DNA of 64,000 nt. It comes from Scleromatobacter humisilvae. GTDB taxonomy: Bacteria; Pseudomonadota; Gammaproteobacteria; Burkholderiales; Burkholderiaceae_C. The stretch covers positions 1 to 64,000 of the forward strand of contig NZ_JAJLJH010000004.1 in assembly GCF_023231945.1 (NCBI RefSeq), in the 5' to 3' direction. Of this stretch, positions 1 through 64,000 are shown piece after piece. The notes beneath the pieces are model-generated. The model was not told the DNA's origin. It ran no database searches and saw only the letters and a program-made list of their open reading frames with translations. Position numbers and translations under genes: made by a program. Within the stretch, counting starts at the first letter, position 1, and the number at the start of each line of letters is the position of its first letter.

Positions 1-540
1 CAGGCGCAGGTCGGTCGTGACGATGGCGGGCAGCGTCAGCTTGAGCGTCTCGGAGCCGCCGTCGACTTCGCGCGACACGGTCACCGAGTCGGCGGTCAGT
101 TCGACCTTCGAGGCGAACGTGGCCTGCGGCAGGTCGGCGAGTGCGGCCAGCATCTGGCCCGTCTGGTTGCAGTCGTCGTCGATGGCCTGCTTGCCCAGGA
201 TCACCAGGCCCGGCTGCTCCTTGTCGACCAGCGCCTTGAGCAGCTTGGCCACGGCCAGCGGCTGCAGTTCGGCGTCGGTCTCGACCAGGATGGCGCGGTC
301 TGCGCCGATGGCCATCGCGGTGCGCAGCGTCTCCTGGCACTGCGTGACGCCGCACGAGACGGCGATGATCTCGCTGACGACGCCCTTTTCCTTCAGGCGC
401 ACGGCCTCTTCGACGGCGATCTCGTCGAACGGGTTCATGCTCATCTTGACGTTGGCGATGTCGACGCCGGTGCCGTCCGACTTCACGCGAACCTTCACGT
501 TGTAGTCGACGACGCGTTTCACGGGCACCAGAACCTTCAT
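1..540 (-). CDS. etfB: Electron transfer flavoprotein subunit beta (C-terminus beyond window)
   Basis: The beta subunit of electron transfer flavoprotein carries electrons from acyl-CoA and other flavin dehydrogenases to ETF:ubiquinone oxidoreductase, and works as a heterodimer with EtfA. The 180 visible residues begin [20 protein letters not shown] and continue with the [18 protein letters not shown] and [15 protein letters not shown] segments typical of EtfB (family about 249 aa), so roughly the last 70 residues lie outside the window. The ATG at 540 follows a good GAGGAG ribosome site. etfA would be expected next, further left. A 16-bp near-palindrome sits about 22 bp upstream of the start (separate entry). 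Confidence 0.95.
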
Positions 541-561
541 GACGCAGAACTCCTCAGGCAA

Positions 562-577
562 TTGACGTTAACGTAAA
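562..577. promoter_or_regulatory. Near-perfect palindrome upstream of etfB, possible LiuR-type operator
   Basis: TTGACGTTAACGTAAA contains the perfect palindrome ACGTTAACGT flanked by TT and AA, with one asymmetric pair. It lies between the etfB start and the divergent murI. From memory, it resembles the site of the MerR-family regulator LiuR, which controls branched-chain amino acid and fatty acid breakdown and often etf genes. No such regulator is in the window, so the assignment is an inference. Confidence 0.45.
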
Positions 578-705
578 CGGAATACGGGTTGATTCTAGGG
601 TGAGTCGACCCCGGGGTCCGCGTCCGATTCGGATTATCCAAGAATAAAACGAACGATCGTGCTATTTTAGATCAAGCACTCCAGGATTCCAATAGACTTG
701 CGGCA

Positions 706-1554
706 ATGTCGCGCCAAGCCCACCCTGTTTCCATCTCCGCTTCTGCCTCGCCGCGACCCGTGCGCATCGGCATCTTCGACTCCGGCGTCGGCGGCCTGTC
801 GGTCATGCAGGCGATCCGTACCCGCCTGCCGCACGCCGAGCTGCTGTACGCCGCGGACACAGCCTACGCCCCTTACGGCGACCGCAGCGAGGAATTCCTC
901 TGCGACCGCTCCGAGCGCATCGCGCGCTTCCTGCGCGAGCAGGGCGCGCAGATGATCGTCGTCGCCTGCAACACCGCCACCGCCGCGGCCGTCGCGCGGC
1001 TGCGCGCCACCTGGACGACGCTGCCGGTCGTCGGCGTCGAGCCCGGCGTGAAGCCCGCGGTGGCCGTGAGCGCCGCGCACCGCGTCGGCGTGCTCGCGAC
1101 CACGCGCACGCTCGCGAGCGAGAAGTTCCGCCGCCTCGCCGAGGCCCACGCCGACGGCGCGACGCTCGTGCTGCAACCCTGCCCCGGCCTGGCCGACGCC
1201 ATCGAGGCCGCCGATGCCCAGGGCAGCGGCCTGGACGTGCTCGTCGATCGCTACTGCGCCCCGCTGCGCGACGCCGGCGTCGACGTGGCCGTGCTCGGCT
1301 GCACCCACTATGTCTTCGCCCGCGAGCTGTTCGAGCGCGCGCTGCCGGGCGTGCGGCTGATCGACACCGCCGACGCCGTCGCCCGCCAGACTGCCCGCTT
1401 CGCCGACGAGCTCGTCGAACGTGGCGAGGCCGATGCGAGCACCTCGAACGAGCCCGCGCTGCGCGCGTGGAGCAGCGGCTCGCCCCAGGTGCTCGCGAAC
1501 TTCGCGCGACGCTGGCTGGATCTGCGCGTGGACGTGCAGGACATGCACTGCTGA
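706..1554 (+). CDS. murI: Glutamate racemase
   Basis: Interconverts L- and D-glutamate, supplying D-Glu for peptidoglycan in the cytoplasm. The 282-residue product has the N-terminal IGIFDSGVGGLSV motif (Asp25/Ser26) and both catalytic cysteines in their standard contexts: VACNTATA (Cys88) and LGCTHY (Cys199, followed by His201). Length fits the family (about 265-285 aa). An N-terminal stretch of about 18 residues before the conserved core is low-complexity Ser/Ala, so the true start could be slightly downstream, but no later ATG precedes the core. It is divergent from etfB and is followed after a short gap by an HNH-type gene on the same strand. Confidence 0.95.
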   Translation: MSRQAHPVSISASASPRPVRIGIFDSGVGGLSVMQAIRTRLPHAELLYAADTAYAPYGDRSEEFLCDRSERIARFLREQGAQMIVVACNTATAAAVARLRATWTTLPVVGVEPGVKPAVAVSAAHRVGVLATTRTLASEKFRRLAEAHADGATLVLQPCPGLADAIEAADAQGSGLDVLVDRYCAPLRDAGVDVAVLGCTHYVFARELFERALPGVRLIDTADAVARQTARFADELVERGEADASTSNEPALRAWSSGSPQVLANFARRWLDLRVDVQDMHC

Positions 1555-1589
1555 CCGTGGCGGCGTCGAGTACGCGGCCGTCGACGACG

Positions 1590-2351
1590 ATGCGCCCGCT
1601 TCGCGGCGCGCCGCTGGCGTGCTGCATGTATTGCCTGGTCACCGGCGTGCCGCGCACCGAGGAGCACCTGATCCCGCGCGCGCTGGGCGGACGCGCCACG
1701 CTGCGCGACGCCGTCTGCGAACCGTGTCGGCGCATCACGGGCCGCCTGGAGCAGGCGACGCTGGATCGCGAGTTCGTCGTGCCGAAGACCTTGCTCGCGC
1801 TGAAGCGGCGGCGCGCCCGCGGCAAGGGCCCCAGCCGCCTGCCGCCGGTGACGTTGGCGGGCGACGACACGCCCTCCACGCTCACCGCGGACGCTTTCCC
1901 ACGCATCTTCTCGTTAGCGGCGTTCGAGCCGGCCGGATTGCTCGCCGGCATCGATCGCGCGAACACGCCGCCTCGCACCGACTTCGTCGACTGCCGCCTC
2001 GACCTCGGAACGCCGACGAGCCACACCATCGCCGCGACACCCCCGCTGCCCGACCCGACCGCCTACGCCTGGGCCATCGCCAAGTGGGCCTACGCACTGG
2101 CGGTGGCCGAGCGCGGGTTGCAGGCCTGCGACACGCAGGCGCTGCGCGACCTGATGCTGGGCCGGCGCGACGATGTCTTCGCGTTCGTCGGCACGCCGTC
2201 CCCGCGCGCGGGTGCGTCACGCGAGTGGCTGCACGATTTCGCGGTTCGCGCGAACGGGCCGTGGCTGGCGGTCACGCTCGCGTTGTTCGCGTCGGCAGGC
2301 ATGACGCCATTCGAGGTCGTCATCGGACGACTGCTCGAACCCGCCGCGTGA
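1590..2351 (+). CDS. HNH-endonuclease-like zinc-binding protein
   Basis: A 253-residue protein of unknown role. Near the N-terminus are a CxxC pair (Cys12, Cys15), an EEHLIPRALGG segment (His26) and a second CEPC pair (Cys43, Cys46). This spacing is that of HNH/treble-clef nucleases, in which four cysteines bind zinc and the His lies in the active site. The remaining roughly 200 residues have no motif I recognise. The ATG at 1590 is chosen because it immediately precedes the conserved part; an in-frame GTG at 1557, 3 nt after the murI stop, would add 11 residues and suggest coupling to murI. Nuclease activity is inferred from the motif only. Confidence 0.6.
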   Translation: MRPLRGAPLACCMYCLVTGVPRTEEHLIPRALGGRATLRDAVCEPCRRITGRLEQATLDREFVVPKTLLALKRRRARGKGPSRLPPVTLAGDDTPSTLTADAFPRIFSLAAFEPAGLLAGIDRANTPPRTDFVDCRLDLGTPTSHTIAATPPLPDPTAYAWAIAKWAYALAVAERGLQACDTQALRDLMLGRRDDVFAFVGTPSPRAGASREWLHDFAVRANGPWLAVTLALFASAGMTPFEVVIGRLLEPAA

Positions 2352-2408
2352 ATCGAAGACACTGCCTTCCTCGGCCACGTCGTGCCTGCGCTTCCACCCA
2401 CGTCCACC

Positions 2409-3200
2409 ATGTCCCCCTGCAACCGAACCACGGGCCTTCGTCGCAGTGCGGCCCTCGCGGCGCTGTGCCTCCTGGCAGGCGTCGCCGCCGCGGCGCCCGC
2501 CGCATCGGCCGCCAGCGCCGAACCGGCCGGCACCGATGCGATCTTCCGCCCCGTGTTCACGACGCCGCAGGGCGCGCTGGAGGCGGGCACGGTCTTCGTC
2601 GCCAGGCTGGACCGATGCAAGGAGCCCGTCCTGCTGACCGCGAAGCACCTGTTCGGCCCGGGCGGCGGCCTGGCCGAAGCCATGGCGCCGGACGACATCC
2701 GCCACGGCGTCTCGCGTGTCGAGCTCACGGGCTTCGGACGCGGCGCCAAGCACATGCTGTTCGAGCTCGGAAGCCTCACGCCCGACGGGTCGCAGGCCTG
2801 CTGCCAGGGCCAGGCCATGCACGACGTGGGCGACGTCGCGGCGTTCACGGCTCCGGAGCGTCTCGGCTCTGTCGCCCTGCAGCTCGCGACCGCGCCCGTC
2901 GTGCCTGGACAACACGTGACGCTGCTCGCCGAAGTGCTCGCCCCCGCGAACGCCGGCCTGCGGCACGGCGCGGTCGTGCTGGGCATGCACGACGGTTTCC
3001 TGATGTACAAGTTCGACGACCCGACGCTGAACCTGCGCGCCACCAGCGGCGCGCCGGTCGTCGACGATGCGGGCAGGGTCGTGGCGATCAACCTGTCGAG
3101 CGGGCACACGCTGCGCAGCGACCCCGCCGCGATGGTCGGCGGCGGCAATCCGGTCGCCGCGTGGGGTGACGCGGTCGGCGCGCTCTGCCGTTCGCACTGA
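2409..3200 (+). CDS. Secreted trypsin-like serine peptidase domain protein
   Basis: A 263-residue protein with a Sec-type signal (basic RR, then a long Ala/Leu core ending near ASAAS), so probably periplasmic or secreted. The body looks like a compact trypsin-like peptidase: LLTAKHLF resembles the catalytic-His TAxH segment, and RATSGAPVVDDAGRVVAIN resembles the catalytic-Ser SGxPVxxxxGxVVGI segment. The Asp of the triad cannot be placed with confidence. Two adjacent cysteines (QACCQG) may form disulfides. A GTG at 2382 would add nine residues without improving the signal peptide, so the ATG at 2409 is preferred. Substrate unknown. Confidence 0.6.
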   Translation: MSPCNRTTGLRRSAALAALCLLAGVAAAAPAASAASAEPAGTDAIFRPVFTTPQGALEAGTVFVARLDRCKEPVLLTAKHLFGPGGGLAEAMAPDDIRHGVSRVELTGFGRGAKHMLFELGSLTPDGSQACCQGQAMHDVGDVAAFTAPERLGSVALQLATAPVVPGQHVTLLAEVLAPANAGLRHGAVVLGMHDGFLMYKFDDPTLNLRATSGAPVVDDAGRVVAINLSSGHTLRSDPAAMVGGGNPVAAWGDAVGALCRSH

Positions 3201-3291
3201 GCCCCCGAGAACGACGGCACGATCTCGACCCACGCCGCGCGATCGGTGATGCAAACTCACCGCATCGCATCTCGAACCCACCCTGCCCAAC

Positions 3292-4023
3292 ATGTACTTC
3301 GAGATCCCGGGTTCCAACGTGCGCGTGCTCGGCGCGATGCACATGGTTCCAGCCGGCACGCTGGCGGCGCCGCCCTGGGCGATCGAGGCCTGCGACTGGT
3401 GCGAGGCGCTCGTGCACGAGCATTCGAACGACGACGCCGCCTGGATGGTGCGCGCCGACCGGCCGCTCAGCAGCGTGCTCGCCGCCGACACCTGGCACGC
3501 GATCGAGGCCGCCGTCGCCAGCGAGCGACGGCGCGCCGTCCTCGAGGGCCTTCGCCCCTGGGCCGCGGCGATGCACCTGACCGTCTGGGCCCAGCAGCTC
3601 GAACTCGGAGCCGAGCCCACGGTCCTGCAACGCGGCCTGGCCGACGGCAAGCCGCTCGACGTGCTGGAGACCGTCGCGGATGTGCGTGCCGCCTTCGATT
3701 CGGTGCCGCTGCGCGAGGTCGAGAAGGTCATGATTGCCTGCCTGCACGACATGCCGCAGGCACAAGACCGCCTGCTGCGCCTGCACGCCGCGTGGCTGGC
3801 CGGCGATCGCGCAGCGATGCACGCCAGCGCGGCCGACTCGCCGATGGGCGCCTCCGCCGCGATGTGGGAGGCCGGCGTCCTGCGCCGCAATCGGGCGTGG
3901 GGGCTGAAGCTGCAGCCGTTGCTGAAGACGGACAAGCGCACGCTGGTCGTGGTGGGCCCGCTGCACCTGTGCGGGCCCGGCAGCCTGGAGGCGTGCCTGG
4001 GCGTGAGCTTCCGGCGCGTCTGA
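3292..4023 (+). CDS. TraB/GumN family protein
   Basis: A 243-residue protein with the two signature histidine segments of the TraB/GumN superfamily: an N-terminal GAMHMVP (GxxH) and a C-terminal VVVGPLHLCGPGSLEA (GxxHLxGxxG). An intervening DVLETVADV segment matches the conserved LET motif. Family members are proposed metal-dependent hydrolases or peptidases, some tied to plasmid pheromone shutdown or polysaccharide loci, but bacterial functions are poorly defined. Unlike many relatives it has no signal peptide, so it is probably cytoplasmic. It is the last gene of a rightward row and converges on the PEP-CTERM gene. Confidence 0.65.
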   Translation: MYFEIPGSNVRVLGAMHMVPAGTLAAPPWAIEACDWCEALVHEHSNDDAAWMVRADRPLSSVLAADTWHAIEAAVASERRRAVLEGLRPWAAAMHLTVWAQQLELGAEPTVLQRGLADGKPLDVLETVADVRAAFDSVPLREVEKVMIACLHDMPQAQDRLLRLHAAWLAGDRAAMHASAADSPMGASAAMWEAGVLRRNRAWGLKLQPLLKTDKRTLVVVGPLHLCGPGSLEACLGVSFRRV

Positions 4024-4059
4024 GCCTTGGCAAGCCCGCGTCGGGAGCAGCGAGCAGGA

Positions 4060-4950
4060 TCAGCGCGACTGTCGCCGACGCAAGCCAACGCCCACGGCAA
4101 GCAGCCCCGCCATCAGGAGCGCGTAGCCACTCGGCTCCGGTACCGGCGAGGTGGTGATCGGGCCCGTTCCGCCGGCATCGGAGGCGTGGAGGTTCGTCAG
4201 ATAGACCGCGCTGTCCAGTTCCTGGTCGTTGACATCGCCAACTTCAAAGTACAACGTGTGATCGCCGGCTGCCAACGTCCCCGTCGTCGTGGTCAGCACG
4301 CCGATCAGGCCCTGGGGGCTCGTGAAAGCCGTGCTCGTGTCCGCAGTCGTCAGCGAGGATGCAAAGCTGCTTCCAACCTGCACGGGATGGCCGGTGGCGT
4401 CGAAGACGATCTGATTGCTCGCCGACGTGCCGTCGAGAAAGGTCATGAACGCGTCGGTGAAGTCGTCCACGAAGTCGGGATACTCCATCGAGCCGAACAC
4501 GAAGGAGAAAGCAACGGCGCTCGCGGTGGGAAGTGTGAAGTCGACTCTGAGAGCCGCGACATCGAAGCCCGCCGTGAAATTCGTGACGTTCGCAGCACCG
4601 TAGGCGTTGTATTCGCTGGTGCCGCCAGAACCTTCTTCCGTGCTGAGGACGTCGCCGGGGATGGGATGTTCCGTGTCCTTGACATTGCCCGACGACAGCA
4701 CGACGCCGTTGCCAAGCGTGATCACGGACCCATTGAAGCCGGAGTAGGTGCCGAACTGGGCGGCAGCACCATTGGTCACGGTCGAGGAGTTGATCGTCAA
4801 GCCGGAGCCTTGCAGCGCGCCTCCGAGCACCGTCGACGACGTGGATTGCGTGACGCTGATGCCGGCTTGCGCCGACTGACTCACGAGGCTTGCGAACAGA
4901 AAGGCGGCCGAGGCCAAAGCCAACGGTGCAGGATTGTGGAATGGGCGCAT
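4060..4950 (-). CDS. PEP-CTERM exported protein with choice-of-anchor L-like domain
   Basis: A 296-residue exported protein with a signal peptide (core ALASAAFLFASL, cleavage near SQAQA/GIS) and a C-terminal PEP-CTERM sorting signal: VPEPSGYALLMAGLLAVGVG followed by RRRQSR, i.e. a PEP motif, one hydrophobic helix and a basic tail. The middle, with SGFNGSVITLGNGVVLSSGNV, FVFGSMEYPDFVDDFTDAF and a VGDVNDQELDSAVYL stretch, resembles the choice-of-anchor L domain that accompanies several surface-anchor signals. Exosortase (EpsH/XrtA-type) would process it; none is in the window. Such proteins are linked to exopolysaccharide and floc formation. A very strong AGGAGGT site precedes the ATG. Confidence 0.85.
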   Translation of the reverse strand: MRPFHNPAPLALASAAFLFASLVSQSAQAGISVTQSTSSTVLGGALQGSGLTINSSTVTNGAAAQFGTYSGFNGSVITLGNGVVLSSGNVKDTEHPIPGDVLSTEEGSGGTSEYNAYGAANVTNFTAGFDVAALRVDFTLPTASAVAFSFVFGSMEYPDFVDDFTDAFMTFLDGTSASNQIVFDATGHPVQVGSSFASSLTTADTSTAFTSPQGLIGVLTTTTGTLAAGDHTLYFEVGDVNDQELDSAVYLTNLHASDAGGTGPITTSPVPEPSGYALLMAGLLAVGVGLRRRQSR

Positions 4951-5262
4951 GGGTTACCTCCTGGAGAGTTCTGAACACGCATCACGACGTGCCAAGGCGA
5001 CGAAGTGCTGCAACGCAGCAGGTGTCTGGAAGCAGCACGGTATCCACAGCGTCCTGACGCGGAAACCCCTAGTCCGCGTCCCAAGTTCGTGGGCGGCCAG
5101 CGCGGCTCGGGGTGGGATCGCTGTGACGGCGGCGATCGTGGCGGCGACCAGGTCCAACGCAGTCGTGTCGGTCTTCGACGGGTTGCAGTGGGCGCGGGCG
5201 GCCGCTCTTCCTCGTAGAAAGCCGGGCTCGTGTTCTTGCGCGAGCTCACGCGACATCGACCA
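4951..5262. other. Intergenic region upstream of the PEP-CTERM gene
   Basis: No convincing gene in about 310 bases. It holds the AGGAGGT ribosome site of the PEP-CTERM gene at its left edge and presumably that gene's promoter. A TGGCAC box (minus strand, 4989-4994) resembles the -24 element of a sigma-54 promoter, but the matching GC is one base too far away, so it is not called. Confidence 0.5.
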
Positions 5263-5350
5263 TGGTGCCCCGGGGCGGACTCGAACCGCCATGCCCGTGA
5301 AGGCGCGGGATTTTAAGTCCCGAGTGTCTGACCAATTTCACCACCGGGGC
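5263..5350 (-). tRNA. tRNA-Leu (anticodon UAA)
   Basis: Reads on the minus strand as an 88-nt class II tRNA with a long variable arm. The acceptor arms GCCCCGG and CCGGGGC pair fully, followed by discriminator A and an encoded CCA. The anticodon loop sequence CTTAAAA gives anticodon UAA (codon UUA). The T arm contains GGTTCGAGTCC-type sequence. It stands alone, with no terminator recognised downstream. Confidence 0.96.
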
Positions 5351-5433
5351 GCCCGCGCATTGTGGCAGCAGCAAGACGCCAGCCTGGTCCGCCGATTGCC
5401 CCGGCGACTCGACGTCTGGCCAGGGAGCGAGCG

Positions 5434-5700
5434 ATGGATTGGCATTGCATCAACTTCACGCGCGGCAGCCCGCAGGAAACGCAGGCCGCGGATCTCGTGC
5501 TGGCGCTCGAGGACGCCTACGACAGCGCGGGCGAGCCCGCGGCGGCCGAGGTGTTCCTGTCCCGAGGCGCCGTCGGCGACTACGCGTTCTACCTGTCGCC
5601 CGAGGCGGCCAGCATGGCGCCAGGCGTGCTGCAACGTTTTCATGCGGTGATGTGCGACCCGCCGGCCGACCTGCATCGCTGCACGCCGATGCGGCTCTGA
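5434..5700 (+). CDS. Small protein of unknown function (88 aa)
   Basis: An 88-residue soluble protein starting MDWHCINFTRGSPQE. I do not recognise a family. The composition is ordinary (acidic helix LVLALEDAYDSAGEPAAAEVFL, then a segment around DYAFYLSPEAASMAPGVLQRF), and three cysteines/histidines near the C-terminus (VMCDPP, LHRCTP) could be incidental. A GGGAGCGAG ribosome site lies just upstream of the chosen ATG; the open frame extends further left, but that part is tRNA-flanking sequence. It lies 32 nt before a GNAT gene on the same strand, and the two may be cotranscribed. Confidence 0.6.
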   Translation: MDWHCINFTRGSPQETQAADLVLALEDAYDSAGEPAAAEVFLSRGAVGDYAFYLSPEAASMAPGVLQRFHAVMCDPPADLHRCTPMRL

Positions 5701-5732
5701 GCGCCCGCGCGTGGCCGCGATAATCGCGCGCC

Positions 5733-6398
5733 ATGCACACCCCGCCACCCGACGAATTCTTCCTGGCCTGGATCCGCGGCTGGGCCCTCACGCGCGAAGT
5801 CGCCCCGCCCGTTGCCCACGCCGACGGCTTCCACATCGCCGTGGGCCTGCCCAAGCAGGCTGCGCGCTACGTGTTCCCGTCCCCGTCGCCGGCGATCGCC
5901 GACCTGGGCGGGTCGATCACGCAGCCCTGGGTCTACATCAAGGCCTGCGCGAGCTCCGAGCAGCTGCGCGCATTGCTGCCCGATCGCTGGCGGATCGACG
6001 ACCTGCACTACCTGATGAACTGCGACGCGACCCCGTTTCCGCACGGCGGCGAGCTGCCGGCGGGGTACCGAATGGAAGTCGAGGACGCGATGGCCGGGGC
6101 GGGTCGCGGCCACGTGCGCGTCGTCGCGCCGGACGGCACGCTCGCCGCGGCGGGCCACGTGGCGCTCGGCGAGCGGCTGGCGACCTACGACCGCATCGTC
6201 ACCGAGCCGGCGCACCAGCGGCGCGGCCTCGGGCGTGCGGTCATGTGCAGGCTGCAGGCGCTCGCGCGCGCGCACGGCCGCAGCGAAGGCGTGCTGGTGG
6301 CCACCGAGCAGGGCCGCGCCCTCTACGAAGCGCTCGGCTGGCGCCTGCACTCGCCGTGGGCGGGCGCGGTGATCCCGGGCCCCGACACGGACGCCTGA
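5733..6398 (+). CDS. GNAT family N-acetyltransferase
   Basis: A 221-residue protein whose C-terminal half carries the GNAT acetyl-CoA-binding motif A: DRIVTEPAHQRRGLGRAVMCRL (R/QxxGxG/A), followed by the motif-B-like ALYEALGWRLH. The N-terminal 90 residues are less conserved. Cytoplasmic; it would transfer acetyl from acetyl-CoA to an amine of unknown identity. Its TGA abuts the stop of the convergent AEC transporter gene with no spacer, so the two transcripts must overlap. Confidence 0.8.
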   Translation: MHTPPPDEFFLAWIRGWALTREVAPPVAHADGFHIAVGLPKQAARYVFPSPSPAIADLGGSITQPWVYIKACASSEQLRALLPDRWRIDDLHYLMNCDATPFPHGGELPAGYRMEVEDAMAGAGRGHVRVVAPDGTLAAAGHVALGERLATYDRIVTEPAHQRRGLGRAVMCRLQALARAHGRSEGVLVATEQGRALYEALGWRLHSPWAGAVIPGPDTDA

Positions 6399-7328
6399 TC
6401 AGCGCAGCAGCGCGATGCAGAACGGCACGGTCACCAGCGACAGGATCGTCGTGACGAACATGACGCGCGACGCCCGCGCCACGTCGCGGCCGTAGAACTC
6501 GGCCAGCATGAACGGGCCGGTGCCGGTGGGCAGCGCGTTCAGCAGCACCGCGGTCGTCGCCCACACCGGTGACAGCGCGAACACTTCGATGGCCAGCAGC
6601 GCGCAGATCGCGGGCAGCACGACGAGCTTGGCGACGACGATGGGCGTCAACGGCGCGGCGCTGCTGCCCGCCGGCGCCGGCTGCGCGAGCAGCGCGCCGA
6701 TCGACACCAGCGCGCACGGCCCGGCGGCGCCGGCCAGCAGCTCCAGGAGCCGGTGCGGCGCCTGCGGCATCGTCCAGCCGCTGGCCGACCACGCGCCGCC
6801 CAGCACCGTGGCCACGACCAGCGGATTGCGCGCCACGGCCTTCGCGGCCTTGGCCATCGACGCCAGCGGCCGCGTGTGCGAGGCGGCACCGAGCTCCAGC
6901 ATCACGATGCCCACCGCGAACAGCAGCACGGCGGTCAGCAAGGTGGCGATCGTCGCGGGGATCAGCGCGTCCTTGCCGAGCAGCAGCACGCTCAGCGGAA
7001 TGCCGATGAAGCCGGAGTTGGCGTAGGTCGCGCCGAAGCAGTCGAGGCAGCGGTCGGCGAAGGGCTGCGACTTCGGCAGCCACCAGAACACGAGCGCGAA
7101 GGTGGCGATCATCGCGCCCGCATACGCCACCACGTACTGCGGCTGCCACAGCTGCCGCCACGACGAGCCGGCGATGCCCTCGAACAGCAGCGACGGCAGC
7201 GCGAGCCAGACGACGAACGCGGTGAGCTCGCGCGCCGCACCCGCGCCGAGCAGATTGCGGCGCCGGAGGAACCAGCCCAGGACGATCAGCGCGATAAGCG
7301 GGAAGAAGCTGTCGACGATGGCGGTCAT
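6399..7328 (-). CDS. AEC (auxin efflux carrier) family transporter
   Basis: A 309-residue inner-membrane protein with about ten hydrophobic helices in the AEC pattern: an N-terminal IVDSFFPLIALIVLGWFLRR, a central GATYANSGFIGIPLSVLLLG (the conserved N/G-rich crossover segment of the family), and a C-terminal LNALPTGTGPFMLAEFYGRD repeat equivalent. AEC proteins export or exchange small organic acids such as malate or malonate; the substrate here is not predictable. Standalone gene, convergent with the GNAT gene. Confidence 0.85.
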   Translation of the reverse strand: MTAIVDSFFPLIALIVLGWFLRRRNLLGAGAARELTAFVVWLALPSLLFEGIAGSSWRQLWQPQYVVAYAGAMIATFALVFWWLPKSQPFADRCLDCFGATYANSGFIGIPLSVLLLGKDALIPATIATLLTAVLLFAVGIVMLELGAASHTRPLASMAKAAKAVARNPLVVATVLGGAWSASGWTMPQAPHRLLELLAGAAGPCALVSIGALLAQPAPAGSSAAPLTPIVVAKLVVLPAICALLAIEVFALSPVWATTAVLLNALPTGTGPFMLAEFYGRDVARASRVMFVTTILSLVTVPFCIALLR

Positions 7329-7428
7329 GGCTGGCGGGCGGGATGCAGCGCCGATTCCAACACAGGCCGCGCCACGCCGGGCGGCGCGGGCGGCCGCTCA
7401 GCTCAACGCGCGATCCACAGTGTGAACG

Positions 7429-9564
7429 TCACGCCGCCAGCGGCTGCCTCGAATCGTTGGCTGCGGTGTCGGGGCCCGCGTCGGACGCGGCGTCGGTTGG
7501 CGCGGGGCCGCGCGACGCCTTGCGGGCGCGCCGCCACCCGAGGACGGCCATCGTCAGCGCGAGCCCGCAGGCGCCACCCGCGACCGCCCAGGCCGTGCGA
7601 CCTCCGGACTCGGCCCCGGCATGCGCGGTGGACAGGCTGTCGCCCAGCAGGTCCTGTGCCTTGCCGATGTCGGCGGCCAGCTTCGCGACGGCGCCGGCGC
7701 CGACCTGGTCCTTGCCGATCTCGAGCGCGTAGTCGGCCGTCAATACCCTATCCCGTATGCGCAGCGACTTGCGGAGCCTGAAGGCGTCGTTGCTGACCGT
7801 GCGCTCGAGCGTGCGGTCCGGCCAGGCCTGCGGCAGCTGCACGCGCAGCTCCTCGCGCACCGCCTGCGGGCCGTGCAGCGACAGCGGCATCGTGCGGATC
7901 GGCTCGTCGGGCGCGCGCAGCTCGTTGTCGATCTCGGGCACGTGCAGCGCGGCCTGGCGCGCGCCCTGCCCGTCCGCCGGCCAGAAGTTCTTGACCGCGT
8001 AGTGCTCGGTGACGACGACCGTGTTGGCGCGCGTGTCGTCGCTCACCTCGAACGGCGCGGCCACCTGGATGCCGGCGTAGCTGCCCGCGTAGAAATTGAG
8101 GTAGCGGCGCTGCAGGTCGGCGCGCTCGCCGTCGCCCAGCTGGTCGCGCATCATGTCGGCGGAGAAGCCGCGGTACGTTGTGCGCACGTCGAGCCTGACC
8201 GGCTGGTCGAAGCCGGCGCGGCTGTCGACGTCGATGCGCACCTCGCGCGAGTGCGCTGCGGCGGTGTTGGCGCGCATGGCGGTCAACGCGGCGCTGCGGC
8301 CATCGAGCACCAGCGCCCGCGCGTAGTCGGGCTGCGAAACCGTCGCCAGCGTGCCCTGCTGCGGCGAGCGCGTCGGGTCCAGCCAGTAGTCGGCGCCATC
8401 GACGCGCACGCGCGTGATCGCGTGGTCGAACGAGCCGGCGTTGGGCAGGTCGTGGGCAATGTCGCCGTGCCGCTCGGTGTTGACCAGCGCGGGGCTCGCG
8501 TCGACGCCGAGTGCGCGCAGCATCGTCACCATCAGCAGCGCCTTCTCCTTGCAGTCGCCCCAGCGGCGCGCGTAGACGACATCGGGCGCGCTCGGCGCGT
8601 GCGTGCCGGCGCCGATCTCGACGCCGAGGTAGCGCACCTGCTGCTGCACCAGCCGCAGCACCGCGACGACGCGCGCGTCGGCGTCGGGCGACTGCCGCGC
8701 GATGTCGTCGACGGCCGCCTGCAGCGCGGGGCTCAGGCGCGCCGGCGCCTGGTAGAGCCGCTCGGCCCAGCGCGCGACGTCGCCCCACGACGCGAAGTCC
8801 GACCACTCGATCCAGGGATACGGGTTGTAGTCGCCCGGGACGGAGGCCTCGACATGCAGGCCCGGCACGTCGACGATGTCCCAGGTGCGCTCGTCGAAGC
8901 CGTCCGCTCGCGAAACCTGCGGCGCCGCGGCGCCAGTCAGTTGCGCGACGCGCAGGTCCAGGCTCGTCGCGCTCGACAGCCGGCGATGCAGGTGCGCGAC
9001 GGGCACCTGCCATTGCATGTCGAAATCGCCGACCTGGTGGCCCTGGAAGACCGGATTCATGCCGCTGCGCGTGTAGGCGAATTCGACGATGTCGCCGACG
9101 CGGATGTCGGGCAGGTCCAGCGCGACCGACTTGCGGCCGTCGTAGATGCGCGACTCGAGGTCGCGCTCGCGCTGCAGCACCTTGACCCGCACGTCGCGCA
9201 GCCGCGAGACGCGCTTGCCGCCGCGGATCACGTCCAGTTGCGAGATGACCACCGTCTCCCAGCCCGGGTCGACCTCGATCTCGCGATGGCTCAGGTCGTC
9301 GATGCCCTTGTCGGTGACGGCCTCGCTGACCACGTGGTGGAAGCGGGCGCGCGAGCCGGGTGCGAGCCGCACCTGGTCGTCGATCAGGTCGTAGCGCGTG
9401 CCGTAGGCGACGTTGGCCGCGTCCGCCTGCGGATGCGCGGCGGAGTCGAACGGCACCGGCTTGACCCACGCGGGCGTCGGCCCGATGCGGTAGTCCGCCG
9501 CCGAGGCCGCGGCGGCCGTCAACATCGCTGCGACGGCCAACGCGACCCGTTTGCCTGCAATCAT
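7429..9564 (-). CDS. Exported DUF3857 / transglutaminase-like protein
   Basis: A 711-residue protein with a signal peptide (MIAGKRVALAVAAMLTAAAASA), an N-terminal DUF3857 domain (about residues 50-230), a transglutaminase-like core and a C-terminal transmembrane helix (AWAVAGGACGLALTMAVLGW followed by RRARKASR). The Cys-His-Asp triad is visible as RWGDCKEKALLM, SFDHAITRV and YWLDPT. It is therefore a periplasmic, membrane-tethered protein with possible cysteine-peptidase or crosslinking activity; the biological role of this family is not established. The ATG at 9564 is chosen because GGAGGGAG lies 7 nt upstream and the signal peptide begins there. Confidence 0.85.
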   Translation of the reverse strand: MIAGKRVALAVAAMLTAAAASAADYRIGPTPAWVKPVPFDSAAHPQADAANVAYGTRYDLIDDQVRLAPGSRARFHHVVSEAVTDKGIDDLSHREIEVDPGWETVVISQLDVIRGGKRVSRLRDVRVKVLQRERDLESRIYDGRKSVALDLPDIRVGDIVEFAYTRSGMNPVFQGHQVGDFDMQWQVPVAHLHRRLSSATSLDLRVAQLTGAAAPQVSRADGFDERTWDIVDVPGLHVEASVPGDYNPYPWIEWSDFASWGDVARWAERLYQAPARLSPALQAAVDDIARQSPDADARVVAVLRLVQQQVRYLGVEIGAGTHAPSAPDVVYARRWGDCKEKALLMVTMLRALGVDASPALVNTERHGDIAHDLPNAGSFDHAITRVRVDGADYWLDPTRSPQQGTLATVSQPDYARALVLDGRSAALTAMRANTAAAHSREVRIDVDSRAGFDQPVRLDVRTTYRGFSADMMRDQLGDGERADLQRRYLNFYAGSYAGIQVAAPFEVSDDTRANTVVVTEHYAVKNFWPADGQGARQAALHVPEIDNELRAPDEPIRTMPLSLHGPQAVREELRVQLPQAWPDRTLERTVSNDAFRLRKSLRIRDRVLTADYALEIGKDQVGAGAVAKLAADIGKAQDLLGDSLSTAHAGAESGGRTAWAVAGGACGLALTMAVLGWRRARKASRGPAPTDAASDAGPDTAANDSRQPLAA

Positions 9565-9702
9565 CGTTCTCCCTCCGAAGCCCATTGCGCGCCCTTTGGA
9601 CGGGCGTCGTGCGAGTCGATATTGTCGCCGCCGGGCCTGGCAGAACGAATGAGGGCGCGCCCCTCCCCAAAAAGGGTGGGCGCACCGCAGGCAACGCGTG
9701 CG

Positions 9703-11796
9703 TCAGGCGGTCGCGGGATCGCTCAGGCGCGGCTTGCCGTTCTCGACGCGGCCGGCCAGGCGGCGCAGGAAGGCCGCGCTCTGCTCGCAGGTGACCGACA
9801 GGTCGTACCAGCCGTAGGTCTCGTCGACCGACCAGCGGTCCTCGATCACCTCGCCCGGCGACAGGCGGTAGTGGCGTGCCGGCTGCTTCGAGTACGCGTT
9901 GGCCGCGACGGTGAGCCTGACCGTCGTCTCGCCGTCGTTGGACAGCCGCAGCCGCAGGCAGTCGTCGCCGAAGCCACCGTGCTCGGCGCGCACTTCAGGC
10001 GCGATGGCCGAGCGGACCGCGGCCGCGACGGCGTCACCCGCGAAGTGGCGATGGAACGCGCCCGGGCCCGTGACGACGAAGTCGTACACGCCGTTGGCGG
10101 GCACCGTCGTCCACGTGTCCTGCAACTTCTTGCCGGACTCGACCGTGTACGTGCGCGGCGCGTCGGCGCTGCCGGCCACGGCCACGCGGAACACGGCGCC
10201 GCGGTCACCATGGTTGGCGAAGACGAGCTCGAACGTGCGGTGCCTGGCGTCGATCTTGCCGTGCGTGGCGAGGTTGTAGGGCAGCGCGCGCGACCACTTC
10301 AGGCCCGACTCCTGCTTCGGCATCGCCTGCACCGTCGGCGGGATCGGCACGTAGCTGTCGTGGCGCCTGGCGTCCGGCGGCGCGTAGCCGGCCGTGCTGG
10401 GCAGCTTCGGCACCGCGTCGTTGGGGCTGGCGAAGTTGAAGGCCGACACCAAGTCGCCGCAGACCGCGCGGCGCCAGGGCGTGATGTTGTGCTCCTTGCC
10501 CGCCGCGTTGCCCACGCCGAAGCGCTGCTCGATGAAGCGGATCAGCGACGTGTGGTCGAACACCTCCGAGCAGACCCAGCCGCCGCGTGTCCACGGCGAG
10601 ACCACGATCATCGGCACGCGCTGGCCCAGGCCGTACGGGCCGGCTGGATACGTCGCGTTGCCGGCGAAGAAATCGTTGGTCAACGGCACGGTCGACAGGC
10701 CCGCGGTGGGCGTCGGGGGCACCACGTGGTCGAAGAAGCCGTCGTTCTCGTCGTAGGTGATGAACAGCGCCGTCTGCGCCCACAGCTTCTCGTTGGAGGT
10801 CAGGATCTCCAGCACCTGCGACGTATACCAGGCACCGTAGTTCGGCGCCCAGTTCGGATGCTCGCTGAAGGCCTCCGGCGCGACGATCCACGAGACCTGC
10901 GGCAGCGTGCCGTTGGCGACGTCGGCCTTGAGGATGTCGAAGAAGGTCTGCGCCGGATCCGCCAGCACGTTGGTGCCGGTGAGCGCGCCTTGATGCAGCG
11001 GCGAGCCGGGCAGCGCGTTCTGGTACTGGTGGAAGTACAGCAGCGAGTTGTCGCCGTAGTTGCCGATGTAGGGGTTGTCGGTCCAGCCCCAGAAGCCGGC
11101 CGCGTTCAGGCCGTTGCCGACGTCCTGGTAGACCTTCCACGTCACGCCCGCGGCCTGCAGCAGCTCGGGATAGGTTGACCAGCCGTAGCCGGCCTCGGCG
11201 TTGTCGACGACCGGGCCGGCGCCCGAGCCGTCGTTGCCGACCCAACCCGTCCACATGTGATACCGGTTCGGGTCGGTCGGGCCGAGCAGCGCGCAGTGAT
11301 AGGCGTCGCACACGGTGAAGGCGTCGGCCAGCGCGTAGTGGAACGGGATGTCGTTGCGCGTGAAGTAGGCCATCGTGTTGGTGCCCTTGGCCGCGACCCA
11401 CTGGTCGTAGCGGCCGCCGTTCCAGGCCTGGTGCGTGGTCGTCCAGTCGTGCGGCGTGCCGTCGAGGAACTGCAGGCCGAGGTTGGGCGCGGTCGGATGG
11501 AACGGCAGCAGCTCGCCGCCGTTGTTAGGCTGGTGCCACACGGCCTTGCCGTTGGGCAGCGCGGCCGGACGCGGATCGCCGAAGCCGCGCACGCCCTTCA
11601 TCGCGCCGAAGTAGTGGTCGAACGAACGGTTCTCCTGCATCAGGATCACGATGTGCTTGACGTCCTTCAACGTGCCCGTCTCGCGGTTGGCGGGGATGGC
11701 CAGGGCCTTCTGGATGAGGCCGGGGACGCCGTTGGCGCCGACGGCTCCGGCTGCGGTGGCGTAGCGAAGGAAGTCGCGGCGATTCGAATCTGTCAT
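9703..11796 (-). CDS. plcN: Phosphocholine-specific phospholipase C (Tat-exported)
   Basis: A 697-residue bacterial phospholipase C that cleaves phosphatidylcholine and similar lipids, releasing a phosphorylated headgroup outside the cell. The N-terminus MTDSNRRDFLRYATAAG is a twin-arginine signal. The phosphoesterase core shows VKHIVILMQENRSFDHYFGAMKG (metal-site Asn/Asp/His), YHMWTGWVGN, ITYDENDGFFDHVVPP and SPWTRGGWVCSEVFDHTS, and the C-terminal 200 residues form the duplicated beta-sandwich typical of these enzymes. The start is set by the Tat motif and an upstream AGGAG. The haemolytic/non-haemolytic distinction (plcH/plcN) cannot be settled from sequence. It is divergent from a second phosphoesterase; both are likely Pho-controlled. 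Confidence 0.9.
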   Translation of the reverse strand: MTDSNRRDFLRYATAAGAVGANGVPGLIQKALAIPANRETGTLKDVKHIVILMQENRSFDHYFGAMKGVRGFGDPRPAALPNGKAVWHQPNNGGELLPFHPTAPNLGLQFLDGTPHDWTTTHQAWNGGRYDQWVAAKGTNTMAYFTRNDIPFHYALADAFTVCDAYHCALLGPTDPNRYHMWTGWVGNDGSGAGPVVDNAEAGYGWSTYPELLQAAGVTWKVYQDVGNGLNAAGFWGWTDNPYIGNYGDNSLLYFHQYQNALPGSPLHQGALTGTNVLADPAQTFFDILKADVANGTLPQVSWIVAPEAFSEHPNWAPNYGAWYTSQVLEILTSNEKLWAQTALFITYDENDGFFDHVVPPTPTAGLSTVPLTNDFFAGNATYPAGPYGLGQRVPMIVVSPWTRGGWVCSEVFDHTSLIRFIEQRFGVGNAAGKEHNITPWRRAVCGDLVSAFNFASPNDAVPKLPSTAGYAPPDARRHDSYVPIPPTVQAMPKQESGLKWSRALPYNLATHGKIDARHRTFELVFANHGDRGAVFRVAVAGSADAPRTYTVESGKKLQDTWTTVPANGVYDFVVTGPGAFHRHFAGDAVAAAVRSAIAPEVRAEHGGFGDDCLRLRLSNDGETTVRLTVAANAYSKQPARHYRLSPGEVIEDRWSVDETYGWYDLSVTCEQSAAFLRRLAGRVENGKPRLSDPATA

Positions 11797-11897
11797 TGGG
11801 AGGTGCTCCTGATGCGTTGTGAGAGTGGCGCGCACCGTCCGTCGAGCAGATGCCCCCGGGACGTATCGCACGCCGCAAGAGAGGCTAGGAAGCGGCG

Positions 11898-11925
11898 GTG
11901 TCAGCGGGGTGACACGGGCATGTCC
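11898..11925. promoter_or_regulatory. Possible Pho-box-like repeat between plcN and the phosphoesterase gene
   Basis: GTGTCA-6 nt-TGACAC is a perfect inverted repeat (11898-11915). TGTC/TGAC units also recur every 11 bp at 11899, 11910 and 11921, the period of a Pho box (TGTCA-type direct repeats). It sits in the 300-bp divergent region between two secreted phosphorus-releasing enzymes. The match to the consensus is partial, so PhoB binding is inferred. Confidence 0.35.
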
Positions 11926-12100
11926 CCCCTAACTTCGACTTGCCGCAAGCTGTCGTAACGGCCGCTTACCTGCGGGACCGTGCCTCCCGACACGCGGTCG
12001 TCACATCGCGTGAAGAAGATGCGGCGAGGTCGAGAGCGAGGCCGCGCCGCGCACCGCTTTTCGTCCTGCGCGAACAAACAAACATCCGGAGCAGACAGCC

Positions 12101-13378
12101 ATGAAGAAACTCGTTCTCGCCGCGTGCATCGCGGCCTCGATCGCGGGCGGCAGCGCCCAGGCCGCCCAGGGCCGCGTCCCCGAGGGCATCCCGTCGCTCG
12201 ACCACGTGTTCGTGATCATGATGGAGAACCACGCGTACGGACAGGTCGCGGGCAACCCGCAGGCGCCCTTCATCAACGCGATGATGGCCAAGGCCAACGT
12301 CGCGAAGAACTACTTCGCCATCGCGCACCCGAGCCTGACCAACTACCTCGAGGTCGTTGGCGGATCGAACTTCAACAACCTGTCCGACCAGTATCCCGAC
12401 TGGCACAACGCCGCCTGCCTGCCCAACATCGCGCCGGGCCGCCCGACCAACACCGACAGCCCCAGCACCGGCCTGATCTGCCCGATCTACGGCCGCGGCA
12501 ACGACGCCGCCACCCCCGCGCTCGACATGACGATGAACGAGACGTCCGCGCCCCCGCTGGCCAACCTCGATGGCGTGCGTTCCATCCCCGGCAGCAACAA
12601 CATCGACGGCATCACCATCGCCGACCAGCTGGTGCGCGCCGGCAAGAGCTGGAAGAGCTACCAGGAAGGCCTGCCGGAGATCGGCGCCGACGGCGTCAAC
12701 GTCAGCGACGGCTTCTACTCGGCCGGCGGCAAGAACGCCGCGGGCGTCAACGTGACGTCCAACTTCGCCGCGCTGTCCACGCCCGGCAACCCGGTGTCGG
12801 CCGACAACATCGTCTACCTGTACGCGGTCAAGCACAACCCGTTCGTGTACTTCAAGTCGGTGCAGGAAGGCAACGAGCCCGAGCTGAGCATGCGCCGCGT
12901 CGCCTCGTTCGAAGGCCAGCACGGTTTGTACGCCGACCTGAAGGCCGGCACGGTGCCGAACTTCTCGTTCATCGCGCCGAACCAGTGCAACGACATGCAC
13001 GGCCGCGGCAACGGCACCGCGTTCTGCAACTACGACGCCGACGACAACGGCACCCAGACGGGCCTGAACCCGTCGCTGATCCTGCAGGGCGACCTGGCGC
13101 TGCAGCGCATCGTCACCGCGATCAAGGCCTCGAAGGTGTGGGAGGAGCGCAGGAGCGCGATCGTGATCCTGTGGGACGAGAACGACTACAGCACGCACAC
13201 GTCCAACCAGGTCGTGACGATCGTCGACACGAACTACGGCACGCACCGCACCGCGAGCACGAAGTACTACAACCACTACTCGCTGACCAAGTCGCTCGAG
13301 AGCGCCTTCAACCTGCCGTGCCTGAACCACGCCTGCGACGCCAACGTCGACGTGATGGCCGACCTGTTCAAGCAGTGA
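12101..13378 (+). CDS. Secreted phosphoesterase (acid phosphatase / PLC superfamily)
   Basis: A 425-residue exported protein with a signal peptide (MKKLVLAACIAASIAGGSAQA). It belongs to the alkaline-phosphatase-like phosphoesterase family, shown by SLDHVFVIMMENHAYGQV, IAHPSLTNYLEVVGG and VILWDENDYSTHT. These correspond to the metal-binding Asn/Glu, the Ser/Thr nucleophile region and the Asp-Glu-Asn motif of acid phosphatases related to AcpA. Cysteines (ACLPN, LICPIYG, NQCND, AFCNYD, PCLNHACD) suggest disulfides, fitting an extracellular enzyme. Its stop overlaps the GTG start of the multicopper oxidase gene by 4 nt. Confidence 0.85.
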   Translation: MKKLVLAACIAASIAGGSAQAAQGRVPEGIPSLDHVFVIMMENHAYGQVAGNPQAPFINAMMAKANVAKNYFAIAHPSLTNYLEVVGGSNFNNLSDQYPDWHNAACLPNIAPGRPTNTDSPSTGLICPIYGRGNDAATPALDMTMNETSAPPLANLDGVRSIPGSNNIDGITIADQLVRAGKSWKSYQEGLPEIGADGVNVSDGFYSAGGKNAAGVNVTSNFAALSTPGNPVSADNIVYLYAVKHNPFVYFKSVQEGNEPELSMRRVASFEGQHGLYADLKAGTVPNFSFIAPNQCNDMHGRGNGTAFCNYDADDNGTQTGLNPSLILQGDLALQRIVTAIKASKVWEERRSAIVILWDENDYSTHTSNQVVTIVDTNYGTHRTASTKYYNHYSLTKSLESAFNLPCLNHACDANVDVMADLFKQ

Positions 13379-15261
13379 GGCCACGTTCCGCGAGCCACGC
13401 GCTCGCGCTCGCGCTGGCCTGGTTCGCCGCGTCCGCGCAAGCGGTCGCGGCGGACGTCGTCGCGCCGCCCGCCTTCGATGCCCGCAGCACCGACGCCGCG
13501 CCCTGCGGCGTCGGCGTGCCGCCGCCCGGCCACGAGATGCCCGAGTTGCGTCCCGGCCCGACGGGCGCCACGCTGACCGTGCGCCAGGACGGCGCGCGCC
13601 TGTGCTACGTCGCCGACGGCGTCGCGGATGCGCCCGTCATCCGCGCGCGCCAGGGCGAGGCGCTGACGCTGACGCTGCGCAACGAGATCGTCGACCCCGC
13701 GCAGATCGAGAGCGCGATGACGCCGGGCACGCTCAAGATCGCCAACGCACCGGTGCCCGCAGCAGCGGGCACCTACAAGGTCGTGCCGGGCATGCATCAC
13801 GCGGCCACCGGCGCGACCAACCTGCACGTGCACGGCTTCGCGGTGCCGCCCGTCGCGCCGCAGGACGACGTGCTCACGGTCTGCACCGACCCGGCGGTCG
13901 GCCCCGCCACCTGCGGCCGACGCGCGTTCACCTACCGCTACCGCATCCCCGCCGCGATGCCCGAGGGCCTCTACTGGTACCACCCGCACATGCACGGCGA
14001 GGTTCAGGCGCAGATGCTGATGGGCCTGACCGGCGCGATCGTCGTCGAGGGCCCGGAGCACGACGCGCGCCGCGCCGCGGGCGTCGTCGAGCGCGTGCTG
14101 GTGGTGCGCCAGACGCAGGACCAGGACGCCGGCAAGACGCCCGCCTCTTCGATGACCGCCGCGTCACCGGACGCGCACGCGCCACGCGGTCGCGCGGCAG
14201 CCGGCAACGCCGTCGACACCGCGCACGAGCTGCTGTGCACGTCCAACGCCGGCATCGACCAGATCAGCCTCAACGGCACGCCCATCCTGCTCGGCGACGT
14301 GCCCGACACGGCGCTGGCGCGCTACGAGATCGCGCCGGGCACGCGCCAGTTCTGGCAGTTGCTCAACGCCGCGACCGACGCGTTCCTGAACCTCGACATC
14401 GAGGACGAGCAAGGCCATGCGCTGCCCCTCGAGATCGTCGCCCGCGACGGCGCGCCGCTGACGGACGACGCGGGCCGCCGCCTGCATCCGGCGCCGACGA
14501 CCGAGCCCCAGTCCGTGCCGCCGGGCGGGCGCATCGAATTCCTCGTCGCCGCGCCGCCGACCGGGGTCAAGGCGTATCTCGTCACGCACGCGATCGACAC
14601 CGGCTGCGCGGGCGACCGGCTGCCGGAACGGCGGCTGGCCGTCGTCGTGGCGAGCGGCGTCGCGCCGCAGCCGGCACCGACGATCGCGCCGGTCGCGACG
14701 TCGCCGCCGCTGTTTGCCGGCGTGCTCTCGCGCAAGGTCGACCGCAGGCGCACGATCGCGATGGCCGAGTACCCGCGCCCGGGCACCGCCGACCAGACGG
14801 ACTTCTACATCGTCGAGCGCAAGCCCGGCGCGGTGCTGCGCCCGTACAGGATGGGCGATGCGCCGACGATCACCGTGAAGGCCGGCACGACGGAGGAATG
14901 GGTGATCGAGAACTGGACCAACGAGCTGCACACCTTCCACATCCACCAGTTGCATTTCCGCGTGCTCGATGTCGACGGCCAGCCGTCGGCGGCACCGGAG
15001 CTGCTGGACGTCGTCGAGATCCCGTACGCGACCGCCACCGGCTACCGCAGCAAGCAAGGCCCGGTGCGGCCGGGGCGCGTGCGCATCCGCATGCACTTCC
15101 CCGCCGACCTGGCGGGCGATATCCCCTTCCATTGCCACTTGGTCGATCACGAGGACAACGGCATGATGGGCGTTCTGCGCATCGTCAGGGCCGGCAGCGC
15201 GCCGCCGCCGCCGAGAGCGATGCCGATGGCCATGGACATGCCTCCGGTGCCACGACACTGA
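13375..15261 (+). CDS. Secreted multicopper oxidase
   Basis: A 628-residue multicopper oxidase, oxidising an organic or metal substrate and reducing O2 to water in the periplasm. All four copper-binding motifs are present: LHVHGF, YWYHPHMHG, HTFHIHQLHF and FHCHLVDHEDNGMMG; the last holds the type 1 Cys-His pair with an axial Met. The open frame runs far upstream through the preceding gene in another frame, so the start must be chosen. The GTG at 13375 forms a GTGA overlap with the previous stop and begins an immediate signal peptide (RPRSASHALALALAWFAASAQAVAA). Tight coupling to a phosphoesterase is unusual. The substrate is unknown; Mn(II), Cu(I), bilirubin-like and phenolic compounds are all possible. 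Confidence 0.9.
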   Translation: MRPRSASHALALALAWFAASAQAVAADVVAPPAFDARSTDAAPCGVGVPPPGHEMPELRPGPTGATLTVRQDGARLCYVADGVADAPVIRARQGEALTLTLRNEIVDPAQIESAMTPGTLKIANAPVPAAAGTYKVVPGMHHAATGATNLHVHGFAVPPVAPQDDVLTVCTDPAVGPATCGRRAFTYRYRIPAAMPEGLYWYHPHMHGEVQAQMLMGLTGAIVVEGPEHDARRAAGVVERVLVVRQTQDQDAGKTPASSMTAASPDAHAPRGRAAAGNAVDTAHELLCTSNAGIDQISLNGTPILLGDVPDTALARYEIAPGTRQFWQLLNAATDAFLNLDIEDEQGHALPLEIVARDGAPLTDDAGRRLHPAPTTEPQSVPPGGRIEFLVAAPPTGVKAYLVTHAIDTGCAGDRLPERRLAVVVASGVAPQPAPTIAPVATSPPLFAGVLSRKVDRRRTIAMAEYPRPGTADQTDFYIVERKPGAVLRPYRMGDAPTITVKAGTTEEWVIENWTNELHTFHIHQLHFRVLDVDGQPSAAPELLDVVEIPYATATGYRSKQGPVRPGRVRIRMHFPADLAGDIPFHCHLVDHEDNGMMGVLRIVRAGSAPPPPRAMPMAMDMPPVPRH

Positions 15262-15348
15262 CACGAGAGCGGCGCAGGCTGGCGACATGCCCCGTCGCCC
15301 GGTCGGCCCGACCTCTCGTCCGGTGCGGCCATCCACCAGGAGCTCCCG

Positions 15349-16371
15349 ATGTCCCGTCGCATGCTTCGCGCCGCCCTGGCGCTGCTCGCCGCCCTGTCCA
15401 CGACCGCCGCATCGGCCTGGGGCCCGGACGGCCACCACACCGTCGGCGCGCTGGCCGACCGGCTGATCGCCGGCACGAATGCCGAGGCGCAGGTCAAGTC
15501 CCTGCTCGGTGGCCTGACGCTGGAGCAGGCGGCCGTGTGGGCCGACTGCGCCAAGGGCGTCGACCCGACGAAGAACTACGCGTACACGTCGACCGGCAAG
15601 TACCCGGAATGCGCGATCTACGAGACGCCGGACGGCGAGGCCGCGATGATCGACTACGTCAAGCGCAACGACACCAACTGCGGGCGCGCGGCCACCGACC
15701 CGTCGTGCCACACGCAGTACCACTACACGGACGAGGCGATCCAGCGCCAGCGCTACCGCCTGGGCGATGTCGGGACGAACAACTTCGACGTCGTCGCGGC
15801 GATCTCCGCGACGATCCACGTGCTCAAGGGCGACCCCGCGCCCGCGCCGTTCGACATCAAGGACAAGCGCGAGGCCCTGCTGCTGCTGTCGCACTTCGCA
15901 GGCGACATCACGCAGCCGCTGCACGTCGGCGCGGTCTATCTCGACCCGACGGGCAAGATCATCGATCCCGCGGCCGGCACCTACGACCCCGCGACGGGCA
16001 CGCAGGGCGGCAACCTGGTCCAGACGATCCGCGTCGCTACCAACCACACCAGCGAGCTGCTGCACGCGACCTGGGACGACACGCCGGCGGTGCTGCACGC
16101 CGACCACATCGACGCCGCCTGGCTCGCCAAGGCGCGCGCGGAGCCGAAGACGCGCGGCGACATCTACGGCTGGTCGGCCGACTGGGCCAGCACCACGATG
16201 ACGCAGGCCCGCCTCGCGTTCAAGGGCCTGCAGTTCGGCCCGTTTCAGGGCAAGGACTGGACGGTGCCGATCACCGGCCGCTACGACGACTCGATGGCGC
16301 CGATCAAGAAGCGCCAGCTGACCGCGGGCGGCGCGCGCCTGGCGCAGACGCTGATGGCCGTCTGGCCTTAG
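15349..16371 (+). CDS. Secreted S1/P1-type nuclease
   Basis: A 340-residue zinc-dependent single-strand nuclease and 3'-nucleotidase, releasing nucleotides or phosphate from extracellular DNA and RNA. The signal peptide ends ASA, so the mature protein would begin at Trp24 (AWGPDGHHTVG), and in this family the N-terminal Trp itself binds zinc. Further ligand segments are visible: AVWADCAKG, QYHYTDEAIQ and LLLLSHFAGDITQPLHVG. Length is a little above the fungal enzymes (about 270 aa mature), with an extra C-terminal region. It lies 87 nt after the multicopper oxidase on the same strand, consistent with a phosphorus-scavenging operon. Confidence 0.9.
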   Translation: MSRRMLRAALALLAALSTTAASAWGPDGHHTVGALADRLIAGTNAEAQVKSLLGGLTLEQAAVWADCAKGVDPTKNYAYTSTGKYPECAIYETPDGEAAMIDYVKRNDTNCGRAATDPSCHTQYHYTDEAIQRQRYRLGDVGTNNFDVVAAISATIHVLKGDPAPAPFDIKDKREALLLLSHFAGDITQPLHVGAVYLDPTGKIIDPAAGTYDPATGTQGGNLVQTIRVATNHTSELLHATWDDTPAVLHADHIDAAWLAKARAEPKTRGDIYGWSADWASTTMTQARLAFKGLQFGPFQGKDWTVPITGRYDDSMAPIKKRQLTAGGARLAQTLMAVWP

Positions 16372-16418
16372 CCGCGGGTCGTGCGGGCTCGCGCACGCGC
16401 CAGCCCGCGCGGGGTCGC

Positions 16419-17489
16419 TCAGTTCATCGCGCTGCCCATGGTCTTGGCGCCGAGCAGTTCGCCCTGCTCGCTCACGACACGCGAGATCTCGCGATAGGCG
16501 CTGGCCTGGACGCGATCGGGCAGCGGCACGAACTTGGCCTGGCGCGCGAGCGCGTCGCCGTTCAGGTAGGCCCAGGTCAGGAAACGCAGCGTGCGCTCCG
16601 CGCGCTCGCCCGACAGCGCGACGCGCGGCACGGCGATGTAGGTGCCCATCGTGATCGGCCACGTGGCGGCGCCGGGCAGGTCGTTGATCTCGGTGGAGAA
16701 GTCGCCGGCCGAGTACCACGTGCTGCGCATCACCGCCTGGTGGAAGCCCTCGACGCCCGCCGTGACGAACTGGCCGTCGGCGTTCTTCATCGCCACGCCG
16801 ACGAGGTTGTCGTCGAGGACGTAGTTGAAGTCGATGTAGCCGATCGAGTCCTCGGTGGCCAGCACGGTCTTGGCGATCTCGCCGCTGCCCTTGACCGCCA
16901 GCGTGCCCGCCGGCCAGTCGAAGTGGGTCGCGACGCCATACTTGGCCTTCCACGCGGCGCTGGTGCGCGACAAGTAGTCGGAAAAGTGGAACGTGGTGCC
17001 CGAGCCGTCGGCGCGCGCCACCAGCTTGATCGGGCGGTTCGGCAGCTTGAGGCCCGGATTGAGCGCCTTGATCTCGGGGGCGTCCCATTGCGTGATCTGG
17101 CCGACGAAGATGCGGCCGAGCACGTCGCCGGTCAGGTGCAACTGGCCCGGACCGACCTTGCCGAGGTTGACGACGGGCACGACGCCCGTGATCACCGTCG
17201 GGAACATGACGAGGTCGTTCTTCTTCAGGTCGGCCGCGCTGGCGATGAAGTCGGAGGCGCCGAAATCGACTTCGTGCTTGATGATCTTGGTCATCCCCGC
17301 GCCCGATCCCACCGGCGCGTAGTCGAGCGTGGTGCCCCGGGCCTTGGCGTATTCGGCGGCCCAGATCTTGTAGACCGGGGCGGCGGCGGACGAGCCGGCG
17401 CCGGAGATGGACTCGGCCGCGAAACCAGCCACGGGGAGCGCCGCGGATACGCAGAACGAGAGGGTGAGGACGGAGCGGATGATCGACAT
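16419..17489 (-). CDS. pstS: Phosphate ABC transporter substrate-binding protein PstS
   Basis: A 356-residue periplasmic phosphate-binding protein delivering Pi to PstCAB. It shows a signal peptide (MSIIRSVLTLSFCVSAALPVAGFAA) and the phosphate-contact segments ISGAGSSAAAPVY, VGSGAGMTKI, DFGASDF and VARADGSGTTFHFSDYL. The start at 17489 places the signal peptide first; the frame stays open 19 codons upstream, but that stretch contains an inverted repeat and no signal. pstC, pstA, pstB and phoU are not adjacent, so it is an orphan copy or is separated from the transporter. It converges on the S1/P1 nuclease and completes the local phosphorus set. Confidence 0.92.
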   Translation of the reverse strand: MSIIRSVLTLSFCVSAALPVAGFAAESISGAGSSAAAPVYKIWAAEYAKARGTTLDYAPVGSGAGMTKIIKHEVDFGASDFIASAADLKKNDLVMFPTVITGVVPVVNLGKVGPGQLHLTGDVLGRIFVGQITQWDAPEIKALNPGLKLPNRPIKLVARADGSGTTFHFSDYLSRTSAAWKAKYGVATHFDWPAGTLAVKGSGEIAKTVLATEDSIGYIDFNYVLDDNLVGVAMKNADGQFVTAGVEGFHQAVMRSTWYSAGDFSTEINDLPGAATWPITMGTYIAVPRVALSGERAERTLRFLTWAYLNGDALARQAKFVPLPDRVQASAYREISRVVSEQGELLGAKTMGSAMN

Positions 17490-17514
17490 GGGGGCCAACG
17501 ACTGTTTTTGGGGC

Positions 17515-17565
17515 AACTCAGCATTTTCCCTGAGTTCCCATGACAAGTCATGTCACGGAGTGTGA
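17515..17565. promoter_or_regulatory. pstS upstream region with palindromes, candidate Pho box
   Basis: A perfect 7-bp inverted repeat AACTCAG/CTGAGTT (17515-17521 and 17530-17536, 8-nt loop) lies in the pstS leader. Just upstream, TGACA-5 nt-TGTCA forms a palindrome (17541-17555), followed by TGTGA at 17561, so TGxxA units repeat every 10 bp. A Pho box has TGTCA repeats every 11 bp; the resemblance is suggestive only. Confidence 0.35.
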
Positions 17566-17729
17566 AACAAGCCCCGTCCGCCTGGGCATCGCTCCCGGCG
17601 CCACACCCGATCTGCCGCGGCCGGCACGGCTCTTGCGGGCCCGCCCGTCAAGACCGAGGAACAGGGCCGGATTTCCCCGCGCGCCCGCGTTGCGAGTGTC
17701 AGAATGCCCCTTCCATCGATGACAGAGTG

Positions 17730-18035
17730 ATGAAAATCAGCAGTTCCAACGCGCCACGTTTCGACCCGGCGCCCGCCGAGCGTCCGAAGAAGTCCAGTGC
17801 CGAACTGATGAGCGATTCGGCCATCTACCGCCGAACGGCCCTGGGGCAGCGGGAATTGCTGCGGGCGCCGGATCCATCGGCCACGCCCGCGCTTCGCCTG
17901 CTGGCGCGGCTCAACGGCTACACCGACCTGCGGCGCCTGATCGACCTGGCGCCCGGCGACAACCGCCAGTTGGGCAAGGCCATCGAGAAATTGTTCAACG
18001 AAGGCCTGATCGAGCTCGTCGACCTGTCGATGTAG
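17730..18035 (+). CDS. Small conserved-looking protein of unknown function (101 aa)
   Basis: A 101-residue cytoplasmic protein, MKISSSNAPRFDPAPAERPKKS followed by a predicted helical domain ending RLNGYTDLRRLIDLAPGDNRQLGKAIEKLFNEGLIELVD. The last 50 residues look like a winged-helix or similar small helical domain, but I cannot name the family. The ATG at 17730 is chosen because everything upstream in frame is Pro/Arg/Cys-rich sequence typical of non-coding GC-rich DNA. It is divergent from pstS and convergent with the next small gene. Confidence 0.6.
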   Translation: MKISSSNAPRFDPAPAERPKKSSAELMSDSAIYRRTALGQRELLRAPDPSATPALRLLARLNGYTDLRRLIDLAPGDNRQLGKAIEKLFNEGLIELVDLSM

Positions 18036-18059
18036 CGGGCCAACGGGCTCGCGGCGCCG

Positions 18060-18473
18060 TCACTCGGCTTTCGGCCGCCCGGTCTTCAGCGTCGGGACGG
18101 CGTCGAGCGCCTTGAGCAACGCGCGATCGTTCAGCGCGTCGAGCGCCCGGATGCCGGCACGCAGCAGTTCGCTCTTGCGAACGTGCTTGCCAAGAGTCAG
18201 CGCGCGTTCCTTCAGCGTGTCGATGACCTGGTACTCGTCCTTGGGCATCGTGAAACTGTCGCGCACCAGCTTGGGCTTGCGGACCTTCGCCGCCTTGACC
18301 GCGGCCTGCGGCGCGGCCGAGGCGGTCGCCGGCTTGGCCTTCTTCGCCGCGCGCCGCGGCGCCGGGGCAACGGCGGACTCCGCGACGGTCGCGGCCGCCT
18401 CCGCCGTCTCGGTGGGCTGGCTCACGCTCTTGGGAATGCGCTTGGTGTGCAGCGGGCTCGGGATCCTGGCCAT
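18060..18473 (-). CDS. Lys/Ala-rich small protein with ribbon-helix-helix-like C-terminus
   Basis: A 137-residue basic protein. Residues 20-70 are a low-complexity Ala/Lys/Pro tail (AAKKAKPATASAAPQAA, KAAKVRKPKLV) like histone-H1-type bacterial proteins. Residues 70-137 (DSFTMPKDEYQVIDTLKERALTLGKHVRKSELLRAGIRAL) match the strand-helix-helix pattern of CopG/Arc-type DNA-binding domains. A nucleoid-associated or regulatory role is therefore likely but unproven. Upstream, two TTTATA hexamers separated by CAG (18497-18511) could be an autoregulatory operator and/or the -10 region. Confidence 0.6.
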   Translation of the reverse strand: MARIPSPLHTKRIPKSVSQPTETAEAAATVAESAVAPAPRRAAKKAKPATASAAPQAAVKAAKVRKPKLVRDSFTMPKDEYQVIDTLKERALTLGKHVRKSELLRAGIRALDALNDRALLKALDAVPTLKTGRPKAE

Positions 18474-18493
18474 GGGCGTCCTCTTCGGCTAAA

Positions 18494-18514
18494 CGATTTA
18501 TACAGTTTATATCG
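18494..18514. promoter_or_regulatory. AT-rich repeat upstream of the RHH-like gene
   Basis: In a very GC-rich background, two direct TTTATA hexamers (18497-18502, 18506-18511) spaced by CAG are enclosed by CGAT...ATCG. The element lies about 25 bp before the start of the RHH-like gene (minus strand), where an operator or promoter would be expected. No experimental or database support. Confidence 0.35.
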
Positions 18515-18551
18515 ATTGCCGGAACTCGCCTCTTGCACGCCGCGCGCCGAT

Positions 18552-19238
18552 TCAGCCGACGTGCTTGCCGAAGTGATACAGCGATCGTTCCAGCGCCGTC
18601 GCTGCGGCGCCGGCGTCGTAGGCGCCGCGCTGATCGCAGTTGAACCCGTGGTTGGCCGCATACAGATGCACCTCCACGTCCGGATGCGCCTGCGCGAAGG
18701 CCTTCACGCTGTCGACCGGGATGTGGGTATCGAGTTCGCCGAAATGCGCCATCGTCGGTACCGCCGGCCGCCGCGACGGCTCGCTGCCCGCAGTCATGCC
18801 GCCGCCGTAATAGGACACGGCCGCCGACAGGCCGTGCACCTGCTCCGCCGCCCGCCAGACCAGCAGGCCGCCCCAGCAATAGCCGACGATGCCCACCTTG
18901 CCGGCACGCGCGGCGACGCCGACCGCGGCCTGGATGTCCTGCAGCACGCCGGGCGCGGGCAGCGCCTCGACCGCGGCCTTGAGGGCGGCACCCTGCTTCT
19001 GGTCGTCCGGCGTGTAGCCGAGCTCGACGCCGCGCGACACGCGGTCGAACGTCGAGGGCGCGATCGCGAGATAGCCCGCCGCCGCGTAGCGGTCGGCGAC
19101 GCTGCGGATGTGGCCGTTGACGCCGAAGATCTCCTGCAGCACCACGATGGCGCCCTTGGGCGGCCCAGAAGGCTCGGACACATAGGCAGACGACTGGAAG
19201 CCGTCTGCGGCGACGAGGGTGACGGTGGACGATGCCAT
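18552..19238 (-). CDS. Dienelactone hydrolase family protein
   Basis: A 228-residue alpha/beta hydrolase of the carboxymethylenebutenolidase type. The Cys-Asp-His triad is clear: GIVGYCWGG (nucleophile), HFGELDTHIP (Asp) and AANHGFNCDQRG (His). The VVLQEIFGVNGHIRSVADRYAAAGYLAIAP segment, with the conserved Glu and Arg, is diagnostic. Classical members hydrolyse dienelactone in chlorocatechol degradation, but no catechol genes are nearby, so the physiological substrate is open. No signal peptide; cytoplasmic. Confidence 0.9.
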   Translation of the reverse strand: MASSTVTLVAADGFQSSAYVSEPSGPPKGAIVVLQEIFGVNGHIRSVADRYAAAGYLAIAPSTFDRVSRGVELGYTPDDQKQGAALKAAVEALPAPGVLQDIQAAVGVAARAGKVGIVGYCWGGLLVWRAAEQVHGLSAAVSYYGGGMTAGSEPSRRPAVPTMAHFGELDTHIPVDSVKAFAQAHPDVEVHLYAANHGFNCDQRGAYDAGAAATALERSLYHFGKHVG

Positions 19239-19338
19239 GGCGAAGGGTCTCCTGTTCGATGGGCGATGCGGCGCTGGCCGTCACGCATCATCGCCAATCG
19301 AGATTGACCGCTTCACGCAGTGCGATTTCGACCCCGCA

Positions 19339-19370
19339 AAGCAAAACGCCTCGCGAGTGCGAGGCGTTTC
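19339..19370 (-). terminator. Rho-independent terminator after tRNA-Cys
   Basis: Perfect 11-bp stem AAACGCCTCGC/GCGAGGCGTTT with a 4-nt loop (19344-19369), followed on the minus strand by TTGCTTT. It directly follows the tRNA-Cys 3' end. Confidence 0.8.
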
Positions 19371-19378
19371 TTGAATCC

Positions 19379-19452
19379 TGGAGGCGCGACCCAGAGTCGA
19401 ACTGGGCTAGACGGATTTGCAATCCGTTGCATAACCGATTTGCTATCGCGCC
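19379..19452 (-). tRNA. tRNA-Cys (anticodon GCA)
   Basis: 74-nt tRNA on the minus strand. Acceptor arms GGCGCGA and TCGCGCC pair fully, the anticodon loop TTGCAAA gives GCA, the T arm is CCCAG-TTCGACT-CTGGG, and CCA is encoded. It is separated from tRNA-Gly upstream by a strong hairpin and has its own terminator downstream. Confidence 0.96.
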
Positions 19453-19501
19453 GTTGTCGGCCGGCTGACCGGAGAGGCTAGCCAGAACCGTCAATTCTGA
19501 C

Positions 19502-19530
19502 AAAAAAGGGAAGCATGAGCTTCCCTTTTT
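19502..19530 (-). terminator. Rho-independent terminator between tRNA-Gly and tRNA-Cys
   Basis: Perfect stem AAAAAGGGAAGC/GCTTCCCTTTTT with an ATGA loop, ending in a T-run on the minus strand. It lies 9 nt after the 3' end of tRNA-Gly and should end or attenuate that transcript before tRNA-Cys. Confidence 0.8.
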
Positions 19531-19538
19531 CTGAAACC

Positions 19539-19614
<76 letters not shown>

Positions 19615-19689
19615 ATGGTCCAACTTTCGGACTCCAACCTCGATAACGTTTTGCGTTAGAAGTTTTCGTCTTCCTGCTGAAGCTGGTAG

Positions 19690-19717
19690 TTTATACCGGT
19701 TTGTTCTGTCTTTGCAA
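19690..19717 (-). promoter_or_regulatory. Sigma-70 type promoter for tRNA-Gly
   Basis: On the minus strand: TTGCAA (-35, 19712-19717), 16-bp spacer, TATAAA (-10, 19690-19695). It points toward tRNA-Gly and lies in an AT-rich patch between lon and the tRNA. Confidence 0.65.
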
Positions 19718-19760
19718 GCCCGACTTTTTCAGTCTGGTTTGCTCGACAGCCGGAACTGCT

Positions 19761-19788
19761 GCCCGGATCGTCTCGCGACGACCCGGGC
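19761..19788 (-). terminator. Hairpin after lon, possible terminator
   Basis: A 12-bp stem with one mismatch, GCCCGGATCGTC/GACGACCCGGGC with a 4-nt loop, starts about 20 nt past the lon stop. No U-run follows, so it may be an mRNA 3'-end stabiliser or Rho-type end rather than an intrinsic terminator. Confidence 0.45.
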
Positions 19789-19806
19789 GCGCATTCTAAC
19801 CCGAGA

Positions 19807-22242
<2,436 letters not shown>

Positions 22243-22343
22243 AGGTGGGAAACCTCTCTTTCTCGGGCTCATATGCAGCCCGAGCATTCAATTACAAGAT
22301 GCCAACCCAATGCTGCGGCAAAGCCGCAGGACTTGCAGCGAGA

Positions 22344-23612
22344 TCAAGCGCTGGCTTTGGCCTGTTCTCGATAGACCAGCAACGGTTTCGCGTTCTCTTC
22401 GATGATGTGCTCGTCGATCACGACCTGCGCCACGCCGTCCAGCAGCGGCAGCTCGAACATCGTGTCGATCAGGGCCTGCTCCATGATGGAGCGCAGGCCG
22501 CGGGCGCCGGTCTTGCGCTTGAGCGCCTTGCGGGCGATGGCCGCCAGCGCCGTGGGACGGATGTCGAGCTCGACGCCGTCCATCATGAACAGCTTCTGGT
22601 ACTGCTTGACCAGCGCGTTCTTCGGCTCGGTGAGGATCTGCACCAGGGCGTCCTCGGTGAGCTCGCCCAGCGTCGCGACGACCGGCAGGCGGCCGACCAG
22701 CTCGGGGATCAGGCCGAACTTGATCAGGTCTTCCGGCTCGACCTCGCGGAACAGGTCGGAGACACGGCGCTCGTCCTTGCTGTGCACGGTGGCACCGAAG
22801 CCGATGCCCGAACGCTCGGTGCGGCCGCGGATGACCTTCTCGAGGCCGTCGAACGCGCCGCCGCAGATGAACAGGATGTTGGTCGTGTCGATCTGCAGGA
22901 AGTCCTGGTTCGGATGCTTGCGCCCGCCCTGCGGCGGCACCGAGGCCATCGTGCCCTCGACCAGCTTGAGCAGCGCCTGCTGAACGCCTTCGCCCGAGAC
23001 GTCGCGCGTGATCGACGGGTTGTCGGCCTTGCGCGAGATCTTGTCGATCTCGTCGATGTAGACGATGCCGCGCTGGGCGCGCTCGACGTCGTAGTTGCAG
23101 TTCTGCAGCAGCTTCTGGATGATGTTCTCGACGTCCTCGCCCACGTAGCCGGCTTCGGTCAGCGTGGTGGCGTCGGCGATCACGAACGGCACGTTGAGCA
23201 GGCGCGCGAGCGTCTGCGCGAGCAGCGTCTTGCCGGAGCCGGTGGGACCGATCAGCAGGATGTTGCTCTTGGACAGCTCCACCTCGTCCTTCGAGGTGGA
23301 CATGTGCTTCAGGCGCTTGTAGTGGTTGTAGACCGCCACCGACAGGATGCGCTTGGCCACGTCCTGGCCGATCACGTAGTTGTCGAGGCTCGCCTTGATC
23401 TCCGACGGCATCGGCAGGTCGGACTTCGTCTTCGCGGTCGCCGAGCCTTCGGCCGGCACTTCATCGCGGATGATGTCGTTGCACAGCTCGATGCATTCGT
23501 CGCAGATGAACACCGACGGACCGGCGATGAGCTTCTTGACCTCGTGCTGGCTCTTGCCACAGAACGAGCAGTACAAGACCTTTTCGGCGGAGGTGCCCTT
23601 CTTATCTGCCAT
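22344..23612 (-). CDS. clpX: ATP-dependent Clp protease ATP-binding subunit ClpX
   Basis: A 422-residue AAA+ unfoldase that recognises ssrA-tagged and other substrates and feeds them to ClpP. Residues 13-38 form the zinc-binding domain ([15 protein letters not shown]...[10 protein letters not shown], four cysteines). The AAA+ module shows Walker A GPTGSGKT, the pore loop GYVGEDVE, Walker [10 protein letters not shown] and the IGF loop RSGIGFGA used to dock ClpP. Length is normal. It follows clpP on the same strand with a 71-nt gap. Confidence 0.98.
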
Positions 23613-23683
23613 GGACGTGCTTCAAGCCTGGTGAAAGTGTGATGTCAGGGAGATGATAGACCAAGCCGGCTGCCGAGCTCGTT

Positions 23684-24292
23684 TCAGCCGCGGCTGGAGA
23701 CGACCTGGTCGACGATGCCGTAGGTCTTGGCTTCCTCGGCGGACATGAAGAAATCGCGCTCGGTGTCCTTCTCGACCTTTTCCAGCGGCTGGCCCGTGCG
23801 CTCGGCCGTGATCTTGTTCATCTGCTCGCGCGTCTTGAGGATCTCGCGGGCGTGGATCTCGATGTCCGTCGCCTGGCCCTGCGCGCCGCCCAGCGGCTGG
23901 TGGATCATGATCTTCGAATTGGGCAGCGAGAAGCGCTTGCCCTTCTCGCCCGCGGCCAGCAGGAACGCGCCCATGCTGGCGGCCAGGCCGATGCACAGCG
24001 TCGAGACGTGCGGCTTGATGAAGTTCATCGTGTCGAAGATCGACAGGCCCGCGCTGACGCTGCCGCCGGGCGAGTTGATGTACAGCGAGATGTCCTTGTC
24101 GGGGTTCTCGCTCTCCAGGAACAGCAGCTGGGCGACGACGAGGTTGGCGGAATGGTCGTTGACGGGTCCGACCAGGAACACGATGCGCTCGCGCAGCAGG
24201 CGCGAGTAGATGTCGTAGGCGCGCTCGCCGCGGCCGGACGTCTCGATGACCATGGGCACCATGCCCAGGGCTTGCGTTTCAAGTGCGCTCAT
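23684..24292 (-). CDS. clpP: ATP-dependent Clp protease proteolytic subunit ClpP
   Basis: A 202-residue serine protease assembling into the tetradecameric chamber that pairs with ClpX (and ClpA). The catalytic triad is Ser106 (GLAASMGAF), His131 (MIHQPLGG) and Asp180 (KDTERDFF). The short N-terminal propeptide [17 protein letters not shown] is typical. The start at 24292 is preferred over the upstream in-frame codon at 24334, which adds a non-homologous basic stretch. It lies between tig and clpX. Confidence 0.98.
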
Positions 24293-24441
24293 GGAGGAGT
24301 TCTTTTCGTAACGTGGTGGGATCCGTGGACCCATTATGTCGCGTCGGGCGCGACCCCACCGTCGGAGATGGCGGTCGATCCCGGCATTGCAAGCCCGGTC
24401 GCGTGCCCGGCGGCGGCCGCCGAAGCGGACGCCAAACGAAA

Positions 24442-24465
24442 ACGCCCGGCGGGGCCGGGCGTCGT
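24442..24465 (-). terminator. Rho-independent terminator after tig
   Basis: Stem ACGCCCGG/CCGGGCGT (24442-24449, 24455-24462) with a 5-nt loop, followed on the minus strand by TTTTCGTTT. It lies about 20 nt past the tig stop and probably separates tig from clpPX, or allows partial read-through. Confidence 0.7.
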
Positions 24466-24485
24466 TGCGCAGGCGAAGGAAGCGA

Positions 24486-25793
24486 TCAGGCCGTCATCAG
24501 CGAGTCGAACGGCAGTTCCTTGTCCGTGACCTTGGCCTTGGACAACACGAATTCGGTGACGTTGTTCTCGACGACGATGGCCTCGACCTCGGCCATGCGC
24601 GAGCGATCCGACAGGTACCAGCGCTGCACCTCGACCGGCTTCTCGTAGCTCTGCGACATCTCCTCGATGTGCGCCTGCAGCTGCTCGGGCTTGGCCTGCA
24701 GGTTGTTGGAGCGCACCAGCTCGGCGACGACCAGGCCCAGGCGCACGCGGCGCTCGGCCTGCGGCACGAAGATCTCGGCCGGGATGTTGGCCTTGTCGGC
24801 ATCCTTGACGCCGCGCTGCTTCAGGTCCTCGCGGGCGCCCTCGATCAGGCGCTCGGTTTCGCTCTGCACGAGCGCCTTGGGCAGGTCCAGCGTGGCGGCG
24901 GCGGCCAGCGCGTCCATCGCGGCGGCCTTGTTCTTGGCCAGCACGCGGAACTTCACTTCGCGCTCGAGGTTCTTGCGCACATCGGCGCGCAGGCCGGCGA
25001 CGGTGCCTTCGGCGATGCCCAGCGACTTCGCGAACGCGTCGTCGACTTCCGGCAGGTGCTGCGCCTCGATCTTCTTCATGGTGACCATGAAGTCGGCTTC
25101 GCGGCCGGCCACGTCGGCGCCGTGGTAGTCGGCGGGGAACTGCAGCGGGAACGTCTTGGATTCGCCGACCTTCATGCCGCGCACGGCCTGGTCGAACTGC
25201 TCCAGCATCTGGCCTTCGCCGACGAGGAACTGGAAGGCCTCGGCCTTGCCGCCGTCGAACGGCTCGCCGTCGATCTTGCCTTCGAAGTCGATCGTGACGC
25301 GGTCGCCGGCGGCGGCGCCTTCGGCGGCCGGGCGCTGCGCGAACGTGCGGCGCTGCTTGCGCAGGATGTCGACGGTCTTGTCGATGGCGGCGTCGTCGAC
25401 GGTGGTCGTGACGCGCTCGATCTCGGCAGCCGCCAGGTCGCCGATGACGACTTCGGGGTAGACCTCGAACGTCGCGTCGAAGTCCATCGCGCCCTCGGCC
25501 GACGTTTCCTTCTCGGAGATGCGCGGCGTGCCGGCGACGCGAAGCTTGGCTTCGTTGGCGGCGGCGTTGAACGCGTTGCCCAGCTTGTCGTTCATCACCT
25601 CGTACTGCACCTGGTAGCCGTAGCGCTGGGCCACGACCGACATCGGCACCTTGCCCGGGCGGAACCCGTCGGCCTTGACGGTGCGGGACAGCTTCTTGAG
25701 GCGGGACTCGACTTCCTTGTTGATCTCCGCGGCCGGGAGGCTCAGCGAGATGCGGCGTTCGAGCTTGTCGAGGGTTTCTACGTTAACTGCCAT
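24486..25793 (-). CDS. tig: Trigger factor (ribosome-associated chaperone)
   Basis: A 435-residue chaperone and peptidyl-prolyl isomerase that binds nascent chains at ribosomal protein L23. The N-terminal ribosome-binding domain carries the signature [17 protein letters not shown], the middle FKBP-type domain shows [20 protein letters not shown] and AVRGMKVGE, and the C-terminal helical arms follow. The start [15 protein letters not shown] is the conserved N-terminus, seven codons inside the longest open frame. It heads the tig-clpP-clpX-lon block, with tRNA-Leu(UAG) just upstream. Confidence 0.97.
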
Positions 25794-25818
25794 GATGGGA
25801 CTCTTGGTTCGCAAATTC

Positions 25819-25905
25819 TGGTGCGCGGGGCGGGACTCGAACCCGCACGCCGGTGAAGGCGTCAGGACCTAAACCTGGTGCGTCTACCAATTTCGCCACC
25901 CGCGC
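25819..25905 (-). tRNA. tRNA-Leu (anticodon UAG)
   Basis: 87-nt class II tRNA on the minus strand. Acceptor arms GCGCGGG and CCCGCGC pair fully, the anticodon loop TTTAGGT gives UAG, there is a long variable arm, and discriminator A plus encoded CCA. It ends 25 nt before the tig start and is probably processed from the same primary transcript or has its own promoter further up. Confidence 0.96.
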
Positions 25906-26033
25906 TTCGTGATCCAGGAGCTGGGGACAGGATTAGACGCAACCCCCGGCTTTCCGGTGAATCGCGAATTATAGCCGCACGGTTGCCGGCGGCCCGGGGG
26001 CTTTCCGCAGGCCCGCGGATGCCGCCCGGATGC

Positions 26034-29000
26034 CTACCGCCCGGCCGGCGCCGGCGCGGGATGCGCTGCGGATTCCTTCGACGCGGCCGCCGCCCGCATC
26101 CGGGCCTTCTCGGCCGGCGTGCGGTGGCGCCGCTTCCTCGGCGGATAGACGCCGAAGGCCGTCGCGTACATCGCGGGCAGCGCCAGCAGCGTCAGCGCCG
26201 TGGCGAGGACCAGGCCGCCCATGATGGCCACCGCCATCGGGCCCCAGAACTCGCTCTGCGACAGCGGGATCATGGCCAGCACGGCGGCCGCCGCCGTCAG
26301 CACGATGGGCCGGAAGCGCCGCACCGCCGATTCGATGATCGCGTTCCAGGCCGGCACGCCCTGGCGGCGATCCTGCTCGATCTGGTCTACCAGGATCACC
26401 GAGTTGCGGATGATCATGCCGAACAGCGCGATCACGCCCAGCAGCGCGACGAAACCGAACGGGCGGTTGAGCACCAGCAGCGCCGCGGCCGCGCCCGCGA
26501 TGCCCATCGGCCCGGTGAAGAACACCAGCAGCGCGCGCGAGAAGCTTTGCAACTGCAGCATCAGCAGCGTGAGGATGATGAACAGCGCCACCGGCAGGCC
26601 GACGACGATCGCGCCCTGCCCCTTCGACGCCTCCTCCACCGCGCCAGCAACCTGGATCTCGTAGCCCGGCGGCATCTTCTTCATCAGCGCCTTCAGCGGC
26701 CCGACCGCGATGCCCTTGCCCCACAGCTCGTCGGTGACGGTCGGCCCCTGCAGTCCCTCGACCACGTCGCCCTGCACGGTCACCGCGTAGCTGCGCTGCT
26801 CGCGCCACAGCACGCCCGGTTCCCAGCCGAGGGACAGCTTGGCGATCTGGGTCAGCGGCACGACGGTGCCATTGCTGGTGGCGACGTAGGCGCTGGCGAG
26901 GTTGGTCACCGCGTTGCGCTCGGCCAGCGGCTGGCGCAGCACGATGTCGATCAGCTGGTCGCCCTCGCGATACTGGCCGATCGTCGAGCCGGAGAACTGG
27001 GTCTGCGTGGCCTGGGCGATCGACTGCGTCGTCACGCCGAGTGCGCGCGCCTTGTCCTGGTCGATGGCCAGCCGCATCGCCAGCACGTTCTCGTTCCAGT
27101 TGTCGTTGACGCCGCGCATGTGCGGGTTGGCGCGCAGCACCGCCTTGGCCTCGTCGCCCCACTTGCGCACCTGGTCGGCGTCGGGGCCCATCACGCGGAA
27201 CTGCACCGGATAGGGCACCGGCGGCCCGTTGGGCAGCAGCTTGACGCGCGAGCGCAGCTCCGGGAACTCGGCGGCCATCAGCGCGGGCAGCTTCTTGCGC
27301 AGGCTCTCGCGCACCTTCAGGTCCACCGGCTCGACGATGGCCTCGCTGACGTTGGACTGCGGGAACACCTGGTCCAGCGGCAGGTAGAAGCGCGGCGTGC
27401 CGCTGCCGATCCACGTCGTCACCGACTTGACGCCCGTCTCCTTGAGCATGCGCGCCTCGAAGCGCTTGGCGACGGCTTCGCTCTGCTTGATCGTCGCGCC
27501 TTCGGGCAGCCAGAGGTCGACCATGATCTCGGGCCGGCTCGAGTCGGGGAAGAACTGCTGCTGCACCAGTCCCATGCCGACAAGGCCCAGCACGAAGGTG
27601 CCGAACGTGATGGCGATGGTGAGATAGCGGCGGCGCAGGCACCACGCGACCACGCCGCGGAAGCGTTCGTAGAAAGGCGAGTCGAAGCTCTCGTGCGGCT
27701 GCGCCGAGAGGCTGCCGTCCGCCTCGTGCGCCTTCATGCGGTTGTGCAGCAGGCGCGCGCCGAGGTAGGGCACGAAGTACACCGACACGCCCCACGAGAT
27801 CAGGAGCGCCGCCGAGGTCACCGCGAAGATCGCGAACGTGTATTCGCCGGTCATCGACTTGGCCAGGCCGATCGGCAGGAAACCCGCCGCCGTGATCAGC
27901 GTGCCGGTGAGCATCGGCATCGACGTCACCTCGTAGGCGAAGGTCGCGGCGCGTTCCTTCGAGTACCCCTCCTCGAGCTTGCGCACCATCATCTCGACCG
28001 CGATGATCGCGTCGTCGACCAGCAGTCCCAGCGCGATGATCAGCGAGCCGAGCGAGATCTTGTGCAGCCCGACGCCCCAGTAGTACATCGTGACGAAGGT
28101 GATCGCCAGCACCAGCGGGATCGTGATCGCCACGACCAGGCCCGGCCAGATGTCGATGCGGATCGGGTCGAAGTGCAGGCCCAGGCTGACGAAGCTCACC
28201 AGCAGCACGATCACGATGGCCAGGATCAGCGTGCTGACGAACTCGCCGACCGAGCGCGTGACCGCCTGCGGCTGATCCTGCACCTGCGACAGCTCCATGC
28301 CCACCGGCAGTTGCTTGCGCACCCCGGCCACCTGCTGCTGCAGGCCCTTGCCGAGCGCAATGATGTCGCCGCCCTTGGCCATCGAGATGCCGATCGCGAT
28401 CACCTGCTTGCCGTTGGCGCGCACCTTGACGTCCGGCGGATCGGAATAGCCGCGCTTGACGTCGGCGATGTCGCTCAGCTTGATGTTGGCGGCCTGCCCC
28501 GTCGTCGGGTTGACGACGCGGATCGGCAGCGCGCGGATCGCCTCCACCGACTGGAACGCGCCGGCCACGCGCACCTGCACGTTCTGCGTGCCGGCATCGA
28601 GCACGCCCGAGCCCTGCACGGCGTTCTGCGCGTTGAGCTGCGTGATGACCTGGTTGATGTCCACGCCCATCTCGGCCGCGCGCTTCTGCGACAGCTCGAC
28701 CCACACCTTCTGCGCCTGCACGCCGAACAGCTCGACCTTCGCGACGTCGTGCACGCGCAGCAGCTGCGAGCGGATGTCCTCGGCGCGCACGCGCAGTTCC
28801 TCGTCGCTGAAGCCGTCGGCCGACAGTGCGTAGATCGAGCCGTAGACGTCGCCGAACTCGTCGTTGAACAGCGGGCCGATCACGCCCGGCGGCAGCGTCG
28901 AGCGCATGTCGCCGATCTTCTTGCGCGCCTGGTACCAGCTGTTGGCCACCTCGTGCGGCGGCGAGTTGTCGGCCAGTTGCAGGATGGTCAGCGACTCGCC

Positions 29001-29336
29001 TGGCTTGGTGTAGCTGCGGATCTTGTCGGAGTACGGCACGTCCTGCAGCGTGCGTTCGATCTTGTCGGTGACCTGCTCGGCCACGTCCTTCGCGCTCGCG
29101 CCGGGCCAGTAGGCCTGCACGACCATCGCGCGGAACGTGAATGGCGGATCCTCGTCCTGCCCGAGCTGGAAGTAGGCGGCCGCGCCCAGCACCAGCATCA
29201 CGATCATCAGGTAGCGGGTCAGGGCGGGATGCCGCAGTGCCCAGCGAGACAGGTTGAAGGGCTGGCGCTGACGCTCGCCCTCCGGGCCGAAGGTCGACGC
29301 CAGCGCCGAGTCGAGATGCTCTTTTTCGTAGCTCAC
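26034..29336 (-). CDS. RND multidrug efflux transporter, inner-membrane permease
   Basis: An 1100-residue AcrB-superfamily proton-driven pump. It has the expected 12 membrane helices, with TM1 (LTRYLMIVMLVLGAAAYFQL), two large periplasmic loops, and in TM4 the proton-relay aspartate pair LGLLVDDAIIAVEMMVRKLEEG. The C-terminal half repeats the pattern (FGFVALLGVIALFGMIIRNSVILVDQIEQ). It is more like the VexF/YegN-type divergent HAE group than AcrB itself. The GTG start at 29336 follows GAGG and lies 7 nt after the stop of the adaptor gene. No outer-membrane channel gene is adjacent, so it probably borrows a TolC-type protein encoded elsewhere. Confidence 0.93.
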   Translation of the reverse strand: MSYEKEHLDSALASTFGPEGERQRQPFNLSRWALRHPALTRYLMIVMLVLGAAAYFQLGQDEDPPFTFRAMVVQAYWPGASAKDVAEQVTDKIERTLQDVPYSDKIRSYTKPGESLTILQLADNSPPHEVANSWYQARKKIGDMRSTLPPGVIGPLFNDEFGDVYGSIYALSADGFSDEELRVRAEDIRSQLLRVHDVAKVELFGVQAQKVWVELSQKRAAEMGVDINQVITQLNAQNAVQGSGVLDAGTQNVQVRVAGAFQSVEAIRALPIRVVNPTTGQAANIKLSDIADVKRGYSDPPDVKVRANGKQVIAIGISMAKGGDIIALGKGLQQQVAGVRKQLPVGMELSQVQDQPQAVTRSVGEFVSTLILAIVIVLLVSFVSLGLHFDPIRIDIWPGLVVAITIPLVLAITFVTMYYWGVGLHKISLGSLIIALGLLVDDAIIAVEMMVRKLEEGYSKERAATFAYEVTSMPMLTGTLITAAGFLPIGLAKSMTGEYTFAIFAVTSAALLISWGVSVYFVPYLGARLLHNRMKAHEADGSLSAQPHESFDSPFYERFRGVVAWCLRRRYLTIAITFGTFVLGLVGMGLVQQQFFPDSSRPEIMVDLWLPEGATIKQSEAVAKRFEARMLKETGVKSVTTWIGSGTPRFYLPLDQVFPQSNVSEAIVEPVDLKVRESLRKKLPALMAAEFPELRSRVKLLPNGPPVPYPVQFRVMGPDADQVRKWGDEAKAVLRANPHMRGVNDNWNENVLAMRLAIDQDKARALGVTTQSIAQATQTQFSGSTIGQYREGDQLIDIVLRQPLAERNAVTNLASAYVATSNGTVVPLTQIAKLSLGWEPGVLWREQRSYAVTVQGDVVEGLQGPTVTDELWGKGIAVGPLKALMKKMPPGYEIQVAGAVEEASKGQGAIVVGLPVALFIILTLLMLQLQSFSRALLVFFTGPMGIAGAAAALLVLNRPFGFVALLGVIALFGMIIRNSVILVDQIEQDRRQGVPAWNAIIESAVRRFRPIVLTAAAAVLAMIPLSQSEFWGPMAVAIMGGLVLATALTLLALPAMYATAFGVYPPRKRRHRTPAEKARMRAAAASKESAAHPAPAPAGR

Positions 29337-29343
29337 GGGCGCC

Positions 29344-30495
29344 TCAACGCTTCGTCGGTTCGACGTAGACGGTCACCTGCTGGCCCGGCGTGAGCACGTG
29401 CGCGCCCGCGGTCACCACGGTGTCGCCCGGCTTCAGCCCGCCGTCCAGGACGAGGTTGTCGCCCTCGGGGCGCAGCACGACGACCGGCTGCTCGTGCACG
29501 GTCATCGTCGCCTTGTCCAGCACCCAGACGTAGCTCTGGTTGCCCTGTCCGGCCACGGCCTGCAGCGGCAGGCGCAGCTTGCCGTCGGCGGGCGCGAGCT
29601 GGACATGCACCGTCGCGGTCTGCCCCAGTTCGGCGGCGCCGTCGGGCACGTCCGCCTTGACCTGGAACGTGCGCGACGCCGGGTCAGCGGCCGCAGCCAC
29701 CTCGCGGATGGTCGCGGCGATCGGCGTCGTGCCGCCCCACAGCGTCACGCTGACGCCGCTCGCCTGCCCCTGCAGGCTGCGGAAGATCGGCAACTGGTCC
29801 TCGGGCACGGCGAACACGACGTCGCGCGGGCCGTCGTGCGCCAGGCTCACCACGGGCGTGCCGGAGCCGACCACGGCGCCGACGTCGGCGTAGACCGCGG
29901 TGATGACGCCCGGGGCGTCGGCCGTGAGCGCCGCGTACGCGGCCTGGTTGGTCTGCATGCCGGCCTGCGCGCGGGCCTGGTCGAGCTGTGCCTTGGCGGC
30001 CTCCAGCCCGCTGTTGCGCCGCTCGAGGTCGGCCGCGCTGATGAAGCCCTGGGCGCGCAGGTCCTGGTACCGCTTGTAGTCGATCGCGGTCTGGTCGTAG
30101 TTGACCTGGGCCGCGGCGAGAGCCGCCTTGGCCGCGTCCTGGCCGTAGCGCAGGTCGGATGGATCGACCTGCGCCAGCGACTGGCCGGTGGTGACGCGGT
30201 CGCCGAGGTTGACCGGCCGCCGCGTGATCTTGCCGCCGACGCGGAAGGCCAGGCGCGACTCGATGCGCGCGTGCACCTCGGCGGCGTAGTCGCGCGTGGT
30301 GGCGCCGGAAAGCTGGCCGACGGTCACCGTGCGCACGGCGCGCACGGGCTCCGTCGCGTCCGGCTTCTTGCCACAGGCCACCAGGACCAGGCTGGCGACG
30401 AGCGACAGGCTCAGCGGCAGCGTCGCCAGCAAACGTGCCGTGCGAGTCGCCCGGCGGCGATTCGTGGAAGAGGGATGCGGACGGGACATGCTCAT
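29344..30495 (-). CDS. RND efflux periplasmic adaptor (lipoprotein)
   Basis: A 383-residue membrane-fusion protein linking the RND permease to an outer-membrane channel. The N-terminus has a lipoprotein signal ending LVACGKK (lipobox Cys). The body shows the lipoyl halves (FRVGGKITRRPVNLGDRVTTGQSLAQVD and ALTADAPGVITAVYADVGAVVGSGTPVVSL), a coiled-coil hairpin (LAAAQVNYDQ...LDQARAQAG) and the beta-barrel region. The ATG at 30495 is chosen as the first codon downstream of the palindromic operator; ATG 30489 is also possible. The frame extends 33 codons further up through the operator, which is unlikely to be coding. Confidence 0.9.
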   Translation of the reverse strand: MSMSRPHPSSTNRRRATRTARLLATLPLSLSLVASLVLVACGKKPDATEPVRAVRTVTVGQLSGATTRDYAAEVHARIESRLAFRVGGKITRRPVNLGDRVTTGQSLAQVDPSDLRYGQDAAKAALAAAQVNYDQTAIDYKRYQDLRAQGFISAADLERRNSGLEAAKAQLDQARAQAGMQTNQAAYAALTADAPGVITAVYADVGAVVGSGTPVVSLAHDGPRDVVFAVPEDQLPIFRSLQGQASGVSVTLWGGTTPIAATIREVAAAADPASRTFQVKADVPDGAAELGQTATVHVQLAPADGKLRLPLQAVAGQGNQSYVWVLDKATMTVHEQPVVVLRPEGDNLVLDGGLKPGDTVVTAGAHVLTPGQQVTVYVEPTKR

Positions 30496-30511
30496 GGTGT
30501 TGTTCGTAGTT

Positions 30512-30525
30512 ACTGACCGGTCAGT
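30512..30525. promoter_or_regulatory. TetR-type operator before the RND efflux operon
   Basis: ACTGACCGGTCAGT is a perfect 14-bp palindrome 16 bp upstream of the adaptor start, within an AT-richer patch. Sites of this form (TGACnnnnGTCA cores) are typical of TetR/AcrR-family repressors of RND pumps. No regulator gene is adjacent. Confidence 0.7.
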
Positions 30526-30663
30526 CATTAATGTACGAACACTCGTCCGGCTCGTCAATGCGCTTTCACGGTCGACTTGGGGGCTACCCGGCAATGCGGC
30601 GGATCATGACGCATTCATCGCCGCGCCGCCATCCTCATCCGCGACGGGCACAATCCGCCGCTT

Positions 30664-31515
30664 GTGAGCGTCGAACACTACGAAAACTTCCCCGTCGCCT
30701 CGTGGCTGTGCCCGCCCGGGCTGCGCCCCGCCGTGCGCGCCATCTACTGGTTCGCCCGCACGGCCGACGACATCGCCGACGAAGGCGACGCCTCCGCCGC
30801 GGCGCGCCAGGCGATGCTGGCCGACTATCGCGACGACCTGATGAAGGCCGCCGCCGGCCAGGCCGGCTCGGGACGCTGGCCCGGCGTGTTCGATCCACTC
30901 GCGCGCGTCATCGCGGCGTACCGCTTGCCGCTGCCGCTGCTCGCCGCGCTGCTCGGCGCCTTCGAGGAGGACACCCGCCACGCCGGCTACGCCGACCGCG
31001 CGGCGCTGCTGCAGTATTGCAGCCGCTCGGCCAACCCGATCGGCCGCCTGCTGCTGCATCTGCACGGCCTCGACGACCCCGCGCTGCTGCGCCGGAGCGA
31101 CGCGGTCTGTTCCGCGCTGCAGCTGATCAACTTCTGGCAGGACCTGAGCGTCGACGTGCCGCGCGGGCGCGACTACGTTCCCCGCAGCGACGCCGCGGCG
31201 CACGCCACGACGCCCGCCGACTGCCTGCGCGCCCCGCACGCGGACGCATCACGTGCGCTCGTGCGCGCGCTGTGCGCGTGGGCGCGCGAGCTGATGCTCG
31301 AAGGCGCGCCCATCGCGCTGGCCGTCCCGGGCCGCGTCGGCTGGGAGCTGCGCTTCGTCGTCCAGGGCGGGCTGAGAATTCTTGCGAAAATCGAGGCCAT
31401 GAACTTCGCGAGCTTTGCCCGCCGTCCCCGACTCCATGCCGCCGATCACCTCCTGATCGGCGTCCGCGCGCTGACGATGCGCCCTTCCCTTCCCAAGCAG
31501 ACGCGCATCGCATGA
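30664..31515 (+). CDS. hpnC: Squalene synthase component HpnC
   Basis: A 283-residue trans-prenyltransferase of the phytoene/squalene synthase fold. In the three-enzyme bacterial route, HpnD makes presqualene diphosphate from two farnesyl diphosphates, HpnC converts it to hydroxysqualene and HpnE reduces that to squalene. The first Asp-rich motif is RTADDIADEGD and the second NFWQDLSVDVPRGRDYVP, both for Mg-diphosphate binding. The GTG start (SVEHYENFPVASWL) matches the family N-terminus. Its stop overlaps the hpnD ATG (ATGA), and order and coupling with hpnD and hpnE secure the assignment. Confidence 0.92.
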   Translation: MSVEHYENFPVASWLCPPGLRPAVRAIYWFARTADDIADEGDASAAARQAMLADYRDDLMKAAAGQAGSGRWPGVFDPLARVIAAYRLPLPLLAALLGAFEEDTRHAGYADRAALLQYCSRSANPIGRLLLHLHGLDDPALLRRSDAVCSALQLINFWQDLSVDVPRGRDYVPRSDAAAHATTPADCLRAPHADASRALVRALCAWARELMLEGAPIALAVPGRVGWELRFVVQGGLRILAKIEAMNFASFARRPRLHAADHLLIGVRALTMRPSLPKQTRIA

Positions 31516-32360
31516 CGCCAGAACAATACGTCCAGGACAAGGCGCAGAAGAGCGGCTCGTCGTTCTACTACGCCTTCATGTTCCTGCCGCCCGCGCGCCG
31601 CCAGGCGATGACGGCGTTCTACGCGTTCTGCCGCGAGGTCGACGACGTCGCCGACGAGGTGACCGACCCCGGCGTCGCCGCCACCAAGCTCGATTGGTGG
31701 CGCCGCGAGGTCGACGCATCGTTCGCCGGCAACCCGACGCACCCCGTGATGAAGGCGCTGATGCCGCACGTGGGCACCTACGGCGTACGCGTCGACCACC
31801 TGCACGCGGTGATCCAGGGCTGCCAGACCGACCTCGAGCAGACGCGCTTCCTCGACTACCCCGGCCTGCAGCGCTATTGCCACCTGGTGGCCGGCATCGT
31901 CGGCGAGGTGGCCAGCAACATCATGGGCCGGACGCAGGCGCAGACGGTGACGTTCGCGCACCGGCTGGGCCTCGCGATGCAGCTCACCAACATCATCCGC
32001 GACGTCGGCGACGACGCGCGCCGCGGCCGCATCTACCTGCCGATCTCGGAGCTGCAGCAGTTCGACGTCAAGGCCGCCGAGATCCTCAAGCGCGACGCGC
32101 CCTGGGGCTACAGCGACCGCTTCACCGCGTTGATGCAGTTCCAGGCCGAGCGCGCGCATCGCCTCTACGACGAGGCGCTCGCGCTGCTGCCGCCCGAGGA
32201 TCGCAACGCGCAGAGGCCCGCGCTGATGGTGGGCAACATCTATCGCCGCCTGCTGCGCGAGGTCGAGGCCGGCGGCTTCCAGGTGCTGCACCAGCGCATC
32301 TCGCTGACGCCGCTGCGCAAGCTGTGGATCGCGTGCCAGACGCAGTGGCGCGGCCGCTGA
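31512..32360 (+). CDS. hpnD: Presqualene diphosphate synthase HpnD
   Basis: A 282-residue prenyltransferase condensing two farnesyl diphosphates to presqualene diphosphate. The motifs FCREVDDVADEVTD (first Asp-rich) and NIIRDVGDDARRGRIYLP (second Asp-rich) are complete, and the start MTPEQYVQDKAQKSGSSFYYAF is typical of HpnD. The ATG overlaps the hpnC stop by 4 nt, so translation is coupled. The gene ends 7 nt before hpnE. It leads to hopanoids or other squalene products; squalene-hopene cyclase is not in the window. Confidence 0.94.
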   Translation: MTPEQYVQDKAQKSGSSFYYAFMFLPPARRQAMTAFYAFCREVDDVADEVTDPGVAATKLDWWRREVDASFAGNPTHPVMKALMPHVGTYGVRVDHLHAVIQGCQTDLEQTRFLDYPGLQRYCHLVAGIVGEVASNIMGRTQAQTVTFAHRLGLAMQLTNIIRDVGDDARRGRIYLPISELQQFDVKAAEILKRDAPWGYSDRFTALMQFQAERAHRLYDEALALLPPEDRNAQRPALMVGNIYRRLLREVEAGGFQVLHQRISLTPLRKLWIACQTQWRGR

Positions 32361-32367
32361 CCGCTCC

Positions 32368-33645
32368 GTGAGAGTCGCAGTCGTCGGCGCGGGCTGGGCT
32401 GGCCTCGCCGCCGCGGTGCGTGCCACGCAGGCCGGCCACGACGTCACCGTCTTCGAGACCGCCGGCATGCCCGGCGGACGCGCGCGGTCCGACGACGATT
32501 CCGACGCCGCCACCGACAACGGCCAGCACATCCTGCTTGGCGGCTACGCGCGCACGCTGGCGTTGATGCGCGAGGTCGGCGTCGATGTCGAGCGCGCGCT
32601 GCTGCGCGTGCCGCTGAGCGTCACGTATGCGGACGGCGGAGGCTTCGCGCTATCACGCTCGGGGCCCCGCCTGCTCGCGGCGGCTGGCGCGCTGGCCGGC
32701 GCGCGCGGCTTCGGCATTGTCGACAAGCTGTCGGCCGTCGCGATGTCGCTCGCGTGGCGACTGCGCGGCTTCCGTTGCCCGCCGTCGATGACCGTCGACG
32801 AGTTGCTGCGCCACGCGCCGACCGCCCGCGTGCACCGCCGCCTGATCGAGCCGCTGTGCGTCGCCGCGCTGAACACGCCGTCGGCCGAGGCGAGCGCCGA
32901 GGTCTTTCTCGCCGTCATGCGCGACAGCCTGTTCGGCGCGCGCGACGCTTCCGACCTGCTGCTGCCGCAACGTCCGCTGGCGCAACTGCTGCCGTTGCCG
33001 GCGCTCGCGTGGCTGCGCGCGCGCGGCGCCGACGTGCGGCTGCGCACGCGTGTCGACGCCCTCGAGCGCGTCGAGCATCGGTGGCGTGTCGGGTCCGACG
33101 ATCTCTTCGATGAGGCGATCCTCGCGACACCCGCGCCGGAAGCCGCGCGCCTGACGCAGACGCTCGCGCCCGCATGGTCGGCCACGGCGGCCGCGCTCGC
33201 GCACGAGCCCATCGTCACGATCGCGTTGACCGCGCCCAAGCGGCCTTGGCCCGCGGCCATGCTGGCCCTCCATAGCGACGACACGAGCGCGCCGGCGCAG
33301 TTCGCGTTCAAGCTCGGCGAACAGCCGGCCGACGTCGATCGCGTGACGCTGGTCGTCAGCGCCGCCGGCCGTTGGCTGCAGCGCGGCAGCGACGCCGTGG
33401 CGGCGGCGGCCGTCCTGCAATACCGGCAGGCGTTCGCGATCCGCGACGACGAAGCGGTCGACGTGGCGAGCGTCCGCGCCGACAAGCGGGCCACGTTCCG
33501 CTGCACGGCCGGCGTCGTCCGGCCGGCGATGGCCATCCTGCCCGGCCTGCGCGCCGCCGCCGACCATGTGGCGGGGCCCTATCCGGCCACGCTCGAGTCG
33601 GCGGTCATGGCGGGCGAAACCGCGGCCGCCGCGTTGGGCGGCTAG
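32368..33645 (+). CDS. hpnE: Hydroxysqualene dehydroxylase HpnE
   Basis: A 425-residue FAD-dependent amine-oxidase-like enzyme completing squalene synthesis by reducing hydroxysqualene. The N-terminal dinucleotide-binding fingerprint VAVVGAGWAGLAAAVRATQAGHDVTVFE is followed by the GGRARS segment and DNGQHILLGGY, and the C-terminal FAD contact region is GPYPATLESAVMAGETAAAAL. The start is a GTG 7 nt after hpnD. The position at the end of hpnCDE makes HpnE far more likely than a carotenoid desaturase. Confidence 0.92.
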   Translation: MRVAVVGAGWAGLAAAVRATQAGHDVTVFETAGMPGGRARSDDDSDAATDNGQHILLGGYARTLALMREVGVDVERALLRVPLSVTYADGGGFALSRSGPRLLAAAGALAGARGFGIVDKLSAVAMSLAWRLRGFRCPPSMTVDELLRHAPTARVHRRLIEPLCVAALNTPSAEASAEVFLAVMRDSLFGARDASDLLLPQRPLAQLLPLPALAWLRARGADVRLRTRVDALERVEHRWRVGSDDLFDEAILATPAPEAARLTQTLAPAWSATAAALAHEPIVTIALTAPKRPWPAAMLALHSDDTSAPAQFAFKLGEQPADVDRVTLVVSAAGRWLQRGSDAVAAAAVLQYRQAFAIRDDEAVDVASVRADKRATFRCTAGVVRPAMAILPGLRAAADHVAGPYPATLESAVMAGETAAAALGG

Positions 33646-33725
33646 AGCGGTCAATCGGCAGATCGCAGCGTGGTTTCGGGTTTCACCATGCGAGAATGGA
33701 GACCCCACAGCCCCAGGCCGACCCC

Positions 33726-34499
33726 ATGTCCAAGTCAGACGGCTCCGGACCCACGATCCAGGTCCTCGCACGCGCCTACGCGCTGCTCGATGTGCTGGCC
33801 GCCCACACCGACCCCGTGCCGCTGAAGGAGCTCAGCGCCCGCACCGGGCTGCATCCGTCGACGGCGCATCGCATCCTCAACGACCTGGCCGAGGGCCGCT
33901 TCGTCGAGCGGCCGGAGGCCGGCAGCTACCGCCTGGGCATGCGCCTGCTGGAGCTCGGCAACCTGGTCAAGGCGCGGCTGGACGTGCGCGAGGCCGCCAT
34001 CGGCCCGATGCGCGAGCTGCACAAGATCACGCACCAGCCCGTCAACCTGTCGGTGCGCCAGGGCGACGAGATCGTCTACATCGAACGCACCTACAGCGAG
34101 CGCTCGGGCATGCAGGTCGTGCGCGCCGTCGGCGGGCGCGCGCCGCTGCACCTCACCTCGGTGGGCAAGCTGTTCCTCGCCAACGACGAGCCCCAGCGCG
34201 TGCGCGCGTACGCGACGCGCACGGGCCTGACCGGCCACACGCGCAACAGCCTCACCGACCTGGCCGTGCTGGAGCGCGACCTCGAGAAAATCCGCAAGAC
34301 CGCGATCTCGCGCGACGACGAGGAGCTCGAACTCGGCGTGCGCTGCATGGCCGCGGGCATCTACGACGACCAGGGGCGGCTCGTTGCCGGGCTGTCGGTC
34401 TCGGCGCCGGCCGATCGGCTGGAGGAGTCGTGGCTGGATCGGGTCAAGGAAACCGCGGCGCGGATCTCTGCGGCACTGGGGCACGCCATCCCGACCTGA
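33726..34499 (+). CDS. IclR family transcriptional regulator
   Basis: A 257-residue regulator with an N-terminal winged helix (QVLARAYALLDVLAAHTDPVPLKELSARTGLHPSTAHRILNDLAEGRFVER) and a C-terminal GAF-like effector domain (GGRAPLHLTSVGKLFLA and the ELGVRCMAAGIYDDQGRLVAGLSVSAP signature). An in-frame ATG at 33696 would add 10 residues; neither start has a strong ribosome site. The target is unknown: it is adjacent to hpnE on the same strand but separated by 80 nt and by function. Confidence 0.9.
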   Translation: MSKSDGSGPTIQVLARAYALLDVLAAHTDPVPLKELSARTGLHPSTAHRILNDLAEGRFVERPEAGSYRLGMRLLELGNLVKARLDVREAAIGPMRELHKITHQPVNLSVRQGDEIVYIERTYSERSGMQVVRAVGGRAPLHLTSVGKLFLANDEPQRVRAYATRTGLTGHTRNSLTDLAVLERDLEKIRKTAISRDDEELELGVRCMAAGIYDDQGRLVAGLSVSAPADRLEESWLDRVKETAARISAALGHAIPT

Positions 34500-34570
34500 A
34501 GGTTACGCCTCGCCCCGCGGTCATCCTGCGACTGCGCGCAGGACGGCACGGGCTTCGCCCGCGTCAATTG

Positions 34571-34606
34571 AAAGGGCCGGCAGCTCGCGCCACCGGCCCT
34601 TTTCCC
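34571..34606. terminator. Bidirectional terminator between the iclR-like and pbpG-like genes
   Basis: Stem AAAGGGCCGG/CCGGCCCTTT (34571-34580, 34593-34602) with a 12-nt loop. T-runs on both strands suit it to both convergent genes. Confidence 0.7.
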
Positions 34607-34627
34607 ATCGCGTTGTTGTTCGTGCGA

Positions 34628-35725
34628 TCAGCTCGCGTCGGTGGCCGCGCGGGCCGTCGGCGCCGGGGCCGTGTGGTTGGACGTGACCCACTTGCGGATG
34701 CGCTCGGCGTCGGCGATGCGCGAATACTTGCCGGCCGAATCCAGCAGCACCATGATCAGCTTGCGGCCGGCCATCTGGGCCTGCATCACGAGGCATTGGC
34801 CCGCTTCGTTGATGAAGCCGGTCTTCTGCAGGCCGATGTCCCAGGTCGGGTTGGCGACGAGGCGGTCGGTGGTATGGAACTGCACCTGGCGGCGGCCCAG
34901 TTCGACGTCCAGCGACGGCGTCGTGGAGTATTCGCGCAGCAACGGCACCTGGTGGGCGGCGTTGACCAGCACGGCGAGGTCTCGTGCGCTCGACTTGTTC
35001 TGGCTCGACAGGCCGGTCGGCTCGACGTAGTGCGTGTCCAGCATGCCCAGCTCGTGCGCCTTGGCGTTCATCGCGGGGATGAAGGCGGCCAGGCCACCCG
35101 GGTAGTTGCGGCCCAGCGCGTTGGCGGCGCGGTTTTCCGATGACATCAGCGCGAGGTGCAGCATCACGCCGCGCGTCAGCTGGGTGCCGGGCCTCAGGCG
35201 CGAGCTGGTGTTCTTCTCGGTGTCGATGTCGTCGTTCGTGATCTCGAGGACTTCGTCCAGCGGCTGGTGCGCTTCGCTGATCACGAGCGCCGTCATCAGC
35301 TTGCTGAGCGAGGCGATCGGCAGCACGGCTTCGGAATTCTTGCTGTAGAGGACTTCGTGCGTGTCCTGGTCGAGCACCAGCGCCGCGCCGGAGCGAAGCA
35401 GCAGCGGATCTTCCGTCGAGTGCAGGCCGGCGGCATAGCCGACCGACTGCGACGGCGTCTCGATGAAGCGGACGGTCGTGCGCGTGGTGACGGTGGTCGT
35501 GCGACGGCTGACCATGGCCACGCGCTTCGCGCGCGGTGCCGCATGAGCGGTGGCCGCCACCTTGCGGTGATGCTTGCTGGCCGCGGTGCTGCTGCTCGTG
35601 ACGGTCGCCGAGCTCGAGAACGACGCGAAAACAAGGGCGCCGCCAACCGCGCAGGACAGCGCCCAACGCGACAGTTGATGGAGTTTCCGCGAAACGGAAG
35701 AGCTGGAAGCGAGTTGCATCACCAT
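34628..35725 (-). CDS. pbpG: D-alanyl-D-alanine endopeptidase (PBP7/8-type)
   Basis: A 365-residue low-molecular-mass penicillin-binding protein that cuts peptidoglycan crosslinks in the periplasm. It has a signal or anchor segment (RWALSCAVGGALVFASFSSSA), a Ser/Thr/Lys-rich linker of about 50 residues, then the serine-peptidase S11 core with SxxK (SLSKLMTA), SxN (SSENRAAN) and KTG (QKTGFIN) in order. The start is ambiguous between ATGs at 35725 and 35719 (MVM); the longer frame to 35767 lacks support. The linker is longer and more basic than in E. coli PBP7. Confidence 0.9.
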   Translation of the reverse strand: MVMQLASSSSVSRKLHQLSRWALSCAVGGALVFASFSSSATVTSSSTAASKHHRKVAATAHAAPRAKRVAMVSRRTTTVTTRTTVRFIETPSQSVGYAAGLHSTEDPLLLRSGAALVLDQDTHEVLYSKNSEAVLPIASLSKLMTALVISEAHQPLDEVLEITNDDIDTEKNTSSRLRPGTQLTRGVMLHLALMSSENRAANALGRNYPGGLAAFIPAMNAKAHELGMLDTHYVEPTGLSSQNKSSARDLAVLVNAAHQVPLLREYSTTPSLDVELGRRQVQFHTTDRLVANPTWDIGLQKTGFINEAGQCLVMQAQMAGRKLIMVLLDSAGKYSRIADAERIRKWVTSNHTAPAPTARAATDAS

Positions 35726-36112
35726 TTGTTTCAGTCTAAGGCAAAGGAAAAATCCATGCAAGATCAAAAGCTTGCGTGGATTTCCTCAACCGGACGTCGA
35801 ACGAGCGGGGCCGCTTGCAAAAAGGTCGTTTCGTCATGTGACAGCCCCGCAAAGCTGTCTAACGCAACGACCCCGGTTTCGGCTGACGCAGGGACGAAAA
35901 ATCGGGAGATCGGATCCACGCCTGGACCGACGCGCCCGCCAGGGCAAGGCGCATCTTCAGGTCTGTTACGTGGATTTTCGGCTTCCGCGACGATTCCCAA
36001 GGCTCGAAAAGCGGGCGTTTGACACGCTATTCGGCCCTGGCGGGTGACATAAGGTAAGCACGGGCCCGTCCGCGCTTCCCAACGCGACAGGCCTCTACTG
36101 ACTTACCCGGAG
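35726..36112. other. Intergenic region between the pbpG-like gene and leuA
   Basis: About 390 bases without a supportable gene. The left side should hold the pbpG-like promoter; a possible pair TTGCAT/TAGACT with a 17-bp spacer reads toward it. The right side holds the 3' flank of leuA, where I see no clear terminator. The rightward open frames here have GC-shadow composition and no ribosome site. Confidence 0.5.
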
Positions 36113-37816
36113 TCAGGCGACGGCTTGCGCGGCGCCCTGCTCCGCCGACACCGGATTCGTGCCGCGCGAGGTCGCCGACAGCACGGCCAGCAGCGTCGCG
36201 CGCACGATGTTGGCGTCGATGCCGACGCCGAACACCGGCGCTGCGTCGCCGACGCGCACCTCGACGTAGGCCGCCGCGCGCGCCTGCGCGCCGCCGCCCA
36301 TCGAGTGCTCGTGGTAGTTCAGCACCTTGACCGGCACGCCCGCCGCGCGCGACAGCCCGTCGACGAAGGCGTCCACCGGCCCGTTGCCCGCGCCGTCGAA
36401 GGCCATGCGGCGGCCCATCACGGCGGCCTCGGCGGCGACGCGCACGCGGCCGTCGCCGATGTCGGTCTGGGTCAGGTCGGACAGCGTGACGCTGCCTTCG
36501 GCAAGGCGGTATTCAGACTCGAAGATCTTCCAAATATCGGAGGCCGTCACTTCGCGGCCTTGCGCGTCCATCACGGCCTGCACGACCTGGCTGAACTCGA
36601 TCTGCAGGCGGCGCGGCAGTTCCAGCCCGTACTCGGACTCGAGCAGGTAGGCGATGCCGCCCTTGCCCGACTGGCTGTTGACGCGAATGATCGCCTCGTA
36701 GCTGCGGCCCAGGTCCTTCGGATCGATCGGCAGGTACGGCATCTCCCACACGTCGCCTTCGCGGCGGGCGGCGAACGCCTTCTTGATCGCGTCCTGGTGC
36801 GAGCCGGAGAACGACGTGAAGACGAGGTCGCCGACGTACGGATGGCGCGGGTGCACCGGCAGCTGGTTGCAGTACTCGACGACGCGGCGGATCTCGTCGA
36901 TGTCGGAGAAGTCGAGGCCCGGGTCGACGCCCTGCGTGTAGAGGTTCAGCGCGATGTTGACGATGTCGACGTTGCCGGTGCGCTCGCCGTTGCCGAACAG
37001 GCAGCCCTCGACGCGGTCGGCACCGGCCATCATCGCCAGTTCCGCGGTGGCCGTGCCGGTGCCTCGGTCGTTGTGCGGGTGGGCCGAGATCACGATGGAA
37101 TCGCGGCGCGCGATGTTGCGGCACGTCCACTCGATCATGTCGGCGTAGATGTTGGGCGTCGAATGCTCCACCGTCGTCGGCAGGTTGATGATGCACGTGC
37201 GCTCGGGCGTCGGCTGCCAGACCTCGGTGACGGCGTCGATCACGCGGCGCGACACCTCGAGTTCGGTGTCGGAGAACATCTCCGGCGAGTATTCGAAGCG
37301 CCAGTCGGTGCCCGCCTGCTTGTCGGCGAGTTCCTTGATGAGGCGCGCGTGGCTGCTGGCCAGTTCGATGACGCCCTCGACGTCCACGCCCAGCACGACC
37401 TTGCGCATGATGGGCGCGGTCGCGTTGTACAGATGCATGATGCATTTCTTCGCGCCGGCCACGGCCTCGAAGGTGCGGCGGATCAGGTGCTCGCGCGCGG
37501 GCGTCAGCACCTGGATCTGCACGTCGTCGGGGATCAGGTTGTCCTCGATCAGCTTGCGCACGAAATCGAAATCGGTCTGCGAGGCCGACGGGAAACCGAT
37601 CTCGATCTCCTTGAAGCCCACCCGGATCAGCGTCTCGAACATGCGCAGCTTGCGCTCGGCGTCCATCGGCTCGATCAGCGCCTGGTTGCCGTCGCGCAGG
37701 TCGGAGCTGCACCACACGGGCGGCTTCGTCAGCTGGGCGTCGGGCCACGTGCGGTCGGTCAGGCGCACCGGTGCGACGGGACGGTACTTGGTGGCGGGGT
37801 TCTTGAGCATGGTCAT
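36113..37816 (-). CDS. leuA: 2-isopropylmalate synthase
   Basis: A 567-residue enzyme condensing 2-ketoisovalerate with acetyl-CoA, the committed step of leucine synthesis. It is the long (yeast/actinobacterial-like) LeuA form: the N-terminal TIM barrel shows [16 protein letters not shown] (metal Asp), [17 protein letters not shown] (HxH metal ligands) and [16 protein letters not shown] linker and the C-terminal LeuA regulatory domain (about residues 430-560) bind leucine for feedback inhibition. GGAG lies 8 nt before the ATG. A leader peptide and terminator precede it (separate entries), indicating transcription attenuation. Confidence 0.97.
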
Positions 37817-37866
37817 CGCGGTTCTCCAGGAAGATTTGTTCGGCTGGCAACGACGCGGGAAATGAA

Positions 37867-37898
37867 AACGGCCCGCTGCGTTGCGCTAGCGGGCCGTT
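37867..37898 (-). terminator. Attenuator terminator in the leuA leader
   Basis: Perfect 11-bp stem AACGGCCCGCT/AGCGGGCCGTT (37867-37877, 37888-37898) with a 10-nt loop, followed on the minus strand by TTTTCATTT. It lies between the leader peptide stop and the leuA ribosome site, so it would stop transcription before leuA when the leader is translated without stalling. Confidence 0.85.
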
Positions 37899-37926
37899 GA
37901 TCGGAATTCGGTTCAGACGTGACTGA

Positions 37927-37986
37927 TCAATGCACCCGCGGTACTCCGGCTAGGGATAGCGTAATCAGCGCAATTCGGGACGTCAT
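37927..37986 (-). CDS. leuA leader peptide (19 aa)
   Basis: The short frame encodes MTSRIALITLSLAGVPRVH, of which seven residues are Leu, Ile or Val. Several of these use codons rare in such a GC-rich genome: two CTA (Leu), two ATT (Ile) and one GTA (Val), along with CGA and GGA. A TATATT -10 box ends about 10 nt before the ATG, leaving a very short 5' end. The terminator hairpin begins about 30 nt after the stop. This is the arrangement of classical amino-acid attenuators, in which ribosome stalling at Leu/Ile/Val codons when charged tRNA is scarce lets transcription proceed into leuA. Confidence 0.8.
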   Translation of the reverse strand: MTSRIALITLSLAGVPRVH

Positions 37987-37999
37987 GCAAACGAATATA

Positions 38000-38005
38000 G
38001 CACGG
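38000..38005 (-). promoter_or_regulatory. -10 box of the leuA leader transcript
   Basis: TATATT on the minus strand, about 13 nt upstream of the leader-peptide ATG, in an AT-rich patch. No convincing -35 hexamer at 17 bp (CCCACA region), so the promoter may be weak or activator-dependent. Position is accurate to within a base or two. Confidence 0.5.
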
Positions 38006-38071
38006 TGATTCCGGCTTGTGGGAACGAATTGTTCGCGTTGGACGAAGGCTTGCTTCGCGGCGCCGAATCTT

Positions 38072-38713
38072 TCACTGGCGCTGGAACGCGACGCGCACGC
38101 CCAGCGACACGAAGATCACGCCGATCAGCTTGCCCTTCCAGCGCTGCAGCCAGCCCATGCGCGAGACCAGTCGGCCCAGCGGGCGCATCGCGAAGACCAG
38201 CATCGTGCTCCAGCCCAGGCTCATCACCGCGAAGACGAGGCCCAGGATCAGGAACTGCGCCAGCACGTGGCCGTGGTCGGCGTGCACGAACTGCGGCATG
38301 AAGGCGAGGAAGAACAGCGCGGTCTTCGGATTGAGCAACTCGGCCGGCACCGCCTGCCAGAAGGCGCGCGCGGGCGAGATCGCGGCAGCCGCCGATGCCG
38401 GTGCGGCCGATGTCGAGGGTGCTGCGGGCTTCTCGAGCAAGGCGCGCACGCCCAGCCACAACAGGTAGCCCGCGCCGCACAGCTTGACGACGCTGAACGC
38501 CAGCGAGGACGTCATCAGCAGCGCGGACAGCCCGATGGCCGCCAGCAGCGTGTGCACGAGATCGCCGGTCGCGATGCCGGCGCCGGTGGCGATGCCGATG
38601 GGGCGGCCGCCCTGCGCGGTGCGCGTCAGCACCAGCAGCACGGCCGGCCCGGGCACGGCGAAGAGTCCGAGGACGACGACCACGAAGGTCGCGAGGGTCA
38701 CGAAGTCGATCAA
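38072..38713 (-). CDS. LysE/RhtB family amino acid exporter
   Basis: A 213-residue inner-membrane exporter with six hydrophobic helices. The N-terminal ATFVVVVLGLFAVPGPAVLLVLTRTAQGGRPIGIATGAGIATGDLVHT is the family signature (PGP motif, then G-rich). The loop between helices 3 and 4 is an Ala/Pro/Ser-rich insert (EKPAAPSTSAAPASAAAAI). The start is a TTG at 38713. Placed between pssA and leuA, it might export branched-chain amino acids or homoserine/threonine, but the substrate is not deducible. Confidence 0.85.
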   Translation of the reverse strand: MIDFVTLATFVVVVLGLFAVPGPAVLLVLTRTAQGGRPIGIATGAGIATGDLVHTLLAAIGLSALLMTSSLAFSVVKLCGAGYLLWLGVRALLEKPAAPSTSAAPASAAAAISPARAFWQAVPAELLNPKTALFFLAFMPQFVHADHGHVLAQFLILGLVFAVMSLGWSTMLVFAMRPLGRLVSRMGWLQRWKGKLIGVIFVSLGVRVAFQRQ

Positions 38714-38798
38714 GGCAGCACCGCCGCGGGAGTTCGAATGCCGTCGATTGAATCAGATCCGGCGCGCGCGCGTGCGCGCGCGGGCGGCGACCCTGCGC

Positions 38799-39635
38799 CT
38801 AGCGGTGCAACCCGACCTCGTCGGGCTCGTCGGTGGACAGCGCGATCGCGCTCACCGGCCGCCCCTTCGCGCGCTTGTAGGCGTAGACGAAGTAGCCCGA
38901 CACGCCGTACATGCAGAAGATCGCGAAGATCATGCGCGCCGGGTACAGGTTGATGATGCCGATGGCCAGCGCGATCAGCACGATCACGATGAAGGGCACC
39001 GAGCGCTTCAGGCTCAGGTCCTTGAAGCTGTAGAACGGCACGTTGACGACCATCGTCACGCCCGCATAGAACGTGGTGGCGGCTGCGGCCCAGGCCAGCA
39101 CGAGGTCGCCGTTGACGTCGGTGTTGGACGTGTCGACCACCACCCAGATGAAGCCGATCACCAGCGCCGCGGCGGCCGGGCTCGGCAGGCCCTGGAAGTA
39201 GCGCTTGTCGACCACCGCCAGGTTGGTATTGAAGCGCGCCAGGCGCAGCGCGGCGCACGCGCAGTAGAAGAACGCGATGCCCCAGCCGGCCTTGCCGAGG
39301 CCCTTGAGCGCCCATTCGTAGACGATCAGCGCCGGCGCGGCGCCGAAGCTGACCATGTCGGACAGGCTGTCCATCTCGGCGCCGAACGCGCTCTGCGTGT
39401 TGGTCATGCGGGCGACGCGGCCGTCCAGGCTGTCCAGCACCATCGCGCAGAAGACGCCATAGCACGACAGCACGTAGTGGCCGTTCATCGCCATCACGAT
39501 CGCGTAGAAGCCGCCGAACAGCGCCGCCAGCGTGAACAGGTTCGGCAGGATGTAGACGCCCTTGCGGCGCGGGCGGCGTGCCGCATGGGCGTCGTCGCCG
39601 TCGTCCTCGTCTTGGACCGGGATCAGGTCGTTCAT
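38799..39635 (-). CDS. pssA: CDP-diacylglycerol-serine O-phosphatidyltransferase
   Basis: A 278-residue membrane enzyme making phosphatidylserine from CDP-diacylglycerol and serine, the route to phosphatidylethanolamine. The CDP-alcohol phosphotransferase motif DSLDGRVARMTNTQSAFG...EMDSLSD (DxxDGxxAR-G-DxxxD) is complete, and about eight hydrophobic helices follow, with a hydrophilic C-terminus. The start MNDLIPVQDEDDGDD is taken because the upstream 26 codons lack conservation. A conserved neighbour of ilvC in this order, but a terminator between ilvC and pssA suggests a separate or read-through transcript. Confidence 0.94.
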   Translation of the reverse strand: MNDLIPVQDEDDGDDAHAARRPRRKGVYILPNLFTLAALFGGFYAIVMAMNGHYVLSCYGVFCAMVLDSLDGRVARMTNTQSAFGAEMDSLSDMVSFGAAPALIVYEWALKGLGKAGWGIAFFYCACAALRLARFNTNLAVVDKRYFQGLPSPAAAALVIGFIWVVVDTSNTDVNGDLVLAWAAAATTFYAGVTMVVNVPFYSFKDLSLKRSVPFIVIVLIALAIGIINLYPARMIFAIFCMYGVSGYFVYAYKRAKGRPVSAIALSTDEPDEVGLHR

Positions 39636-39737
39636 TGCGAAAGGCCTTGGCAAGCGTGCGCTGCAGTCATCGGAAAACACGAATTCATGGTGCGCGAGGA
39701 TACCGCAGCGCATATGGCGCCTCGAATGACAAAGCCA

Positions 39738-39763
39738 AAGAAAAGGGCCACCGAAGTGGCCCC
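39738..39763 (-). terminator. Rho-independent terminator after ilvC
   Basis: Stem GGGCCAC/GTGGCCC (39745-39751, 39756-39762) with a stable UUCG loop on the minus strand, followed by TTTTCTTTGG. It lies about 70 nt after the ilvC stop. Confidence 0.8.
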
Positions 39764-39833
39764 AGCACGTCGCCGGCGCTGCCGCTCTCGCGGCCGCCTG
39801 AAGTTCAAGGGAGCGCCAGCGACCTTGGGGCGG

Positions 39834-41475
<1,642 letters not shown>

Positions 41476-41656
41476 GTCGGAATCCTTCGCCGCGAGGCCC
41501 ATCCCGGAAGCGGTAACCGCCGGGCTGCCACGCAGCATCAAAGAAACGATTCAGTGAAAGAAATGTTCCGGAGCGACCCGGACGCCGGCTACTCGCCGCA
41601 AGCTCCGGCCGGGGCGGCAACCCGCGGCCTGTCAGGCGACTTTCGACGGACGTCCG

Positions 41657-43498
41657 TCAGAGGTCCTCGGAACCCAGCAGCATCTCGGAGATGCCCTTGC
41701 CCGCCTTGACCATGGGCCAGACGTTCTCGGTCTGGTCGGTCTGGATGTCGAGGAAGACGGTGCGATCCTTCAGCGCGATGGCCTCGCGCAGCGCGGCGTC
41801 GACGTCCTGCGGCCGCGTCACGCGGATGCCGACGTGGCCGTAGGCCTCGGCGAGCTTGACGAAGTCGGGCAGCGCGTCCATGTAGCTGTGCGAATACCGC
41901 CCCTGGTAGTCGAGCTGCTGCCACTGCCGCACCATGCCGAGGTAGCGGTTGTTCAGCGAGACGATCTTGACCGGCGTCTTGTACTGCAGGCAGGTCGACA
42001 GCTCCTGGATGCACATCTGGATCGAGCCCTCGCCGGTGATGCAGAACACGTCCGCATCCGGCTTGGCGAGCTTGATGCCCATCGCATACGGCAGGCCCAC
42101 GCCCATCGTGCCCAGGCCCCCGGAGTTGATCCAGCGGCGCGGCTCCGCGAAGCGGAAATACTGCGCGGCCCACATCTGGTGCTGGCCGACGTCGGACGTG
42201 ATGTAGACGTCCTTGTCCTTGGTCATCTCCCACAGCGACTCGATGACCTGCTGCGGCTTGATGACCTCGGCGCTCTTCTTGTACGCGAGGCAGTCCTTGC
42301 GGCGCCACTCGTTGATCGTGCTCCACCACTGCGCCAGCACACCCTGGTCGGGCCGCTGCTGGGTGTCGCGCAGCTGCGAGATCAGCTCTGCCAGCACGTC
42401 CTTGACGTCGCCGACGATGGGGATGTCGACCTTGACGCGCTTGGAGATCGACGACGGGTCGATGTCGATGTGCACGATCTTGCGCTCGACCGACGCGAAG
42501 TGCGCCGGGTTGCCGATGACGCGGTCGTCGAAGCGCGCGCCGATGGCCAGCAGGACGTCGCAGTTCTGCATCGCCATGTTGGCCTCGAAGGTGCCGTGCA
42601 TGCCCAGCATGCCGAGGAACTTCGGGTCGAGCGCGGGCATCGCGCCCAGGCCCATCAGCGTGTTGGTGACCGGCACGCCGAGCATGTCGGCCAGCTCGCG
42701 CAGCTCGGGCGCCGCGTTGCCCAGCACCACGCCGCCGCCCGAGTAGATGTAGGGCCGCTTGGCGTTGAGCAGCAGCTGCACGGCCTTGCGGATCTGGCCG
42801 CCGTGGCCCTTCTTGACCGGGTTGTACGAGCGCATCTCGACGTGGTCGGGATACACGAACGGCGCCGTGTGCTGCGAGACGTCCTTCGGGATGTCGACCA
42901 CGACCGGGCCGGGCCGGCCAGTGCGGGCGATGTGGAAGGCCTTCTTCAGCGTCGAGGCGAGCTCGCGCACATCCTTGACGAGGAAGTTGTGCTTGACGAT
43001 CGGCCGCGTGATGCCGACGGTGTCGCATTCCTGGAAGGCGTCCAGGCCGATCGCCGGCGTCGGAACCTGCCCGGTGATGATCACCATCGGGATCGAATCC
43101 ATGTAGGCCGTGGCGATGCCCGTCACGGCGTTGGTGACGCCGGGCCCCGACGTGACCAGCGCGACACCGACGTCGCCCGTGGCGCGCGCATAGCCGTCGG
43201 CGGCATGCACGGCGCCCTGCTCGTGGCGCACCAGCACGTGCTGGATGGACTCCTGCTTGTACAGGGCGTCGTAGATGTAGAGCACCGCGCCGCCGGGGTA
43301 GCCCCAGACGTACTTGACGTTCTCGGCCTGCAGGCAGCGCACGAGAATCTCGGATCCGTTCGGATCCTGGGCGGAATTCGAGTGGGGGTTGGGTGAGTGC
43401 GAGGCACTCTGCGGACTCGCGGAGGCAGGGCGCCTCACGTCCGCGGCAGGGGACATATCCATTTGGAACCTCTGTGAATTTCTCTGACGAAAAACCAT
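41657..43498 (-). CDS. ilvB: Acetolactate synthase large (catalytic) subunit
   Basis: A 613-residue thiamine-diphosphate and FAD enzyme making acetolactate or acetohydroxybutyrate, the first common step of Val/Leu/Ile synthesis. The catalytic Glu is in VLVRHEQGAVHAADGYARA, the FAD region around GARFDDRVIGN, and the ThDP-Mg motif GEGSIQMCIQELSTCLQ...NNRYLGMVRQWQ. The first about 45 residues are a Ser/Pro-rich extension with little similarity to the family. GAGGAG lies 7 nt before the ATG at 43498, which supports that start, although in-frame ATGs at 43462 and 43456 also have an AGAGG-like site. Confidence 0.95.
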   Translation of the reverse strand: MVFRQRNSQRFQMDMSPAADVRRPASASPQSASHSPNPHSNSAQDPNGSEILVRCLQAENVKYVWGYPGGAVLYIYDALYKQESIQHVLVRHEQGAVHAADGYARATGDVGVALVTSGPGVTNAVTGIATAYMDSIPMVIITGQVPTPAIGLDAFQECDTVGITRPIVKHNFLVKDVRELASTLKKAFHIARTGRPGPVVVDIPKDVSQHTAPFVYPDHVEMRSYNPVKKGHGGQIRKAVQLLLNAKRPYIYSGGGVVLGNAAPELRELADMLGVPVTNTLMGLGAMPALDPKFLGMLGMHGTFEANMAMQNCDVLLAIGARFDDRVIGNPAHFASVERKIVHIDIDPSSISKRVKVDIPIVGDVKDVLAELISQLRDTQQRPDQGVLAQWWSTINEWRRKDCLAYKKSAEVIKPQQVIESLWEMTKDKDVYITSDVGQHQMWAAQYFRFAEPRRWINSGGLGTMGVGLPYAMGIKLAKPDADVFCITGEGSIQMCIQELSTCLQYKTPVKIVSLNNRYLGMVRQWQQLDYQGRYSHSYMDALPDFVKLAEAYGHVGIRVTRPQDVDAALREAIALKDRTVFLDIQTDQTENVWPMVKAGKGISEMLLGSEDL

Positions 43499-43797
43499 TG
43501 GTGCTCCTCTTCTCGCCCTCGTGAGGCGGATTCAGAACCATAAGATCGAAACGTGCCGGTGCCCGCGTTCGGGTCGGCCTTCAGACCAGCTCGCATTTGT
43601 GCGAAGCACCATTATTGCACCGGCCATCCCGTTTTTGCTCGGCAATCGCACCCGATTCGTGCCGAACCGCCCTGTTCGTCGCCCGAAACCCACGGCGACG
43701 CGACAGCGCCACGTGTCGTCCGCGTTGCCCGACTGTGGCGCGATGACATAATCCCGCCGCGTCATCAGACGGGGCGCGCCGCCGCTTTCAGCCCACC
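43499..43797. other. Divergent region between ilvB and the sigma factor gene
   Basis: About 300 bases with the two divergent promoters and no gene. On the minus strand, CAATAAT (about 43612-43618) is a possible -10 for ilvB, without a good -35. I looked for a leader peptide plus terminator like that of leuA and did not find one. Confidence 0.45.
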
Positions 43798-44367
43798 TTG
43801 GCCACCGACAAAGAACTTTCAGACTTCCTCAAGAGCGTCGAGAAACGCGCGTTCAAGCGCACGGCCTTCGCCGTGCGCGACGACGATTCCGCTCTGGACA
43901 TCGTGCAGGATTCGATGATCCGTCTGGCCGAGAAGTACGTCGACCGGCCCGCGGCCGAGTTGCCGTTGCTGTTCCAGCGCATCCTGTCCAACGCGACGAT
44001 GGACTGGTTCCGGCGCCAGAAGGTGCGCAACGCGGTCGTCCACAACTTCTCGGAGTTCGGCGGCAGCAGCGAAGAGGACGGAGAATTCGACATTCTCGAG
44101 ATGCTCGATGGCATCGAAGGGAACGTTGGCACCGAAAGTGCATCAGATTCCGTATCGCGGGACCAAATCCTTCAGTTGATTGAACAACAGGTCGGTGAGC
44201 TTCCCGCGCGTCAACGCGAAGCCTTCCTGCTGCGTTACTGGGAGGAATTGGACGTTGCAGAGACCGCATCCGTGATGGGATGCTCGGAAGGTAGCGTCAA
44301 GACGCATTGCTCCCGCGCCGTCCACGCGCTGGCCAAGGCGTTGAAAGCCAAGGGAATCGCACCATGA
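43798..44367 (+). CDS. ECF-type RNA polymerase sigma factor
   Basis: A 189-residue sigma-70 family factor of the short ECF kind. Region 2 spans AFKRTAFAVRDDDSALDIVQDSMIRLAEKYVD...RILSNATMDWFRRQKVR, and region 4 LIEQQVGELPARQREAFLLRYWEELDVAETASVMGCSEGSVKTHCSRAVHAL with a clear helix-turn-helix. The linker (about residues 85-120) is acidic. The start is a TTG at 43798; no ATG precedes region 2. It heads a four-gene operon in which each stop overlaps the next ATG. No anti-sigma factor is recognisable unless the DUF3619 membrane protein plays that role. Confidence 0.9.
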   Translation: MATDKELSDFLKSVEKRAFKRTAFAVRDDDSALDIVQDSMIRLAEKYVDRPAAELPLLFQRILSNATMDWFRRQKVRNAVVHNFSEFGGSSEEDGEFDILEMLDGIEGNVGTESASDSVSRDQILQLIEQQVGELPARQREAFLLRYWEELDVAETASVMGCSEGSVKTHCSRAVHALAKALKAKGIAP

Positions 44368-44810
44368 CCAACCAGACGAAATCGACCTTCTCCCCCGTGC
44401 CGGATCGCGACGGCCTGGAGGCGCGCTTCGGCGTGCGTGTCGCTTCGATGCTTGGCGAACGTGCCCAGGCCACCGCGCCCGACATCAGCGAGCGCCTGCG
44501 CTTCGCCCGCGAGCAGGCGCTGGTGCGCGCCCAGGCCGCGCGGCAGGTGCAGACGGCCGCGGCCCCGGTGGTCGTCGGCCGTGGCCGCGCCGCCGTGCTG
44601 GCCAATCCGCTCGGCTGGTGGTTCAAGCTCGGTTCGGCCGCCCCGCTGGCGCTGCTGGTGCTGGGCCTGGCCGGCATCGCGCACGTGCACGACAAGGCGC
44701 AGATCGCCGCCGTGGCCGAGGTCGATGCCGCGCTGCTGTCGGACGACCTGCCCCCGGCCGCCTACACGGATCCTGGTTTCGCGGAGTACCTCAAGACCCA
44801 CCAGGAATGA
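44364..44810 (+). CDS. DUF3619 family membrane protein
   Basis: A 148-residue protein: a soluble helical N-terminus of about 85 residues (FGVRVASMLGERAQATAPDISERLRFAREQALVRAQAARQV), one transmembrane helix (SAAPLALLVLGLAGIAHVH) and a short periplasmic tail ending ALLSDDLPPAAYTDPGFAEYLKTHQE. This single-pass architecture directly after an ECF sigma factor is that of an anti-sigma factor, although DUF3619 has no proven function that I know of. ATGA overlap with the sigma gene indicates coupled translation. Confidence 0.8.
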   Translation: MTNQTKSTFSPVPDRDGLEARFGVRVASMLGERAQATAPDISERLRFAREQALVRAQAARQVQTAAAPVVVGRGRAAVLANPLGWWFKLGSAAPLALLVLGLAGIAHVHDKAQIAAVAEVDAALLSDDLPPAAYTDPGFAEYLKTHQE

Positions 44811-45637
44811 CGGAGGGCTTCTTGTCGCGTTCGCGTCCGCCTCGTCTCCTTGAATCGCTCGCCGCCGCGGCACTCGCCGCGGCTGCGTGCTTTCTGGCGT
44901 CCGGCGCACTGGCGGCCCAGGCCGAAGGCGCGGGCCCGTCGGGCACGGCGGCGACCACGGCTGCCGCCAAGGTCGAACCCGGCGGCCCCGCCTGGGCGGA
45001 CCTCAGCCCGGCCCATCGCAAGGTGCTGGCGCCGTTGGCCAACGACTGGAACGGCCTCGACGCGCGCAGCAAGGAACGCTGGATCGACGTGGCCGGCCGC
45101 TATCCCAAGATGAAGCCCGACGAGCAGCAGCGCGCCAACCAGCGCATGGGCGAATGGGCGCACATGACGGTGGCGCAGCGCACGCAGGCGCGCATGAACT
45201 TCCAGGAGGCCAGCAGCCTGTCCAAGGAAGAGCGCGAGGCGCGCTGGAAGGCCTACCAGGCGCTGCCCGAGGAAAAGAAGCAGGAACTCGCCGCCAAGCG
45301 CGTCGCGTCGCGGGCCAGTGCCGCATCGTCGGCGAGCGTCGTCGCGGCGCACCACCATGCGGCGGCGCCGCTCGACACCGTGCAGCCCAAGAACAACGTC
45401 ATCGGCGCCCCCGTGCGCACCGCCGCCGGTTCGGCGCCGGCCGCGACGGGCAGGCCCGTGGGCGTCACCACGACGCTGCTGACCCGCCACGCCACGCCGC
45501 CGGCGCACCAGCACGACGGCGCGCCCAAGATCGCCGTCGGCCCGAACGCGGTCGACCGCACGACGCTGCTGCCCAAGCACACCAAAGTCGCTGCCGCGGG
45601 CTCGGCAGCCTCGGCGCCGGTGGCCGTGCACCGATGA
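44807..45637 (+). CDS. DUF3106 family exported protein
   Basis: A 276-residue exported protein. The signal peptide is RLLESLAAAALAAAACFLASGALA; the DUF3106 domain (about residues 55-160) is WADLSPAHRKVLAPLANDWNGLDARSKERWIDVAGRYPKMKPDEQQRANQRMGEWAHMTVAQRTQARMNF, a helical repeat reminiscent of metal-sensing periplasmic proteins such as CpxP/ZraP. The last 100 residues are low-complexity Ala/Thr/His with an HHH cluster. The ATG overlaps the DUF3619 stop. A role in envelope-stress sensing upstream of the sigma factor is an inference from location. Confidence 0.8.
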   Translation: MTEGFLSRSRPPRLLESLAAAALAAAACFLASGALAAQAEGAGPSGTAATTAAAKVEPGGPAWADLSPAHRKVLAPLANDWNGLDARSKERWIDVAGRYPKMKPDEQQRANQRMGEWAHMTVAQRTQARMNFQEASSLSKEEREARWKAYQALPEEKKQELAAKRVASRASAASSASVVAAHHHAAAPLDTVQPKNNVIGAPVRTAAGSAPAATGRPVGVTTTLLTRHATPPAHQHDGAPKIAVGPNAVDRTTLLPKHTKVAAAGSAASAPVAVHR

Positions 45638-46203
45638 GCGAACCGTCGGCGGCGTCCGCCACGGGTTCCGATCCGGCCTCCCCGTTCGAACTGCGCGACC
45701 AGCGGCTCGTCGCCGCCCCGCTCGTGCGCCGCATGGCCGCGTTCATGTACGAAGGCGTGCTGCTGTTCGGCGTGCTGGCGGTCACCGCGCTGGTCTACGG
45801 CGTGCTCGCGCACCAGACCAGCGGCATCGAGAAGCGCTCGGGCCTGATCGCGGTCTGCTTCCTCGTGCTGGGCGTGTACTTCATCGGGCTGTGGACGCGC
45901 GCGGGCCAGACGCTCGCGATGAAGACCTGGCACCTGCGCGTGCTCACCGACCGCGGCCTGCCGCTGACGCCGCGGCGCGCGCTGGCGCGCTACCTCGCCT
46001 CGTATGTCTGGTTCCTGCCCGCGCTGGCGCTCGCCGGCGCGTTGAACCTGCCCAACGCCTGGGCCATCCTCGGCCTCGTGGCCGGCTGGATCGCGCTGTA
46101 CGCATGCAGCGCGCTGCTGCACCCACGCCGCCAGTTCTGGCACGACGCGCTGTGCGACACGGCCGTCGTCTTCGTCCGGCCGGGTCCGCAACGCGTGCTC
46201 TGA
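45634..46203 (+). CDS. RDD family integral membrane protein
   Basis: A 189-residue membrane protein with the RDD pattern: a first helix preceded by VRRMAAFMYEGVLLFGVLAVTALVYG (Arg and Asp/Glu at the membrane entry), a second LIAVCFLVLGVYFIGLWTRAGQTLAMKTWHLRV containing the conserved GQTxGxxxxxLRV-like loop, and the closing RQFWHDALCDTAVVFV. Family function is unclear, with some members suggested to be ion antiporters. It is the fourth gene of the sigma-factor operon, again by ATGA overlap. Confidence 0.85.
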   Translation: MSEPSAASATGSDPASPFELRDQRLVAAPLVRRMAAFMYEGVLLFGVLAVTALVYGVLAHQTSGIEKRSGLIAVCFLVLGVYFIGLWTRAGQTLAMKTWHLRVLTDRGLPLTPRRALARYLASYVWFLPALALAGALNLPNAWAILGLVAGWIALYACSALLHPRRQFWHDALCDTAVVFVRPGPQRVL

Positions 46204-46249
46204 AGCGCCCTGTCGCACGCGTGCCATCGGCAGCGGCGACAATCGGGCG

Positions 46250-46828
46250 ATGTTCTCACTCTGTGTCTATTGCGGCTCGCGCAGCGGCAACGATCCGCGC
46301 TACGCCGAGGCCGCCCGCGCACTCGGCACCGCGCTCGGACAAGGCGGCCACCGGCTGGTCTACGGCGGCGGCCACGCCGGCCTGATGGGCGAGGTGGCGG
46401 ACGCCACGCTGGCCGCCGGCGGCCAGGTGCTGGGCATCATCCCGAAACGGCTCGTCGCCCGCGAGCTGGGCCATCGCGGCATCCAGGAACTGCGCGTCGT
46501 CGACACGATGCACGAGCGCAAGCTGCAGATGGCGCAGGCCGCCGACGCCTTCGTGGCGCTCCCCGGCGGCCTGGGCACGCTGGAGGAACTGTTCGAGGCC
46601 TGGACCTGGCAGCAACTCGGCTACCACGCGCGCCCGATCGGGCTGCTGGACACCGCCGGCTTCTATCGTCCGCTGCTGGAGCTGCTCGCGCACACGCGCG
46701 ACGCGGGCTTCGTCGATGCGGCCCAGGTGACCCGGCTGCGCGTGGACACCGATCCCGAGCGCCTGCTGCAGACGCTGCGCGACGAGGCCGCCGCCAGCCC
46801 TGCCTCGCAGAACTTCAACCTGATCTGA
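46250..46828 (+). CDS. LOG family protein (nucleoside 5'-monophosphate phosphoribohydrolase)
   Basis: A 192-residue Rossmann-fold protein of the TIGR00730/LOG family. The N-terminus LCVYCGSRSGNDPRYAEAARALG and the catalytic motif LPGGLGTLEELFEAWTW (PGGxGTxxE) are intact, with the preceding DTMHERKLQM segment that supplies the substrate-contact Arg. Plant and some bacterial members release cytokinin bases from their nucleotides; in most bacteria the substrate is likely AMP or a related nucleotide. It lies 46 nt after the RDD gene and is possibly cotranscribed. Its stop is 1 nt from the stop of the convergent glnB-type gene. Confidence 0.88.
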   Translation: MFSLCVYCGSRSGNDPRYAEAARALGTALGQGGHRLVYGGGHAGLMGEVADATLAAGGQVLGIIPKRLVARELGHRGIQELRVVDTMHERKLQMAQAADAFVALPGGLGTLEELFEAWTWQQLGYHARPIGLLDTAGFYRPLLELLAHTRDAGFVDAAQVTRLRVDTDPERLLQTLRDEAAASPASQNFNLI

Positions 46829-46829
46829 A

Positions 46830-47207
<378 letters not shown>

Positions 47208-48944
47208 TTAAGCACGGAAGCGCGATGTGATGGGGTACCGCCAGTCACGTCCGAAGCCCCGGTGCGTGATGCGGATGCCCACCGGCGACTGCCGGCGCTT
47301 GTACTCGTTCACCTTGATGAGGCGCGTGACGCGCTCCACATCGGTGCGCTCGAAGCCCGCGGCGACGATGTCGTCGATCGCGACGTTCTCTTCCATGTAG
47401 GCCGCGAGGATCGCGTCGAGCACCTTGTAGGGCGGCAGGCTGTCCTGGTCGGTCTGGTCGGGCCGCAGCTCGGCCGACGGCGGGCGCGTGATGATGCGCT
47501 CCGGGATCACCGGGCCGACGCTGCCGTCCGCGCGCACGGTGGGCTGGCGGTTCTTCCATTCGGCCAGGCGGTAGACCAGCGTCTTGGCGACGTCCTTGAT
47601 CACCGCGAAGCCGCCCGCCATGTCGCCGTAGAGCGTGCAGTAACCGGTGGCCATCTCGCTCTTGTTGCCGGTGGTCAGCACGATGGCACCGGTCTTGTTC
47701 GACAGCGCCATCAGCAGCGTGCCGCGCACGCGGGCCTGGATGTTCTCTTCCGTCGTGTCCTCGGGCAGGCCGGCGAACTGGCCCGCGAGCGCGCCGCGGA
47801 AGGCGTCGAACATCGGCGCGATGGCGATCTCGTCGTAGCGCACGCCGACACGCCCGGCCATGTCGCGTGCGTCGATCCACGAGATGTCGGCCGTGTAGGG
47901 CGACTGCATCATCACGGTGCGCACCCGGTCGGGGCCCAGCGCGTCGACGGCGATGGCCAGCACCAGCGCCGAATCGATGCCGCCCGAAAGACCGATGATC
48001 ACGCTCGGGAATCCGTTCTTGCCGATGTAGTCGCGCACGCCGGTGACGAGCGCGGCCCAGCCCTGGGCCTCGAGTTCGGGCAGCGGCACGACGGTGCTGC
48101 CGTGGGCGGGCACCGGCGCCCTGCTGCCGGCGACGTCCAGCGTCAGCGTGGCCGACTCGAACAACGCCGCGCGCGCGACGACCTCGCCGTCCGCATCGAG
48201 CGCGAACGAGCCGCCGTCGAAGACGACCTCGTCCTGGCCGCCCGTCATGTGCGCGTACAGCAGCGGCAGGCCCGTCGTCCGTGCACGATGCGCCATCTGC
48301 GCCTCCCGGTCGGCCGGCTTGCCGAGGTGGAACGGCGACGCGTTGATCACGCACAGCACCTCCGCGCCCGCGCCCTTCGCGAGCTGCGCCGGCTCGTCGA
48401 ACCAGGCGTCCTCGCAGATCAGCACGCCGAAGCGCGTGCCGCCGGCTTGGAAGACGACCGGCGCGAGCCCGGCGTCGCGGCCCGAGACGAAGTAGCGGCG
48501 CTCGTCGAACACCTGGTAGTTGGGCAGCTCGCGCTTGCAATACGTCGCCGCGACGAGGCCCCCTGCCAGCACCGAGGCCGCATTGAACACGCGCGGCACG
48601 CTGACGGACTTCGACCTAAGATCGTCCTCGTGATCGACATGAGCCTGCCTGCCCGCCCCGCCATCCCACGGATGCCCGACGACCAGATGGAGGCCGTCGC
48701 AGTCGGCCAGCGCGCGCGCGAGCGACTCGAGCGCCGCGGCGTTCGCACTCAGGAAGGCCGGACGCAGCAGCAGGTCCTCGGGCGGATAGCCGCACAGGCC
48801 CAGCTCGGGTGCGAGCGCCACGCGGGCGCCCTGCCGCCAGGCCGCGCGCGCCGCGTCGGCGATGCGCCGCGCGTTGCCGTCGAGGTCGCCCACGGTCGGG
48901 TTGATCTGAAGCAGTGCGACCCGCACGGAATCTGGCTCGGACAT
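47208..48944 (-). CDS. nadE: Glutamine-dependent NAD+ synthetase
   Basis: A 578-residue bifunctional enzyme amidating deamido-NAD with ammonia drawn from glutamine. The N-terminal nitrilase-type glutaminase has the Glu-Lys-Cys triad in LAPELGLCGYPPEDLLLR, YCKRELPNYQVFDERRYF and LICEDAWF. The C-terminal synthetase domain carries the ATP-pyrophosphatase motif IIGLSGGIDSALV and the loop TTGNKSEMATGYCTLYGDMAGGF. Length fits the long two-domain form. It is divergent from the DUF482 gene, with 14 nt between starts, so their promoters overlap or lie within the coding regions. Confidence 0.96.
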   Translation of the reverse strand: MSEPDSVRVALLQINPTVGDLDGNARRIADAARAAWRQGARVALAPELGLCGYPPEDLLLRPAFLSANAAALESLARALADCDGLHLVVGHPWDGGAGRQAHVDHEDDLRSKSVSVPRVFNAASVLAGGLVAATYCKRELPNYQVFDERRYFVSGRDAGLAPVVFQAGGTRFGVLICEDAWFDEPAQLAKGAGAEVLCVINASPFHLGKPADREAQMAHRARTTGLPLLYAHMTGGQDEVVFDGGSFALDADGEVVARAALFESATLTLDVAGSRAPVPAHGSTVVPLPELEAQGWAALVTGVRDYIGKNGFPSVIIGLSGGIDSALVLAIAVDALGPDRVRTVMMQSPYTADISWIDARDMAGRVGVRYDEIAIAPMFDAFRGALAGQFAGLPEDTTEENIQARVRGTLLMALSNKTGAIVLTTGNKSEMATGYCTLYGDMAGGFAVIKDVAKTLVYRLAEWKNRQPTVRADGSVGPVIPERIITRPPSAELRPDQTDQDSLPPYKVLDAILAAYMEENVAIDDIVAAGFERTDVERVTRLIKVNEYKRRQSPVGIRITHRGFGRDWRYPITSRFRA

Positions 48945-48958
48945 GGACTGGAAGCGCG

Positions 48959-50161
48959 TTGACTGAAAACAATTATGTCATCGAGGTCCACCCGGGCGTG
49001 GGCGCCGTCGGGGAGGCCGAGTGGGACGCGCTGCTGTCCGCCCAGGCCCAGCCGACGCCGTTCATGCGCCACGCCTACCTGCGCGCGATGGAGACGTCCG
49101 GCAGCGTCGGCGGCGACACCGGCTGGGAGCCGGCGACGCTGACCGTGCGCGAGCACGAGGGCGGCGCGCTGGTGGCCGCCGCGGCCGCCTACCTGAAGAC
49201 GCATTCGTACGGCGAGTACGTGTTCGACTGGGCCTGGGCCGATGCGTACCGCCGATACGGGGTCCCGTACTACCCGAAGCTGCTGGTGGCGGTGCCGTTC
49301 ACGCCGGTGCCGGGCTCGCGCCTTCTCGCGCGTGACGCGCCCGCGCGCGCCCTGCTGCTGCGCGCGCTCGGCGCGCTGGCGCGCGAGACGGACTGCTCGT
49401 CGGTGCACCTGCTGTTCGGCGACGATGCCGACTACGACGCCGCGCGCGCCAACGGCTGGATGATGCGCCAGGGCGTGCAGTTCCACTGGCACAACCGCCA
49501 CGACGTCGCACCCGTCGCCGACACGACCGCGCCCATCGTGCTGCCCTACGCCGACTTCGCCGATTTCCTCGCCAGCCTGCAGCGCGACAAGCGCAAGAAG
49601 ATCTCGCAGGAGCGCCGCCGCGTCGGCGAGGCCGGCGTCACGTTCGAGACGCTGGAAGGCGCGCAGATGACGAGGGCCGACTGGGACTTCTTCCACGCCT
49701 GCTACCGCCAGACCTACGCCGAGCACTTCTCGACGCCCTACCTCACGCGCGACTTCTTCGCGCGCATGCAGGACACGATGGCCGACCACTGGGTGATGTT
49801 CGTCGCCTCGCGCGGCGGCAAGCGCGTGGCGTGCTCGCTGATCGCGATCGATCGCGCCGAGGGCGCCGCCTTCGGCCGCTACTGGGGCGCACTCGAGTCG
49901 ATTCCCTACGTGCACTTCGAGGCTTGCTACTACCAGCCGCTGCAGTGGTGCATCGAGAACCGCTTCCGCCGTTTCGAGGGCGGCGCGCAGGGCGAGCACA
50001 AGATGGCGCGCGGCCTGATGCCGGCGCGCACGCAGTCGGCGCACTGGATCGCCGAGCCCGAGTTCGCGCGCGCGATCGGCTCGCACCTGAAGCAGGAGAG
50101 CGGCGCGATCGACGAGTACCTCAGCGAGCTCGACGACCGCTCGCCGTTCAAGCCGTCGTAG
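48959..50161 (+). CDS. DUF482 / GNAT-fold peptidogalycan-type protein
   Basis: A 400-residue protein of the DUF482 (PF04339) family, a FemAB/GNAT-like fold sometimes labelled peptidogalycan biosynthesis protein. Diagnostic segments are TPFMRHAYLRAMETSGSVGGDTGW, YGEYVFDWAWADAYRRYGVPYYPKLL, LQRDKRKKISQERRRV and FEACYYQPLQWCIENRFRRFEGGAQGEHKMARGL. The start is a TTG at 48959 with GGAAG upstream; the longer frame would begin inside nadE. Acyl- or aminoacyl-transfer is likely but no substrate is known. Its end overlaps the convergent TetR gene by 14 nt. Confidence 0.82.
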   Translation: MTENNYVIEVHPGVGAVGEAEWDALLSAQAQPTPFMRHAYLRAMETSGSVGGDTGWEPATLTVREHEGGALVAAAAAYLKTHSYGEYVFDWAWADAYRRYGVPYYPKLLVAVPFTPVPGSRLLARDAPARALLLRALGALARETDCSSVHLLFGDDADYDAARANGWMMRQGVQFHWHNRHDVAPVADTTAPIVLPYADFADFLASLQRDKRKKISQERRRVGEAGVTFETLEGAQMTRADWDFFHACYRQTYAEHFSTPYLTRDFFARMQDTMADHWVMFVASRGGKRVACSLIAIDRAEGAAFGRYWGALESIPYVHFEACYYQPLQWCIENRFRRFEGGAQGEHKMARGLMPARTQSAHWIAEPEFARAIGSHLKQESGAIDEYLSELDDRSPFKPS

Positions 50162-50729
50162 ACAGCGCGAGCTCCAGCCCGGGCTGCGCCAGGCGCAGGA
50201 AGATCGCGTTGACTTCCGCGGGGCTTCGCTGTCCGCCGGCGCCGCTCATCCACCACACGGTCACCGACCAGAACGTGCTCACCACGAACTGCGTCGCCAG
50301 CTCGATGGCCGCATCGTCCTGCCGCGCGGTGCGCTGGGCAAGCAGCTCGGCGCGCACCAGCTCGCGCATCATCGCGCGGATCAGCCGCTCGACGGAGACC
50401 TCGCTCTCGCGCTCGAACGTCGTGCGATACAACGCGCGGTGGCTGGTCAGGTGGTCGAAGAACGGCAGCATGAACGCGAACGGCTGCGCCGGATAGCGCT
50501 CCCGCATGGCCTCCAGCCAGGTGCGCAGGCGCCCGACGCTGGCGGCCAGCAGCTCCTCCTTGTTGTCGAAGTGCGCGTAGAACGTGGCCCGCCCCACGCC
50601 CGCCCGGTCGATGATGTTCTGCGTGGTCAGGCGCTCGAAGCCGCGCTCGCACATCAGCTCGCGCAGGGCATCGAGCAACAGGTCGCGCGAGCGGGCCGCG
50701 CGGCGATCCAGAGTGGTTTCAACGGTCAC
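50148..50729 (-). CDS. TetR family transcriptional regulator
   Basis: A 193-residue repressor-type regulator with an N-terminal helix-turn-helix ([48 protein letters not shown]) and a C-terminal ligand/dimer domain. The open frame extends far upstream through the ABC region, so the start must be chosen: GTG at 50729 ([15 protein letters not shown]) gives the correct N-terminal length. It is divergent from the ABC transporter genes, with palindromic GAAC/GTTC sites between them, so it most likely represses itself and the transporter. Confidence 0.9.
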
Positions 50730-50741
50730 GGCAGCAGGGTT

Positions 50742-50828
50742 TGCCGAACGATCGCCAGCGATCTGTTCGGTAGTGAACGACGGTGCGCGCCCTGTTCGGG
50801 CATCGCGCAATGTCGAACAGTATGTTCG
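50742..50828. promoter_or_regulatory. TetR operator region between the regulator and the ABC transporter
   Basis: CGAACAgtaTGTTCG (50814-50828) is a perfect 6-3-6 palindrome about 30 bp before the ABC gene. CGAAC/GTTCG half-sites recur nearby (around 50745, 50764, 50774 and 50793), including a GTTC-6 nt-GAAC pair. The cluster spans both divergent promoters, as expected for shared repression by the adjacent TetR protein. Confidence 0.65.
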
Positions 50829-50858
50829 GCTTCTCGCCACATCGCAATCGCCCATCCC

Positions 50859-51593
50859 ATGCCGAATCCGGAGATCCCCGCCCTCGTCCGCCTGCGCGGC
50901 GCGACCCGTCGCCACGCCACCGCCGCCGGTCCGTTCTGCGCGCTCGACCAGGTCGACCTCGATGTCCAGGCCGGCGAGTGCGTCGCCGTCGTCGGGCCGT
51001 CCGGCAGCGGCAAGACGACGCTCGCCCACCTGCTGACGGGCATCGAGCAGCCGACCCAGGGCGAAGTCGTGGTCGACGGCCAGCCGCTGCACGCGATGTC
51101 GCAGGACGCGCTCGCCGCCTGGCGCGGACGCCGCGTCGGCATCGTGTTCCAGTTCTTCCAGCTGCTGCCCACGCTCACGATCGCCGAGAACGTGATGCTG
51201 CCGATGGACTTCCGCGCGACGTTCCCTCGCCGCGAGCGCCGCCCGCGCGCGCTCGCGCTGCTGGAACGCCTGCGCATCGCCGACCAGGCCGACAAGCTGC
51301 CGGCCGCGCTGTCCGGCGGACAGCAGCAGCGCGCCGCGATCGCGCGCGCGCTGGCCAACGACCCGGCGCTGATCGTCGCCGACGAGCCCACCGGCAACCT
51401 CGACTCGGCCACCGCGCTCGAGGTGATGGGGCTGCTGGCCGCGCTGGCGCGCGAGGGCAAGACCGTGATCGTGGTGACGCACGAGCGAGAACTGGGCCGC
51501 TTCTTCACGCGCACCGTCACGCTGCGCGACGGCCGCGTGCGCGCGGACACGGGCGCGCCTCGCGCGCGCGCGCTGGCGGAGGCGCAGGCGTGA
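50859..51593 (+). CDS. ABC transporter ATP-binding protein (MacB/LolD-like)
   Basis: A 244-residue ATPase. Walker [13 protein letters not shown]-loop [16 protein letters not shown], signature [15 protein letters not shown], Walker [14 protein letters not shown] and H-loop VVTHE are all present. The sequence type is that of FtsE/LolD/MacB ATPases that drive lipoprotein, peptide or drug export through FtsX-like permeases. The ATG at 50859 is the first after the operator region. The stop overlaps the permease GTG by 4 nt. Confidence 0.93.
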
Positions 51594-53989
51594 TCGCGCC
51601 GCGTCGGATCAAGCTGTGGCGCGACGCCGTGGCCGCGCGCGGGCGCCTCGCGCTGATCGTCGCCGCGATCGCCGCCAGCGTGGCCGCGCTCGCGACCATG
51701 GCCATCGCGAGCGCCGTGCTGATGCGCGAGGTGCCGCGCAGCTACCGCGGCTCGAACCCCGCGTCGGCGCAGCTGGAACTGGCCACCGAGCCCGACGCGA
51801 CGTGGCTGGCTGCCGTGCGCCAGCGTCCCGACATCGCGCAGGCGGACCTCGCCGCCACGCTGCGCGGCCGCGTCGAGCTCGCGCCCGGCGAGTGGGCGCC
51901 GCTGCTGATGTTCGTCGTGCCCGACCTCGCCACATCGGCCATCAACGCCGTCCACCCCGAGGCCGGGGCGTGGCCGCCCGCCGACGGCACGCTGCTCGTC
52001 GAGCGCAGCGCGCTGCCGCTCACGCGCCGTGCGATCGGCGCCGCGATCACGATCGAGCTGCCCGGCGCGGGACGTCGCAGCGTCACGATCGCGGGCACCG
52101 TCCACGATCCCGGCGTCGCGCCCGCGGGCCAGGAACAGACGGTCTACGGCTACGTCACGCCCCGCACGCTGGCGGGGCTCGGCGAACGCGTGCCGCTGAA
52201 CCTGCTGAAGGTGGTGGTTGCGCACGACGCCGGCAATGCCGCCGCGATCGAGCGCACGACGCGCGCCCTCGCGGCCTGGCTCGCGACGCGCGGCGCCACG
52301 GTCGAACAGATCCGCATCCCGCCGCCGGGGCGCCATCCGCACCAGTCGCAGATGGACGCGATCCTGACGATGCTCACCGGCTTCAGCGCCCTCGCGCTCG
52401 TGCTGGGCGCGGTGCTGTGCGCCACCGTCATCGGCGGCTGGCTGGCGCAGCAGGTGCGGCAGATCGCGATCATGAAGGCGATCGGCGCGCGCACGCACCA
52501 GGTGGCCGTGCCGACGCTGGCGCTGGTCGCGCTGCTGGGCCTGCTCGCCACGGCGATCGGCCTGCCGCTGGGCATGCTGGCCGCCGACGCCTTCGTCCGC
52601 GCGATCTCGCAGCTGCTCAACCTGCGCCTGCAGGACGCCGCGCCGCCGCGCGAGTTGCTGGCGCTGCTAGCGGTGCCCGGCGTTGCCCTGCCGCTGCTCG
52701 CCGCGCTGTGGCCGGTGCTCGCCGCCGCGAGGCGCGGCGTGCGCGACGCGCTCGACGACCACGGCGCCGCCAACGAGACCTCGCGCCTCGCCCGCTGGGC
52801 CGCGCGCATCGGCACCGGCGACATCGCCCTCACGCTCGCGCTGCGCAACAGCCTGCGCCGCCGCACGCGCCTGGTGCTCACGCTGGCGCTGCTGGGCGCG
52901 GCCGGCGCGATGCTGGAGACCAGCCTGGCGCTGCGCACCGCATGGACGGACGACGTCGCGCTCGCCGCAAAGCAGCGCCGCTGGGACATCGAGCTGGCCC
53001 TGCGCACGCCCGCGCCGTGGGAGCGCATCGCCGAGCGGCTGCGCGCGCTGCCCATCGTGCAGGCGGTGGAGCCGTGGAACGGCACGTCGGAGGTGTCCAT
53101 TGCCGGTGGCGGCGTCGACGTCGTGTACACGTACCCGGACGGCGGTCACGGCGGCTTCACGCTGCGCGCGGCGCCGCCCGCGACGGCGATGATCTCGCCG
53201 CGCGCCATCGAAGGCCGCTGGCTGCGCGACGGCGACGACGATGCCGTCGTCCTCAACACCAGCGCCCGTTCGGGCGCCTTCGCCGGCGCGCGCGTCGGCG
53301 ACGACATCACGCTCACGGTCAACCACCGCGAGTCGCGCTGGCGGCTCGCCGGCGTGATCGACGAGACGCTGACGCCCGGCGCCGCCTACGTCGCGCCCTC
53401 GGCCTTCGAGCGCGCCAGCGGCGGCACCGGCGGCGTCTCGACCCTGCGCATCGCCTTGCGCGAGCGCGTCGGCGCCGACAAGGCGCTCGCCGCCATCACG
53501 CAGGCGCTGGCGCGCGACGGCCTCGTCGTGCGCGCCGCGATCACCGCGGACCGCTTCGCCGCGGCCCAGGGCGGGCACGTCGCGATCCTCGTCGCCGCGC
53601 TCGGCTTCATCGCGCTGCTGATGGCGCTCGTCGGCCTGCTGGGGCTGGCCTCCGCGCTGTCGGTGGCGACGGTGGAGCGCACGCGCGAGTTCGGCGTGAT
53701 GCGCGCGCTCGGCGCGAGCCGCGGCCTCGTGCTGCGGGTCGTGCTGGCCGAGGGCGTCGTCATCGGCGCCGCGAGCTGGGCGCTGGCGGTGGGTCTGTCG
53801 CTGCCGCTGTCGGCCGTCGTCGGACGCGTGCTGGCGTCGATCTCGGCCCAGGATCTCGCGCCGCGGCTGGCGGGTTCGTCGGTCGCGACGCTGCTCGCGG
53901 CGCTGCTGGCTGGCGCCGTCGTCGCGAGCCTCGCGCCGGCCCTGCGCGCTTCGCGCTGGACGGTGCGCCAGTCGCTGGCGCTCGCCTGA
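51590..53989 (+). CDS. ABC transporter permease with two FtsX domains
   Basis: A 799-residue membrane protein. TM1 ([25 protein letters not shown]) is followed by a large periplasmic domain; a three-helix FtsX unit around [43 protein letters not shown]; then a second copy, with a helix near residue 425, a periplasmic part and a C-terminal FtsX unit ([33 protein letters not shown]). This is the DevC/LolE-like exporter architecture with duplicated halves in one chain. The GTG start forms GTGA with the ATPase stop. The cargo is unknown; such systems export lipids, lipoproteins or toxic compounds. Confidence 0.88.
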
Positions 53990-54021
53990 CCCGGTTCCTT
54001 CAACTGTCCAACGGAGTTCCC

Positions 54022-54141
54022 ATGAACAAGTCCCGCCTCCTGCGCACCCTGGTGGTGCTGGCCATCGTCGCCGTCGCGACCGTCGCGCTCTACGAGGTCG
54101 ACCTGGTCGGCGCGATCAAGCGCCTGCACGGCATGCCATGA
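54022..54141 (+). CDS. 39-residue single-pass membrane protein
   Basis: A short gene with a GGAG ribosome site 8 nt before the ATG, 32 nt after the permease stop. The product has a basic start (MNKSRLLR), one hydrophobic helix (TLVVLAIVAVATVALYEV) and a short basic amphipathic tail (AIKRLHGMP). Location and composition suggest a small accessory subunit of the ABC exporter, like other small membrane proteins that modulate transporters. No family recognised. A terminator follows at once. Confidence 0.6.
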   Translation: MNKSRLLRTLVVLAIVAVATVALYEVDLVGAIKRLHGMP

Positions 54142-54172
54142 AAAAAGCCCTCGCGAGGAGGGCTTCGTCTTC
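54142..54172. terminator. Terminator between the ABC operon and ppa
   Basis: Stem AAGCCCTC/GAGGGCTT with a 5-nt loop. A TTTTTT run on the minus strand makes it primarily the ppa terminator; on the plus strand it is followed by CGTCTTC, so it may serve both convergent transcripts. Confidence 0.75.
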
Positions 54173-54186
54173 GGATCCGGGCCGGC

Positions 54187-54738
54187 TTACTGGCCGGCCT
54201 TCTTCGCCAGCTCGGCCTCGTAGGCCTTCATGCCGTTGGTGATCTCGGCCTTGGCGGCCTCGGGGCCTTCCCAGCCCTTGACCTTGACCCACTTGTTGGG
54301 CTCGAGGTCCTTGTAGTGCTCGAAGAAGTGCTGGATCGCCTTCAGGCGCATCTGGTTGATGTCCTCGGGCTTCTGCCAGTGGTCGTAGATCGGCAGGATC
54401 TTCGTGGTGGGCACGGCGAGCAGCTTGGCGTCGCCGCCGGCCTCGTCGTCCATCATCAGCACGCCGATGGCGCGGCACGTGACGACCACGCCCGGCGTCA
54501 GCGGGAACGGCGTGATCACGAGCACGTCGACCGGGTCGCCGTCGTCCGACAGCGTCTTGGGCACATAGCCGTAGTTGCACGGGTAGTGCATCGCCGTGGT
54601 CATGAAGCGGTCGACGAACAGCGCGCCGCTGGCCTTGTCCACTTCGTACTTGATCGGGTCCGCGTTCATCGGGATCTCGATGATGACGTTGAATTCTTCG
54701 GGCGCCTTGGCGCCGGGGGAGACGAGATGAAGGCTCAT
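54187..54738 (-). CDS. ppa: Inorganic pyrophosphatase (soluble, family I)
   Basis: A 183-residue Mg-dependent enzyme hydrolysing PPi in the cytoplasm. Active-site segments are [20 protein letters not shown] (Glu, Lys), [25 protein letters not shown] (Tyr and the Asp cluster DGDPVD) and [14 protein letters not shown], plus the C-terminal [20 protein letters not shown]. Length is slightly above E. coli PPase (176). It is divergent from the membrane pyrophosphatase, so the cell can either waste or conserve PPi energy. Confidence 0.97.
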
Positions 54739-54974
54739 GGGGTGCTCTGAAGTCAGGTTCTCGGGAATACCCGCATTCTACGGGCTGTGCAGAAGGGCCT
54801 CGTCCGGCGCCCACGAACGTGGCGGCGCCGATCCGGAGGAAAACACCATGTCGAAGCGCGGGGACGCGCCGCTAGGATCGTCCGGCTGCCTTGCTGCTGC
54901 TTGACCTGAAGAAGATGTGCCGAACCACGCAGTGAGGCGAGTCCGACCCCCACAACGGAAGGAGACTACTCTTG

Positions 54975-57173
<2,199 letters not shown>

Positions 57174-57208
57174 GGGCCTCGCGCGCGTCACGCGCGCGCA
57201 ACGCGACA

Positions 57209-57231
57209 GGCCGGCATCGCCGGCCTTTTTT
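57209..57231 (+). terminator. Rho-independent terminator after hppA
   Basis: Stem GGCCGGC/GCCGGCC with an ATC loop, followed by seven T on the plus strand. Confidence 0.85.
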
Positions 57232-57249
57232 CATGGCGCCCTGCCTCGT

Positions 57250-58242
57250 CTAGCCGAGCACCTCGGGATTCAATGCCGTCGGCGGCCTGCCCGCATCCGG
57301 CCCGGCGCCGAGCGCCGCCAGCAGGTTGTCCACGGCCAGGTTGGCCATCGCGCGCCGCGTCGGCACGCTGGCGCTCGCGATGTGCGGCGTCAGCACGGCG
57401 TTGCGCAGCGCGAGCAGCGCGGGATGCACCGTCGGCTCGCCTTCGAAGACATCCAGCCCGGCCGCCGCGATCGTGCCCGCAGCCAAGGCCTCGGCCAGCG
57501 CCGCGTCGTCGACCACGCCGCCGCGCGCGATGTTGGTCAGCGTCGCCGTCGGCTTCATCAGCTCGATCTGCCCGGCGCCGATGAGGTGGTGCGTCTCGGG
57601 CGTGTACGGCGTGACGATGACCAGGTGATCGACCGCGCGCAGCAGGTCCGGCAGCGCCATCCACGTCGCGCCCAGCGAGGCCTCGACGTCGGGCGCGAGG
57701 TGGCTGCGGTTGTGATACGCGACCTTCATGTCGAAGCCGCCATGCCCGCGCTTCGCGATCGCCTGGCCGATGCGACCCATGCCGAGGATGCCCAGCGTCG
57801 CGCCATGCACGTCGCCGCCGGCGAACATGTCCACGCCCCAGTGCTTCCACTTTCCCTCGCGCAGGAAGCGTTCGCTCTCGGAGATGCGGCGCGCGGTGGC
57901 CATCATCAGCGCGAAGCCGAAGTCCGCCGTGGTCTCGGTGAGCACGCCCGGCGCGTTGGTGACGACCACGCCGCGCGCCGTGCACGCCGGCACGTCGACG
58001 TTGTTGTAGCCGACGGCCATCGTGCAGACGGCCTTCAGCCGCGGGCAGGCGTCGAGCAGCGTCGCGTCGATCTTCTCGCTGCCGGTGATGAACACGCCGG
58101 CGCAGCCTTGCAGCGCGGCGATCAGCTCGGGCTGCGACAGCGGCGCCTCGCCGTCGTGCGTGCGCACGTCGAAGTGCGGACGCAGGCGGTCGATGATGTC
58201 GGGAAAGACCGGCCGGGCGATGAAGACGGTGGTTGATCTCAT
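57250..58242 (-). CDS. D-2-hydroxyacid dehydrogenase (glyoxylate/2-ketogluconate reductase type)
   Basis: A 330-residue NAD(P)H-dependent dehydrogenase. The cofactor fold is GATLGILGMGRIGQAIAKRG, and the catalytic residues fall in LTNIARGGVVDDAAL (Arg), AGLDVFEGEP (Glu region) and LTPHIASASVPTRRAM (His). The basic residues after the second strand (YHNRSH) suggest NADPH preference, as in GhrB/2-ketoaldonate reductases. Its ATG overlaps the nitroreductase stop (ATGA); it is the last gene of a four-gene minus-strand operon. Confidence 0.9.
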   Translation of the reverse strand: MRSTTVFIARPVFPDIIDRLRPHFDVRTHDGEAPLSQPELIAALQGCAGVFITGSEKIDATLLDACPRLKAVCTMAVGYNNVDVPACTARGVVVTNAPGVLTETTADFGFALMMATARRISESERFLREGKWKHWGVDMFAGGDVHGATLGILGMGRIGQAIAKRGHGGFDMKVAYHNRSHLAPDVEASLGATWMALPDLLRAVDHLVIVTPYTPETHHLIGAGQIELMKPTATLTNIARGGVVDDAALAEALAAGTIAAAGLDVFEGEPTVHPALLALRNAVLTPHIASASVPTRRAMANLAVDNLLAALGAGPDAGRPPTALNPEVLG

Positions 58243-58943
58243 GAGTGGAACTTCGCGAATTCGTCGACGCTGGCGCGTGCGGTGGTCAATCGGTTGGCGA
58301 CGGCGTCCGGGTCGGCGACGCCGAGCGCCATCCCGCAGACCACCATCTCGTGATCGCCCAGTTGCAGCTCGCGCTTGATCACGCGGTGGAACTGCGTGAA
58401 CGCGGCCTGCGGGCAGGTGTCGAGGCCGCGGCCGCGCGCCGCGACCATGATGTTCTCGAGGAACATGCCGTAGTCCAGCCAGCTGCCCTGCGCCAGGATG
58501 CGGTCGATCGTGAAGATCAAGCCGACCGGCGCGTCGAAGAACGCGTAGTTGCGACCGTGCTGCGCGTGCATCTTGTCCTTGTCGGTCTTGCCGATCTCCA
58601 GCAGGCCGTACAGGTCCCAGCCGATCTTGCGGCGGCGGTCGATGTAGGGCGACACCCACTCGCGCGGGTAGTAGTCGTATTCCTCGGTGTGCTGCACGCG
58701 CTCGGCCGGATCGTCGTAGACCGTCTTGATCGCGTCGCTGAGGCGCTGGCGCGCCGCGCCGGTCAGCACGTGCACCTTCCACGGCTGGATGTTGGTGCCG
58801 GACGGCGCGCGCGTCGCGACCTCGAGGATCTCGCGGATCGTCGCCTCCGGAATGGGCGTCGGCAGGAAGGCGCGGATGGAGCGCCGCGAGGTGATGGCCG
58901 CATCGACGGCCGCCTGTCCATCGCTCTTGGGAAGCTCGCTCAT
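58239..58943 (-). CDS. Nitroreductase family protein
   Basis: A 234-residue FMN-dependent NAD(P)H oxidoreductase. The N-terminal [44 protein letters not shown] is diagnostic (FMN phosphate Arg/Ser and the PSGTNxQPW motif). The C-terminal [30 protein letters not shown] contains the conserved GYP-equivalent loop (GVAD) of the subgroup acting on nitro-compounds, quinones or enones. The start is MSELPKSDG at 58943, overlapping the thioesterase stop by ATGA; the longer frame is antisense-like Arg-rich sequence. Confidence 0.9.
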
Positions 58944-59416
58944 CGGGGTTGTGTTCCTTGGGTCGGGTTGACGATCCACGACTTCAGCACCGCCTTCAAC
59001 GGCTCGGGCAGCGGCACCGGCCGCCGCGTGGCGCGGTCGACGTAGACATGGACGAAATGGCCGGCGGCGGCGCTGTCGGGCGCGCCGTCGGCGAAGAGGC
59101 CGATCTCGTAGCGCACGCTTGACCGCCCGAGATGCGCGACACGCACCCCTGCGGCGACCGGCTGCGGGAACGCGATCGGCGCGAAGTAGTTGCACTGCGT
59201 CTCGACGACGAGGCCGATCACCTCGCCCTGGTGGATGTCGAGCACGCCGGCGTCCATCAGCAGGCCGTTGACGGCCGTGTCGAAGAAGCTGTAGTAGACG
59301 ACGTTGTTGACGTGGCCGTAGACGTCGTTGTCCATCCAGCGCGTGGTGATGGGCCGGAAGGCCGCGTAGGCGCCGCGCGGCTCGGGGCCGCGGCGCGACG
59401 GTTCGTTGCTGCTCAT
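58940..59416 (-). CDS. Acyl-CoA thioesterase (hotdog fold, 4-hydroxybenzoyl-CoA type)
   Basis: A 158-residue hotdog thioesterase. The catalytic motif is [31 protein letters not shown] (Asp followed by YGHVNN), as in YbgC/FadM and 4-hydroxybenzoyl-CoA thioesterases, with the following [39 protein letters not shown]. It releases free CoA from short or aromatic acyl-CoA; the substrate is unknown. It lies 23 nt after the HDAC-like gene and is coupled to the nitroreductase by ATGA. Confidence 0.9.
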
Positions 59417-59439
59417 CGCATCATTGTGAGCGACGAGAC

Positions 59440-60393
59440 TCACACGGCGCTGACGTGGGCCCATGCCGACTGCGCGCGCTCGGCGATGCGCAGCGTCTGC
59501 AGGTGCACTTCCACCGTCGTCTCGACGTCATGGCCGTAGCCGCCGGCCATCAGCACCACGGCCGGGATGCCGCGCTCGGCCAGCGCCCGCAGCACGATCT
59601 CGTCGCGTGCGGCCAGGCCGCCGGTCGTCAGCTTCAGGCGGCCCAGCCGGTCGCCTTCGTGCGGATCGGCGCCGGCGACGTAGAAGACCAGGCCGGGCGG
59701 CCGCGCGGCCATTCGCCGCCAGACCTCGTCGAGTGCCGGACGCAGCGCCGCCAGGTAGACGTCGTCGGTGCAGCCGTCGGGCAGGCCAACGTCGAGGTCG
59801 CTGGGCGACTTGCGGAACGGGAAGTTGCGCTCGCCGTGCATCGAGAACGTGAACACCGTGTCGTCGTCCGCGAAGATCGCCGCGGTGCCGTTGCCCTGGT
59901 GAACGTCGAGGTCGATCACGCCCACCTGCAGCAGCGCGCGGTGGCGCCGGTGCCATTCGGCCTGCATCAGCCGAGCGGCCACGGCCACGTCGTTGAACAC
60001 GCAGTAGCCCGAGCCCTGCGTCGCGTTGGCGTGGTGCGTGCCGCCGCCCAGGCTGGCGCTGACCCCGCCGTCCGGACCGTCGGACAGCGCCATGCGCGCG
60101 GCGGCGATCGTCGCGCCCACCGACCAGACCGCCCGCGTGGCCAGCGCGGGCGTCCACTCGAAACCGATCTCGCGCTGGCGCGCCGCGCTCAGCGTGCCGG
60201 CCAGCACGTCGGCGATGTAGTCGGGGTCATGCGCCAGCGCGAGCTCGCCCTCGCTGGCCGGGCCGGCGATCCGCAGCTCGATGCCGCGCGGTTCGGCCTC
60301 GACGCGACGGCGCAGAAGACCGTACTTGCCGATGGGAAAACGGTGCCCCGGCGGCAGCGGAAGAATGTGCGGGTCGAAGTGGAAAGCAATCAC
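59440..60393 (-). CDS. Histone-deacetylase-like amidohydrolase
   Basis: A 317-residue zinc amidohydrolase of the HDAC/AcuC/acetylpolyamine amidohydrolase superfamily. Active-site segments are [25 protein letters not shown] (tandem His), [22 protein letters not shown] (Asp-x-His zinc ligands) and [15 protein letters not shown] (second zinc Asp); the expected Tyr lies in the [10 protein letters not shown] segment. The bacterial substrate could be acetyl-lysine, acetylated polyamines or acetoin-related compounds. The GTG start at 60393 ([19 protein letters not shown]) is chosen because HDACs begin here; the 59 codons upstream overlap the phasin promoter. Confidence 0.88.
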
Positions 60394-60439
60394 GGGCAGG
60401 TGTACAAACGGTGACTGTTGGAGGGATGCCCCTAAAGGA

Positions 60440-60535
60440 TGCTGCGCTGCAGCAAGAGCGCTTGCAAAAGCCTGACGCCGCCCTATACTAGGCTTCATGT
60501 TGCACTGCAGCAAACGAGTTTGCGAAGCGCTGCAA
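60440..60535. promoter_or_regulatory. PhaR-like palindrome cluster around the phasin promoter
   Basis: Three inverted repeats of TGC/GCA type flank the promoter: TGCTGC-3 nt-GCAGCA (60440-60454), TTGC-6 nt-GCAA (60500-60513) and TTGC-8 nt-GCAA (60520-60535). PhaR-type repressors of phasin genes are known to bind TGC-rich palindromes of this kind, so autoregulation by polyhydroxyalkanoate is likely. No phaR is in the window. Confidence 0.6.
60462..60489 (+). promoter_or_regulatory. Sigma-70 promoter of the phasin gene
   Basis: TTGCAA (-35, 60462-60467), 16-bp spacer, TATACT (-10, 60484-60489). The predicted start is about 75 nt before the phasin ATG. Phasins are among the most abundant proteins when granules form, in keeping with near-consensus boxes. 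Confidence 0.75.
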
Positions 60536-60572
60536 CCCTGTTTTCCACTACGAAACCCAGGAGATCCCACCC

Positions 60573-61130
60573 ATGCTGACCGCTGAACAACTCGTCGCCG
60601 CCCAGAAGGCCAACCTCGAAACGCTGTTCGACCTGACCAACAAGGCCTTCGAAGGCGTCGAGAAGCTCGTCGAACTCAACCTGCAGGTCGCCAAGGCCTC
60701 GATGACCGAAGTCCAGGCGACGGCCACCGCCAGCCTCGGCGTCAAGGATGCCCAGGAACTGCTCGCCCTGCAAGCCGGCCTGCTGCAACCGGCCGCCGAA
60801 AAGGCCGCCGCCTACGGCCGCCACCTGTACGACATCGCCGCGTCCACCAACGCCGAAGTCTCCAAGGTCGCCGAAGCGCAGGTCGCGTCCGCCCAGGCCA
60901 AGTTCAATGGTGCCGTCGACAGCGCCGTCAAGAACGCCCCGGCCGGCACCGAGTCCGCCGCTGCCCTGGTGAAGTCGGCCATCGCCGCCGCCACCAACGC
61001 GATGGAAAGCGTGCAGAAGGCCACCAAGCAGGCTGCCGACGTCGCGGAAGCCAACTTCCAGACGCTGACCAACACGGCCGTCAAGGCCACGCAGACCACC
61101 ACCAAGGCTGCCAAGAAGACGTCGGTCTGA
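60573..61130 (+). CDS. phaP: Phasin family protein (polyhydroxyalkanoate granule coat)
   Basis: A 185-residue helical protein coating polyhydroxyalkanoate granules and controlling their number and size. It begins [44 protein letters not shown], the conserved opening of betaproteobacterial phasins (Phasin_2). The rest is Ala-rich amphipathic helix, ending in Thr/Lys-rich repeats ([13 protein letters not shown]) like the PhaP tail. AGGAG lies 10 nt before the ATG. It is transcribed alone from a strong promoter and is followed by a terminator. Confidence 0.95.
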
Positions 61131-61152
61131 TCCTTTCAGGACGCACTTCTGA

Positions 61153-61177
61153 AAACCCGGCCTCGGCCGGGTTTTTT
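61153..61177 (+). terminator. Rho-independent terminator after the phasin gene
   Basis: Stem AAACCCGGCC/GGCCGGGTTT with a TC loop, then further T residues (plus strand), 23 nt past the stop. Confidence 0.85.
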
Positions 61178-61244
61178 CATGGGGCCGGTGAATGCGGCAT
61201 GGACGGCCGAGCGAGCGCGTCGTCCGCGGCCGCGGGCGGGAGGG

Positions 61245-61676
61245 TCACGCCTGGCCGCCGCGGCGAATGCCGTCGTCCTCGACCAGTTCGCCATCCTCCT
61301 TGCGGAACGCCGGCAGCTTGCGCACGGGCAGCAGCGCCAACACGGCTTCCGAGGGCCGGCAGAGCGCGGTGCCCAGCGGCGTGACGACCACGGGCCGATT
61401 CATCAGGACGGGATGCTGGACGATGAACTCCAGCAGTTGCTCGTCGCTCCAGGCCGGGTCGCCCAATCCGAGCTCCGCGTAGGGCGTGCCCTTCTCGCGC
61501 AGCAGCGCGCGCACCGGCTGTCCCGTGGCCTGGACGATCGCGCGCAAGACCTCCTTGGAGGGGGGCGTCCTGAGGTACTCGATGACGATCGGCTCGATCC
61601 CCGCATGGCGGATGAGCGCCAGCGCATTGCGCGAGGTGCCGCAGGCGGGGTTGTGATAGATCGTGACGTCAGACAT
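61245..61676 (-). CDS. arsC: Arsenate reductase (glutaredoxin-coupled, ArsC type)
   Basis: A 143-residue thioredoxin-fold reductase converting arsenate to arsenite with glutathione/glutaredoxin. The N-terminal VTIYHNPACGTSRNALALIRHAGIEPIVIEYLRTPPSKE contains the catalytic Cys (NPxCGTSRN), and the later HPVLMNRPVVVTPLGTALCRPSE carries the oxyanion-binding Arg residues of E. coli plasmid ArsC. The ATG overlaps the aquaporin stop by 8 nt, so translation is coupled; it is the last gene of the arsenic operon. Confidence 0.93.
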   Translation of the reverse strand: MSDVTIYHNPACGTSRNALALIRHAGIEPIVIEYLRTPPSKEVLRAIVQATGQPVRALLREKGTPYAELGLGDPAWSDEQLLEFIVQHPVLMNRPVVVTPLGTALCRPSEAVLALLPVRKLPAFRKEDGELVEDDGIRRGGQA

Positions 61677-62355
61677 GGGTGGGAACGGCATCGGGTGGGG
61701 AGGATGGGCGACGAGCTGGCTCGAACAGGCGCTGGACGGCCAGCGCCGCGGCCGCCCCGATGAACTCGGCGAGGACGAACCCCGGCGCGCTGGACGGCGC
61801 GATGCCGGTGAACGTGTCGGTCAACATGCGGCCGAGGACGGCCGCCGGATTGGCGAACGAGGTCGACGCCGTGAACCAGTAGCCCGCGCCGATCCAGGCC
61901 GCGACCATCGGCGCGCCGCGGGACGCCGGCGCGCGCAGGATGACCAGCAGCAGGCCGAACGTCGCCACGCCCTCCGCCAGGCACGCACCGAAGCCCGGAC
62001 GCACCTTGGCCGACCATTGGACGATGTCCAGGCCGAACATCGCATGGGCCAGCCACACGCCCAGCACCGCGCCGGTCAGCTGTGCGCCTGCGTACGACAG
62101 CGCCTCGGAGGCCGACAACGTGCCGCGCAGCCACGCCACGAACGAGACGGCCGGGTTGAAGTGCGCCCCGGACGCGGCCGCGAACAGCTCGATGAGCACA
62201 TAGAGCCCCGCGACGGTCGCGAGGGTGTTGGCCAGCAACGCGATGGCCGCGTTGCCACCCGCCAGCCGCTGCGCCATCACGCCCGAGCCGACGACGATCG
62301 CGAGCAGGAGTGCCGTTCCGAGACCCTCGGCCAGCAGTTTCCGGTGCAGCGCCAT
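61669..62355 (-). CDS. aqpS: MIP family channel, AqpS-like aquaglyceroporin
   Basis: A 228-residue six-helix channel of the major intrinsic protein family. The two NPA half-helices are AHFNPAVSFVAWLRG and TSFANPAAVLGRMLTDTFTGI; the Arg of the selectivity filter follows the second (GR). In ars operons of this type (known from Sinorhizobium meliloti AqpS) the channel lets arsenite or methylated trivalent arsenic leave the cell down its gradient after reduction by ArsC. It lies 1 nt after the arsI stop and overlaps arsC. No energy-driven ArsB or Acr3 gene is present. Confidence 0.88.
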   Translation of the reverse strand: MALHRKLLAEGLGTALLLAIVVGSGVMAQRLAGGNAAIALLANTLATVAGLYVLIELFAAASGAHFNPAVSFVAWLRGTLSASEALSYAGAQLTGAVLGVWLAHAMFGLDIVQWSAKVRPGFGACLAEGVATFGLLLVILRAPASRGAPMVAAWIGAGYWFTASTSFANPAAVLGRMLTDTFTGIAPSSAPGFVLAEFIGAAAALAVQRLFEPARRPSSPPDAVPTHV

Positions 62356-62356
62356 G

Positions 62357-62797
62357 TCAGCAGCAGGATCGGCCCGCGGGCGCGGGCGCCGCGCAGCAGG
62401 CGGCAGCTTCTTGCTGACGGGGTTGGCCGAAGGTCGGGATGCTGCCCAGCGTGCGGAACTGCTCCCAGGCCACGCCGTCCGGATCGGTCAGCCAGTGCTT
62501 GTCGCTGCGCGCATAGCAGCACGCGGTCTCGCCCTCGTCGAGCAGCGCCATGTCGGCGGCCTGCGCTCGCGCCTTGAGTTCGGCGAGTTCCTCGTCGGTG
62601 TCGGTCTGGAAGCCGAGATGGTCGACGCCCGGCTCGCTGCCGCGCGTGCTGATGGCGAAGTTCAGGCGGGGATCCTCGATGTGCCACTTGGCGTAGTCGG
62701 CCTCCAGCCGGATGGGCGGCTGCGCGAACATCTTCGAGTAGAACGCGACGCTGGCCGACAGGTCGCCGACGTGCAGGTGGACATGGAAACGCTTCAT
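62357..62797 (-). CDS. arsI: ArsI-type C-As lyase (VOC superfamily)
   Basis: A 146-residue ferrous dioxygenase of the glyoxalase fold that cleaves the carbon-arsenic bond of trivalent methylarsenite and aromatic arsenicals. MKRFHVHLHVGDLSASVAFYSKMFAQPPIRLEADYAKWHIEDPRLNFAIS is diagnostic of the ArsI/CadI family (iron His5 region). GVDHLGFQTDTDEEL supplies the second His, and GETACCYARSDKHWLTDPDG has the vicinal Cys pair that binds As(III), then the Glu ligand (WEQF). The C-terminus (AACCAAPAPAGRSCC) adds four cysteines. Second gene of the operon, behind arsR. Confidence 0.92.
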   Translation of the reverse strand: MKRFHVHLHVGDLSASVAFYSKMFAQPPIRLEADYAKWHIEDPRLNFAISTRGSEPGVDHLGFQTDTDEELAELKARAQAADMALLDEGETACCYARSDKHWLTDPDGVAWEQFRTLGSIPTFGQPRQQEAAACCAAPAPAGRSCC

Positions 62798-62820
62798 CCT
62801 CGACTCCTTCGATGGGTGGA

Positions 62821-63144
62821 TCAGCAGGCGCAGGACGCCTGCGCAGGTGCGGCGCAGGCTGCGCCGGCACAGCAGTTCTCGGTGAGATAGCCCAGCAGGT
62901 CGTTCATGCGCTCGAACGCCGCGTGGTAGGTCACGAACTGCTTCGCCTGCACGCGGGTCACGAGGCCGGCGGCCAGCAGTTCCTTGGTGTGGAACGCCAG
63001 GTTGGTCGGGCCCACGCCCACGGCCTCCGCCAGCGCCTTCTGGGACAGCCCCGCGGGGCCCGCGACGACGAGCGCACGGAACGCCCCGAGGCGGACGGGA
63101 TGCGCCAACGCCGCGAGGGCCTGGACGGTTTCGATTGAATCCAT
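62821..63144 (-). CDS. arsR: ArsR family arsenic-responsive repressor (C-terminal cysteine type)
   Basis: A 107-residue winged-helix repressor (METALLO helix-turn-helix AGLSQKALAEAVGVGPTNLAFHTKELLAAGLVTRV). It lacks the ELCVCDL site of plasmid ArsR; instead the C-terminus ENCCAGAACAAPAQASCAC offers six cysteines, like the Acidithiobacillus-type ArsR that binds As(III) through C-terminal cysteines. The ATG at 63144 is chosen because the 12 codons above it form the -10 region and a perfect palindromic operator. Likely autoregulates the arsR-arsI-aqpS-arsC operon. Confidence 0.92.
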   Translation of the reverse strand: MDSIETVQALAALAHPVRLGAFRALVVAGPAGLSQKALAEAVGVGPTNLAFHTKELLAAGLVTRVQAKQFVTYHAAFERMNDLLGYLTENCCAGAACAAPAQASCAC

Positions 63145-63145
63145 G

Positions 63146-63165
63146 AATTCAAGAATACTTGAATT
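63146..63165. promoter_or_regulatory. ArsR operator
   Basis: AATTCAAGaataCTTGAATT: perfect 8-bp arms around a 4-bp centre, ending 1 nt before the arsR ATG. It covers the -10 box, so repressor binding would block RNA polymerase directly. Confidence 0.8.
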
Positions 63166-63180
63166 AAATGCGGAAGGCAA
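63152..63180 (-). promoter_or_regulatory. Promoter of the arsenic operon (leaderless)
   Basis: On the minus strand, TTGCCT (-35, 63175-63180), 17-bp spacer, TATTCT (-10, 63152-63157). The -10 box ends 7 nt before the arsR ATG, so transcription should start at or next to the A of the start codon. No ribosome-binding site is possible, giving a leaderless mRNA. Confidence 0.75.
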
Positions 63181-63262
63181 GCCGGAAATGGCGCCGATGG
63201 CGCGCGGGCGCCGCCGTCAAGCGGCGCGACACCCGCAGCCCCAATCCGGCCGGCTCGCCCTC

Positions 63263-64000
63263 TCAGCGCACCACCGGCACCTGCATCGCGACCTTCGCCT
63301 TGATCTGCGGCAGCATCGCCAGTGCCGCCTCGCGGCCAGCCTCGATGTTCTTCTTGCGCACGGTGAAGTCGGTGCCGGCCACGCCCACGAGTCGCGGATG
63401 CAGCGCGATCTCGGCTTCCTTCAGCTCCAGCTCGTTGATGCTGCGGCTCATGATGGAGAAGGTCTGCAGCAGCATGTGCAGCGCGTTGCTGGTGTCGCCG
63501 CCGTCGGGCAGCTGCGAGATGTCGACCGCGATGATCACGTCGGCGCCCATGTCGCGCGCCGCGCGCACCGGCACGGGCGACGTCAGGCCGCCGTCGACGT
63601 ACTCGTGCGTGCCGAGCTTGACCGGCTGGAAGACCGCCGGCACCGCGCTGGAGGCGCGCACCGCGGTGCCGACGTCGCCGCGGCGGAACAGGATGGGCTT
63701 GCCGCTGTCGAGGTCGGTGGCGACGATGCCCAGCGGGATCTTCATCTGCTCGAGCGGCTTGTTGCCGGTGGCCTCGCGCACGTAATGCGCCAGCGCCTCG
63801 CCGCGGATCAGGCCCCGGCCGGGGAAGGACCAATCGGTCAGCGCCGACTCGTCCATGCCGATCGCGATGTTCTCCAGCTCCTTGCCGGTGCGGCCCGACG
63901 CGTACAGCGCGGCCACGAGGCTGCCGGCAGAGGTGCCGGTGACGATGTCCGGGTGGATGCCGTTCTCTTCCAGCACCTCGATCACGCCGATGTGCGCGAA
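63263..64000 (-). CDS. Patatin-like phospholipase (N-terminus beyond window)
   Basis: The visible 246 residues belong to a bacterial patatin-like serine hydrolase of the RssA/NTE kind. The nucleophile elbow is VTGTSAGSLVAALYASG (GxSxG), and the catalytic Asp is in YVDGGLTSPVPV, a DGG/A motif. It begins in mid-fold (FAHIGVIEVLEENG), so the oxyanion GGG(A/x)KG segment and any signal peptide lie beyond base 64000. The C-terminus is complete (AMQVPVVR). Such enzymes hydrolyse phospholipids or lysophospholipids in the cytoplasm or envelope. Not part of the ars operon, being separated by its promoter. Confidence 0.9.
   Translation of the reverse strand, partial: FAHIGVIEVLEENGIHPDIVTGTSAGSLVAALYASGRTGKELENIAIGMDESALTDWSFPGRGLIRGEALAHYVREATGNKPLEQMKIPLGIVATDLDSGKPILFRRGDVGTAVRASSAVPAVFQPVKLGTHEYVDGGLTSPVPVRAARDMGADVIIAVDISQLPDGGDTSNALHMLLQTFSIMSRSINELELKEAEIALHPRLVGVAGTDFTVRKKNIEAGREAALAMLPQIKAKVAMQVPVVR

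Follow-up and report, generated by a model that had tools for sequence, protein, structure and literature searches.

Upstream of leuA in the 64,000-nucleotide stretch of DNA analysed here (the window), the minus strand carries a -10-like box, a short open reading frame (ORF) with rare codons and a hairpin, which raises the question of whether this arrangement controls leuA by attenuation and, if so, which amino acid it senses. An earlier reading made from the letters alone (the sequence-only reading) had proposed a leader-peptide attenuator of leuA built on rare Leu codons. Its codon counts, its 11-bp stem and its coordinates all proved correct, and the 13 nt that it gave to the ATG hold when counted from the start of the TATATT box, the ATG lying 7 nt past the box.

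Table 1. Features of the leuA leader in the window, in order of transcription.
Feature	Positions	Strand	Basis
-10 box TATATT, preceded by TGC (extended -10), no clear -35	37994..37999	-	sequence
Leader ORF, 19 codons, MTSRIALITLSLAGVPRVH then stop	37927..37986	-	sequence and conservation
Candidate control region: CTA codon 10 (37957-37959), TCC, CTA codon 12 (37951-37953)	37951..37959	-	
Predicted antiterminator strand 2: GCGGGT (37934-37939) and TTGATC (37925-37930), last codons and stop of the ORF	37925..37939	-	
Predicted antiterminator strand 3: GATCAACGGCCCGC, takes in the terminator 5' arm	37889..37902	-	
Intrinsic terminator: perfect 11-bp stem AACGGCCCGCT/AGCGGGCCGTT (arms 37888-37898 and 37867-37877, 10-nt loop 37878-37887), then TTCATTT	37867..37898	-	
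Post-terminator segment GCGTCGTTGC, partner of terminator loop GCAACG (37879-37884)	37847..37856	-	
leuA, ribosome site GGAG 37824-37827	36113..37816	-	NCBIfam PRK03739

The gene behind the leader encodes the long form of LeuA (2-isopropylmalate synthase, 567 aa; 876.6 bits against the PRK03739 model, cut-off 455), and the LeuA search gave no other match in the genome. The leader ORF holds 3 Leu, 2 Ile and 2 Val among its 19 codons, including the rare codons CTA (two), ATT (two) and GTA (one). CTA occurs in none of the 2599 codons of seven window genes (leuA and six neighbours), and of the 425 frames in the window, counted over both strands, that start with ATG and run for 10-45 codons, 3 contain at least two CTA, the leader ORF being one of the three. 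Generic promoter and terminator scans returned nothing within 36000-38800, the former because the leader has no good -35 box and the latter because its 10-nt loop exceeds the scan's loop limit of 8. Folding of the whole window leader gave z = -2.15, with 5 of 200 shuffles equally good, which is modest taken alone. The arrangement is nevertheless confirmed as real and well beyond chance, and it is conservation that decides this.

On the same strand, ilvB, ilvH, ilvC, pssA and a gene for an RhtB/LeuE-like exporter lie upstream of leuA. The last of these, an amino-acid exporter gene at 38072-38713 (minus strand) between pssA and the leader, scores 120.7 bits against the LeuE model, under the cut-off of 165. 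The end of this gene is also present in locus L002, and in L003 the end of pssA directly precedes the leader; the exporter gene may be an insertion. Ahead of ilvB (43499-44100, minus strand), no CTA-bearing frame of 12-60 codons with an ATG or GTG start was found, and hence no leader like that of leuA is seen there.

In order to measure how far the arrangement extends, 150 leuA upstream regions were collected through LeuA, namely the window, 80 from named genomes, 29 from a sample of the family and 40 obtained by coordinates. A leader was defined by fixed criteria that were blind to codon content: a TAnnnT box 5-10 nt ahead of an ATG or GTG, an ORF of 12-30 codons, and a stop codon 5-90 nt ahead of a GCCCG-type terminator. 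Leaders so defined were found in 63 of the 150 regions: the window, 6 of the 80 regions L002-L081, most of which belong to other classes of bacteria, all 29 of L082-L110, 8 of the 20 in L111-L130 and 19 of the 20 in L131-L150. The 12 regions without a leader in L111-L130 (L118-L129) precede leuA copies 53-62% identical to the LeuA of the window, and the 87 regions without one are mostly from other bacterial classes or from diverged leuA paralogues, together with L138, which lies inside the family. A fresh set of 40 loci, which are the best-ranked 40 of 46 LeuA matches with at least 62% identity rather than a random draw, contained the leader in every case, and 18 of them come from genera outside the earlier family sample. 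The leader is found before both long and short leuA forms, and its ORF has 16-24 codons (median 18). Carriers include Leptothrix discophora and Lampropedia cohaerens, and the family that carries it we take to be GTDB's Burkholderiaceae. This putative device is conserved far beyond the genus.

A covariance model built from 23 leaders identified one strong place in the genome, at leuA (111 bits, the next match reaching 20 bits). Among 30 relatives, full-length matches at E < 1e-4 were obtained in 16 of 18 family genomes, that of the window included, and in 1 of 12 outside the family (G111, locus L173), where a leader with CTA again precedes leuA. In 100 genomes of the order, the model matched at E <= 0.01 in 35, mostly with its terminator part only. 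A second match in a congener (G100), whose tabulated contamination is 5%, is tentatively put down to contamination after inspection of the nearby sequence; a further second match was seen in G102:C48. Rfam returned four matches at gathering score in the window, all tRNAs and no leader family, and a search of 37780-38080 with E up to 10 gave three matches, none of them a leader family; Leu_leader, presumably the name of one such Rfam family, is among those unmatched. The window also contains two tRNA-Leu genes on the minus strand, one with anticodon TAG (25819-25905), which reads CTA, and one with anticodon TAA (5263-5350).

The position of the ORF relative to its putative promoter is narrowly constrained. 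The criteria permitted 5-10 nt between the -10 box and the start codon, and the spacing was 6-8 nt in 59 of the 63 leaders and in 35 of the 40 fresh ones; 60 of the 63 and 37 of the 40 have a TG ahead of the box. Because of this spacing a leaderless mRNA is predicted: transcription would begin at the start codon, and the leader ORF is probably translated from a transcript without a 5' untranslated region.

The codon content of these leaders, which had played no part in their selection, points to leucine. CTA accounts for 141 of the 1134 codons in the 63 leaders against 1 of 19975 in 36 LeuA genes from the same loci; every leader has at least one CTA and 58 have at least two. In the fresh leaders CTA makes up 100 of 704 codons, with at least two in all 40. 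Both the frame and its rare Leu codons, whose conservation in relatives had been proposed as a check, are conserved, and the claim of an attenuator with rare Leu codons is supported. The sequence-only reading had further taken the mix of Leu, Ile and Val in the window leader as a sign of multivalent branched-chain control, with ATT and GTA as additional control codons and leuA answering to all three amino acids. The composition of the window leader and its rare ATT and GTA codons speak for such control, as does the share of ATT among Ile codons (20/43 in leaders versus 128/1115 in LeuA genes). Across the 63 leaders, however, Ile and Val are not enriched: Leu makes up 264 of 1134 codons, whereas Ile (43, or 3.8%) and Val (41, or 3.6%) fall below their frequencies in LeuA genes (5.6% and 8.7%), 31 leaders have no Ile (32 have any) and 34 have no Val (29 have any). 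In the close relatives L002 and L003 (93% LeuA identity), Leu7 (CTG7) is replaced by Pro and both CTA codons are kept, and in L003 Val15 (GTA15) has become Glu. From the CTA bias together with Ile and Val below the level of LeuA genes, the control amino acid is therefore taken to be leucine, and multivalent control is very improbable.

We then turn to the RNA structures that such a leader would have to switch between. The window terminator folds at -24.9 kcal/mol, and its T-tract is short and interrupted. In an alignment of 42 leaders, nine stem pairs are formed in all 360 ungapped cells, with compensatory change at two pairs. A competing structure is predicted between the end of the ORF and the terminator 5' arm, which in the window consists of GCGGGT:GCCCGC and TTGATC:GATCAA (-17.0 kcal/mol versus -24.9 for the terminator). 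In the 61 of 63 leaders that were measured, the GGG core of strand 2 starts a median of 12 nt downstream of the C of the last CTA. Given the size of its footprint, a ribosome held at this codon should have its front edge at about this point. No clear CGGG core was found in L086 and L095.

A helix of at least 5 bp between the ORF end and the terminator arm can be drawn in 58 of the 63 leaders, and in 61 the best helix begins within the ORF. The mean helix score was 15.13 against 13.63 (sd 0.32) with shuffled ORF ends, none of 200 shuffles reaching the observed value. The score falls little when partners are exchanged between leaders (300 swaps, mean 14.86 and maximum 15.16, the latter above the observed 15.13), since the core is nearly invariant, and for the same reason the covariation of the antiterminator rests on one pair flanking the core. 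In the 61 of 63 leaders scored, this pair is A-T in 33, G-C in 7, G-T in 8, A-C in none and otherwise mismatched in 13, and in one class (21 of 23 scored) it is A-T in 8 and G-C in 6, with neither A-C nor G-T and 7 other mismatches; these counts overstate the significance and make p values too small, because the sequences are related by descent. L097, counted as A-T, carries a mismatch within the core. The fresh set (38 of 40 scored: A-T 27, G-C 1, G-T 1, mismatched 9) adds little. The antiterminator is likely formed by the ORF-end strand and the terminator 5' arm, and would begin just outside a ribosome stalled on the last CTA codon. The different pairing that had been suggested, between CTAGC and GCTAG, exists in 1 of the 63 leaders, the window alone, and is abandoned here.

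A second alternative is that the peptide itself arrests the ribosome through a C-terminal part of the GVPR or PHGRRR type, and so senses something other than charged tRNA-Leu. Within each class the C-terminal part is indeed alike, reading G-V/E-P-R-V/A-R/H or P-H/D/N-G-R-R-R in many leaders, but no obvious peptide motif is common to both classes; what they share is a GGG-containing core able to pair with the terminator arm and, as a coding feature, the CTA bias, and we regard peptide-mediated arrest as very improbable. It is scarcely credible that the hairpin simply terminates the upstream pssA/transporter operon, that the ORF arose by chance and that leuA has its promoter further downstream: inter-operon terminators are common, and the element does follow pssA in relatives and a transporter gene in the window, but a -10-like box at a fixed distance, a CTA-rich ORF and a pairing strand are all conserved, and about 50 nt separate the terminator from the leuA start (median 48.5, 42 leaders).

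We conclude that the leuA leader is very probably a leucine-specific, ribosome-mediated transcription attenuator. This reading is carried by conservation, codon bias, spacing, terminator covariation and a limited covariation of the antiterminator, from which we infer the transcription start, the stalling and the switching as follows. The transcript would begin on the A of the ORF's ATG, give or take one or two bases, and a ribosome would load on the leaderless mRNA. When leucine is scarce, charged tRNA-Leu(UAG) would run short and the ribosome would stall at CTA codons 10 or 12, leaving free the strand that begins some 12-14 nt past the stall, in the last ORF codons; this strand would then pair with the terminator 5' arm before the 3' arm exists, and RNA polymerase would continue into leuA. 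When leucine is plentiful, a ribosome reaching the stop codon would mask strand 2 and the terminator would form. Once polymerase has read through, a further pairing would become available to the terminator loop, its partner being a segment some 25 nt ahead of the leuA ATG.

This last pairing lies outside the termination decision, since the segment is transcribed only after read-through. In the window the loop:segment helix comprises 6 bp and a bulge (p = 0.17 alone), and it reaches 7 bp in L002 and L003. Taken over the 63 leaders, the mean best score was 20.1 against 15.5 with swapped partners (200 swaps, maximum 16.7), and 40 leaders are singly below p = 0.05. The excess was seen in the 44 long-LeuA leaders, whose terminator loops measure 9-16 nt (21.4 versus 16.3, none of 300 swaps reaching), in the 19 short-LeuA leaders (17.0 versus 14.9, 1 of 300 reaching) and in the fresh set (22.5 versus 17.2, sd 0.63, none of 500 reaching), where 37 of 40 leaders form at least 7 bp. 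The 3' end of the segment lies at a median of 25 nt before the leuA ATG (10-90% range 22-35; 42 of the 44 leaders, in which the ATG was recognised).

Covariation was examined in an alignment of 42 leaders built without structure, the structure being read off the same sequences. In it 74.0% of the cells of the helix pair. Both partners have changed in 35 cells, compared with 11.4 (sd 5.3) after shuffling; none of 500 shuffles reached 35, and versions slid along the alignment gave at most 13. The number of pairs with two-sided change in this alignment (6) is not unusual, being reached by 79 of 500 shuffles, and the RNAalifold consensus does not contain the helix. As judged from the changes on both sides, the predicted loop:segment helix covaries among relatives.

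Three ideas about this helix and its segment were considered and rejected. As a second terminator it would call for T residues, and a T4 stands directly behind it in just 9 of the 44 long-LeuA and 3 of the 19 short-LeuA leaders. Pairing of the segment with the leuA start, located by a rough start pattern, gave no clear signal against swaps, the observed score being reached by 6 of 100 swaps for long-LeuA, 71 for short-LeuA, 45 for TGA-stop and 6 for TAG-stop leaders. Finally, antiterminator and loop helix together do not make up the most stable read-through fold, as only 9 of 44 leaders have this combination within 3 kcal/mol of the minimum obtained without constraints. We know of no attenuator in which the terminator loop pairs with the region before a downstream ribosome site. 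A second, post-transcriptional layer in which the unusually long terminator loop would serve as a conserved pairing strand and, in cis or in trans, couple the product of attenuation to leuA translation is a tentative idea that we consider rather unlikely. If the cis version were true, the fold of the read-through mRNA would set leuA translation or stability; in the trans version, the loop of the terminated leader RNA would pair with the read-through leuA mRNA.

The proposed attenuator resembles known systems in part. Like leuL of Escherichia coli and Salmonella, it has a short leader ORF with Leu codons and attenuation before leuA (available text of PMC6123439 and PMC1183508). The Salmonella leu leader has three CUA control codons (same parts of PMC6123439 and PMC1183508), and changing its CUA control codons to CUG lowered the sensitivity of the attenuator (Carter et al., as given in PMC1183508). 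It differs from leuL in that the E. coli leader has 28 codons (available text of PMC6123439) against 16-24 in a probably leaderless transcript here, in that the predicted antiterminator strand sits in the last ORF codons, with the terminator arm itself as its direct partner, and in the further covarying helix behind the terminator, with no match to an Rfam leader family. The trpL transcript of Sinorhizobium meliloti likewise begins directly at the leader ATG and gives a leaderless leader peptide (available text of PMC7298713), the start being predicted here from the spacing; trpL, however, senses tryptophan before trpE(G) and is a different RNA, and its terminated leader RNA and peptide act in trans. 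The LEU element of Actinobacteria also has a leader ORF with Leu codons upstream of leuA (available part of PMC1262725), but it is predicted to form a pseudoknot in which the run of Leu codons pairs with the leuA ribosome site. The window leader has a terminator and a predicted antiterminator instead.

Among the literature matches listed, in a search whose coverage leaves out most subscription journals, none dealt with attenuation of leuA in this family. Vitreschak et al. 2004 reportedly predicted amino-acid attenuators of proteobacteria by comparison, and those predictions may already include members of this leader family. The leader would represent a concrete means of controlling leuA throughout a large family of bacteria, and it is not annotated by any Rfam family. 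Because it is compact, with a median of 18 codons, a probably leaderless transcript and one strand that would be masked directly, codon-by-codon stalling tests should be easy.

Two further types of leader were noticed in the course of this survey. By eye, a different design is present upstream of diverged leuA paralogues in L122, L123, L124, L126, L127 and L128, where several CTA codons are followed by GGCCGGGGTC (GGCCGGGGTT in L128), complementary to a downstream stretch resembling GACCCCGGCC, with a CCCCTG...CAGGGG-like hairpin close by; it looks like an independent leucine attenuator. In the more distant betaproteobacterium of locus L008, a Leu-rich frame, MVSNTTVLTVILSSLLLLAGLLLRPART, with runs of CTG and CTT lies ahead of leuA (match 3001-4656) and its ATG follows a TATACT box by 6 nt; the leaderless design may thus be wider and employ other Leu codons.
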